Below, in pieces: positions 1-37,144 of a DNA stretch of 37,144 nucleotides. Numbering within the stretch: the stretch's first letter is position 1; the number at the start of each line of letters is the position of its first letter. The stretch is from Deltaproteobacteria bacterium (GTDB taxonomy: Bacteria > Desulfobacterota > GWC2-55-46 > DRQE01). The notes below the pieces were generated by a model. The model saw only the letters and a list, made by a program, of their open reading frames with translations. It was not told where the DNA came from and did no database searches. Position numbers and translations under genes: made by a program. Location of the stretch: NCBI GenBank assembly GCA_015492495.1, contig WGEY01000039.1:1-37144 (forward strand), in the 5' to 3' direction.

Positions 1-377
1 GGGCGTATGAGCTCGGTGCGATTATTCAGTACATGGGGCACCACTATGAGGCCACCGGCGTGGAAAGTGTCGCGGTAAGCGGAAAGTTCAAGGAGTCGGC
101 GATCGATGAGATGAAGCACGCCGAAAAGCTTGCCGAAAGAATCAAGTACCTCGGCGGCATCCCTGTACAGAAGCCCGTTCCTGTAAAGAGGGGAGGTGCG
201 CTGAAGAAGATGGTCGGAGACGACCTTAAGGCCGAGTACGAGGCCATTGAACGTTACAAGGAGCACATAAAGCTTTGCGACGAGCTCGGCGACGTTACTT
301 CGAGGCGTCTTTTGGAGAGCATACTCGAGGATGAGGAAAAGCATGCGGACCTGTGGGAGACGGTTCTGGGCAAGTAG
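1..377 (+). CDS. Ferritin-like (bacterioferritin-type) protein, 5' partial
   Basis: The reading frame is open from base 3 to the TAG at 375-377, so the start lies outside the window; the track's Met at 33 is internal. The visible ~125 residues begin with AYELGAIIQY, which resembles the first ferritin helix. They continue with DEMKHAEKL (an ExxH metal-ligand motif), EAIERY, and a final EDEEKHADLWE helix, the usual pattern of a four-helix di-iron ferritin/bacterioferritin fold. Such cytosolic proteins store iron or use it to detoxify peroxide. It leads a co-directional set with rubredoxin- and rubrerythrin-like genes, which supports an oxidative-stress role. Family membership is fairly certain; bacterioferritin versus a generic ferritin-like domain is not resolved. 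Confidence 0.85.
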   Translation, partial: AYELGAIIQYMGHHYEATGVESVAVSGKFKESAIDEMKHAEKLAERIKYLGGIPVQKPVPVKRGGALKKMVGDDLKAEYEAIERYKEHIKLCDELGDVTSRRLLESILEDEEKHADLWETVLGK

Positions 378-425
378 CACATAGTGTTCTTATGGGTGAC
401 GTATAAAACCGTCGTTAGAGGTCTT

Positions 426-551
426 ATGGGAGAGACGAAGAAGTGGATATGCATTGAGTGCGGTTACGTCCACGAGGGTGACTACCCGCCTGAATACTGC
501 CAGATGTGCATGGCGCCGCGAGAGGCGTTCAGGGAGCTTGCTTCAGCGTAA
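426..551 (+). CDS. Rubredoxin-like 41-aa protein
   Basis: This short ORF is absent from the track. It starts at ATG 426 with an AGAGG ribosome site 7 nt upstream and ends at TAA. The 41-residue product contains CIECGYVHEG and CQMCMAP, the two Cys knuckles (CxxC...CxxC) of a rubredoxin or of the C-terminal domain of rubrerythrin. It should bind one iron or zinc with four Cys and act as a small cytosolic electron carrier. It lies 48 nt after the ferritin-like gene and 12 nt before the methyltransferase gene, so all three are probably co-transcribed. A free-standing rubredoxin-like knuckle beside a ferritin-like gene suggests a split rubrerythrin-like pair, which is inference. Confidence 0.8.
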   Translation: MGETKKWICIECGYVHEGDYPPEYCQMCMAPREAFRELASA

Positions 552-563
552 GCGCAGTGAACT

Positions 564-1742
564 GTGATGGGCACCGAGAGAGTTGTTAAAACCGGGGATA
601 TCAAAGGTCCGGCAGGGGTGCCGCACGCCTCCCTCTATGAGGTGATAACGGGGCTTATAGAAGAGAAGGGGCCAATAACCTTTGCCGAGTTCATGGACGC
701 GGCGCTGTATCACCCTGGGGGCGGCTACTATGTAACCGAGTGCAGCAGATGGGGCGCTGAAGGGGATTACGTTACGAACCTGGACATAAGCCCGGTCTTT
801 GCGAGGATGCTCGCGACACAGCTCCATGAGATGTGGACCGTACTCGACAGGCCGTCTCCCTTTCATCTTGTAGAGGCGGGAGCCGGCAGGGGATTGCTTA
901 CAGAGGTCGTCCTGGAGACGCTGGCGGAGCGCTATCCCGCGTGTTTCGACACGGTTAGGTCGGTGCTGGTGGAGAAGAATCCGCACCTGTGGAAGGAGCG
1001 ATCCGAAAGGACGAGGTGGTGCGGAGATATCGAGGAGGTCGGTGGCCCCGTTACCGGGTGCATCTATTCACTGGAGCTTCTGGACTCCATGCCGTTTCAC
1101 CGGGTGGTGCGGCGTGAAGACGGGCTCAAAGAGGTCTATACCGCAACAGACGGGGAGGGAGGACTCATCGATGTGGAGGGGGAGCCGTCCACGGACGAGC
1201 TTGCCGGATACTTTGAAGAACTGGACTTGCAACTCCACCTCGGCCAGCAGGCCGAGGTGGGGCTTGCGGCCAGAGAGTGGATACAACGGGCAGGGTCGCT
1301 TCTGGATCGCGGATTCGTAATTACCGTGGACTACGGCATGCCGGCCCGCCTCCTGTACGCCGAAGGCATGAGGGGTACGCTCATGTGCCACTACCGTCAT
1401 ACACTTAACGACAACCCTTACCATGCCGTGGGCATGCAGGATATAACCTGTCACGTGGACTTTACCGCGATAAGGAACGCAGGCCTTAGGGCAGGGCTCG
1501 AGCCGACGGGGTACACGAACCAGCGGAATTTTCTCCTGGGTCTGGGGGTGCTGGATGAGCTTGAAGAGGTGGGTACCCCCTCTTTAAAGGACTGCGATGC
1601 CATTGCCCGCAACCAGGGGATCAAGGATCTTATAATGCCCGGCGGTGTGGGCGACAAGATGAAGGTTTTCATACAGCACAAGGGTGTGGATGTACCGGCA
1701 TTGAAGGGCTTCTCCTTCAAGGACATGAAGTATTGTCTTTGA
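564..1742 (+). CDS. MidA/NDUFAF7-type SAM-dependent methyltransferase
   Basis: The 392-aa protein carries the family's features. The N-terminal segment ALYHPGGGYYVT and GDYVTNLDISPVFARML (about 47-83) matches the DUF185 (MidA) signature. VEAGAGRGLL (about 103-112) is the SAM-binding motif I, and SLELLDSMPFHRV follows. The human homologue NDUFAF7 methylates an arginine of a complex I subunit; bacterial substrates are largely unknown, though a respiratory role is plausible. The track starts at GTG 564 and an ATG follows at 567; neither has a strong ribosome site, and the gene is only 12 nt after the rubredoxin-like ORF. About 200 nt without a gene separate it from the next CDS. Confidence 0.85.
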   Translation: MMGTERVVKTGDIKGPAGVPHASLYEVITGLIEEKGPITFAEFMDAALYHPGGGYYVTECSRWGAEGDYVTNLDISPVFARMLATQLHEMWTVLDRPSPFHLVEAGAGRGLLTEVVLETLAERYPACFDTVRSVLVEKNPHLWKERSERTRWCGDIEEVGGPVTGCIYSLELLDSMPFHRVVRREDGLKEVYTATDGEGGLIDVEGEPSTDELAGYFEELDLQLHLGQQAEVGLAAREWIQRAGSLLDRGFVITVDYGMPARLLYAEGMRGTLMCHYRHTLNDNPYHAVGMQDITCHVDFTAIRNAGLRAGLEPTGYTNQRNFLLGLGVLDELEEVGTPSLKDCDAIARNQGIKDLIMPGGVGDKMKVFIQHKGVDVPALKGFSFKDMKYCL

Positions 1743-1945
1743 AGATATCCTTGCTTGCATGGCTGTAATCGATTAAGATGCGCGGGTGGGGGCTTTGTCA
1801 AAGCCGGCTTCGGGCTCAGCGGGCCGGGCGTGATATGGTGATCCCTTGATATAGGGGATACTCCCTGCGGGGGCTTCGGGCCTTCCACCGAGGCTGCCCG
1901 TGCGGAGAGCTTCTGAATGATCTTCAAGCAGCGAAGGAGGATGGT

Positions 1946-2119
1946 ATGGAAGAGAAGAAAACGGCCGAAAAGAAACCTGCCGAGAAGCCGCACCTGTGTT
2001 CTGTGTGCGGCAAGCCTTCCGATACGCTGATCTGCCATGCCTGTGAGGACAAGATACGGGGCGAGGCCGTGGAACACAAGCGTGAGATAGAAAAGGCCGG
2101 CAGGACGGCTAAGGAATAA
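1946..2119 (+). CDS. Small zinc-ribbon protein, 57 aa
   Basis: The ORF is too short for the track. ATG 1946 follows a GGAGG ribosome site by 5 nt, a spacing typical of this genome, and the frame ends at TAA 2117-2119. The product has a Lys/Glu-rich N-terminus (EEKKTAEKKPAEK), then CSVCGKPSDTLICHACEDKI, a CxxC...CxxC zinc knuckle, then a charged helical tail. It is probably a small metal-binding protein of unknown function. It lies 35 nt upstream of the rubrerythrin-family gene and is likely in its operon. The charged sequence gives no sign of secretion. Confidence 0.7.
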   Translation: MEEKKTAEKKPAEKPHLCSVCGKPSDTLICHACEDKIRGEAVEHKREIEKAGRTAKE

Positions 2120-2154
2120 AGAGGTTTCTTCACCCTCAACCATATGGAGGTTCC

Positions 2155-2703
2155 ATGGAAGGGTCCAGGGAAAAGACCGTGGTAGACGCGTTGTCTACAG
2201 CGCTCAAGGCCGAGATGGCAGGCCATGTCTTCTACAAGCGTGCAGCGGAGATTGTGACCGATGAAATGGGAAAAGGTGTCTTCAGGCATCTTGCCGACGA
2301 GGAGCTTCAGCACATTGAGGCCGTGAAGGCGATCGTCGAGTCCCTCAAGAAGGGCGAGGGCTGGATGAGTTACGAGGAGGCGCTCAAGGCAGGCTCCCCG
2401 TATGGGCAGAAGGAGGCTTCCCTTAAGTTTCCGGAAGAAAACGAGTTGATTGAAAAGCTCGCAACAGACCAGAGCGACCAGAAGGCCGTGAGCATCGCCA
2501 TCGAGAACGAGGAGAATGCGGTCGAGTTCTATGGCGGGCTTCTCAAGGAGGCCGAGTTGCCGGCAGAAAAGGTCTTCTTGACGAAGCTCCTTGAGATGGA
2601 GAAGGAACACCTCAAGGTTCTAAGGTGGGAGTATGAGTCGCTGCTCAAGACGGGTTTCTGGGGCGACTTCATGGAATACAGCGTGGAAAAGGAGACCGAG
2701 TAA
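2155..2703 (+). CDS. Rubrerythrin-family di-iron protein
   Basis: The 182-residue protein has the paired ferritin-like helices of rubrerythrin. ALKAEMAGHVFYKRAAE and DEELQHIEAV form the first ExxH half, and ENEENAVEFY with EMEKEHLKVLRWEYESL forms the second. The C-terminus, TGFWGDFMEYSVE, is a tail common in this family in anaerobes. There is no rubredoxin domain, so it is a sulerythrin/erythrin-like short form. The electron carrier may be the separate 41-aa rubredoxin-like protein encoded upstream. The expected role is cytosolic peroxide reduction or iron handling. It stops 2 nt before the flavoprotein gene, implying translational coupling. Confidence 0.85.
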   Translation: MEGSREKTVVDALSTALKAEMAGHVFYKRAAEIVTDEMGKGVFRHLADEELQHIEAVKAIVESLKKGEGWMSYEEALKAGSPYGQKEASLKFPEENELIEKLATDQSDQKAVSIAIENEENAVEFYGGLLKEAELPAEKVFLTKLLEMEKEHLKVLRWEYESLLKTGFWGDFMEYSVEKETE

Positions 2704-2705
2704 AC

Positions 2706-3878
2706 ATGTACGACGCAATCATCGTTGGTTTGGGTCCTGCTGGGGCCACGGCGGCGTACCGTCTCGCATCGAAAGGCTTCAAGGTCCTCGGACTCGACAA
2801 GGAGAGTTTCCCGAGGTATAAATCCTGCGGTGGGTGTGTATCGACAAAAATAGACAAGATACTTGACTTCGATATATCCGGTACCGTCGAAGCCACGGTC
2901 AATGGGGCGACATTCAGCTTCAGAGGCGAAAGGTCGCTGGACATCATCTCCGATCGTCCCGTGGGTTATAATGTAAGAAGGGAGGTCTTCGACAAGTTTC
3001 TCGTAGACAGGGCCAGGGAGGCGGGTGCTGAGGTCCTGGAGGGTAGGAAGGTTGCCGCTTTCAATGACACGGGGCGAAGCGTGCGTGTCCTGTGCGCGAC
3101 CGGAGAGAGCTTCGATGCGAGGTTCCTCATATGCGCCGACGGGGCCTCGGGCGGGGTGGCAAGAAGGTACTTCGGCCTAAATCCCAAGGAGTCCGCGGTA
3201 TCGCTCACTGCGGAGGTGCCGTATGACCCTTCTCAAGTGGAGGATATACATGGGCGGCTGTTCATAGACTTCGGTTCCGTGCCATACGGCTACGCCTGGA
3301 TATTCCCCAAAAAAAGGTTCCTTTCGGTCGGTATCGCAGGGGAGAGCCGCAGGGTGGGCGGAAGGATAAAGGAGTGTTTCTCCGAGTTCGTTTCCTCTCA
3401 CAGTGTATTGAAGGGGATGGAGATACCGCGCAGGGTCGGGTGTACGATCCCGCTGTACTATGAGGGGATACCCAGGGTTGTGAAGGGCAGGGTCCTTGCG
3501 GTGGGGGATGCGGGGCACATGGTGGACCCGTTTCTGGGCGAGGGTATCTACTTTGCGATCAAGACCGCACAGGCGGCCTCCGACGTGGTTGCCGGGTGCC
3601 TCGAGGCTGGCACGGCGGATACGGATGGGTACCAGGACTGGCTCTCTGAGGAGATGTACCGTAGTTTTTCGTCGCTCGTCAGGCTGGCGCGGCTCGTATA
3701 CAACCATCCAAGGCTCTGGTACCGTATGGTGGAGAAGGATCCGCAGATCATGCACAGGTACTACGATATCATAAGAGGCGAGGGTGATCCGGAGGAGTTT
3801 TACCGCTGGATATTCTCAAAGGTGAAGCAGAAACCTTGGAAGGTCCTGAGGGGATGGGTCGAAAGCAGGTTCATGTGA
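2706..3878 (+). CDS. Geranylgeranyl reductase family FAD-dependent oxidoreductase
   Basis: The 390-aa protein opens with the dinucleotide fold VGLGPAGATAAYRLASKGFKV (about 7-27) and KESFPRYKSCGGCVS (about 37-51), the FAD-binding and Cys-containing loop of geranylgeranyl reductase-like enzymes. GDAGHMVDPFLGEGIYFA (about 264-281) is the second FAD motif (GDAAHxxxP-like). Members saturate prenyl chains of quinones, lipids or chlorophyll. In a non-phototroph the most likely substrate is a quinone or isoprenoid lipid side chain, which is inference. Its start lies 2 nt after the rubrerythrin stop. Confidence 0.85.
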   Translation: MYDAIIVGLGPAGATAAYRLASKGFKVLGLDKESFPRYKSCGGCVSTKIDKILDFDISGTVEATVNGATFSFRGERSLDIISDRPVGYNVRREVFDKFLVDRAREAGAEVLEGRKVAAFNDTGRSVRVLCATGESFDARFLICADGASGGVARRYFGLNPKESAVSLTAEVPYDPSQVEDIHGRLFIDFGSVPYGYAWIFPKKRFLSVGIAGESRRVGGRIKECFSEFVSSHSVLKGMEIPRRVGCTIPLYYEGIPRVVKGRVLAVGDAGHMVDPFLGEGIYFAIKTAQAASDVVAGCLEAGTADTDGYQDWLSEEMYRSFSSLVRLARLVYNHPRLWYRMVEKDPQIMHRYYDIIRGEGDPEEFYRWIFSKVKQKPWKVLRGWVESRFM

Positions 3879-3903
3879 CGGCCTCGTCCCGGGGAGGTGT
3901 GTT

Positions 3904-4416
3904 ATGGTTCGTTTGAGCGGTCTCATGGCAGGGGTTGTCGTGGTTCTCCTGCTTTTCGGCACTTCGTATTCAGAGCCGTCGGGGTGTGCGGACAAAGGGA
4001 CGGCAAAGGCCGGCGCCCACCATTTGAAGAAGTACGAAAAACACGCAGGGCACAGCGGCCACTTCTGGGGTCGTATCTTCTTGCAGCTTGACCTCAGCGA
4101 CGAGCAGAGGAGGAAGGTCAGCGACATCAGGCTCGAATACAGAAAGGCGATGATAAGGCTTGGGGCTGACATCGATGTTGCCGAGGTCGAGCTTAAGGAG
4201 CTTCTCATGGGTGAGCCGGTTGATCTGAAGGCGGTCAAGGCCAAGATACAGGATATCGAGGAGCTGAGGGGACGGAGGAGGTTCTACCGCATAGAAAGGC
4301 TGCAGGAGCTCAAGCGGCTCCTGACCCCGAGACAAAAGAAAAGGCTCGATAAGCTCATGCCAGAGGACGGCCTTGCGGGCCATGTCTGCCGGATGGACGG
4401 GCCAAGGGTATGGTAG
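3904..4416 (+). CDS. Spy/CpxP-like periplasmic protein
   Basis: The 170-aa product begins with a hydrophobic signal peptide (MVRLSGLMAGVVVVLLLFG, with likely cleavage near residue 20-25). A His-rich stretch and long amphipathic helices follow. LSDEQRRKVSDIRLEYRK and LLTPRQKKRLDKLM match the LTxxQ-type repeats of the Spy/CpxP/CnrX (zinc resistance-associated, heavy-metal sensor) group. These periplasmic proteins act as chaperones or metal/envelope-stress sensors. GGGGAGGTG upstream of ATG 3904 is a good ribosome site. It follows the flavoprotein gene by 25 nt. Confidence 0.8.
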   Translation: MVRLSGLMAGVVVVLLLFGTSYSEPSGCADKGTAKAGAHHLKKYEKHAGHSGHFWGRIFLQLDLSDEQRRKVSDIRLEYRKAMIRLGADIDVAEVELKELLMGEPVDLKAVKAKIQDIEELRGRRRFYRIERLQELKRLLTPRQKKRLDKLMPEDGLAGHVCRMDGPRVW

Positions 4417-4479
4417 CTGCGTCCTTACATGGACCAAGCTCTGTGAAAAGGTATAAACGTAGAGAAAGGAGGGGTCAGT

Positions 4480-4539
4480 ATGCCCAGAAGGTTTATCGTA
4501 CCCAGGGTCGCCCATTGCAGCGAGGGGTGCCGATGCTAG
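4480..4539 (+). CDS. Candidate Cys-rich leader peptide, 19 aa
   Basis: ATG 4480 follows an unusually strong ribosome site (AAAGGAGGGG, about 5 nt spacing) and the frame closes at TAG after 19 codons. The peptide has three Cys in its last seven residues (CSEGCRC). A TATAAA that could be a -10 box lies at 4452-4457. The stop is 27 nt before a strong intrinsic terminator, and the seleno-rhodanese gene begins just after that. The arrangement resembles amino-acid attenuation leaders such as trpL. Expression and function are inferred only; it could also be a spurious small ORF. Confidence 0.4.
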   Translation: MPRRFIVPRVAHCSEGCRC

Positions 4540-4566
4540 TCCCGGGCATGACGTTAAACTGCCCAG

Positions 4567-4597
4567 GGCGGTCTTCGGGCCGCTGTCTTTTTTTTTT
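4567..4597 (+). terminator. Strong intrinsic terminator upstream of the seleno-rhodanese
   Basis: GGCGGTC and GGCCGCT pair over 7 bp (two G-U) around a TTCG tetraloop closed by C-G, and about ten T residues follow directly. It is the best-formed rho-independent terminator in the window. Only about 10 nt separate the T-tract from the AGGAGG of the next gene, so no ordinary promoter fits between them. It therefore either attenuates the rhodanese gene or is read through. Confidence 0.85.
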
Positions 4598-4621
4598 CGA
4601 GTACACAGGAGGCTGTATGTT

Positions 4622-5053
4622 ATGATGTTCAGGGTAAAGTTCATATGTGCCGTGATTTCTTTCTTCCTCGTAGCGGCATGTGCACTCGCCGACGCCGAGG
4701 AGGGTGATCACGATCACCATGTCCCCGTACCACGCATCACTGTGGAGGAACTCAAGTCAAAGCTCGAAAGGGGTGAGGAGGTTTATATCCTGGACCTGAG
4801 GTCGCAGCACTCATACACAACGAGCCGGTACAGGATAAGCGGCGATATACGCATACCCCCGCGTGAGTTGAGACTAAAGGCCGCGGCCCTTCCCAGGGAC
4901 GCCGAGATAGTAACGTACTGCACGTGACCAAACGAGGCTCTCAGCGCCCGTGGGGTGCTGATCTTAAGGCAGATGGGCTTCAAGCGCGTAAGGGCGTTGA
5001 AGGGCGGGTTTGATGCATGGCTTGGAGGCGGCGGTGACGTAGAGCCGAAGTAG
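4622..5053 (+). CDS. Periplasmic rhodanese-domain selenoprotein (TGA = Sec)
   Basis: The track stops this gene at TGA 4925-4927, but the frame continues for 41 codons to TAG 5051-5053 with obvious rhodanese sequence. Before the TGA it reads EIVTYCT; after it, PNEALSARGVLILRQMGF and then LKGGFDAWL. In relatives the TGA position is the catalytic persulfide-forming Cys of the YCxCPNE loop, so Sec replaces the active-site Cys. The 143-aa product starts with a signal peptide (FICAVISFFLVAACALA), then a His-rich linker (DHDHHVP), then the single rhodanese domain from about residue 38. A SECIS-like hairpin follows the TGA at a suitable distance, and SelB and SelD are encoded 3-6 kb away. AGGAGG at 4607-4612 serves ATG 4622. 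Sulfur or selenium transfer in the periplasm is the likely role. Confidence 0.85.
4942..4960 (+). promoter_or_regulatory. Bacterial SECIS-like hairpin in the rhodanese gene
   Basis: CAGCGCCC and GGGTGCTG form a perfect 8-bp stem (one G-U) with a GTG apical loop. The loop begins 22 nt after the in-frame TGA, inside the spacing window known for bacterial SECIS elements, and its first base is G followed by U. The hairpin lies within the coding sequence, as is usual for bacterial selenoprotein mRNAs. Confidence 0.75.
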
Positions 5054-5367
5054 GCCCGTGACTGGGCGGCCTTGATAAGCGGCGGGTGTAGATGGTGAAG
5101 CTCGATGTTAAAGGCCTTTGCCCTTGCAGCCGGCATCATTGGGGGCTTTCATGCTTACGCGGTGGATCATGGTTAGAAGGGGCAACCGGTGAGCCCGCGA
5201 TCATCGGCCGTATCTACCGTTGCCTACTCCATAAGTCCTTGGTGTGGGGCTTTTTTAACGGGGGCTTGCTGCATGGGCGCTCTTCTCATGTTTCTACGGC
5301 CGTCTGGCCGGGCGTGCATAGCGGAAAAGCCGCGCCGCAGGTCCATGTCCAGTCCGACGGCGGAAAC
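5054..5367. other. Intergenic stretch with no convincing gene
   Basis: This interval separates the rhodanese gene (+) from the converging glycosyltransferase gene (-). A short + frame at 5105-5176 could encode a 23-aa hydrophobic peptide (MLKAFALAAGIIGG...), but it lacks a ribosome site. The same frame continues past a TAG into the 72-aa track ORF at 5189, which runs through a likely terminator. I see no recognisable protein. Confidence 0.5.
5233..5256 (+). terminator. Probable intrinsic terminator after the rhodanese gene
   Basis: AAGTCC and GGGCTT pair over 6 bp (one T-G) around an 8-nt loop, followed by a short T run. It would end the seleno-rhodanese transcript about 180 nt after its stop codon and before the converging gene. 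Confidence 0.5.
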
Positions 5368-6888
5368 TCAGAACTTCCACGCGCTCTCCGGGACCTTGAT
5401 GCCGTGAAAGTTATAGCATCTGAATATGGAAAAGTACCTCCGGCCCCTCTCCAGGAATATCACATCCCTTTCACATCTGTCGAATGCCTCTTTTACAAAA
5501 GGCTCGGCCTCGACGTTGCCGCTTTTAACGTATATGGCATCGAAGCCGGTCAGCTCCTCGAACCCCGGCCACAGGTCGTACTGGTTCATCCGCCTTCTTC
5601 CGTTGTAGAGGTTGTAGGTTACAGGGTGCCCGGGCACATAGAACGCAAGCTCGCTTGTTATCTGGTACCTGTCGCTGATTATAAACAAGCCCTTACCCTC
5701 CCGGCCGCCTGCCATGCGTCCGACCCTCTCGCCGAGCTCATCCCATCCGCTCACCTTGTCGTAAGGCGCCTTGCTCGTTATGTCCTTGACGCCGAAGGGC
5801 TTCAATGCCCATGGGAAGTAGACGAGGAAGCTTGCGGCAACCCCGATGAAGAGCCCGGACCCTGCGAGTGCGCTTAAGAGCCTTCTTGGCTTGATGCCAC
5901 TGTTTTCATACAGTCTTGCGAAGACATACGACGTCCCTATGAATGCGGTTATGTAGGATGCAACGGCCCAGTTGCCCTGTACCTTGGCATGCAGGCTCTT
6001 GGCTAGGAAGAGGCCGAAGAGCGGGGCGGATGTGAAGAAGACGATGAGGGGTGCCCTTTTCTTTTTTGTTAAGCCCTCCTTGCCGCACATGACTACACCG
6101 TATGCGAGCCCTATAAATATGATAGGGGTGATGAGCCCTGCCTGGGAGCCGATGAACTCCAGGAAGGAGTCGAGAGAGACGGTCAGGCCTTCCTTTACCT
6201 GGACCTGTCCCATGGTGTGGCGCACGGTTACAAGTCCGTGGGTCAGGTTCCAGTATATGACGGGGCTCGATACCAGCAGGCTCAGAAGTGACGCAATGTA
6301 CGGTTCCTTCCTTCCAAGCCACACCCTGTCTCGTGAAAAGGCGAGGTAGAGGAGCAGGCACGGGTATATCAGGACCATGGTGTATTTGCTCAGGAATCCA
6401 AGCCCTATGGCAATACCGGTGAGGTACCACCAAAGCGGGCGCTCGGTATCCACCGCCTTTTTGAAGGCATAGATGGAGGCGGTCCAGAAGAAGACAAAGG
6501 GGGCGTCCGTGGTCATCAGTATCGCCCCGGCCGAAAATATCGGCGTGATGTTCGAAAGCAGGGCGCCGTAGAAACCGACCTTTTCGCTGTGGAAGAGCTC
6601 CCTGCCGAGATGGAAGATGAGGATGTTCGTCAGGGCCGAAAAAAAGACGGCTCCCGCCCTTACCCCGAACTCGGTGTCTCCAAAGAGAGCGGTGAAGAAG
6701 GCGATCACATACGCCACCATCGGTCCCTTGCTGTAGTAGCTCAGGTCCAGCCTCCTCGACCATTCCCAGTAGTGTGTCTCGTCAGGAGACAGGGTAAACG
6801 GGGTGTAGATGATGTAGAGGATGCGGAACAGGGTGAAAAAGACGAGTAGAATGAAGAAGTATCTCTTGTAATTGTTGTTACTTTTCAC
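5368..6888 (-). CDS. GT39-type (ArnT/PMT-like) membrane glycosyltransferase
   Basis: The protein has many hydrophobic segments, starting with FFILLVFFTLFRILYIIY. The first periplasmic loop carries SPDETHYWEWSRRLDLSYYSKGPMVAY, the acidic catalytic loop of GT39 enzymes that take sugars from polyprenyl-phosphate donors. I chose GTG 6888 (VKSNNNYKRY) instead of the track start at 7059, because the longer N-terminus is only the shadow of the upstream phosphatase gene. This gives 506 aa and an 11-nt overlap with that gene, with AGGGG upstream. It likely glycosylates a lipid or envelope polymer. The neighbouring PAP2 phosphatase could recycle polyprenyl phosphate for it, which is inference. Confidence 0.85.
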   Translation of the reverse strand: MKSNNNYKRYFFILLVFFTLFRILYIIYTPFTLSPDETHYWEWSRRLDLSYYSKGPMVAYVIAFFTALFGDTEFGVRAGAVFFSALTNILIFHLGRELFHSEKVGFYGALLSNITPIFSAGAILMTTDAPFVFFWTASIYAFKKAVDTERPLWWYLTGIAIGLGFLSKYTMVLIYPCLLLYLAFSRDRVWLGRKEPYIASLLSLLVSSPVIYWNLTHGLVTVRHTMGQVQVKEGLTVSLDSFLEFIGSQAGLITPIIFIGLAYGVVMCGKEGLTKKKRAPLIVFFTSAPLFGLFLAKSLHAKVQGNWAVASYITAFIGTSYVFARLYENSGIKPRRLLSALAGSGLFIGVAASFLVYFPWALKPFGVKDITSKAPYDKVSGWDELGERVGRMAGGREGKGLFIISDRYQITSELAFYVPGHPVTYNLYNGRRRMNQYDLWPGFEELTGFDAIYVKSGNVEAEPFVKEAFDRCERDVIFLERGRRYFSIFRCYNFHGIKVPESAWKF

Positions 6889-7459
6889 CGAGGCTTCCCC
6901 TGAACTTCCTGCACAGGTATTTGTCCACCCTTGGTATGAACCTTTTCTGCAGCTTGAAGAAGACGAGCGCGTACGCGGAGCCCAAGACCATACCGGACAC
7001 CACGTCAAAGGGGTAATGTACCCCCATGTATATCCTCGAATATGCCACCAAGAAGGCAATGGTGATGAGAAACGGCGCGCACCTGTGATAGTTAAGGGAT
7101 AGAAGTCCCATGGTGGAGAATATGTTGGCCGCGTGGGCGGACGGAAAGGAGTAGGAGCTGCCGCAGCCTACGAGCAGCCTTACCCCTTCGAGTGCATGGC
7201 ATGGTCTGGGCCTCACGAAGGTCTTTTTCAGAATCAATGCTGTGAAGTCACTGAAAGCCAGTACGATCAGGAGCAGGACGAACACCCAGCGGTCTCCCCT
7301 TATCCACAGTATGACACCCAATACCACGGCCATGAGTACAGGCAGGTTGTGCCGTTCCATCTCCGTTACGTAGAACATCAAGGCGTCGATAACAGTGCTT
7401 GTCCAGTGTGTATTGAGCAGGTAGAAGAGTCTGGAGTCGAGGGCCGTAAGTGTTTCCAG
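6878..7459 (-). CDS. PAP2-family membrane phosphatase, probable CTG start
   Basis: The phosphatase signature is complete: KKTFVRPRP, then SYSFPSAHAANIF, then SRIYMGVHYPFDV, within several membrane helices. It probably dephosphorylates undecaprenyl pyrophosphate or a phospholipid at the membrane. The track starts at Met 7381, but the frame is open upstream to a TAA and encodes LETLTALDSRLFYLLNTHW, which resembles the usual PAP2 N-terminus. The only good ribosome site, AAGGAGGA, sits 6-7 nt before a CTG at 7459, and there is no ATG, GTG or TTG in the right place before the TTG just ahead of Met 7381. A CTG start giving 193 aa is therefore likely; the shorter form would lose the first helix. Confidence 0.75.
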   Translation of the reverse strand: METLTALDSRLFYLLNTHWTSTVIDALMFYVTEMERHNLPVLMAVVLGVILWIRGDRWVFVLLLIVLAFSDFTALILKKTFVRPRPCHALEGVRLLVGCGSSYSFPSAHAANIFSTMGLLSLNYHRCAPFLITIAFLVAYSRIYMGVHYPFDVVSGMVLGSAYALVFFKLQKRFIPRVDKYLCRKFRGSLGEK

Positions 7460-7476
7460 GGAAAGTCCTCCTTATT

Positions 7477-7523
7477 ACAACAAAAACAGGGAATTGCATG
7501 CATGCAGTTCCCTGGTTTTGTTG
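7477..7523 (-). terminator. Long hairpin terminator after tRNA-Glu
   Basis: CAGGGAA(T/C)TGCATG arms form a near-perfect hairpin at 7487-7514. It is extended on both sides by pairing A- and T-rich flanks (ACAACAAAAA with TTTTGTTG). On the minus strand the stem is followed by TTTTTG. It lies 10 nt past the tRNA 3' end and just upstream of the PAP2 ribosome site. The symmetric flanks would also let it work on the plus strand. Confidence 0.75.
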
Positions 7524-7533
7524 AGGAAAAGCC

Positions 7534-7609
7534 TGGCGGTCCCAACGGGAGTCGAACCCGTGTTTTCGCCTTGAGAGGGCGACGTCCTGGGCCACTAGAC
7601 GATGGGACC
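7534..7609 (-). tRNA. tRNA-Glu (anticodon CTC)
   Basis: On the minus strand the 76-nt sequence folds as a standard cloverleaf. A 7-bp acceptor stem pairs GGTCCCA with TGGGACC, with discriminator G and an encoded CCA. The D arm GTCTAGTGGCCCAGGAC is characteristic of bacterial tRNA-Glu. The anticodon stem TCGCC/GGCGA holds loop CTCTCAA, giving anticodon CTC, and the T arm is CGGG-TTCGACTC-CCG. It reads GAG codons. Confidence 0.95.
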
Positions 7610-7635
7610 ACTTCGATTGTTGACAATATATCTCA

Positions 7636-7736
7636 CCAATTTAACAGTTCGCTGTCCCGTTGTCAATACTGATTTGAGCAGATGTCAAGCCAATTTAGAT
7701 AATGTCCTATTCTTTCTTACCAATTTAGAAGTGTCC
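7636..7736. repeat. Short repeats resembling an IS terminal region
   Basis: Three copies of CCAATTTA, each followed by TGTCC after 4-8 nt, occur at 7636, 7690 and 7720. They lie in an AT-rich stretch between tRNA-Glu and selD that differs from its surroundings. Multiple internal repeats of this kind are typical of the ends of IS21-like (istAB) elements. No transposase reading frame remains, so this is probably a relic. The assignment to a specific IS family is inference. Confidence 0.4.
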
Positions 7737-7794
7737 GGATTTGGGCAGATATTGTTGGGGGCTTCCGTAACAGGTTGCACGTGGTGCTACGCAG

Positions 7795-8847
7795 CTACGC
7801 ACCCTCGACTACGATCGTCCTTGGCATCTTCCGCGTGACCTCCCCTATTACAAATGCATCGCCCCCTCTTTCCTCCAAGCCATTCCGCAGATCACCGGCC
7901 CTTTCCCGTGGTACCGAAATCAAAAGCCCCCCGGATGTCTGGGGATCATGGAGGAGGAGTTCAACGGCCTCCGTAACATCCGGCGAGACCTCAACCCGGT
8001 CTTTGAGGAAGTCCATGTTCGATGCTATTGCGCGGGGCCTGTTCTTTCTGGACAGTACCAACTCCGTAGCGCCTCGAAAGAAAGGCACATCCCCGGAGCG
8101 TATGACCATGCTGACCCCGGAGGCGTCCGCCATCTCGAACGCATGTCCCAGCAGCCCGAAGCCCGTGATGTCCGTGCAGGCGTTTACACCTACCTCGATC
8201 ATGGCCTCTGAGGCACCCCTGTTCAGCGCCAGCATGGAAGAGACGGCCTCCGAAGCCCCGGCCTCCGAGAGCCTGCCGGCCTTTACGGCGCTCGTAATCA
8301 CACCGGTACCTATGGGCTTTGTGAGTAGCAGAAGATCACCCTCCTTCGCACCGCTGTTGGTCACCATACGGGCCGGATCAACGAAGCCTGTGACCGAAAG
8401 ACCGTACTTTATCTCCCTGTCCTCGATGGAATGGCCGCCCACGAGGAGCGCGCCTGCCTCCCTGAGCTTGTCCGTGCTCCCCCTGAGTATCTCAAGCAGT
8501 ACCGAGGTGTCGAGCTTGCGCGGGAAACAGACCATGTTCGTCGCGAAACGAGGGGTTGCGCCCATGGCGTAGATGTCGCTCAGGGCGTTGGCTGCGGCGA
8601 TACCACCGAAGGTGTATGGATCATCGACGATCGGCGGGAAAAAATCCAGGCTCGTCACAACCGCAAGGTCGTCCGAAATGCGGTATACCGCGGCGTCGTC
8701 GGATGTCTCGGTTCCGACAAGGAGCGCGGGATCGTCTGTCTTCGGCAGCTGATGCAGGACCTGCATCAGGGCGCTGGCCTCCATCTTGGCCGCTCACCCG
8801 GCACAGCTCGCCCAACTCGTAAGCTTTATCTTTTTACCCCTGTTCAC
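7795..8847 (-). CDS. selD: Selenophosphate synthetase SelD, selenocysteine-containing
   Basis: SelD makes selenophosphate from selenide and ATP, the selenium donor for tRNA-Sec. The track starts at Met 8784, but the frame continues upstream through one TGA (8794-8796) into KIKLTSWASCAG-U-AAK. This is the N-terminal catalytic loop of SelD, where the TGA occupies the position of the catalytic Cys/Sec. The start is probably GTG 8847 (MNRGKKIK...), with GAGGTGA 5 nt upstream, giving 350 residues including Sec18. Later motifs include TSLDFFPPIVDDPYTFG, GGHSIED and the final DPQTSGGLLISV, all typical of SelD. A SECIS hairpin follows the TGA. It is the last gene of selB-ydcF-selD, 22 nt after ydcF. 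Confidence 0.93.
8749..8769 (-). promoter_or_regulatory. Bacterial SECIS hairpin in selD
   Basis: On the minus strand CTGATGCAG and CTGCATCAG form a perfect 9-bp stem with a GTC loop. The apex GCAGGTCCTGC is close to the known E. coli fdhF SECIS apex (GCAGGUCUGC), which SelB recognises. The loop begins 33 nt after the TGA, within the accepted range. The hairpin is inside the coding frame. Confidence 0.85.
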
Positions 8848-8869
8848 CGTCACCTCGTGTGCGCATGCT

Positions 8870-9565
8870 TTATATATAACCGTAAACCCTGTAGAGGATG
8901 AGCGCTGCATACTCCCAGAGGACCTCCCTCAAAAGCGCGACCCTGTCCGTGGGGTCGCGTCTCAGGTGCGTATAGTCCTTCACCGGTGCGGGGCTGCACT
9001 CAAGCCCCTGTCTGCCCGCGACCCTCATGGCCCTGTACATGTGGGTGGGCGATGTCACAAGGAGGCAACTTGCAAGCCCCCCCGACTCCATGAACTCCTT
9101 CAGCGCCCTTATGTTGGTATAGGTGTTCGTGGATCCGCTGTCCACGTACATATCATCACCGGGAATCCCGAGCCCGACCGCGATCCTGCGCATGAAGGCC
9201 GCCTCCACCACGTCCATCCCCTCTGTATCCTCTGAGCCTGAAAGCGTATGCAGGAGCTTCCCCGAAGCCTCAAGTATGCTTCCACCGAGAAATATGACCC
9301 CGGGGGCATAACCCTCCCTGTACAGGAGAAGCCCTTGGATGAGCCGCTCGTTCGAGGCCCTGCTCAAGACACCGTTCCTGTAGGCGCCGCCCCCGAGCAC
9401 GGCTATTATGTCGGCCCTTTGAAGCTCCGACTCCATTGTAAGAGGACGTGCCATGTAGTTCGTAACCGGCGTATAGGCGACAACGAGAAACGCTGCTGTA
9501 AAGAGCAGGCAAAGACACAAAACAACCTTTTTCACCTTCTTAGCCGCCTTGGATATGATTGACAT
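8870..9565 (-). CDS. YdcF/ElyC/SanA-family (DUF218) membrane-anchored protein
   Basis: The 231-aa protein has one N-terminal membrane helix (VVLCLCLLFTAAFLVVAYT) followed by a DUF218 domain. Domain motifs are ADIIAVLGGGAYRNGVLSRASNERLIQGLLLY (about 51-82), SGSTNTYTNIRALKEFM and LLVTSPTHMYRAMRV. Relatives such as ElyC and SanA take part in envelope or peptidoglycan-precursor homeostasis, though the biochemical reaction is not settled. It sits between selB (21 nt gap) and selD (22 nt gap), so it is co-transcribed with the selenium genes. No selenium-related function can be deduced from the sequence. Confidence 0.85.
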   Translation of the reverse strand: MSIISKAAKKVKKVVLCLCLLFTAAFLVVAYTPVTNYMARPLTMESELQRADIIAVLGGGAYRNGVLSRASNERLIQGLLLYREGYAPGVIFLGGSILEASGKLLHTLSGSEDTEGMDVVEAAFMRRIAVGLGIPGDDMYVDSGSTNTYTNIRALKEFMESGGLASCLLVTSPTHMYRAMRVAGRQGLECSPAPVKDYTHLRRDPTDRVALLREVLWEYAALILYRVYGYI

Positions 9566-9586
9566 AGCCCCCTAAGAGATGTCCCC

Positions 9587-11518
9587 TCACCTGAGGATCC
9601 TCACATCGCCCTTTCTTATCGTTACCCTCTCTTTGTCGAAGTACTCGAGTATATCTATCGCAAGCCTCCTTCCGCATCCGAGTATATCCCTGAACTCCGC
9701 GGCCCTTATGGGGCCCTTCTCGCTTATGCGCCTTTCAAGCCTCTCCCTTGCCGTACGAAGCGCTGCAGCCGAGATGAATACATCCTGCCTGAGCCTTACC
9801 ACGAGTCCGCGCCGAAGGAGGTTTTGAAGGACCCTCTTGGCATCGGCGCCCCCCTTGCAAAGCCTTTCTATATCTTCGGACCTTGTAGCCGTAAAACCCT
9901 CTCCCACGGCCCTCAGTATGGCGTCCTCGATCTCTTTTTCGGCGCCGGCCGCTTCCGGCCTGTGCCCGGCAAGGGCCACGAAGGCGCCTTCCCTACGCAA
10001 ACGCCCCTCTCTTATGAGCTCATCCAGCACCCCGTCCCTAAAAAGCCCCGACGCAGCCGCCCTCCCCACCCTGCCCTTTACCACACCAAGGACACGGTCC
10101 AGCAACTCGTCGACCTTCATCCCGACCTCCCCGGGATGCTCCCGATGATGGACAGAGAGCGTACTCAGCACCGCATCCCTGACGGCACGGACGGAAGAGG
10201 CCTTGACAACCCTGCCCCCCACAAGGGTGAACCTCCCTTCCTCCGCAAGAAAATCATCGAGCTCGGCACAGTCCATGTTCAGCATGATGCAAAGCGTGTC
10301 CCTCTCCACACCGTAGCCACCCCTTGAAAGGAGCGTGGATATGACCTCCCCGGCTCCGCCGCCCTCAAGGCACTCGAAGTCAGTATCCCTCACGGCGGGC
10401 GCAAGCCCCCTCGAATAATAGGGAAGGAGCACCTCGCCTCCGGCTATCGTCCTGTTGACGGACGGATCCCTGAGTATGAACCTGTCGCCCCTGAACATCA
10501 TGAGCGGTTCATTGAGCCTGATCCTCGCGTAGACCCTCGAGCCGGGGGCTGCCTCGCGGAGATCCCTCAGAAGGACCGTTGCAAGGACCTCGCTTGTGAG
10601 GTAATGGAGCTTGAGGAGCCTGCGGTTCTTAAGGGGCCTCGGCATGGAGCTAAGGAGGTCGAGCACGCAGTCGAGCCTCCCTGCACCCTCCTTCAAGGCG
10701 GCGACTTCGCCCGAAACGAGCATGTCTCCCCTTTTAACCTCGGTGCACGAGATGCCGGCAAGGTTCACGGCGGCCCTCTGTCCCCTTGAAACACTCTCGA
10801 CACTCAAGTGGTGGCTCTCTATGCCCCTGACCCTTAGCCTTCTGCGGTGCGGATACAGAAGGACCGTGTCCGAACGCCTGAGGGCGCCGGATGCCACCGT
10901 GCCGGTCACCACCGTGCCGAAGCCCCTCATCGTAAAGGAGCGGTCCACGGGCAGGCGCATGAGCCCGCTCGTACCCCTCTGCGGTGCCTTGCGGCACAAC
11001 CCGGCAAGGAGCTCCCTCACCTCCTCCATGCCGCTCCCGGTAGTTGCGGAGGCCTCTACGATACAGGAGCCCTCGAGGCCTGTACCCTTTAAGAGGGCCG
11101 TCACCTCCCGCCTTACCTCGCCGAGCCTCCTGGCATCCACAAGGTCGGCCTTCGTTATGACGAAGAGCCCGTTACGTATCCCCAAAAGATTGACTATCTC
11201 TAGGTGTTCGCGTGTCTGGGGCATAACACCGTCATCCGCTGCCACGCAGAAAAGGACCATGTCAATGCCGGTGACACCGGCAAGCATGTTCTTTATGAAC
11301 CTCTCGTGTCCAGGCACATCTATGACGGCGGCGCGCACGCCTCCGGGAAGGTCTACGTAGGCAAACCCCAGGTCTATGGTCAACCCCCTCTTCTTCTCCT
11401 CGGCGAGCCTGTCGGTGTCCATGCCGGTGAGCGACTTGACCAGCGTGGTCTTGCCGTGGTCCACGTGTCCTGCGGTGCCTATTATAACCTTTGCGGGTGA
11501 ATGTGTCTTCGACGGCAT
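9587..11518 (-). CDS. selB: Selenocysteine-specific elongation factor SelB
   Basis: The 643-aa GTPase begins [19 protein letters not shown] (G1, about 12-30). [14 protein letters not shown] is the switch region (G2), [15 protein letters not shown] is G3 and ITKADLVD is G4. After the EF-Tu-like domains 2-3 it has a C-terminal block of winged-helix repeats (from about 390; ending with [23 protein letters not shown]) that binds SECIS RNA. SelB carries Sec-tRNA to UGA codons on the ribosome. It is first in a minus-strand operon with ydcF and selD and is transcribed away from the hydrogenase genes. Its presence makes the two in-frame TGA codons credible as Sec. Confidence 0.96.
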
Positions 11519-11557
11519 AAGTGACCTGACTACCGAACGTGTCCTGAACAGGGTACA

Positions 11558-11587
11558 ATTTTAACCGATAAATGTCCAGGGCATCAA
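11558..11587 (-). promoter_or_regulatory. Candidate sigma70-type promoter for selB-ydcF-selD
   Basis: On the minus strand TTGATG (11587-11582) and TAAAAT (11563-11558) are separated by 18 nt. The predicted start would be about 33 nt before selB ATG 11518. It is divergent from, and almost abutting, the hydrogenase promoter candidate. Confidence 0.5.
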
Positions 11588-11593
11588 GGCGAG

Positions 11594-11622
11594 TTTACAC
11601 AAGGCCCTTTTTCTGCTAAGAT
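11594..11622 (+). promoter_or_regulatory. Candidate sigma70-type promoter for the hydrogenase operon
   Basis: TTTACA (11594-11599) and TAAGAT (11617-11622) are separated by exactly 17 nt. The leader would be about 110 nt before the hydrogenase small-subunit start. Its -35 lies 6 nt from the divergent selB -35, so one bound factor could affect both. Confidence 0.55.
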
Positions 11623-11739
11623 TTCGATGCCCCCGGTGCTGTAAGGGCCTGTTCGATACCGCATTATGCGAGAGATGCCGCAGCGTACCTCCTGACGCCG
11701 CCACGGGGGAAGGAACCGACAAGCACACTGGGTCCCGTG

Positions 11740-12516
11740 ATGATACCCACCGTAAAAAAACCGAGGCTTGCGTTCTTTTCATTCACCTGCTGCGAGGGCT
11801 GCCAGCTGATGGTCCTCAACTGCGAGGACGAGTTCCCCGATCTGGTGAAGCTCGTGGACATCGTGAACTTCAGGGAGGCCATGAGCGAAAAGAGCGATGA
11901 TTACGACGTGGCCTTTGTAGAAGGCAGCATCTCCAGGCGCGAGGAGATAAAGAAACTCAAGGAGATAAGGAAGAGGGCCTCCACGGTCATCGCCCTGGGT
12001 GCGTGTTCCTCCACGGGCGGGCTGAACTGCCTCAGGAATCGCTTCCCTGTGGAAGAGGCAAAGAGGATAGTCTACGGAAAGGATGCTGCCGTCCGCAAGA
12101 TAAAGGATACCATACGTGCAAGACCGATAGACTCCATAATAGAGGTCGACCACTACATCCACGGCTGTCCCATAACGAAGGAGGAGTTCCTCTCGACCCT
12201 GAAGGCATTGCTCCTCGGCAAGGCCCCGGAGGTCCCTAACCACCCCGTGTGCGTGGACTGCAAGATGGCGGGCAACATATGCGTATTTGAAAGGGGCGCA
12301 ACATGCATGGGACCTGTAACCAGAGCAGGATGCAACGCCATATGCATTACCTACGGCAGCATCTGCTGGGGATGCCGCGGAACGGTCGATAATCCCAATA
12401 TGGATGCACACGAGGAAACCCTCAGGCGCTACGGGCTCACCGCCGACTCCGTTACGAGAAGCCTCGACCTTTACGGCGGCTGCACCGTCCGCAAGAAAAC
12501 CGGCAGGGGCGACTGA
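11740..12516 (+). CDS. [NiFe] hydrogenase small subunit (group 3-like)
   Basis: The 258-aa protein has no Tat signal peptide and is cytosolic. FFSFTCCEGCQLMVLN (CxxC at about 18-21), IALGACSSTGG and YIHGCPI supply proximal Fe-S cluster ligands. CVDCKMAGNICVF and later Cys (ATCMGPVTRAGCNAIC, CWGCRG) supply further clusters. The sequence FREAMSEKSDDYDVAFVEGSISR resembles the delta subunits of group 3b sulfhydrogenases. I use ATG 11740; the track's GTG 11737 is adjacent. The catalytic subunit follows 2 nt downstream. No NAD(P)-reducing subunits are encoded nearby, so its electron partner is unknown. Confidence 0.88.
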   Translation: MIPTVKKPRLAFFSFTCCEGCQLMVLNCEDEFPDLVKLVDIVNFREAMSEKSDDYDVAFVEGSISRREEIKKLKEIRKRASTVIALGACSSTGGLNCLRNRFPVEEAKRIVYGKDAAVRKIKDTIRARPIDSIIEVDHYIHGCPITKEEFLSTLKALLLGKAPEVPNHPVCVDCKMAGNICVFERGATCMGPVTRAGCNAICITYGSICWGCRGTVDNPNMDAHEETLRRYGLTADSVTRSLDLYGGCTVRKKTGRGD

Positions 12517-12518
12517 CC

Positions 12519-13808
12519 ATGCACAAAGACCACGACATAAACGTTCACGAGGTGACAAGGGTCGAAGGCCATGGCAACATCGTGATCAACGTAAGAAAGG
12601 GCCGCGTAGAGGAGCTCAGGCTCGAGATAATCGAGTCGCCCCGTTTCTTCGAGGCGATGCTGCGCGGGCGCCGCTATGACGAGGCCCAGCACATCATGTC
12701 GCGCATCTGCGGTATATGTGCCGTAAGCCACACATCCGCATCCGTCAAGGCCGTGGAGTCGGCAACGGGCATGAGGATATCCAAGAGGGCGAGGCTCCTC
12801 AGGGAACTCGCCTTCTGCGGGGAGACGCTCCAGAGCCACATACTGCACCTCTACTTTCTCGTGCTGCCGGACTTCTTCAGCGTGGGCTCCATAGTGCCCC
12901 TCATAAAGTCGCATCCCGAGATCGCAAGGATGGGGCTCGGGCTCAAAAAACTCGCAAACGAGATATGCAGGATCGTGGGAGGCAGGCACGTCCATCCGAT
13001 CTCCATCTTTCCCGGCGGTGTTGTGCATGTACCGAAGCCGCGGGAGCTCAAGGACCTGAAGAAGGCCCTCACCGGCTCATTTGAAAGGCTTGAGAAAACG
13101 ATCGAGCTCTTCGAGGGGTTCGAGGTCCCGGACTTCGAAGGTTCAAGGGAGTTCATCTCGCTCAGGGCCGCCAAGGGCTACCCGTTCTATGAAGGCGACC
13201 CTTTCTCGAGCATGGACGCCTCCATCGGGCAGGAGAGCTATACAAAGAGGATCAAGGAGTACACGGTTCCGCATTCCACCGCAAAACACGCAAGGACGAG
13301 CCATGGAACGTTCATGGTAGGCGCCCTTGCGAGGTTCAACAACAACCACCGAAGGCTCCACCCCAGGGCCAGGAAGGCGGCGAAACGCCTCTTGCTTAAG
13401 CCCGGCTGCTCGAATCCGTTCATGAACAACCAGGCACAGCTCGTCGAATGTATCCACCTGACCGAGGAGGCCATCTCCCTCGTCGACCGGCTGCTTGAGG
13501 TGGGCCTTGCAGCCGAAAGGCCCGCGAGGCCGCGCCGCTTCGGCAGGGGAATAGGGCTCGTAGAGGCGCCGAGGGGGACCCTGTACCACGAATACAGGAT
13601 CAACCGGGACGGCCTTATAGAAGAGGTCAACTGCATAATACCCACCGCACAGAACCTGCGGTCCATTGAAAGGGACCTCGGGGAGTTCGTGGTGACCATA
13701 CTGGACAGGCCCAGGGACGAGATAACCCGGAGTGTCGAATCGCTCGTACGCGCCTATGACCCGTGCATATCCTGCTCGACGCATATAATGGACGTGAAGT
13801 TCGTCTGA
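12519..13808 (+). CDS. [NiFe] hydrogenase large (catalytic) subunit
   Basis: The 429-aa protein carries both nickel-binding motifs: RICGIC at about 62-67 and DPCISCSTH at about 414-422. Four Cys (about 64, 67, 416, 419) hold the NiFe centre, and none is replaced by Sec. Only a 7-residue tail (IMDVKFV) follows His422, the usual site where a maturation protease cuts. VTRVEGHGNIVI near the N-terminus is also typical. It oxidises or evolves H2 in the cytosol with the small subunit. Group 3b enzymes normally come with two diaphorase subunits, which are missing here, and no hyp or protease gene is visible. A sensory or alternative-partner role is possible but inferred. Confidence 0.93.
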   Translation: MHKDHDINVHEVTRVEGHGNIVINVRKGRVEELRLEIIESPRFFEAMLRGRRYDEAQHIMSRICGICAVSHTSASVKAVESATGMRISKRARLLRELAFCGETLQSHILHLYFLVLPDFFSVGSIVPLIKSHPEIARMGLGLKKLANEICRIVGGRHVHPISIFPGGVVHVPKPRELKDLKKALTGSFERLEKTIELFEGFEVPDFEGSREFISLRAAKGYPFYEGDPFSSMDASIGQESYTKRIKEYTVPHSTAKHARTSHGTFMVGALARFNNNHRRLHPRARKAAKRLLLKPGCSNPFMNNQAQLVECIHLTEEAISLVDRLLEVGLAAERPARPRRFGRGIGLVEAPRGTLYHEYRINRDGLIEEVNCIIPTAQNLRSIERDLGEFVVTILDRPRDEITRSVESLVRAYDPCISCSTHIMDVKFV

Positions 13809-13911
13809 GGGTACATGGCGTCAACCCGGCGTGGGGTTCATCGTGTTCATGCACAAGCGCAGGTTCGACAATGTATTCCGTTACACCCGCAACGATGCAA
13901 TGGAGGATTCC

Positions 13912-14292
13912 ATGGCAAAGGTCCTGATAATCGACGACGATGCAGACCTCGTAGAGGCCATGAAGATAGTCCTCGAGTCCAGGGGCTACGAGGTCGACTG
14001 CGCCTACGAAGGGGATACGGGCTTCGAGAAGGCCAGGGAGGGAAGGCCGGACCTGGTCATCCTCGATGTGATGATGAAGACAAAGGACCAGGGCTTCCAG
14101 GTAAGCTACAGGCTCAAGAACGACCCGGAGCTCTCGAAGATCCCTATAATGCTTCTGACATCGGTGGGCAGGGAGACGGGCTTTGTCTTCAGCAAGGAGG
14201 ACGAGGACTACCTCAGGGCCGACGAGATCGTAGAAAAGCCTGTAAAGCCCGGCGAACTCCTCGACAAGGTGAAGAGACTGATCAAAAGGTGA
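13912..14292 (+). CDS. Single-domain response regulator
   Basis: The receiver domain fills the 126-aa protein. KVLIIDDDADLVEAM holds the acidic pocket, LVILDVMMKTKDQGF holds the phosphoacceptor Asp (about 53), and LLTS and VEKPVKP supply the conserved Thr/Ser and Lys. There is no output domain, so it probably signals by protein contact or phosphorelay. I chose ATG 13912 because GGAGG lies 5 nt upstream; the track's start at 13831 adds a non-conserved N-terminus. Its stop overlaps the histidine kinase start. Confidence 0.9.
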   Translation: MAKVLIIDDDADLVEAMKIVLESRGYEVDCAYEGDTGFEKAREGRPDLVILDVMMKTKDQGFQVSYRLKNDPELSKIPIMLLTSVGRETGFVFSKEDEDYLRADEIVEKPVKPGELLDKVKRLIKR

Positions 14293-15659
14293 AGGCCCGG
14301 ATACTGCTCAGAGAGGTCGAACTTGTTGACAGGCTCGGCTGGTACATAAATATCAGGTGGTTCACGGTCGCCTTCATAGCCTGCGCCGGATTCGTTGCAC
14401 GCAGCTTCTTCGGGGTGGACGTTCCGCTTGATACGGTCCTTGTCATAGCCTCTGTCATAGCGCTCTACAACCTCTTCTTCGTCCTATACCTTAAAAGGAT
14501 AAAGACACACCGCGTCGTGGCCGTCGATCTTCCCAGGAGGGCCGAGAGGTTCGTATTCCTGCAGGCGATACTCGACCTCGTGGTGCTGCTCGTCCTCATA
14601 CACTACACAGGCGGAGCGGAAAACCCCTTCATCTTCTACTTCATCTTCCACACGGTCCTTTCGAGCATGCTCCTTTCGAAAAGGGCCGGGTATATACAGT
14701 CCCTGTTCGTGGTAACATCCGTCGGCTGGCTGCTGAGCGCCGAGTACCTCTCCATAATCCCGCACCACCACCTGAAGGGCTTCATGGACTCGGAGCTTTA
14801 CGCGAACCCCGTATACCTCACGGCCCTCTACTTCGTCTTCACGACCTCGGTCCTCTTAACCGCCCATATCACCGTCTCGGTCACGGAAAGGCTGCGCGAA
14901 AGGGAAAACGAGCTCATGGAGAAGTCAATGGAACTCGAGCGCGCCAACAAGGCGCTGAAGGAGAAGGACAGGCTCAAGTCAGAGTACGTGAGGATGGTGG
15001 TCCATGACATAAAGTCACCGCTGTCTTCCATACTGAGCCTTCTCAACGTCGCATCAGAGGGATACGCCGGCTCACTCGACGAAAAGACAAGGGAGATCAT
15101 AGAGAGGGCTGCGGCGAGGGTCCAGGAGCTGCACTCCTACGCAACGGACCTGCTGAACCTCTCCAGGATGAGGTCGGGTCTTGCATTGAACATAGAGACG
15201 GTGGAGGCAGGCCCTCTCATCGACAGGGCGCTTGTGCTTGCGAAGGATGCGGAAGGGCAAAAGGAACTCCGCATAACAAAGGAGGTGGAAAGGGGACTGC
15301 CGCCTGTCAGGGCCGACAAGGAGCAACTACTCCACGTACTCCTGAACCTCATAGGGAACGCCCTTAAGTACACGCCGCCCGGCGGTGAGGTACGTATCAG
15401 TGCCGGGGTGCATGACGGGATGTTCGAGCTGCGCGTGTCTGACACCGGGATAGGCATCCCCAAAGACGAACTGCCGCGTATCTTCGATGAGTTCTACAGG
15501 GGCCGTTCTGCCGAGAAGACATCAAGGGGTACGGGGTTCGGGCTCGCCCTTGTAAAGCACATCGTTGAAAGACACTCCGGCACGATCGAGGTCAGGAGCG
15601 AAGAGGGAAAAGGCTCTGTATTCATCGTAAGGCTTCCGCTGGATGGTCCGAAGGGGTAA
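14289..15659 (+). CDS. Membrane sensor histidine kinase
   Basis: The 456-aa kinase starts at GTG 14289, which overlaps the response-regulator stop (GTGA). The longer track ORF from 13815 is an out-of-frame extension through that gene. Residues about 1-190 contain about six hydrophobic segments (FTVAFIACAGFVARSFF, VIASVIALYNLFFVLY, AILDLVVLLVLIHYTG and others) without a large periplasmic domain. A coiled coil leads into HisKA with VVHDIKSPLSS (phospho-His), then the ATPase domain with NLIGNALKYTPPGG, DTGIGIPKDELPRIFDEFYRG and GTGFGLALVKHIVERH. It pairs with the receiver protein. The input signal is not evident from sequence. Confidence 0.92.
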   Translation: MKARILLREVELVDRLGWYINIRWFTVAFIACAGFVARSFFGVDVPLDTVLVIASVIALYNLFFVLYLKRIKTHRVVAVDLPRRAERFVFLQAILDLVVLLVLIHYTGGAENPFIFYFIFHTVLSSMLLSKRAGYIQSLFVVTSVGWLLSAEYLSIIPHHHLKGFMDSELYANPVYLTALYFVFTTSVLLTAHITVSVTERLRERENELMEKSMELERANKALKEKDRLKSEYVRMVVHDIKSPLSSILSLLNVASEGYAGSLDEKTREIIERAAARVQELHSYATDLLNLSRMRSGLALNIETVEAGPLIDRALVLAKDAEGQKELRITKEVERGLPPVRADKEQLLHVLLNLIGNALKYTPPGGEVRISAGVHDGMFELRVSDTGIGIPKDELPRIFDEFYRGRSAEKTSRGTGFGLALVKHIVERHSGTIEVRSEEGKGSVFIVRLPLDGPKG

Positions 15660-15872
15660 TACGCTTGCAAAACAACACGGTCATAGAGTATAGTTGTCTC
15701 ATCTGCCGCAGACAGACCACCTGCCGCAAGCGGGCCGTACATGACGGATCCTTTTCGTCTGCAAGGCTTTTGCCTGCCGGGACTTCTTCTTTGGAGCGTC
15801 CCCATGGCCTCAAAGGCGGTGGATACCGCCCTTTGTCAGAAAGGGTCAACATCATACGGGGAGGAACAGGGA

Positions 15873-16976
15873 TTGCGCATATACCTCGCAGATGACGCAG
15901 CCATAGACAGGGTGCTCGAAAGAAAGAAGCGCCACGAGTACGGCGGCGAGGAGGTGGACCTCAGGGAGATGCTGAAGAGCATCCTCAGGTGGGCAAACGA
16001 GTTCGTCCCGTCCGAAGCGGGCTCCATACTGCTCGACGACCCGGTGCTCGACGAAAACCGCCGGAAGCCCGGAAGGCTTTACTTCATGGCCTGCTTCGGA
16101 AAGGGCTCTTCCAGACTCGCAGGCACCTGCACACCGTCGGACGCTGGCATAGCAGGCCGATGCTACAGGACCGGTAAGGCCTATATGTGCAGCAATGCGC
16201 TGTCTGAGGACTCTTCCCAGTGCGGCCGTGCCGGCACGGGTGTCAGGTACAGGACGAAGTCATTGATATGCGTGCCCATACAGATCAAGGGCGTAACCAT
16301 AGGAGTACTTGAACTGATCAACAGGAAGGGCGACATAGATTACGACAGGAGGGACCTCACACTGCTCAAGATATTCGCCGGCTACACCTCGACCCTCATC
16401 CAGAACTCCCTCGATGCCAAGCGGTTCAGTGAGCTGTCCATAAGGGACAACCTGACCGGGCTGTACAATGACCGCTACTTCTTCGAGAGGCTCTCAAAGG
16501 AGATACGTTACGCCTCATCCAGGAACAGGGACCTGAGCCTTATCTTCCTAGACCTGGACAGGTTCAAGGAGGTGAACGACGCCCACGGGCATCTGGCCGG
16601 AAGCCAGCTCCTGCGCGAGGTGGGTAATATCTTCAAGTCCTTCACCGAGTCGAATCTCGTGCCGGTAAGGTACGGCGGGGACGAGTTCTCCGTTATAATG
16701 CCCGGGACCGACGCCGAAAGCGCCGGAGTGTTCGCTGAAAAGATCCGCAAGGCCATAGAGTCCCACGTCTTTCTCGCGAGGGACGTGCCGGGACAGACCG
16801 GCCCCCTCAAGATAAAGAACCTCATAACGGCCAGCATAGGGGTCGCCTCCTTGAAAAACAACGTGGGCAAGAGACACAAAAAGCTCAAGGACAAGCGGGA
16901 GGCCCTCATAAAGGCGGCCGATACGGCCATGTACACCTCGAAACTGAAGGGAAAAAACAGGGTGACCATGGCGTAA
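15873..16976 (+). CDS. GAF-GGDEF diguanylate cyclase
   Basis: A GAF-like domain (about 30-190, with SILRWANEFVPSEAGSILL and SLICVPIQIKGVTIGVLELIN) precedes a GGDEF domain. The latter has DNLTGLYNDRYF, IFLDLDRFKEVND and the active site RYGGDEF, so it should make cyclic di-GMP. A Cys-rich patch (CYRTGKAYMCSNALSEDSSQC) lies in the GAF region and could bind a ligand or metal, which is inference. The track begins at 15741; I prefer TTG 15873 (MRIYLADD...), with GGGGAGG 8 nt upstream, giving 367 aa. It follows the histidine kinase and may belong to the same signalling pathway. Confidence 0.88.
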   Translation: MRIYLADDAAIDRVLERKKRHEYGGEEVDLREMLKSILRWANEFVPSEAGSILLDDPVLDENRRKPGRLYFMACFGKGSSRLAGTCTPSDAGIAGRCYRTGKAYMCSNALSEDSSQCGRAGTGVRYRTKSLICVPIQIKGVTIGVLELINRKGDIDYDRRDLTLLKIFAGYTSTLIQNSLDAKRFSELSIRDNLTGLYNDRYFFERLSKEIRYASSRNRDLSLIFLDLDRFKEVNDAHGHLAGSQLLREVGNIFKSFTESNLVPVRYGGDEFSVIMPGTDAESAGVFAEKIRKAIESHVFLARDVPGQTGPLKIKNLITASIGVASLKNNVGKRHKKLKDKREALIKAADTAMYTSKLKGKNRVTMA

Positions 16977-17068
16977 GGACCTCTTCACAGCAAATCTTCA
17001 CACCGGCCGTTTGATATAACCATTTGTTTTTAAAGCATTTTTCACCACAACGCTATTTCCGCACGCCC

Positions 17069-17097
17069 TTGACACCCGGTATCTTCGGGGCTATATT
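17069..17097 (+). promoter_or_regulatory. Near-consensus sigma70 promoter for hsp20
   Basis: TTGACA (17069-17074) and TATATT (17092-17097) are separated by 17 nt. The predicted leader is about 60 nt before the Hsp20 ATG. I see no CIRCE-type inverted repeat here. Confidence 0.75.
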
Positions 17098-17164
17098 ATA
17101 AGTGGAGGAAAAAGATGGTGGTCCTCCAGGGCAGGGACAGAGGCCGAAAAGGGAGGTGATTGGA

Positions 17165-17635
17165 ATGTTCGCACTCAAGAAGAGGGATCCGTTCAGCGAA
17201 CTCTCCACCCTTCACAAAGAGATGGACGAGCTTTTCAGGAGGACTTTCGGCAGCATGCTTCCCGGTATGTTCAGAGGTGAATGGTATCCGTCCATAGAGA
17301 GCTACATCAAGGACAGGACACTGCATGTGAAGGCGGATATCCCGGGTGTAGACCCCAAGGACGTGGATATCTCCATCATGGGAAATGAGCTCACGATAAA
17401 GGGTGAGAGGAAAGCCGAAAGGAAAGAAGAGAAGGAAGGCGAATACTTCTTCTGCGAGACCTCTTACGGCTCCTTCGAGAGGACAGTTACACTGCCTGAA
17501 GGCGTGGACACGGACAAGGTTCATGCCTCTTACAAGAACGGTGTCCTCGAGATAACGATGCCGGTGAAGGCGGAGATGCTGCCCAAGAAGGTCTCGGTTG
17601 AAGTAGAGAAGGAGAGCAAAGAAAAGGCAGCCTGA
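17165..17635 (+). CDS. Hsp20/alpha-crystallin small heat-shock protein
   Basis: The 156-aa protein begins MFALKKRDPFSELSTLHKEMDELFRRTFG, a typical sHSP N-terminus. An alpha-crystallin domain follows: YIKDRTLHVKADIPGVDPKDVDISI, GNELTIKGERK, YGSFERTVTLPEGVD and ASYKNGVLEITMPVK. It acts as an ATP-independent holdase in the cytosol. ATG 17165 follows GGGAGGTGAT; the track's start at 17102 lies upstream of this ribosome site. It stands alone with its own promoter and terminator. Confidence 0.94.
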   Translation: MFALKKRDPFSELSTLHKEMDELFRRTFGSMLPGMFRGEWYPSIESYIKDRTLHVKADIPGVDPKDVDISIMGNELTIKGERKAERKEEKEGEYFFCETSYGSFERTVTLPEGVDTDKVHASYKNGVLEITMPVKAEMLPKKVSVEVEKESKEKAA

Positions 17636-17965
17636 AACTCGATAGATGAAGGGAATACCAAATAACGGCTTCTGTCCCGCCCTAAGCCCCACACATAGAT
17701 ACCGGTGGTATTAACCGGTCTTTTCTCAAGGAAACTCAGATCAACCCATCTTTGCGTGAAGCAAGCTGTAAGCAGATGATTCACCTAAGGAAACTCTGAC
17801 TTATTACCTGTCTCGTCATTGCGCAGTGAAGCACCGGATCTGATAAACGGGCGAAGCGACCTTGCCGGGGTGGAGGGTTTTTACCTCCTCCAATCTCGTT
17901 TTCAGTAAAATGTAACCCTAAAAGAGAATCAAACACTTAAAGATAATACGCTTTAATCTTTACAG
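17636..17965. other. Convergent intergenic region with repeats, no gene
   Basis: The 330 nt between hsp20 (+) and tonB (-) hold the hsp20 terminator candidate. They also hold a direct repeat AAGGAAACTC at 17728-17737 and 17787-17796 (starts 59 nt apart), and CTCGTCATTGCGCAGTGAAG near 17812-17831. The last resembles dispersed 'CGTCATTGCGAG...GAAGC' repeats seen in many genomes. A TGGAGG/CCTCCA hairpin lies at 17871-17892. No protein is evident. The repeats suggest past insertion activity beside the tonB cassette. Confidence 0.4.
17701..17724 (+). terminator. Probable terminator of hsp20
   Basis: ACCGGT at 17701-17706 and again at 17714-17719 pairs over 6 bp around a 7-nt loop and is followed by CTTTTC. 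It is 65 nt past the hsp20 stop. The T-tract is short, so strength is uncertain. Confidence 0.5.
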
Positions 17966-18712
17966 CTAGTGAAGCGCAAACACAACAGGCACGATAAATT
18001 CAAGCTCCTTCTGCGAAACGGTCTCAGGCACAGGCGGAAAGGGGTTTGCGCGGCGCGCCATGGCAAGAGCCGCCTGGTCAAGCAGCCTGTTGCCCGTGCG
18101 CTTTTCCAGGGCCACATGCCGTATGCGTCCGGTACGGTCGATAATGATCCGCAACATCCCCTCTCCTTCGATACGCAGACGTTGGGCGCTGCGCGGATAT
18201 ATCTTGTGCCTCTCCAGCCAGCTCCTGAACAGGTCTCCGTACCTTGCTACGTCTTCGTCATCCCGGGGAGCCGTATCCGCCTCTGCCGCCGGCGACGGCA
18301 ACGCTGCCTCCCGGTCGACTGTCTCAACAGGCTCTGAGACGTGTCTGGCAATCGGTTGTGGTTCAACCTCGGCAGGCGCCGCCATCACTGGCGGCTCTGG
18401 TTCTGCTGTCGCATCTTGAACAACGGGCCTTGAAACCGGCTCAGGCTCCTCAGAAACTGTCTGCTGTCTCGGCAACGGCGCCGGATCCGGCATAGGTTCG
18501 GGTTGCTGGGTAGGCTCACTATGCAACGGCTCTGCCGAAGTGGGCTCAGCAGTTTGATCTATGGTAGACAGCAGACTCACACGAAGAGATTGTGGCAGCT
18601 GTCTTGTCAGTGGCGCATGAACAGACATACCAAGCCACATAGCTATACCGCCATGGAGCGCCAGGGCTATGAGCACCATTATGGTCATCTGTAGCCTTGT
18701 GATCGGCATCAT
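17966..18712 (-). CDS. tonB: TonB-family energy transducer
   Basis: The 248-aa protein has an N-terminal membrane anchor (MTIMVLIALALHGGIAMWLGM), where the first helix carries the Ser/His-type face needed for ExbB/D contact. A long Pro/Glu-rich periplasmic linker (about 50-150) follows. The C-terminal domain contains YPRSAQRLRIEGEGMLRIII, LEKRTGNRLLDQAALAMARRANPFPP, typical of TonB. It transmits proton-motive-force energy from ExbBD to the outer-membrane receptor. It overlaps exbD by 4 nt and is the last gene of the cassette. Confidence 0.9.
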   Translation of the reverse strand: MMPITRLQMTIMVLIALALHGGIAMWLGMSVHAPLTRQLPQSLRVSLLSTIDQTAEPTSAEPLHSEPTQQPEPMPDPAPLPRQQTVSEEPEPVSRPVVQDATAEPEPPVMAAPAEVEPQPIARHVSEPVETVDREAALPSPAAEADTAPRDDEDVARYGDLFRSWLERHKIYPRSAQRLRIEGEGMLRIIIDRTGRIRHVALEKRTGNRLLDQAALAMARRANPFPPVPETVSQKELEFIVPVVFALH

Positions 18713-19113
18713 TGGCGCCTCTGCGTAGTCGCCAGGGCGATATTTTTGCCTCCGGCGGCACGGATTTCATCCATGACCCTTAGCAACTGCTGCACCTCGG
18801 TACGCGCGTCACTTTTAAGGGTAATGGCTGTATTTGCATCTTCTCTCAACAATGGCTCAATCGCCATACGCAGCTCGTCAAGCTCAATGAGCTCGCCGTT
18901 GAGCGTAAGCCGCCCCCTTTGATCGAGCGATACGGTTATGGGCGTGGCTTCGCTCGCGCTTGCGCTGCTTGATTCTGGAAGATCAAGCTCTATAGCTTCC
19001 GGCACAAGAAATGTGCTGGTGAGCATGAAAAAAACCAGGAGCAGGAACACTATATCTATAAGCGGCGCTATATCGAGATGCGCATGTATACGGGAGCGGC
19101 CTTCAAACTCCAT
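18709..19113 (-). CDS. exbD: ExbD/TolR-type biopolymer transport protein
   Basis: The 134-aa protein shows the family pattern. A short cytosolic start precedes IDIVFLLLVFFMLTSTF, whose DIVFLLLVFFM holds the conserved helix Asp that conducts protons. PEAIELDLPES follows, then a small periplasmic domain with VSLDQRGRLTLNGE. It forms the inner-membrane motor with ExbB and TonB. It overlaps exbB upstream by 11 nt and tonB downstream by 4 nt. Confidence 0.92.
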   Translation of the reverse strand: MEFEGRSRIHAHLDIAPLIDIVFLLLVFFMLTSTFLVPEAIELDLPESSSASASEATPITVSLDQRGRLTLNGELIELDELRMAIEPLLREDANTAITLKSDARTEVQQLLRVMDEIRAAGGKNIALATTQRRQ

Positions 19114-19771
19114 GGGTATCGTCCTCCACTACTCTCTCGCCGCTCCCTACACTGGAAGGGCTTTTACCGAAGTGCAGCAGGATCCTCACGGTTGCATCCT
19201 TCATGGCAGCACGCACATTATCAACTTCGCCCTCCAGGTAATAAAAGGCCGCCATGGATGGAATTGCCACTGTCAGCCCGAAGGCCGTGGTCAAGAGGGC
19301 TTCCCATATGCCGCCTGACAGTATGGAGGGATCTACCCGGCTACCAGCCTCTTCAAGGCGCATGAATGCAGCGATCATCCCGGTCACAGTGCCTAACAGC
19401 CCCAGCAGCGGGCTCAGATGGGCAATGGCGGAAAGCCCCCTCAGCCAGGACTCAAGGTTGCGTATCTGAGCAGACCCGACACGGCTCACCTCAGCCTCGA
19501 CATCCTTCGCAGTCATCCGCTGATCCGCGCCACAGCGTACGGCGCTCTCCATAACTCGAGCTATCGGATTACGCTGCCGATCCAACTCCTTCAACGCTTC
19601 GTCCTTCCGCCCACTATACAACGCCGATATTGCGGACTCCACGAACTCCAGCCGGCGTAAACCGCTGCGGTAGAACTGAAACAGCTTTGCAAGAATAATG
19701 GCAACCGCCAGTACGGACAAGACCAACAGCACCATCATCAGCGGTCCGCCCTGTTTGAGCAAGCTCAGCAT
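19103..19771 (-). CDS. exbB: ExbB/TolQ/MotA-type proton channel
   Basis: From ATG 19771 the 222-aa protein begins MLSLLKQGGPLMMVLLVLSVLAVAIILAKLFQFYR, the first membrane helix. Later helices contain WLRGLSAIAHLSPLLGLLGTVTGMIAAF and GGIWEALLTTAFGLTVAIPSM, the strongly conserved ExbB/TolQ signature. The track starts at 19876, but the extra N-terminus is not family-like. The ribosome site for 19771 is weak (AGGA close to the ATG), and GTG 19786 (VKEQD...) is an alternative. It lies 117 nt downstream of the receptor gene. Confidence 0.9.
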   Translation of the reverse strand: MLSLLKQGGPLMMVLLVLSVLAVAIILAKLFQFYRSGLRRLEFVESAISALYSGRKDEALKELDRQRNPIARVMESAVRCGADQRMTAKDVEAEVSRVGSAQIRNLESWLRGLSAIAHLSPLLGLLGTVTGMIAAFMRLEEAGSRVDPSILSGGIWEALLTTAFGLTVAIPSMAAFYYLEGEVDNVRAAMKDATVRILLHFGKSPSSVGSGERVVEDDTHGV

Positions 19772-19888
19772 ATCCTGTTCTTTCACTCCCTTAGACACCC
19801 TATGGACGGCACGGACGGCGGCGACCCGTATGCGGAAGGTGCTTCCGCGCAACCCGCCGCCGTACCACCACCCCATAAAGGGTCCCTA

Positions 19889-22153
19889 TCACATCGCTAT
19901 CTCGATACCTGCATAGAGAAACCGCGGCATGCCCGGGCGCGGCCCGTGTGGCTGTCGCGACACTATATACTCCTTATCAAAGAGGTTCTGCACCCCGCCG
20001 AAGAGCTTCACCGTATCCGTAATCCGGTAGAAGGCCGAAATATCGGCCACGAAGTAGCTGTCGGTCTTGCCGAAACGGGCATCCGGGGCACCGTTACCAT
20101 TCACCTGATTATCCACATTGTTGGCGCTGGTGTAGGTATCACTCGTATAGTTGCCGGAGATGTAAGCCCCCCACAGGTCGGACTCGATCCCGGTGCCTAG
20201 GCTCAACTGCAACTCCGGTATGTAGGGGACCTTATTGCCCTTTTTACCGAAGCTGAAAATAGACTCGGCATCAGTGGATCTGGCGTCGTTACGCTGTTCG
20301 GCGTTTGTATAGGTCATGCTCACGAACCACGGGTTGCGCACCCCCCATCCGTTGGCAATACCTGCGTCGTACTGGGCGGTAAGCTCAACCCCGTAAGCAG
20401 TCGCCTCGCCGAAGTTTTCATCATCGCCACTGCCTGCACCGCCGATATTATCAACCACGATCAGGTCCTTGAAGTCCGTATAAAACAGGACCGCCTCTGC
20501 GGCAAAAGCCTGGTTACGATTGGCGTAACGGGCACCGACCTCGAATGCCGTGCTGGTCTCTTCCTCGAGATTCTTGGTAACCGCACCCTTGGGGCTGGGT
20601 GGTGAAAACCCGCGGTGCACACCACCGAAGCCGGTAAGGGAGTCACTGAACCTGTATGCCACACCCAGACCGCCTGCGGTCATGTTCATGGAGTTGTCAC
20701 CCCTGGATGTGCCCTTTGGGCTCTCGTAGGTCTGGTCCAGCACCTCATAGCGAACGCCCGGCGTCAACGTCCAACGGCCGATCTTTACGGTGTCCTGAAC
20801 AAACAAGGCCAGAGCCTTTGTCCTCTGCAGCCGGTCACCGGCGCCGCCCGGGGTGCCAGCCGTCATTCCGGAAATAGTGCCGTTGGCCGCTTGGGTGTAA
20901 TCGTCATCCCACTGGAAGCGACGCACCTCGTCCTTATGAGAGCGTATGCCCGATGAAATCTCGTGCTGGACCTCGTCCGAGCCGAAGCGGAAGTATGTAA
21001 CGGCCTCGACCCCCTCTGCGCTGTACTCACGATTGTTGGCACGCACACGGAGGGTGCACTCCATCAACCCCTTCAGGCAATTCAGCCCCTCACCGTTCTG
21101 TGCACCAGCCAAGGCAGCGGACAGTCCTATGGTGTTGCCGTTTACGTTGCGCAGGTCTTTGAGCTTGTACCAGTTGCGCTTGAATTCGGTCGAGTAAAAC
21201 GTCATAATGACGTCAAGGTTATCAGTGGGGCTTACGGCGTAACGCAGGTAGCTGTTATTTTGCTCTGCGTCTATGTTGTCGAAACGCGACGCCGAGTAAC
21301 GACGCAGCGGATCGGCTTTGAAGTCAGCCTCGCTAAGCCCCAGGTACGTCTCGTTGGCATCAATCTCGTTGCTGCCGTACTTCAGCTCAAACCGCTGGTA
21401 AATAGCTGTGTTCGGCTCCCAGGCAATCTTGAACATCACGTCCCTCTTGTTGAAGCCGGTATCATCACCCGATCGGAAGTCGGCGGTTTCATCGATGGAT
21501 TTGAAACCCTCGTTCTGGCGGAAATAGCCTTCGGCAAGCAAGCCGAAGCGGCCGGCCTTTGTGTCGAAGGTGGAGCCTGCATACGCATGGGTGCGCAACT
21601 CATCGAAGCTGCCAAACGACGACTTGAGGTATGCGGTCTTCTTAAGCGGAATCGGCGTTGAAAGGTAGTTGATAACACCACCGGTGGTGTGAGGGCCGTA
21701 CTTGATCTGGCTAGAGCCCATAAGCACCTCCAGTCCGCTCATGCGCCCGACGGTGGGCACATAGTAGGCGGCGGGCGCAGAATACGGCGCGGGCGCCATC
21801 AACACACCATCCTCCATGATGGTAACCTTGGCGCTGCGGGTGGTGTCCACACCCCTCAGGCTTATGCTCGGAAAAAGCCCAAAGCCAAACTCCCCCCTTG
21901 CATAGACCCCGGGCACCTTCTGCAGCACACGGCTCACGTCATCATAATTCTGCTGACGTATCTCTTCATCGGTTACGACATAGGCGGCACCAGGGACCTT
22001 TTCGAGATCAGCCGGATTGCCGACCACCATTACCTTTTCAAGAATGCTGCCCCCCGAATCCTTGCCCTCGTCACCCTCATCGGCCCTGCCCGACTGGGCA
22101 AGCGCAAGGACCAACACCGCACCAAGAAGTAGCGTCAAGAACCTTCTCATCAT
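19889..22153 (-). CDS. TonB-dependent outer-membrane receptor (FecA-like)
   Basis: The 754-aa protein has a signal peptide (MMRRFLTLLLGAVLVLALAQSGRA). A TonB box-like start (ILEKVMVVGNP) is followed by the plug domain with VLQKVPGVYARGEFGFGLFPSISLRGVD and YGPHTTGGVINYLS. A 22-strand barrel fills the rest, ending with GGVQNLFDKEYIVSRQPHGPRPGMPRFLYAGIEIAM. The plug most resembles FecA-type ferric-citrate receptors; substrate cannot be proven. GGGAGG precedes the ATG pair. It is read with exbB, exbD and tonB, a self-contained uptake system. Arg and Leu codons look less AGG/CTC-biased than in neighbouring genes, suggesting transfer. Confidence 0.92.
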   Translation of the reverse strand: MMRRFLTLLLGAVLVLALAQSGRADEGDEGKDSGGSILEKVMVVGNPADLEKVPGAAYVVTDEEIRQQNYDDVSRVLQKVPGVYARGEFGFGLFPSISLRGVDTTRSAKVTIMEDGVLMAPAPYSAPAAYYVPTVGRMSGLEVLMGSSQIKYGPHTTGGVINYLSTPIPLKKTAYLKSSFGSFDELRTHAYAGSTFDTKAGRFGLLAEGYFRQNEGFKSIDETADFRSGDDTGFNKRDVMFKIAWEPNTAIYQRFELKYGSNEIDANETYLGLSEADFKADPLRRYSASRFDNIDAEQNNSYLRYAVSPTDNLDVIMTFYSTEFKRNWYKLKDLRNVNGNTIGLSAALAGAQNGEGLNCLKGLMECTLRVRANNREYSAEGVEAVTYFRFGSDEVQHEISSGIRSHKDEVRRFQWDDDYTQAANGTISGMTAGTPGGAGDRLQRTKALALFVQDTVKIGRWTLTPGVRYEVLDQTYESPKGTSRGDNSMNMTAGGLGVAYRFSDSLTGFGGVHRGFSPPSPKGAVTKNLEEETSTAFEVGARYANRNQAFAAEAVLFYTDFKDLIVVDNIGGAGSGDDENFGEATAYGVELTAQYDAGIANGWGVRNPWFVSMTYTNAEQRNDARSTDAESIFSFGKKGNKVPYIPELQLSLGTGIESDLWGAYISGNYTSDTYTSANNVDNQVNGNGAPDARFGKTDSYFVADISAFYRITDTVKLFGGVQNLFDKEYIVSRQPHGPRPGMPRFLYAGIEIAM

Positions 22154-22264
22154 GAAACCTCCCTTGTCACTGATCGGGCCTCTCGGGTCTCTTCAAGTTA
22201 ATCGGTCCTCGAAGAACTCTTACTAAACAAAACATATCGACCACTGTCAGCAGCACGCCGGCTC

Positions 22265-22405
22265 CTAACCACGAAGCGACTTCAAAACCTGTATGTATCC
22301 ACACTTGGGACACTTGATCTCAACCACCAGAACCTCCCCCTTCATAAGGAGCCTCTTGCATCGTTTGCAGCGTATGTCCTTTTCAAACACCTTTTCTTCA
22401 AACAC
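22265..22405 (-). CDS. Com-like zinc-finger protein, 46 aa
   Basis: This small ORF is not in the track. It encodes about 46 residues with IRCKRCKRLLMKG and IKCPKCGYIQVLKS, the CxxC...CxxC pattern of the Com family (phage Mu translational activator of mom). Homologues are often annotated as small regulators. GTG 22405 is the likely start, with GGAAG upstream; GTG 22411 and GTG 22390 are alternatives. It is the first gene behind the palindrome-overlapped promoter, 111 nt upstream of the TonB receptor gene. It may bind nucleic acid to control the receptor, which is inference. Confidence 0.75.
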   Translation of the reverse strand: MFEEKVFEKDIRCKRCKRLLMKGEVLVVEIKCPKCGYIQVLKSLRG

Positions 22406-22437
22406 CTTCACTTCCAGCAATCCGGACAATGAAATTG

Positions 22438-22455
22438 AAAATCGAATTCGATTTT
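22438..22455. promoter_or_regulatory. 18-bp perfect palindromic operator candidate
   Basis: AAAATCGAATTCGATTTT is a perfect 18-bp palindrome. It covers the -10 box and predicted start of the minus-strand promoter for the com-TonB operon, a classic repressor position. Its A/T-rich arms around a central GAATTC resemble iron-regulator (Fur-type) sites only loosely. Given the gene content, an iron-responsive repressor is a reasonable guess. Confidence 0.65.
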
Positions 22456-22480
22456 ACAGAAAGACAAGGCAGTTTGTCAA
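22451..22480 (-). promoter_or_regulatory. Sigma70-type promoter of the com-TonB receptor operon
   Basis: On the minus strand TTGACA (22480-22475) and TAAAAT (22456-22451) are separated by 18 nt. The predicted start is about 40 nt before the Com-like GTG. The -10 overlaps the 18-bp palindrome. Confidence 0.7.
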
Positions 22481-22955
22481 GATTTTTTTCGCCATGCATC
22501 CTAAATTTCTTCCTTTGGCCAGGCGGCTGGCGACCAGACCACTCCGTCTGCAGAGGGGGCACAGGGCCTCACTATGTATCATCGGTATCATCGCGTGGAG
22601 GCCCTGTGCTAACGAGACCCCGCATCACAATCAACGCAGCGCTCAAGAGGCATGCGGTTCACCTTCCGGCAGCTGCAGGGGCCGTCCGTGCCACTTGGTT
22701 GTCTTGTTTAGGGTAAACCCTCTTTCAAGCCGGATAAGACACTCATGCCACCAATCTGTCATGCCGGTGGCTACTGGTAAATGACACTTCACATTTATAG
22801 GCAAGGATCAGGCATGCGTGAAGCGATTGAAAGGCCCTAAGAGATACTTATCGCCAACCTTTTCACAGGTAGACGGCCGTGGACTGCGACACTCAAGTTA
22901 TCGATCGCTTGACCATCTGAAGCTACGATATGATACATCGCAATACCACTTGACC
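22481..22955. other. About 480-nt gene-free region between divergent operons
   Basis: No convincing protein is encoded. The stretch contains the 12-bp inverted repeat at 22559-22609, a CCAGGCGGCTGG hairpin near 22520, AGGGTAAACCCT near 22710, and a GCCACC/GGTGGC inverted repeat near 22750. The density of inverted repeats suggests a structured RNA or extended regulatory region. I searched by eye for cobalamin-riboswitch motifs, since a TonB receptor follows on the minus strand, and did not find them. Confidence 0.4.
22559..22609. repeat. Perfect 12-bp inverted repeat with 27-nt spacer
   Basis: GCACAGGGCCTC (22559-22570) and GAGGCCCTGTGC (22598-22609) are exact complements. The spacer contains two copies of ATCATCG. 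There is no T-tract on either strand, so it is unlikely to be a plain terminator; a structured RNA or protein-binding element is possible. Confidence 0.7.
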
Positions 22956-22983
22956 TTGACTTTCGCATACCGGCTGTTAAAAT
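22956..22983 (+). promoter_or_regulatory. Promoter predicting a leaderless archease mRNA
   Basis: TTGACT (22956-22961) and TAAAAT (22978-22983) are 16 nt apart. The ATG of archease begins only 6 nt after the -10, so transcription would start at or next to the start codon. There is no ribosome site before the ATG, in agreement. Confidence 0.6.
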
Positions 22984-22989
22984 CAAAAC

Positions 22990-23415
22990 ATGCCGTACAG
23001 CTACCTGGAACACATATCCGACGTTGGCATACGGGCCGAGGCGGAAACACTCGATGGCGCCTTTGAAAGCGGTGCCGAGGCGATGCTGAACCTCATCTTC
23101 GATCTATCCACCATCACCGTAACAGAGGATATAACCTTCGGCGTTGAGGCCGGAGACCTTGCGCTCACCTTCGTCGAGACCCTCAACGAGATACTCTTCA
23201 TCATCGACAGGCATTCACTGGCGCTGACAAAACTCAAGGCTGTGCAGATAAAGCAGACCGACGGGGGCTACCTGTTTACCGGCACGGTCTTAGGCGAGCC
23301 GTTCGATCTGGAGAAACACACCGTAAAGACCGAGGTCAAGGCGGCCACGTACTCGGGGCTGAGCTACAAGGAAAGCGAAGGCAAGCACGTCTTTGAATGC
23401 GTACTGGACGTATAG
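22990..23415 (+). CDS. Archease (RtcB activator)
   Basis: The 141-aa protein matches archease. It starts MPYSYLEHISDVGIRAEAETLDGAFESGAEAM, with YLEHISDVGI containing conserved metal-binding residues. FVETLNEILFIID and KTEVKAATYSGLSYKE follow, and the C-terminus is HVFECVLDV with the conserved terminal Asp. Archease helps RtcB guanylylation and broadens its substrates. The gene directly precedes rtcB with an 8-nt gap, a common arrangement. It appears to be translated from a leaderless message. Confidence 0.92.
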   Translation: MPYSYLEHISDVGIRAEAETLDGAFESGAEAMLNLIFDLSTITVTEDITFGVEAGDLALTFVETLNEILFIIDRHSLALTKLKAVQIKQTDGGYLFTGTVLGEPFDLEKHTVKTEVKAATYSGLSYKESEGKHVFECVLDV

Positions 23416-23423
23416 GGGGAGAT

Positions 23424-24908
23424 ATGGTCACACCAGTTAAAGAGTCAGCCATCGAGGTAAGACGGATAACCGATTATACATGGGAGATACCAAGGACCGG
23501 GGACATGCGGGTGCCCGGGCGCCTGTACGCCGACAAGGAGACGGTAAGGGAACTCCTCGGGGATTACGAAGAGAAGAAGGTCGGTGGATTCACGCCGGCG
23601 CTGCGGCAGGTTGCGAATGTGGCCTGCCTGCCGGGGATAGTAAAGGCGTCGCTGGCCATGGCCGACATACACCCTGGTTACGGCTTCTGCATCGGCGGGG
23701 TGGGTGCCTTCGACATCGAGGACGGCGTCATAAGTGTTGCAGGCGTCGGGTTCGACATAAACTGCGGAGTCCGCGTGCTCAAGACCCCTCTGACAAGGGA
23801 AGACATCGAACCCATCAAGGAAACGCTCGCAAACCAGCTGTTCAGGGACGTGCCGTCCGGGGTCGGATCGACCGGTGAGATACGGCTCAAGGAGGCCGAG
23901 ATAGACGAGCTCCTGGTAAAGGGCTCGCGCTTCGTCATCGAAAGGGGTTTCGGGCTGGACGAGGACCTCGAATACACCGAGGAGAACGGGGCCGTAAAGG
24001 ATGCAAGGCCCGAGAATGTAAGCCACCATGCCAAAGAGCGGCAGTTCAAGCAGGTGGGCACCCTCGGCTCGGGCAACCACTACCTCGAGGTCCAGTGGGT
24101 GGAGGAGATCTTCGACGAGCCTGCGGCAAGGGCCTACGGCATAGAGAGGGGCCAGGTTGTCATAGCCATACACTGCGGAAGCCGCGCACTGGGGCACCAG
24201 ATAGGCACGGACTACCTGAAGATCCTCGAGGAGGCGAGCAGAAAATACGGGATACCCATAAGGGACAGGGAGCTTGTCTGCGCGCCGATAAACAGCGAGG
24301 AGGGTAGAAGGTACCTCACCGCCGTAAACTGCGGTATAAACTGCGCCTTTGCCAACCGCCAGGCGATAAGCCACCTTACGCGCATGGCATTCGCCAGGGT
24401 TACAGCCACAAGGCCCGAGGAGATCCGGCTCCTCTACGACGTGGCGCACAACACCTGCAAGATAGAAGACCACGATATCAACGGCGAAGTCAAAAGGTTG
24501 CTCGTCCATCGTAAGGGTGCAACAAGGGCCTTCGGCCCCGGCAGGAAGGAGGTCCCAGCAGCCTACCGTGGTGTGGGGCAGCCTCTGCTCGTGGGAGGGA
24601 CGATGGGGACCGTCTCATACATACTGAGGGGCACGGAAAAGGGTATGGAGGACTGCTTCGGGAGCGCGGTACACGGCGCAGGGAGGGCCATGTCAAGGGT
24701 CCAGGCCAAGAGGCGGTGGAGGGGTACGGATATAATCCTGGAGCTCAAGGAAAAGGGAATAATCATCCGCTCAAGGAGCAAGGCAGGGGTCGCAGAGGAG
24801 GCACCCGGCGCGTACAAGGACGTCGACAGGGTAGTTGAAATAATGCACAACGCCGGGGTAAACCGGAAGGTGGCCCGCGTAAGGCCGCTTGTCTGCATAA
24901 AAGGTTAG
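23424..24908 (+). CDS. rtcB: RNA-splicing ligase RtcB
   Basis: From ATG 23424 (GGGGGAG upstream) the protein has 494 residues. The track start at 23397 lies inside archease. GVGFDINCGVRVL supplies the manganese-binding Asp/Cys, GSGNHYLEVQ and AIHCGSRALGHQIG supply His/Asn ligands, and FGSAVHGAGRAMSR holds the His that is guanylylated. It joins 2',3'-cyclic-phosphate or 3'-phosphate RNA ends to 5'-OH ends using GTP, in RNA repair or tRNA splicing. No tRNA or RtcA gene accompanies it here. Confidence 0.96.
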   Translation: MVTPVKESAIEVRRITDYTWEIPRTGDMRVPGRLYADKETVRELLGDYEEKKVGGFTPALRQVANVACLPGIVKASLAMADIHPGYGFCIGGVGAFDIEDGVISVAGVGFDINCGVRVLKTPLTREDIEPIKETLANQLFRDVPSGVGSTGEIRLKEAEIDELLVKGSRFVIERGFGLDEDLEYTEENGAVKDARPENVSHHAKERQFKQVGTLGSGNHYLEVQWVEEIFDEPAARAYGIERGQVVIAIHCGSRALGHQIGTDYLKILEEASRKYGIPIRDRELVCAPINSEEGRRYLTAVNCGINCAFANRQAISHLTRMAFARVTATRPEEIRLLYDVAHNTCKIEDHDINGEVKRLLVHRKGATRAFGPGRKEVPAAYRGVGQPLLVGGTMGTVSYILRGTEKGMEDCFGSAVHGAGRAMSRVQAKRRWRGTDIILELKEKGIIIRSRSKAGVAEEAPGAYKDVDRVVEIMHNAGVNRKVARVRPLVCIKG

Positions 24909-24993
24909 CCCGGCCTGTAAGCCTATAAAAACGGCGGGAAAAGCCGTAAGGCATTGCCGGCCGGTATCAGGCTCTCCACTGGACAAGGAGCAG

Positions 24994-25021
24994 GGAGGAC
25001 TTCTACCGTCAGAAGTCCTCC
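24994..25021. repeat. 11-bp perfect hairpin overlapping the LysW-like stop codon
   Basis: GGAGGACTTCT (24994-25004) and AGAAGTCCTCC (25011-25021) are exact complements around a 6-nt loop. The 25011-25021 arm (first on the minus strand) includes the last codons and the start of the stop codon of the small zinc-ribbon gene. It lacks a T-tract, so it may protect the mRNA 3' end or block ribosomes instead of being a standard terminator. Confidence 0.65.
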
Positions 25022-25179
25022 TGAAGGTAGAGCTCGTCGTCCTTCGTCTGTTTCAGCTTGAGTGGTGTTTCACAGTACGGGCAGTATATCTCGTCGCCGA
25101 CCTTCTCGTCTCCCGAAAGCGCTATCTCGCAATCGCACATCGGACAGTCGATGTACTCCGTTGCCCCTTTTCTTTTCAT
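25009..25179 (-). CDS. LysW-like zinc-ribbon protein, 56 aa
   Basis: This ORF is too short for the track. ATG 25179 starts MKRKGATEYIDCPMCDCEIALSG, followed by GDEIYCPYCETPLKLKQ, a CPxC...CPxC zinc ribbon like that of LysW and related carriers. The acidic C-terminus (KDDELYLQEDF) lacks the EDWGE end used by true LysW as an amino-acid carrier, so lysine or arginine biosynthesis is not supported. It begins 3 nt after the EF-Tu-like gene and shares its promoter. The function is unknown. Confidence 0.75.
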   Translation of the reverse strand: MKRKGATEYIDCPMCDCEIALSGDEKVGDEIYCPYCETPLKLKQTKDDELYLQEDF

Positions 25180-25182
25180 TTC

Positions 25183-25440
25183 TTATTCCTCTATGACCTT
25201 GAATACGATGTCGTGGTGCCTGCCGTGCTCTTTGACCTTCAACCCGATGCCTTCCCCACTTTTGGCGCTCTCCACCTTCCTGTGGTTTACCTCTATGCTC
25301 TCGACCTTCTGCAGGAAGTCGGATGTATGCCCCTTGACGTGTATTGTATCGCCGACCTTCAGGTCGTTTTCAAGGGTGAGTGTCACCACACCGAGATTGG
25401 TGTAATAATGATCTACAACACCTACCTTCTCCTCTCTCAT
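25183..25440 (-). CDS. EF-Tu domain-2-like small protein, 85 aa
   Basis: From ATG 25440, preceded by AAGGAGGGGG, the 85-aa product is a single beta-barrel. It resembles domain 2 of translation GTPases: VGVVDHYYTNLGVVTLTL, DLKVGDTIHVKGHT and VKEHGRHHDIVFKV. The track start at 25497 precedes the ribosome site. Stand-alone domain-2-like proteins are conserved in many archaea and bacteria without a known role; RNA or ribosome contact is inference. It is co-transcribed with the zinc-ribbon gene. Confidence 0.8.
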   Translation of the reverse strand: MREEKVGVVDHYYTNLGVVTLTLENDLKVGDTIHVKGHTSDFLQKVESIEVNHRKVESAKSGEGIGLKVKEHGRHHDIVFKVIEE

Positions 25441-25489
25441 AACCCCCTCCTTTTTGTTCAAGGAAAAAGGATACACCCGATCGATCTTA

Positions 25490-25518
25490 ATTATCATGCG
25501 CAGGGCCTATCTTGTCAA
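25490..25518 (-). promoter_or_regulatory. Sigma70 promoter for the EF-Tu-like/zinc-ribbon pair
   Basis: On the minus strand TTGACA (25518-25513) and GATAAT (25495-25490) are 17 nt apart. The predicted leader is about 40-50 nt before ATG 25440. Confidence 0.75.
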
Positions 25519-25583
25519 GAAAATTGAAGTGTTAAGGACTTCCCTTTGGAGGGTGTTTTGTGCTAAGGTTAAGGGAGGTTATG

Positions 25584-25808
25584 ATGAAGACAGAGTCAAG
25601 AAGACTGTACCTTTCCGTGGGGGAGAAGGTGGTTCACCTGCGGCATCCGGAGTGGGGTGTGGGCGAGGTCGTCGAGGAGGTGAACTCGACCGTTCCCGGC
25701 GGACTGAGCCTTGTGAAGATAGAATTTCTTCACGCTGGGTCCAAGACGTTCAACAACAATATAGACAGCCTGTATTGTTGTTACCATGCGGGCGTCAGGC
25801 GTCGCTGA
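25584..25808 (+). CDS. DUF3553 family protein, 74 aa
   Basis: From ATG 25584 (GGGAGG 5 nt upstream; ATG 25581 is adjacent) the product is 74 residues. VGEKVVHLRHPEWGVGEVVEEV, GGLSLVKIEFLHAGSKTFNNNIDSL and CCYHAGV are the DUF3553 pattern, a small beta-barrel with some similarity to CarD-like domains. The function is unknown; a nucleic-acid or polymerase-related role has been suggested only by fold. The gene converges on gpmI with a 25-nt gap. Confidence 0.75.
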   Translation: MKTESRRLYLSVGEKVVHLRHPEWGVGEVVEEVNSTVPGGLSLVKIEFLHAGSKTFNNNIDSLYCCYHAGVRRR

Positions 25809-25833
25809 CTTACATACGTGTGCTCGGGCGGCG

Positions 25834-27363
25834 TTACACAAGCGGCTTGCCGCCCATGTCCCCCGGTATCCCGAGCCCCATGACCTTCAGAACCGTTGGG
25901 GCTACATCAGAAAGCCCTCCCTGCCGGATCTCCCTTCCCATGCTCCCCTCATCGACCAAGATGAACGGCACCGGGTTGGTAGTGTGAGCGGTGTAAGGCT
26001 CGCCGGTCTCGTAATCCGTCATCTGCTCGGCATTGCCGTGGTCCGATGTTATGATGACGGCCCATCCCTCTTTAAGCGCTGCATCAACCACCCTGCCCAC
26101 TGAAGCATCGACCGCCTCGCACGCCTTTATCGCGGCATCCAGAACGCCGGTGTGGCCGACCATGTCGCCGTTTGCGAAGTTCACCAGCATGAAGCCGAAT
26201 CCGCCCTCCTCAAGCCTCTCCACCGCGGCGTCGGCGATCTCACTTGCCTTCATCTCGGGCCGTTGGTCGTAGGTGGCCACATCCCTTGCCGATGGTATAA
26301 GGAGCCTCTCCTCCCCCTCGAACGGCTTCTCCTCCCCCCCGTTGAAGAAAAAGGTGACGTGTGCGTACTTCTCGGTCTCGGCGACCCTGAACTGCCTTAC
26401 GCCGTTTTTACACAGCACCTCACCCAGTATGTTCCTGAGCTCCTGCGGCGGAAAGAGCACCGGCACGTTGAACGAGGCATCGTACTCCGTCATGGTCAAG
26501 AAGTTCAAAGGCCTGGGCCTCTTTTTCCTGTCAAAACCGGGAAAGTCGTCCTCGATGAATGCCCTGGTAAGCTCACGTGCCCTATCGGCCCTGAAGTTGA
26601 AAAATATAATGCTGTCTCCATCACAAACCGTAGCCGTGGGCCTTCCGTTACTCGTTATGATAATAGGCTCTATGAACTCATCGGTCTGTCTTCTCCTGTA
26701 GGCGTTCTCAACGGCTGCAACCGGATCCTCTTCCATCCTTCCGACACCCAGGACCATGGCGTCGTATACCCTCTTTATCCTGTCCCAGCGCCTGTCCCTG
26801 TCCATGGCGTAGTACCGGCCGGATATGGTGGCGATCCTTCCCACCCCCGTTTCCTTCATCTTTTTCAAAAGGTCCTCCACGTATCCCCAGCCGCTCTCAG
26901 GCGGGGTGTCCCTTCCGTCGAGAAAGGCGTGTACAAAGCCCCTTTCTACACCTGCTTTCCCGGCCGCCTCGAGTATGGCGTAGAGATGCCTTATATGACT
27001 GTGGACCCCTCCGTCTGAGAGAAGCCCCATCAGGTGGAGCGTACCGCCCCGCTCCTTCACATTCAGGAGCATGGTATTGAGCGCAGGGTGTTCGTAGAAG
27101 TCGCCATCTTCAATAGACTTGTTGATGCGTGTGAGCTCCTGGAAGATGACCCTGCCGGAGCCAAGCGTGAGGTGTCCGACCTCGGAGTTCCCCATCTGGC
27201 CGTCCGGCAGGCCGACGGCAAAACCCGATGCAACGAGGCGCGTAGAGGGATAGATGCTTCCGAGCCTGTCGAGGTTCGGGGTGTCGGCCAGGGCCGTGGC
27301 GTTGCCGTCTTTCCTCGGATTGATCCCCCAGCCGTCCATTACTATCAGGAGGACCGGCTTCAT
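25834..27363 (-). CDS. gpmI: Cofactor-independent phosphoglycerate mutase
   Basis: The 509-aa protein opens KPVLLIVMDGWGINP and contains GQMGNSEVGHLTLGSGRVI (about 56-74) with the phospho-accepting Ser. HIRHLYAIL, FLDGRDTPP and IITSDHGNAEQM supply manganese-binding residues. It interconverts 3- and 2-phosphoglycerate in glycolysis and gluconeogenesis. The length matches the family. Its ATG overlaps the upstream TPR gene stop by 4 nt, so the two are coupled. It is the last gene of the long minus-strand run. Confidence 0.96.
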   Translation of the reverse strand: MKPVLLIVMDGWGINPRKDGNATALADTPNLDRLGSIYPSTRLVASGFAVGLPDGQMGNSEVGHLTLGSGRVIFQELTRINKSIEDGDFYEHPALNTMLLNVKERGGTLHLMGLLSDGGVHSHIRHLYAILEAAGKAGVERGFVHAFLDGRDTPPESGWGYVEDLLKKMKETGVGRIATISGRYYAMDRDRRWDRIKRVYDAMVLGVGRMEEDPVAAVENAYRRRQTDEFIEPIIITSNGRPTATVCDGDSIIFFNFRADRARELTRAFIEDDFPGFDRKKRPRPLNFLTMTEYDASFNVPVLFPPQELRNILGEVLCKNGVRQFRVAETEKYAHVTFFFNGGEEKPFEGEERLLIPSARDVATYDQRPEMKASEIADAAVERLEEGGFGFMLVNFANGDMVGHTGVLDAAIKACEAVDASVGRVVDAALKEGWAVIITSDHGNAEQMTDYETGEPYTAHTTNPVPFILVDEGSMGREIRQGGLSDVAPTVLKVMGLGIPGDMGGKPLV

Positions 27364-28712
27364 TGCGCCATACTCTGGTAGGCAAGTGTTGCAAGAGGTA
27401 TGCCCTTGGAGGATGAGGCGTCGACATCAAAGGTGCCCCATTCCCTGCAGTCCGGACACCTCGAAAGCCACTTCCTCGAGGTGTGTCCGCATGTGCTGCA
27501 CTTGAACGGCGGGGAAAGGTCCCTGTCAAGTGAGATCACATCGAGGAGGAGTTCCGCAGCCTTCTCGGCCTGATTCCTCCTCAAGTACGCCTCTGCCAGG
27601 AGGATCTTGGTATAGAATCCGTCGAGGCCTTCCATGGCCTCGAGCTCTTCCAATGCGTTGTCGACCATCTCGAGCCTCAGGTACAACCGGGCCAGGACAA
27701 GCCGCAGAGTCACATCTTCAGGGTTTTCGTCCACGACACGCTTGTACAGAGAGAGTATGGTCCCTGGGTTAGACTCCTCGAGGTATATCTCCTCGAGCCG
27801 GAGAAGGAATATCACGTGACGTGTCTTCTCGTAGGCCGACTCAAGCACCTTTATCGCACCGGCCGTATCGCCTCTTTTCAGGCACAACTCACCGAGTAGA
27901 AGGTGCGCGGGCACGAAGCCATCGTCTGTCCTGAGGGCCTGCCTCGCCTCGTTCTCCGCGTCATCGAGCCTGTCTTCCGCCAGAAACCTCGATGCGGCTT
28001 CATAGTGCAGCCCGGCGAGGATGTTTTTTTCCGTCTCGCGGGCCCCTTCCGGTACGGCGCGCTCATTGGCCATGAGGTCCTTCTGCAACTTCACGGCTTC
28101 ATCCCAGTCCTCCTCGGAAACCTTCAGGTCCCTCAACGCAACCAGCGCACGCACGTTGGACCTGTCGAGCCTCAGTATCTCGCGGAGATACTTTTCCCTG
28201 TGGATGTTGTCCGAGGCCATTCCGCCGCTCGAGGCGAGGCGGAAAAGTACCTCCATGTCATCGGGGTTGTGTGCAAGACAGTCTTCGAGCACCTCACCGG
28301 CCCTGGCCGGGTTACCTAGGGCCATGAAGGCATCGGCGAGCCTGAGCGCTATCTCCCGGCTCCCCGGGTTGTGCTCGCGCGCCTTCTCCAGAAGCTCCAC
28401 GGCCTTTCGGGCGTCTCCCCTGACGAGCGCATCTACACCGTCCCTGTACTTCTTCTCGGCCTGGGCCTTGAGCCTTCGCTCCCTTCTGCTCCTGATCTCC
28501 CTTACCGCTCTCTTCGCATCCGTGTATATGGAGTTAAAGACCATCAGCGCCACGCCCACTATGAACCCGGCGAACACGAGAACGGTAACGGGTACCGTGA
28601 AGGAGCGGTCAGGGGTGAGCACATAGGTCACCTCGTACTGGTTGACGGTGTGGAGGTAGAAGAAACCGCTTATAAGGATGATTATGAAAAAAAGGATTAT
28701 TTTGGAATGCAT
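27360..28712 (-). CDS. LapA/LapB-like TPR protein with C-terminal rubredoxin-type domain
   Basis: From ATG 28712 the 450-aa protein has two N-terminal membrane helices (IILFFIIILISGFFYL; VTVLVFAGFIVGVALMVFN), as in LapA (DUF1049). A basic linker and about nine TPR-like repeats (about 85-390) follow, then FKCSTCGHTSRKWLSRCPDC, a rubredoxin-like metal knuckle as in E. coli LapB (YciM). In E. coli LapA and LapB are separate proteins that control LpxC degradation and LPS assembly; here they appear fused. The track start at 28772 adds a non-family N-terminus. No good ribosome site precedes 28712, so the start is tentative. Confidence 0.82.
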   Translation of the reverse strand: MHSKIILFFIIILISGFFYLHTVNQYEVTYVLTPDRSFTVPVTVLVFAGFIVGVALMVFNSIYTDAKRAVREIRSRRERRLKAQAEKKYRDGVDALVRGDARKAVELLEKAREHNPGSREIALRLADAFMALGNPARAGEVLEDCLAHNPDDMEVLFRLASSGGMASDNIHREKYLREILRLDRSNVRALVALRDLKVSEEDWDEAVKLQKDLMANERAVPEGARETEKNILAGLHYEAASRFLAEDRLDDAENEARQALRTDDGFVPAHLLLGELCLKRGDTAGAIKVLESAYEKTRHVIFLLRLEEIYLEESNPGTILSLYKRVVDENPEDVTLRLVLARLYLRLEMVDNALEELEAMEGLDGFYTKILLAEAYLRRNQAEKAAELLLDVISLDRDLSPPFKCSTCGHTSRKWLSRCPDCREWGTFDVDASSSKGIPLATLAYQSMAQ

Positions 28713-28801
28713 AAGCTTTAAGGTGTCCTGGGCGGACAAACCGCCCGGGCAGGCACGCGGAGATGCGCCCACCGTGCATCTTCAAACCGCGGGGCCGTGG
28801 T

Positions 28802-29272
28802 TCAATGGGAATAAGGCTCTCCGCGCATGATGGTAAAGGCCCTGTATACCTGCTCTGCAAGGACCAATCTTGCAAGATCATGCGGCAGCGTCATCGGTGA
28901 AAGAGAGAGTACCGCATCCGCACCGTCGATGACCGAATGGTGAAGCCCGAAGGCCCCGCCCGCTATGAAGCACAAACGCTTCTTGCCGCTCGATACGATC
29001 CGCTCAACAAACTGCGAAAACTCTCCGGAGGAAAAGCTTCTGCCCCTTTCGCTCAAGGCCACTGTGAAGTCCCCAGCCATGGTCTTGCGCGCTATCCTTT
29101 CAGCTTCCCTTCTGAGGATGACCTCAACCGGCATCTTAATGGACGAGTTCTCTTCCCTTACGTCAATGACCTCGACCGGTAAGTACCTCCTTATCCTCTT
29201 AAGGTACCCTATAAACCCTTCCTTGATGCAGCCCTTCTTGACGGCACCTACGCAAATGAAAATGACCTTCAA
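28802..29272 (-). CDS. rlmH: 23S rRNA (pseudouridine1915-N3) methyltransferase RlmH
   Basis: The 156-aa SPOUT methyltransferase shows VKKGCIKEGFIGYLKRI near the start and ALSERGRSFSSGEFSQFV. The knotted SAM site is FIAGGAFGLHH, and the family end is LPHDLARLVLAEQVYRAFTIMRGEPYSH. It methylates pseudouridine 1915 in helix 69. It lies 45 nt downstream of rsfS, a frequent neighbour. Confidence 0.97.
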   Translation of the reverse strand: MKVIFICVGAVKKGCIKEGFIGYLKRIRRYLPVEVIDVREENSSIKMPVEVILRREAERIARKTMAGDFTVALSERGRSFSSGEFSQFVERIVSSGKKRLCFIAGGAFGLHHSVIDGADAVLSLSPMTLPHDLARLVLAEQVYRAFTIMRGEPYSH

Positions 29273-29317
29273 GTGCCTCTCGCCCGGAACCGCTTTTTAA
29301 AGCCCGCAGGCCCCGCG

Positions 29318-29695
29318 TCACCCCGCCTTTTTGTCGGCATCCTTCAACTCGACCTTCGGCGCGTCGACCCACAGGCCCTCGATGTCATAGTAGCCCCTCA
29401 CAGGCTCGATGAATATATGCACGACGACATCGTTGTAATCCATGAGGACCCACCTTCCTGCTTCAAACCCCTCGACGCTGAGCGGTCTTTCCCGGCCCTT
29501 CCTGAGCCCCTCCTCCACGTGCGTGGCTATTGCCTGAACCTGCCTTTCGGATTCTGCGCTGCATATAAACAGATAATCGGCAACAGAAGAGAGTCTCTTT
29601 ATATCAAGAAGCAGGAGGTCCGTCCCCTTCTTCTCCACAACAAGCCTGGCTATCTTTCGCGCCTTTGTCCTGGAATCCAGTTTCTTTTCCCTCAC
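29318..29695 (-). CDS. rsfS: Ribosome silencing factor RsfS
   Basis: The family core DLLLLDIKRLSSVADYLFICSAESERQVQAIATHVEEGL and RWVLMDYNDVVVHIFIEPVRGYYDIEGLW is complete. RsfS binds uL14 and blocks subunit joining in starvation. The track start at 29872 is too long. GTG 29695 gives 125 aa. A CTG six codons downstream is preceded by GAGGG at 8 nt and would give MDSRTKAR..., closer to homologues, so the exact start is uncertain. It follows nadD after 189 nt with no gene. Confidence 0.93.
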   Translation of the reverse strand: MREKKLDSRTKARKIARLVVEKKGTDLLLLDIKRLSSVADYLFICSAESERQVQAIATHVEEGLRKGRERPLSVEGFEAGRWVLMDYNDVVVHIFIEPVRGYYDIEGLWVDAPKVELKDADKKAG

Positions 29696-29884
29696 TCTGT
29701 CAGTAACCGTAATCCCATCCGGTGAAGATGCATAGCGAGCGCACGCCACCGTCCCGTGACATGCAGGCATTCCCGCAGACCGCTGTGGCGGCGAACAAAG
29801 TGCGGTCGTACGATTTATTAACTCGAATAGGTTGCCCGGGCCCGCTCGATGGAGCTTCAATAGGTACAACAAAAGGACGGCCTG

Positions 29885-30562
29885 TTACCTGTAAAGTCCC
29901 TTCCCTATGATATACCGTTCGACCTCATGAGGCAGAAGGTACTTTACCGACATACCCCCCCTGATCCTTCTTCGGATATCAGTGGAGGATATCTCGAGAA
30001 AAACCGTCCTCAAGTATGTCACCCTGTGTCCGGATGGATTCAGATAAGTATTATTTTTTTTATCATACCAGAACTTTTCCGCCAATTCAACAGGCATGAC
30101 CTCGGCTATCCCCCTTACCGGAGAGCCCGGCCTGGGCACCACGGCGAAGTCCGCGAGCATAAAAAGCTCCTCGTAGCTCCGCCATGTGGATATCGCGTTG
30201 AACTGATCGCATCCGGTGATGATGGTCGGCTCAAGCCCCAGGCCCTTGAGCTCCTTTACTGTATCGATCGTATAGGACCTGCCTCCCCTCCTTATCTCGA
30301 CATCAGAGACCTCGAAGGCAGGGTTGTCGCTTATGGCCATGCGTATCATCTCAAGCCTTGATGCCGGCTCTATAAGCTCTCCGTCCTCCTTGTGCGGCGG
30401 CTGATACGCCGGTATGAAGATGACCCTGTCGAGGTCGAGCGCCTCCCTCACCTCCTCGGCTACCCTGAGGTGGCCGTAATGGATGGGGTTGAAGGTTCCT
30501 CCGAGGACAGCGACCTTCCTCACACCCTTACCGTCGTCATTGTCATTCACCGGACTCGACAT
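29885..30562 (-). CDS. nadD: Nicotinate-nucleotide adenylyltransferase
   Basis: From ATG 30562 (AGGAG upstream) the protein has 225 residues. VAVLGGTFNPIHYGHLRVAEEV (about 17-38) contains the GxFxPxHxGH nucleotidyltransferase motif. FIPAYQPPHK and YTIDTVKELK follow, and EISSTDIRRRI is the ISSTxIR motif. It forms NaAD from nicotinate mononucleotide and ATP. GCDQFNAISTW replaces the more usual GaDsf segment. It starts 8 nt after arsS. Confidence 0.95.
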   Translation of the reverse strand: MSSPVNDNDDGKGVRKVAVLGGTFNPIHYGHLRVAEEVREALDLDRVIFIPAYQPPHKEDGELIEPASRLEMIRMAISDNPAFEVSDVEIRRGGRSYTIDTVKELKGLGLEPTIITGCDQFNAISTWRSYEELFMLADFAVVPRPGSPVRGIAEVMPVELAEKFWYDKKNNTYLNPSGHRVTYLRTVFLEISSTDIRRRIRGGMSVKYLLPHEVERYIIGKGLYR

Positions 30563-30570
30563 TCCCGCTC

Positions 30571-31569
30571 CTACGCCACCTCTCCGCCGCAGCTCGAACC
30601 GGCGCCCGCCGTGCACCCGTAACAGTGCATCCCTGTCACGATGGTCCTGCAATCTAACGTCTCACGGTCAAGATCGTCTATATGGGACGGCGCACCGTGC
30701 GCACATACGAGGCCCAGCATCTGATTGAAGTCACAGTCAAAGAGCGTGCCGTCCCAGCCTACCGAGAGTGTTTCCCTGCACATGACATTGGCCGCAGCGG
30801 CCGGGTTGAACAAACCGACCAGGCGTTCCATGTAAGAGCGCATATTTCCGGAACCTTCGAGGAAGTCACGGAACCTCCCGAGCGGCATGTTGGTTATTGT
30901 AAAGAGGTTTGTAAACCGTATCCCGAAACGGCCTTCGAGCTCCCTTCTGAAGTCACGTTCAATGGAAGCCTGAGAGGGCGGCAGGTAGGCCCCGCAGGGG
31001 TTGTAGGCCAGGTTCAAGACAAGACCGTTACCACCTGAGCCGTAGCCGGCGCGGTTCAGCCTCTTCAATGCATCCAGCGACGCCCTGAAAGTCCCCGGGC
31101 CCCGCATCCTGTCCGTGGTACGCTCGGTATAATACGGCAAAGAGGCTATGACCTCGACCCTGTTGCGGGCGAAGAACTCGGGCATATCCTCGAACCCGTC
31201 CTCCACAAGGACCGTCAAGTTGGTGCGCGTCTTTACCCGGCTTCCAAGCCGCACACACTCTTCTATAAACCACCTGTAGTCAGGGTTCATCTCCGGGGCG
31301 CCACCGGTTATATCCACAACGGGTATATCGCATTCGTCAACGACCCTGAGGCACGACTCCATGACCCTCTTAGGCATGACTTCCCCGCGCCGTGGCCCTG
31401 CGTCCACATGGCAGTGGAGACATGACTGATTGCAGAGGGCCCCTACATTCACCTGCAGGGTGGTCACCCCGCGGGACGTCAGAGGATAAAGGCCGGACTC
31501 TTTCAGTGATTGGCTGAAGCTCTTGAGCCCGTGGTCATCCATGCCGTGGCCCCGGTGTCGCACCGCCAT
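30571..31569 (-). CDS. arsS: ArsS-type radical SAM protein (arsenosugar biosynthesis family)
   Basis: The 332-aa enzyme has LCNQSCLHCHVDAGP with the radical SAM CxxxCxxC (about 46-53). ITGGAPEMNPDYRWFIEE and LNLAYNPCGAYLPPSQ follow, and a Cys-rich C-terminus, MHCYGCTAGAGSSCGG. This matches the family called ArsS, some members of which are selenoproteins; this copy ends at TAG with no in-frame TGA. ArsS makes a dideoxyadenosyl-arsinic intermediate of arsenosugars. The upstream gene is the family's usual CMD partner. ATG 31569 directly follows that gene's stop; ATG 31542 is an alternative. No arsM is in view. Confidence 0.85.
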   Translation of the reverse strand: MAVRHRGHGMDDHGLKSFSQSLKESGLYPLTSRGVTTLQVNVGALCNQSCLHCHVDAGPRRGEVMPKRVMESCLRVVDECDIPVVDITGGAPEMNPDYRWFIEECVRLGSRVKTRTNLTVLVEDGFEDMPEFFARNRVEVIASLPYYTERTTDRMRGPGTFRASLDALKRLNRAGYGSGGNGLVLNLAYNPCGAYLPPSQASIERDFRRELEGRFGIRFTNLFTITNMPLGRFRDFLEGSGNMRSYMERLVGLFNPAAAANVMCRETLSVGWDGTLFDCDFNQMLGLVCAHGAPSHIDDLDRETLDCRTIVTGMHCYGCTAGAGSSCGGEVA

Positions 31570-31902
31570 CTACAGCCCTATCTTTTCGGCGATCTTCTTC
31601 ATCTGCACCCCGTGGACCAGCGAGGCACCTCCCCGGATGGCCGAGGCCACATGAACCGCCTCGGTCATCTGCTCCATGTCAGCTCCCTTCTCAAGCGAGC
31701 TCTTCGTAAAGGCGTCGATACAGTACGGACACTGCACCGCATGGGCTACCGCAAGCGCTATCAGGGCCTTTTCCCTCTCGCTGAGTGCACCCTCCTTGAA
31801 CACGCTGGAGTACCATTCACTGAACTTCTTCCACAACTCCGGCGCACATTCACCTACAGAGGCGAAATCTGAAAGATCGTGCGGGTCATAGTATGTCTCC
31901 AT
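31570..31902 (-). CDS. Carboxymuconolactone decarboxylase-like, ArsS-associated peroxidase-like protein
   Basis: The 110-aa CMD-family protein has the AhpD-type redox motif AVQCPYCID (Cys58, Cys61) and EAVHVASAIRGGASLVHG, a full-length single domain. Small CMD proteins of this type accompany ArsS, and some relatives carry Sec in the CxxC; here both are Cys codons. GGAGGAG lies before ATG 31902, so it is the probable first gene of the seven-gene run ending in gpmI. I found no clear promoter in the 230 nt upstream. Confidence 0.85.
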   Translation of the reverse strand: METYYDPHDLSDFASVGECAPELWKKFSEWYSSVFKEGALSEREKALIALAVAHAVQCPYCIDAFTKSSLEKGADMEQMTEAVHVASAIRGGASLVHGVQMKKIAEKIGL

Positions 31903-32130
31903 GGACTCTCCTCCGGTTCTTTGTAGCTACCTGCAAGCCGTGGCAAAGCTTCAGGTGCATGGATTTTCTGGATCATGTGCCGGCCGGGCGGCGACTTTGA
32001 TGCGGCCCGGGATGACGTAAAAGACACTTGACCGGCAGGTTCTCTTTGTTGGGTGCACCTTCAAGGATAAGCAAACGCAACCCTCAAGTCAAGGGCCTCC
32101 TGAAGAGCGGATCACGGACAAACATAAACC

Positions 32131-32781
32131 TTACGGTGGATTTTTGTCTCCATCCTTTACAAACAGCTCTCCAAGCGTGACTGCAAGCCTCTTTCTCTTT
32201 TCAGGGGTGGAGTACCTTACATAGAGCATGCCCATGGTGGCTGTGATCACACCTGCCACCGCGTCGTATATCATGTCCCACATTGTGTCGGCGAGCCCCT
32301 TCTGCATCTGTTTTGCGAAGACGTTGTCTACCCAGAACTCGAGTATCTCCCACATGGCACCCATCGCCACTGCAAATATCACTGTGAAAAAGCCTATGAA
32401 CGGTATGGTAAGGCGCAGCTTGTGCGTGTAATGGAGCGAGTAGACCAGCATGAACGCAAGCAGGGATATGACGCCGGTGCCGTAGAGGTGGAGTATCTTG
32501 TCCCAGAGCCATACCTTCTCATAGAACATCAACCACTCGCCCATGAAGGTGTGCAGGAATAGCGCAAGCGTTATAAGAAGGTCGAGTTCAAAAGGCAGGT
32601 GGATACGGTAGTTCCTTTCCACTATGCTCGGCACAAGCGAAACACCTATGGCTATCAGTGTGGCCACGGAGAAAAGGTATTCGCCGATGTACACCTCGTA
32701 GGGCAGAAGCGCGATGAGGATGAGCTTCATTGCCCACGAAATGACCGTCCCAACTGTTATGGTCCGCCAGCTGCCGGGCAT
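32131..32781 (-). CDS. YjdF-like (DUF2238) integral membrane protein
   Basis: The 216-aa protein has about six membrane helices. WDKILHLYGTGVISLLAFML, GAMWEILEFWVDNVFAKQMQKGLADTMWDMIYDAVAGVI carry the DK..H, WE..E and D..WD pattern of the YjdF/DUF2238 family. The biochemical role is unknown. ATG 32781 is used; the track's TTG 32787 is two codons upstream. Neither has a clear ribosome site. It is transcribed alone. Confidence 0.75.
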   Translation of the reverse strand: MPGSWRTITVGTVISWAMKLILIALLPYEVYIGEYLFSVATLIAIGVSLVPSIVERNYRIHLPFELDLLITLALFLHTFMGEWLMFYEKVWLWDKILHLYGTGVISLLAFMLVYSLHYTHKLRLTIPFIGFFTVIFAVAMGAMWEILEFWVDNVFAKQMQKGLADTMWDMIYDAVAGVITATMGMLYVRYSTPEKRKRLAVTLGELFVKDGDKNPP

Positions 32782-32787
32782 GATCAA

Positions 32788-33123
32788 GGTAAGATAGGGC
32801 TCTCTGACATATAACCATTATGTTCCATTACAAGACAGTTGGCAAGTGGTTGCGCACGCCATGCCAAAGTCGGGGGCAGTCTTGGCGCAAGGTGTTGCGT
32901 AACAGGGACCGGACCACATGCGGCCGTAGACGTAATTGCCGTTTGCAAAGCCGGCACATGGGGCTATAATTTAAGGCAGACCGAAGATGCATTGCGGGCG
33001 GCCTCTCCGGAAGCCCGGGCCCGGGTCGACGAACGGAAGTGATCCGGATCTCCCCTGCAGCCCGCAGGGGCTTCAATCACGTATCCCGTATCTCCGCGGG
33101 ATCGTTCGTGGAGGTTTGAAACA
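32788..33123. other. Divergent intergenic region with a promoter and hairpins
   Basis: The 336 nt between the membrane-protein gene (-) and the zinc-ribbon gene (+) carry the promoter at 32943-32970. A CCCCTGC/GCAGGGG 7-bp hairpin lies at 33052-33070 in the predicted leader, and CCCGTATCTCCGCGGG near 33087. No protein is evident. The leader of about 145 nt is long for a 54-aa gene and could be regulatory. Confidence 0.5.
32943..32970 (+). promoter_or_regulatory. Sigma70-type promoter for the 54-aa zinc-ribbon gene
   Basis: TTGCAA (32943-32948) and a perfect TATAAT (32965-32970) are 16 nt apart. The resulting transcript would have a leader of about 145 nt containing the hairpin at 33052-33070. 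Confidence 0.6.
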
Positions 33124-33288
33124 ATGAGTGGTGTAAAGAAGGAAGAGACCTGTACGGTCTGCAAGAACCCGGTCGATGACTGTGTATGCTGTCCTGAGTG
33201 CGGACATGTCTGTGCGCTCAACGAGGGTGAGCTGTACTGTCCAGTGTGCGGCCCTACCAGACCTAAGGATGAAGTGGAATGGTTCTGA
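33124..33288 (+). CDS. Cys-rich double zinc-ribbon protein, 54 aa
   Basis: This ORF is not in the track. ATG 33124 has GGAGG about 8 nt upstream and the frame ends at TGA 33286. The 54-aa product has Cys pairs at CTVCKNPVDDC, CCPECGHVC and YCPVCGP, four CxxC-like knuckles that could form two zinc sites. It ends KDEVEWF. It stands alone with its own promoter. I recognise no family; a regulator or metal carrier is possible. Confidence 0.7.
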   Translation: MSGVKKEETCTVCKNPVDDCVCCPECGHVCALNEGELYCPVCGPTRPKDEVEWF

Positions 33289-33392
33289 TCCCCTGTATGC
33301 TCAAGGGAGCACAACATGGATCTCCGGCAACCCACACACCATGCATGTGAGAAGTAAGGCTACGGTACACCGACGGCGTTCTCGTGGGTGGT

Positions 33393-33968
33393 TCAGCATC
33401 CCTTCGCGGCATGGTCCAACCTCCTTCTGACCTCCTCGATGGCCCTTACGAGACCGTCCTCGAGCTCCTTCATGGACCTCTGCCTCCTCAGGATATATGC
33501 GGGATGATAGACTGGCATTATCGAGTAGCCGCCGTGCCCTTCCACCCAGACACCGGGGCTGAACTCCTTTCCCGGAACGAGTGCATTGAACGCCGTCCTG
33601 CCTACCGCTATTATGACTCGGGGCCTTACGATACCTATCTCTTCGCGCAACAGGGGCAGGAAGAACTCCTCTTCCCTTTTCGTAGGGGGTCGGGTCCTTC
33701 CCCTCGGGGTCTGTATCCTGGGCCAGATCTTTACAACGTTAGTTATGTAGATGCTCTCCCTCTTCCTCTCCAGGACATCCGTAAGGATCCCTACAAAGTA
33801 ACTGCCGGCCCTTCCTACGAACGGCCTTTTCTGCTCGGTCTCGACACGCCCCGGTGCCTCTCCGATCACCATCAAGTCACAGGGCGCGGGACCTTCTCCC
33901 AGGACACACACCGAACCGTGAAAGGCCCGTGTCCTGCTGCAGGACGCTTGGATCCTTCTCCGCAGCAT
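33393..33968 (-). CDS. Family 4-like uracil-DNA glycosylase lacking Fe-S cysteines
   Basis: The protein keeps the catalytic pattern: VIGEAPGRVETEQKRPFVGRAG (motif A), YITNVVKIWPR and MPVYHPAYILRR (motif C). In family 4 enzymes Cys normally follows VVK and sits in the ExxxC segment before PxL; here these read VVKIW and EEEFFLPLL. Of the N-terminal cluster pair only one Cys (ASCSR) is obvious. A [4Fe-4S] cluster therefore looks unlikely. I use ATG 33968, 19 nt after the nuclease stop, giving 191 aa; the track start lies inside the previous gene. Confidence 0.82.
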   Translation of the reverse strand: MLRRRIQASCSRTRAFHGSVCVLGEGPAPCDLMVIGEAPGRVETEQKRPFVGRAGSYFVGILTDVLERKRESIYITNVVKIWPRIQTPRGRTRPPTKREEEFFLPLLREEIGIVRPRVIIAVGRTAFNALVPGKEFSPGVWVEGHGGYSIMPVYHPAYILRRQRSMKELEDGLVRAIEEVRRRLDHAAKGC

Positions 33969-33987
33969 CTTTATCCCGTCGACCCCT

Positions 33988-35025
33988 TCACGCCTTGTTG
34001 CTGAAAAGCTCGAGTTCCTTCCCTTTACCCCATTCCTCTTCTCCGTCCGCATCATCCTCTTCCCCTGCCTCCTCCATCTGGTACCTGCCCTTGTAAATAT
34101 ACCTTTCGAAGTGACGCTGGTACTCTGTCCATTTCCCCTCGCCGCCGTCCTTTTCCACCAGCGACTGCACGGCGTTCACCTTTGCGTCAAGGTCGTCGAG
34201 GTATGAGATGATCAGGGCCTCCAGCGTCTTAGGCCTCTTGGGAGAGCCGTACTCGAGCTGACCGTGGTGGCTGAGGATAATGTGCTTGAGAAGCATCCTG
34301 AGTTCCTGGGGAAAGCCCTGAAGCTCCCTGATCTTGGCATCCACGAGATCCGCCCCCATGGTTATGTGACCTATAAGCCTGCCCTCATCCGTGTAGCCGA
34401 ATGTCCGCGAATAGCGAAGCTCGAATATCTTGCCTATGTCATGGAGTATGAGGCCAGCTACAAGGAGGTCCCGGTTCACCCCCTTGTAGTGGGCGGCCAC
34501 GAAGTCACCGAGCCTGCAAAGAGAAAGCACGTGCTCAAGGAGCCCGCCGAGATACGGATGGTGCATGGACTTAGCCGCCGGGGCGATCTTGAACCGTTCC
34601 CTGACCTCCCTGTCGGCGAAGATCCCTGTGAGCAGCGCTCTCAGGTGTCCGTCCCTGAGACCAGCGATCACACCGTCGAGTTCGGCCATCATCTGTGCGG
34701 CATCCCGGCCTGACGACGGAAGGAAGTCGCTTAGGGAGTACTCGCCTTCGGGGAGCGGCCTGATCTCCGAGACGTTGATCTGAATCCTTCCCTGGTATGA
34801 TATAGCGATCCCCTTTACGGAGACGACATCATCCTTTTCAAAGTTCCTGCCCAGGGCCTCTGCATTATCCCATACCCGCGCCTCCAGTTCACCCGTTCTA
34901 TCCCTCAGCCTGAGGGACAGGTACGGTTTACCCGACTTGCCTACCCCCTTCTCCTTTTTCGTAACAAGAAAGGCAGTATCGATGCGGTCCCTCTCCTTGA
35001 TGTCCTCTACAAAAACTTCCTTCAA
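33988..35025 (-). CDS. YhaM/CBF1-like OB-fold plus HD-domain exoribonuclease
   Basis: An N-terminal OB-fold (about 1-100: KSGKPYLSLRLRDRTGELEARVWD) is followed by an HD domain. MHHPYLGGLLEHVLSLCRL and GLILHDIGKIFEL supply the metal-binding His/Asp. ILSHHGQLEYGSPKRPKTLEALIISYLDDLDAKVN completes the family signature of YhaM 3'-5' exonucleases. The track starts at TTG 35064 without a ribosome site. I prefer TTG 35025 (MKEVFVEDIKER...), which has GGGAGG 5 nt upstream and matches YhaM N-termini (345 aa). The C-terminus is very acidic (EEDDADGEEE). Confidence 0.88.
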   Translation of the reverse strand: MKEVFVEDIKERDRIDTAFLVTKKEKGVGKSGKPYLSLRLRDRTGELEARVWDNAEALGRNFEKDDVVSVKGIAISYQGRIQINVSEIRPLPEGEYSLSDFLPSSGRDAAQMMAELDGVIAGLRDGHLRALLTGIFADREVRERFKIAPAAKSMHHPYLGGLLEHVLSLCRLGDFVAAHYKGVNRDLLVAGLILHDIGKIFELRYSRTFGYTDEGRLIGHITMGADLVDAKIRELQGFPQELRMLLKHIILSHHGQLEYGSPKRPKTLEALIISYLDDLDAKVNAVQSLVEKDGGEGKWTEYQRHFERYIYKGRYQMEEAGEEDDADGEEEWGKGKELELFSNKA

Positions 35026-35092
35026 GTCTTCCTCCCTCGGGTAGAATGGTCTTTTGAAGCTCAACCGGCGGTCGGACGCTCGGTGTGCACCC

Positions 35093-36058
<966 letters not shown>

Positions 36059-36165
36059 CCTGGAAAAGCTACCATACAAGACGATGGCCGGTCAAGGGAT
36101 ATCAGAGGACGCGGCAAGGGACGGTTCGAATTCGAAATGGGTTAAGGCTCTCTGCAGCAGGCTTT

Positions 36166-36185
36166 GGGGGGCATTGAAGCCCCCC
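36166..36185. repeat. GGGGGGC/GCCCCCC hairpin
   Basis: GGGGGGC (36166-36172) and GCCCCCC (36179-36185) pair perfectly around ATTGAA. The hairpin sits about 110 nt upstream of the epimerase start. It has no T-tract and may be a stable leader structure or repeat remnant. Confidence 0.6.
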
Positions 36186-36432
36186 TGCAGCAAGCTTCAG
36201 GCCTGCCTGTAGCAGACAGGGAATCTTCTCATGTTAGGAATCATCCGGTTAGATTTCGCTCGCTAACCCCGAAGCTCGCTGATAGGAATGCGTTCGCGAT
36301 GCATCTTCCAACTGCAAGAAGCATGTATTGCATCTCGCAGACCACGGGGCGCGGCTTGCTGCACATCCTCACAACAATAGGGTCTGCGACTCCGTATGTC
36401 TACAGTCGTATAGCGGGACGAAAAGAACAGGG

Positions 36433-36479
36433 GCGGGGCAGCAAATGGCCATATAAAAAATCTCAAAGGACTGCCCCGC
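36433..36479 (-). terminator. Inverted repeat downstream of the HU gene, possible terminator
   Basis: GCGGGGCAG (36433-36441) and CTGCCCCGC (36471-36479) are exact 9-bp complements with a 29-nt loop, 25 nt after the HU stop. On the minus strand the stem is followed by CCCTGTTCTTTTC, only weakly T-rich, so termination is plausible but not certain. Confidence 0.45.
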
Positions 36480-36503
36480 TGGTTGTTTGAACTATGGTCT
36501 GTG

Positions 36504-36791
36504 TTACTTCTTGCCCAGGACCGCGTCCTTGCAGGCCTTGGCCACTCTGAACTTTACCACTCTCTTTGCGGGGATCCTTATGGTCTCACCCGTCTGGGGG
36601 TTCCTGCCTTTGCGCGCCTTTCTTTTGACTACTACGAGCTTTCCTATACCGGGAATGGTGAATGAATTCTTAGCCTGTTTGTACGCCAGTGTCGTAAACT
36701 CGTTGAGCACGTTCGTAACATCCTTCTTGGTCAGCCCGGTCTTCTTGGCAAGGTGCTCAATGGTCTTTGCCTTTGTCATGGGTTTGGCCAT
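36504..36791 (-). CDS. HU-family DNA-binding protein
   Basis: The 95-aa protein has the HU/IHF fold: KTIEHLAKKTGLTKKDVTNVLNEF, FTIPGIGKLVVVKRKARKGRNPQTGE with the DNA-intercalating arm (GRNPQTGE), then IRIPAKRVVKFRVAKACKDAVLG. It bends and compacts DNA. The N-terminal MAKPMTKAK is slightly extended relative to classical HU. CTCCAGGGAGG lies upstream of ATG 36791. It is monocistronic. Confidence 0.95.
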   Translation of the reverse strand: MAKPMTKAKTIEHLAKKTGLTKKDVTNVLNEFTTLAYKQAKNSFTIPGIGKLVVVKRKARKGRNPQTGETIRIPAKRVVKFRVAKACKDAVLGKK

Positions 36792-37011
36792 TTCCTAACC
36801 TCCCTGGAGTTTTTTAAACATCATTGATGTACAACATTTTGTAAAAAGTTGCAAGTGAAAAATAAGAAAATACCGCGTAAAAACAGCCCGTACGGGTCAT
36901 TTGACAGGCCAAACAGCTCGATGTGGTCAACCGAATCAAAACACCCTATGCAGGGCACGTCATCGGTGCGCCTCGTGTTCGCAGCGGTTATAGAAGATCA
37001 CTGCTGTCCCA

Positions 37012-37144
37012 TTAACTTATAGGTAGTGAGAGTTGAGTTGTATGGTTTGTCGTTTTATCCGGATCGCCTCGTAGGAGCTTCAACAGGTCTCTGCGTTCAA
37101 AGAGGTTGAGCTGCAGGAGCCGAAGCATCTGCCCAAGCGAGAAC
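37012..37144 (-). CDS. Transposase C-terminal end (IS4-like), cut by window edge
   Basis: The minus strand is open from the window end to TAA 37014-37012. It encodes about 44 residues including FSLGQMLRLLQLNLFERRDL and KLLRGDPDK. The leucine-rich 'LxLFERRDL...LLRGDP' end resembles the C-terminus of IS4-family transposases. Only this tail is visible, so the family call is tentative. It suggests an insertion element begins at the right edge. Confidence 0.55.
   Translation of the reverse strand, partial: FSLGQMLRLLQLNLFERRDLLKLLRGDPDKTTNHTTQLSLPIS

Follow-up and report, generated by a model that had tools for sequence, protein, structure and literature searches.

A rhodanese-like gene at positions 4622–5053 (+) of a 37,144-nucleotide stretch of DNA from a Deltaproteobacteria bacterium (contig WGEY01000039.1; the whole stretch is hereafter called the window) raises the question of whether an in-frame TGA ends the gene or is decoded as selenocysteine (Sec) and, in the latter case, at which position of the active-site loop the selenium resides and what chemistry it might serve. 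Standard ORF calling yields a frame of 101 codons followed by TGA 4925–4927 (ORF 4622–4927). A preliminary description had instead proposed a secreted rhodanese selenoprotein carrying Sec at the catalytic cysteine.

Results

The rhodanese frame continues past TGA 4925–4927

The gene starts at ATG 4622 behind an AGGAGG Shine-Dalgarno sequence and, as the preliminary description had noted, the frame that the called ORF leaves at the TGA runs on unbroken, encoding PNEALSARG...GGFDAWL up to TAG 5051–5053. With the TGA translated as Sec (U102), the product comprises 143 amino acids. The read-through product passes the gathering cut-off of the rhodanese domain PF00581 (51.5 bits versus a cut-off of 22.2; residues 40–134), and its predicted fold matches solved rhodaneses. 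The protein has one rhodanese domain only, located C-terminal of a hydrophobic N-terminus. Hydropathy and sequence inspection are compatible with the earlier proposal of a signal peptide: the segment encoded at 4622–4696 (+) is a likely export signal, with a basic n-region, hydrophobic residues at about positions 7–22 (hydropathy 2.8) and an AxA site near ALADA, and the N-termini of most close relatives look alike. The segment also contains a possible lipobox, VAAC, with C20 as its last residue.

To find homologues, 59 related genomes were searched with stops read through. Approximately 45 homologues, from 35 of the 59 genomes, carry an in-frame TGA at the same site with rhodanese sequence on both sides; most of them contain exactly one in-frame TGA, and the sequence behind it is conserved. 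In most pairs for which the rates were computable, dN was well below dS both before and after the TGA. In addition, a Cys-pattern scan of GTDB genomes identified 64 loci with Cys at the TGA position, mostly in Acidobacteriota, and the 57 distinct Cys homologues (Acidobacteriota, Chloroflexota, Bacteroidota and others) have a C-x-C-P-x-E loop in common. Aligned with these, the motif reads Y-C-x-C-P-x-E-[AH]-[ST]-S with both Cys invariant; because the scan pattern demanded both Cys, their invariance follows from the search, and the independent result is the match across the rest of the domain. The preliminary description had expected conserved sequence past the TGA and Cys in relatives that lack it, and both expectations were borne out.

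A covarying hairpin follows the TGA

The TGA is followed by a bacterial SECIS-like hairpin at 4941–4961 (+), UCAGCGCCC-GUG-GGGUGCUGA, whose GUG loop (4950–4952) begins 22 nt after the UGA. This is the hairpin of the preliminary description, except that its stem has nine base pairs when the outer U-A pair is counted, rather than eight. With 9 bp, a GUG loop, a 22-nt distance and −14.6 kcal/mol, it conforms to the published rule for bacterial SECIS elements (PMC13188914). The single-strand folding energy is unexceptional (z = −1.2), and synonymous recoding and covariation were used in place of this uninformative score. An equally stable SECIS-like hairpin arose in 0.6% of 5000 synonymous recodings of the post-TGA codons and was present at 0.26% of the 1173 TGA trinucleotides in the window. 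Across 29 TGA genes, covariation of the helix was 0.253, compared with 0.103 in shuffled alignments and at most 0.07 in slid registers, and 19 double-compensated cells were counted versus 6.8 in shuffles. The strongest control is the comparison of genes with Sec (CxU) and Cys (CxC) at the second loop position, because the protein constrains third codon positions little: the three helix positions at which two third codon positions face each other pair in 78, 96 and 96% of the CxU genes versus 55, 60 and 41% of the CxC genes. Judged by these alignments, the hairpin is maintained by third-position covariation in TGA genes and not in Cys genes. When a strictly contiguous stem is required, the proportion of CxU genes that attain −7.5 kcal/mol is only about 56%.

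These results bear on the alternative that the TGA is a true stop, a sequencing error or the mark of a pseudogene, with the downstream sequence as a decaying remnant. Standard ORF calling terminates at this TGA and other genes in the window use TGA as a true stop, as this alternative would have it, but the recurrence of the TGA at this site in some 45 genes from 35 genomes, the purifying selection beyond it, the Cys found there in homologues and the covarying downstream hairpin all speak against it, leaving it barely credible and already refuted in practice. An alternative genetic code is likewise rejected: TGA serves as a genuine stop for most genes in the window.

The genome encodes the machinery for Sec insertion

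The genome contains selA (572.9 bits), selB, selC (tRNA-Sec, anticodon UCA) and selD, so that the complete gene set of bacterial Sec decoding accompanies an in-frame UGA with conserved coding sequence behind it and Cys homologues. The proximity of selB and selD to the rhodanese gene, pointed out before, was confirmed for selB at 9587–11518 (−; Sec-specific elongation factor, TIGR00475, 353 bits, 349.6 in a second search) and for selD at 7795 to about 8853 (−; TIGR00476), with one correction: selD itself contains an in-frame TGA (8794–8796, in SCAGUAAK), and the called selD ORF therefore starts too late. A hairpin of −12.0 kcal/mol lies downstream of the selD TGA. selB tracks the TGA form among the 59 relatives: of the 35 genomes that have this form, 30 also have selB, compared with 8 of the 24 that lack it (Fisher p = 6.5e-5, with relatedness ignored). 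The five TGA-bearing genomes with no selB hit above the cut-off are all draft assemblies.

The conserved TGA, the Cys homologues, the covarying hairpin and the sel genes together indicate that a selenoprotein gene was missed by standard calling, in line with the preliminary description, and from sequence evidence we consider it very probable that the gene reads its TGA as Sec and encodes a rhodanese-like selenoprotein. As the hairpin is conserved and the Sec machinery complete, SelB with Sec-tRNA would read UGA 4925–4927 as Sec, aided by the downstream hairpin.

The predicted selenium site lies two residues after the canonical cysteine

The best sequence and fold matches of the protein are solved rhodaneses (PDB), and their active-site Cys aligns on C100, encoded by TGC 4919–4921 (+). 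In an AlphaFold model (pLDDT 92.9, pTM 0.87), computed from the window protein and relatives from genome contigs only, a strand at 64–68 (EIVTY) is followed by C69, corresponding to C100 of the full protein, by the six-residue loop C-T-U-P-N-E and by a helix from residue 75; the retained Cys thus occupies the end of the strand and the start of the loop, where the catalytic Cys of rhodaneses is located. Alignment and model together place Sec102, the residue encoded by TGA 4925–4927 (+), at +2 from the canonical Cys, where it replaces the second Cys of C-x-C-P-x-E to give C-x-U. The earlier proposal that Sec replaces the catalytic cysteine is accordingly rejected by the rhodanese alignments and the model: the canonical Cys is C100 and is retained.

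Both loop positions vary among homologues. The 119 distinct sequences comprise 57 CxC, 54 CxU (the count after one spurious row was dropped) and 7 UxU forms; the disregarded row is L078_CxU of the tree, with a branch of 5.4. No UxC form occurs among the 119, a combination that the CxC pattern search is unable to detect, whereas the phylum and relatives searches, with stops read through, could have detected it. The UxU rhodaneses, in which TGA codons occupy the canonical Cys site as well as +2, come from seven genomes (L007, L120, L128, L131, L154, L155 and L156). About five changes to UxU are needed within CxU groups, on a tree with few columns and many open forks. Base-call errors in draft genomes are disfavoured as the source of UxU because the form recurs. 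The motifs given in a 2026 review do not include UxU. A second paralogue of CxU type (L024, L027–L030, L158) seems to lack an export signal; in some relatives it occurs beside an exported one, as for L007 and L158 in genome G012.

Genomic context links relatives to multiheme cytochromes

In four relatives (L140, L143, L150 and L152), a multiheme cytochrome c gene lies directly upstream of the rhodanese gene, and three such adjacent cytochromes have ExtKL as their best NCBIfam match, below the cut-off. In a further three from elsewhere in the phylum (L155–L157), a CxU or UxU rhodanese domain is located N-terminal of a multiheme cytochrome c (PF13447) in one fused protein; the two fusions tested pass the NF041203 cut-off (155.3 and 154.3 bits). 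Sec rhodaneses also form the C-terminus of DedA/VTT-type membrane proteins in L113, L115 and L127 (VTT confirmed for L113 and L127), and Cys versions of this fusion exist in Acidobacteriota. No cytochrome adjoins the rhodanese gene in the window, and the cytochrome link of the window gene is therefore one by analogy.

The neighbours in the window are Spy/LTXXQ-like, rubrerythrin-like and FAD genes, and in the window's own family the rhodanese gene comes after Spy/LTXXQ-type, rubrerythrin-type and methyltransferase genes. This setting bears on a reading in which Sec102, C100 and a His-rich N-terminal linker (DHDHH) would act as a periplasmic trap for soft metal or Se/As species. It could draw on the HDHH stretch of the protein, on the upstream Spy/LTXXQ gene, which is of metal-resistance type and kept in the same family, and on an ArsS gene of arsenosugar type that the window also carries; the His stretch, however, is conserved in the nearest relatives only, and a terminator-like hairpin with a trailing T run (4567–4584, +) separates the upstream gene from the rhodanese gene. 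We consider such a trap improbable. The arsS-type radical SAM gene (30571–31902, −; TIGR04167, 421.6 bits) adjoins an AhpD-like partner (TIGR04169), and its called ORF contains no in-frame TGA.

Upstream of the terminator-like hairpin, at 4480–4565 (+), the window contains a tiny gene, MPRRFIVPRVAHCSEGCRC, which ends at a stop codon, has a strong Shine-Dalgarno sequence and is trailed by a conserved hairpin, GGGCATGACGTTAAACTGCCC; the gene and hairpin have no Rfam match. Of the 59 relatives, 35 conserve this DNA, not beside the rhodanese but at other loci; there it encodes a peptide of roughly 18–25 amino acids, PR[VI]AHC[SD][ED]G[CH]..SRA, and Spy/LTXXQ-type genes immediately precede at least 11 of the 20 copies retrieved. 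Two further clear copies occur in the genome; in the window copy a TAG comes earlier. A role of the ORF (4480–4539) as Cys-rich leader for the rhodanese gene was examined and rejected, because its relatives do not adjoin rhodaneses and often stand behind Spy/LTXXQ-type genes.

Discussion

The gene product would be a predicted-exported, single-domain rhodanese-fold selenoprotein, whose active-site loop C100-T-U102-P-N-E would combine the rhodanese Cys with a Sec two residues on. We infer Sec insertion, a Cys-Sec bond, a substrate and an electron donor as follows. C100 and Sec102 would form a Cys-Sec selenenylsulfide/Sec-persulfide pair, which would take sulfane sulfur, a selenium or sulfur oxyanion, or a peroxide-type oxidant. 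A periplasmic electron donor, perhaps the adjacent or fused multiheme cytochrome c in relatives, would then return the pair to its reduced state. Redox-active handling of sulfur in the periplasm appears to be the most likely chemistry, with an even chance of being correct; the role of sulfur/selenium transferase or reductase offered by the preliminary description is plausible.

Sec in selenoproteins usually replaces the attacking Cys and here occupies the +2 position first, and we therefore favour Sec102 as the nucleophile and C100 as the resolving residue, a choice that may prove right about as easily as wrong; a classical sulfurtransferase comes next. In the latter case, plain thiosulfate/polysulfide sulfurtransferase activity would depend on C100 as the persulfide-carrying nucleophile, as in GlpE/PspE, with Sec102 only tuning or protecting it. 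The rhodanese fold and the position of C100, which is canonical and invariant as Cys or Sec, fit this reading. GlpE-type loops usually have Arg or Ser at the position of the CxUPxE Glu, however, and the invariance of this Glu in CxUPxE loops argues against it, as do the entry of Sec at +2 first (CxU and UxU exist, but no UxC among the 119 distinct sequences) and the cytochrome fusions, which point to redox chemistry. A plain sulfurtransferase thus seems possible but rather unlikely.

If Sec102 attacks and C100 resolves, the protein would reduce selenite, polysulfide, peroxide or disulfides in the periplasm with electrons from cytochromes or from a thioredoxin-like donor, and we give this redox enzyme a chance of one in two. 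The preference of Sec for +2 and the rise of UxU about five times within CxU groups favour it, together with the multiheme cytochrome fusions and gene pairs of relatives and the similarity of the tested neighbour cytochromes to ExtKL, from a Geobacter cluster that also has a rhodanese lipoprotein; the cytochrome link is absent at the window locus itself, which weighs against it. The UxU relatives and the cytochrome and DedA fusions suggest a redox role. In the Geobacter ext cluster, a rhodanese lipoprotein is encoded with ExtKL, and loss of extI impairs reduction of selenite and tellurite (PMC5877670, PMC6148476). By analogy with this cluster and with the cytochrome adjacencies and fusions of relatives, a periplasmic redox role is likely. 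More broadly, and more tentatively, the CxC/CxU/UxU group might represent a redox branch of the rhodanese superfamily, in which the reactive residue has moved to +2 (Sec102), the former catalytic Cys acts as resolving residue and is in turn replaceable by Sec (UxU), and electrons arrive from periplasmic multiheme cytochromes; its members would then be Sec-dependent reductases of sulfur or selenium species and not sulfurtransferases, a generalization that we consider less likely than not.

These results amend the annotation of an entire group of genes cut at TGA. They also place the expected selenium two residues further along the loop and thereby alter what a mutant or an assay ought to probe, and the CxC/CxU/UxU pattern together with the multiheme cytochrome and DedA fusions provides a testable idea of what rhodanese selenoproteins may do.

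The CxU rhodanese selenoprotein is an already catalogued type, to which the window gene adds a member: reviews list it as rhodanese-like form 3, CxU, NF041203 (PMC13188914, PMC9312934). The window protein has the CxU motif of this family (YCTU) and shares the CxU loop and rhodanese domain with NF041203 rhodanese_LYCAU (e.g. TKB26178.1), which is also the top-scoring NCBIfam model for it and for each of the 13 homologues scanned. The window protein, at 91.7 bits (84.5 in a six-frame search), falls below the curated cut-off of 115, which relatives from its own order exceed (L005, 122.1; L007, 123.1; G029, 116.8), and by these scores it is a divergent NF041203 homologue, a CxU rhodanese selenoprotein without formal equivalog membership. 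Other rhodanese-domain selenoproteins of the same catalogue, TsoB (rhodanese/DsbD-like, NF045694) and the UxxS/UxxG forms, differ from the window protein in Sec position and architecture, and its match to TsoB is not significant. The DedA (VTT)-rhodanese fusions share the C-x-C-P-x-E loop motif and the domain, with Cys and Sec homologues L057, L118, L113 and L127, but are membrane fusions, whereas the window gene encodes a stand-alone predicted-exported domain. The canonical single-domain rhodaneses GlpE and PspE have the fold and the position of C100 in common with the window protein, which differs from them by the second Cys/Sec at +2 and the Glu at the end of the loop and scores few bits against GlpE. 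Finally, the Geobacter ExtH/ExtKL cluster pairs a rhodanese with multiheme cytochromes as relatives of the window gene do, and ExtKL is nearest to the cytochromes adjoining those relatives, which score below the ExtKL cut-off; ExtH is larger (49 kDa) and is likened to the window protein by description rather than by sequence, and the cluster differs from the window gene in that the latter stands without an adjacent cytochrome.

Follow-up and report, generated by a model that had tools for sequence, protein, structure and literature searches.

The window, by which we mean the whole 37,144-nucleotide stretch of DNA that was analysed, carries on its reverse strand an ORF (22265–22429) that belongs to the Com family of zinc ribbons (PF10122, Zn_ribbon_Com; 41.4 bits, E = 9.5e-11, against a curated cut-off of 22.9). 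Counted from a TTG, the ORF has 54 codons; the 46-aa Com-like protein of the initial annotation corresponds to a start at an internal GTG near 22405, and its family assignment holds. The four cysteines of the protein are arranged as two CxxC pairs (IRCKRC...IKCPKC) that are invariant when aligned with Mu Com, for which the query was the 62-aa protein identical to the deposited record. A profile search across the 2.26-Mb genome returned this gene as the single PF10122 match above the cut-off.

Downstream of com on the same strand, Pfam models identified a TonB-dependent receptor of 754 aa (19889–22153; PF00593 barrel and PF07715 plug), exbB (19103–19876; PF01618), exbD (18709–19113; PF02472), and tonB (17966–18712; PF03544 and TIGR01352). 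A Shine-Dalgarno sequence, GGGAGG, was read from the sequence in front of the receptor (22158–22163, reverse strand). The gene set of the com-led operon proposed earlier is therefore confirmed by Pfam, and the description of the receptor as FecA-like applies only at the superfamily level, with 140 bits against the FecA model and a cut-off of 1100. All NCBIfam substrate equivalogs searched for the receptor (FecA, siderophore, heme) scored under their cut-offs; the TonB-siderophore model came out on top, above FecA, with 178 bits against its cut-off of 223.5. The neighbors of com examined by profile search are the TonB operon and genes for archease, RtcB, and HSP20, rather than those of a Mu-like prophage. 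Two further features of the window were observed. At 25009–25497 (reverse strand), a 56-aa CxxC protein adjoins a 104-aa protein that weakly resembles U32-C or EF-Tu domain 2; these similarities are all under Pfam cut-offs, and the locus represents a second small zinc-ribbon-like gene, not Com. At 11737–13808 (forward strand), the starts of two ORFs resemble, by eye, the small and large subunits of NiFe hydrogenase.

A sigma70-like promoter (TTGACA-18-TAAAAT; 22451–22480, reverse strand) matches 11 of 12 consensus bases; the same search found 2 sites in 1 kb vs 0.6 in shuffles. Its -10 element is overlapped by a perfect 18-bp palindrome, AAAATCGAATTCGATTTT, located by exact match at 22438–22455. 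Both features had been described in the initial annotation and were borne out. The palindrome is the only perfect one of at least 18 bp in the window, where the chance expectation is ~0.1 per window and ~3 in 10,000 per 200-nt promoter stretch. Its proposed role as a conserved control element did not survive: a motif search found one copy in the genome, with the next-best sites 3 mismatches away, it was absent from the orthologous com promoter of a member of another genus in the same family (G001), and it agrees with the Fur consensus at only 11–12 of 19 positions. We therefore rejected the palindrome as a conserved operator.

The best Fur match at the window promoter (13/19, P = 0.01) adjoins the palindrome, and the genome carries two Fur-family genes. 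At Com promoters elsewhere, Fur-like boxes reach 18–19/19 in Sporomusaceae, 16/19 in G001 and L016, and 15/19 in L024; weaker boxes of 14/19 are found in L014, L015, and L021. Because these relatives have Fur-like boxes but the window promoter reaches only 13/19, a Fur-type transcriptional layer is likely at Com loci in general and only suggested here.

Com boxes and their association with Com genes

Two RNA hairpins lie in the 111 nt that separate com from the start of the receptor gene, outside the interval covered by the initial annotation (22265–22480). In phage Mu, Com is a translational activator of mom, with a SELEX-derived target of NGAGNNCC(N)2-3GAGNNCCNN and a native mom site of GAAUGCCUGCGAGCAUCCC, and a GA dinucleotide is protected by Com in SHAPE probing (PMC6483171). 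The second window hairpin, box 2 (GAGACCC-GA-GAGGCCC; 22176–22191, reverse strand), is an exact match to the SELEX motif and has one A-C mismatch in its four-base stem. Box 1 (GA-GUUC-UUCGA-GGAC-C; 22204–22219, reverse strand), identified in the box scan, sits 28 nt upstream of box 2 and within a covariance-model match at 22174–22220 (48.9 bits, with the window itself in the model seed). Both boxes are located 22–66 nt upstream of the receptor start codon. One hairpin pattern is common to the SELEX motif, the mom site, and both window sites: GA, a four-base stem, a loop (mostly 5–6 bases) ending in GA, the complementary stem, and C. We refer to this pattern as the Com box. When 2.2 kb of the Mu com-mom region was scanned, the known site was the only match. 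The window hairpins are thus predicted to be bound by Com as its RNA target near a regulated start.

The boxes do not correspond to a family cataloged in Rfam. Rfam 15 covariance models gave no match at the boxes of seven loci at the gathering score, nor any box match up to E = 1 in the window between 21900 and 22600, and a known Rfam element was rejected as their identity on these grounds. Com box loops, mostly of five bases and ending in GA, also differ from the hexanucleotide loop with A1 and G4 of ANTAR target RNAs. As a separate observation, a Nitrospirae contig (L019:6848–7187, reverse strand) contains a match to the cspA thermoregulator (RF01766, 86 bits).

To relate the box to Com statistically, we scanned ~55 Com loci gathered by protein similarity, not all of them independent, for the skeleton GA-N4-N3GA-N4-C without a pairing requirement and then counted full pairing. 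All four pairs could form in 38 of the 66 skeletons close to the com end, whereas in the remainder of the same loci full pairing was seen in 35 of 1,052 skeletons on the sense strand and 20 of 902 on the antisense strand. Next to com, fully paired boxes numbered 38 in sense and 0 in antisense orientation, with ~1 expected. Since the pattern had first been recognized on some of these loci, we repeated the test on 80 previously uninspected viral Com loci, which formed 32 clusters, using loops of five and six bases. A box was present in 25 of the 32 clusters, and 35 fully paired boxes were counted against 1.14 expected (P ~3e-39). RNAalifold, applied unaided to the tandem alignment, recovered the same two hairpins, with compensatory changes at seven of eight pairs. 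An alignment of 41 sequences shows no variation at the GA, GA, and C positions, but its rows had been picked for their fit to the box; we therefore base the case on the tandem and enrichment tests only. Collectively, these tests link the Com box tightly to Com genes across phyla and phages.

We then ran a covariance model of the tandem boxes, with the window boxes in its seed, on 59 relatives, seven of which have a Com gene. The five best matches all fall in Com-bearing genomes, the window at 48.9 bits (in seed) and the others at 24.7–31.3. Each of the seven Com genomes scored at least 22.8 bits and the Com-less genomes at most 23.6; as these values overlap, the weakest two Com genomes are not set apart from noise by score alone. 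We took the weak matches in Com-less relatives as noise, one being within a coding frame (L125) and another having no nearby sense-strand box (L126). No other strong Com site was found in the window's own genome, where the remaining model matches are at most 17.6 bits. The linear pattern GAGNNCC(N)2-3GAGNNCC alone was rejected as a genome-wide predictor, with 64 matches in this genome vs 67 for the reversed pattern. A run of the model on twelve genomes that carry further Com loci yielded a new site in Nitrospira sp. (L145, G440), consisting of tandem boxes with a previously missed second com paralog in front and a TonB receptor behind. This locus was found only through the RNA model.

Com loci in other genomes

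The genes and boxes of the window are conserved together in G001, which has com, boxes, receptor, ExbB, ExbD, and TonB; its receptor is 77% identical to that of the window, and its box stems differ. Chromosomal Com genes accompany a TonB receptor and all or some of ExbB, ExbD, and TonB in the window, G001, L020, L027, and L029, and a TonB receptor in L145. HutW/ChuW, a radical SAM enzyme of anaerobic heme degradation, scored above its cut-off at five Com loci (L023, L027, L029, L033, and L036). Other com genes are accompanied by FecB, FecCD, and a receptor (L023), by FeoAB (L026), or by Fur, DUF2325, an outer-membrane protein, and FTR1 (L022/L025, each gene tested in one or the other locus). 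The linkage of com to receptors expected from the initial annotation is therefore found elsewhere, with Com repeatedly located at TonB receptors and at other iron or heme uptake genes. Iron genes are not present at every Com locus: in L121 (G051), a tandem box with a terminator lies ahead of a pilin-like gene. This box-terminator is ~12 kb from com and is apparently a Com target acting at a distance.

Many Com genes are prophage-borne, including some on Mu-like prophages. In the Mu-like prophages L040, L031, L038, L068, and L043, the Com box overlaps a terminator. The genes that follow com in L040 and L031 encode an endolysin or amidase and a terminase, with a portal also in L040. Given these lysis and packaging genes behind box-terminators, Com may be a late-gene antiterminator in phages of this type. 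A SIR2-domain gene is located between com and the boxes in L031.

The box is common to two designs. In the translational one, the region of the boxes is predicted to pair with the Shine-Dalgarno sequence or the start. In the terminator design, the 3′ arm of the last box doubles as the 5′ arm of an intrinsic terminator; thirteen loci from the first set and five of the viral loci have this arrangement, with a viral control of 17 in 480 random positions. Termination should be prevented when Com keeps such a box closed. Four Sporomusaceae (L033, L034, L036, and L037) have a Com protein fused to a FecB/IsdE-like binding domain, and no hydrophobic stretch that would indicate a signal peptide or membrane segment was found in the fusion. 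The com-fecB leader combines Fur box, Com box, and terminator. Some 6.4 kb further along, another leader, of Com box plus terminator, precedes the gene of a stand-alone binding protein whose N-terminus is hydrophobic. The fusion looks like a one-protein ligand-sensing antiterminator. Its ligand may be heme, as suggested solely by the similarity and by the neighboring HutW.

Proposed control of the window operon

We propose, with a probability of roughly three in four, that a chromosomal RNA-binding protein of the Com family, together with its RNA target, controls the window operon, with Com activating translation of the receptor as it does that of mom. Com would be made from the first cistron of the operon and would bind the tandem boxes 22–66 nt upstream of the receptor start codon. 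Bound Com would keep the boxes in hairpin form, freeing the receptor start region for ribosomes like Com on mom, and the promoter would add control of transcription, which probably responds to iron through a Fur-type regulator, as it does in relatives. What the sequence itself shows is a Com gene, a tandem box, and a close statistical tie between box and Com across phyla and phages; we infer that Com binds in this organism, that it activates rather than represses, and that it depends on metal.

Folding predictions are partly consistent with start-site release. In the predicted fold of the window, the receptor start region is partly paired with the box region, and the unpaired probability of the start codon rises from 0.45 when folding is free to 0.79 with the boxes formed, the Shine-Dalgarno sequence itself being unchanged. 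Box formation is predicted to free the start codon or Shine-Dalgarno sequence in the window, L020, L027, L146, and L024, and the effect is not clear in L022, L025, L145, and G001; clear predicted release is thus limited to roughly one in two loci of the translational type. Complementarity of the arm GCCUCCUGA to UCAGGAGGC was seen in phage UMP151. Most duplexes between arm and Shine-Dalgarno sequence, that of the window included (P = 0.35), do not exceed in strength the duplexes formed by shuffled arms.

Com could instead act on the window operon through antitermination or mRNA stability, a reading supported by the loci of the first and viral sets in which the last box shares an arm with a terminator. 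However, the boxes of the window and of G001 are free of any overlapping terminator; in G001 the terminator scan flagged only a weak, T-poor structure in the start region. We consider this reading unlikely, and because no terminator overlaps the window boxes, a mom-like translational design is favored for the window from folding and by analogy with Mu.

It is highly improbable that Com regulates transcription by binding DNA at the palindrome. NCBI names the family "Com family DNA-binding transcriptional regulator," and the palindrome adjoins com in the window, but the element that goes with Com is confined to one strand (38 sense vs 0 antisense next to com), lies downstream of com inside the transcript, keeps its pairing through compensatory change, and equals the RNA site bound in vitro (PMC6483171), and the palindrome was not seen at the Com promoter of G001. 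We give equally little credence to the idea that only the palindrome or promoter matters and that com and its boxes are a decaying phage remnant: Com is short and patchy (7 of 59 relatives) and is often found on prophages, but G001 keeps com, divergent boxes, and operon together, the identified window neighbors are chromosomal housekeeping or uptake genes, and the design is common to distant lineages.

The translational reading bears on the two-tier control of metal uptake suggested in the initial annotation. This idea is largely supported by the Com-target match before the receptor and by the Fur boxes of relatives, without the palindrome as a conserved element. Because the match lies exactly where post-transcriptional control needs it, two-tier control of the window operon is credible.

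More broadly, we regard it as rather probable that Com is the founder of a widespread class of protein-dependent RNA switches, in which one hairpin code has two alternative uses, translational switching (mom, TonB receptors) and antitermination (Mu-like prophage late genes, heme operons). Genes for iron and heme uptake that lie behind Fur boxes would have recruited this class, and the Sporomusaceae fusion to a cytosolic heme-type domain would be a one-component ligand-sensing antiterminator. The protein-plus-hairpin pair occurs both at genes for iron and heme uptake and in phages of several phyla, which suggests that this way of switching genes on is widespread and has largely been overlooked. 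Research on Com has so far treated it as the private regulator of a single phage gene. If true, iron and heme uptake would be subject to RNA-level control beside Fur, and small proteins that annotators tend to skip would acquire a function. Because the Com RNA code is readable from sequence across phyla, its targets become predictable, as with the new Nitrospira match, and the long-open question of what many Com-like genes do becomes testable through simple hairpin mutants.

Relation to known systems

Our searches of open-access papers turned up no account of a family-wide Com RNA element, of Com antitermination, or of Com at iron genes; subscription papers lay outside these searches, and the novelty is therefore provisional. 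No solved Com structure was clearly found. ANTAR antiterminators such as EutV act on two small tandem hairpins to exclude a terminator, with sites of 3-bp stems and hexanucleotide loops carrying A1 and G4 (PMC3369931). Com boxes resemble them as tandem small hairpins that would be bound by a protein and, in the terminator design, set against a terminator. In contrast, Com boxes have 4-bp stems and loops ending in GA, the protein domain is different, and the design in the window has no terminator. The Sporomusaceae Com-FecB fusion resembles NasS-NasT, in which a cytoplasmic homolog of a substrate-binding protein is the sensor for an RNA-binding regulator (PMC3795266). NasS and NasT, however, are two separate proteins with a nitrate/nitrite signal and ANTAR-type RNA binding, and the window has no such feature.

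In Pseudomonas, com-like genes precede lectin-like bacteriocins and levansucrases, and their role was left open by the authors (PMC6240691). As in the window, a com-like gene lies directly before its target and outside mom, but the targets are different and an RNA site was not described there. The closest counterpart is com-mom of phage Mu (PMC6483171). The window differs in being chromosomal, in serving a TonB receptor operon, and in having tandem boxes, whereas Mu has one box within the end of com and a DNA-modification target. Both systems encode a Com-family zinc finger just upstream of the target and have a GA-stem-loop-GA-stem′-C hairpin near the target start, and the activating role of Mu Com is the one that we propose for Com of the window.
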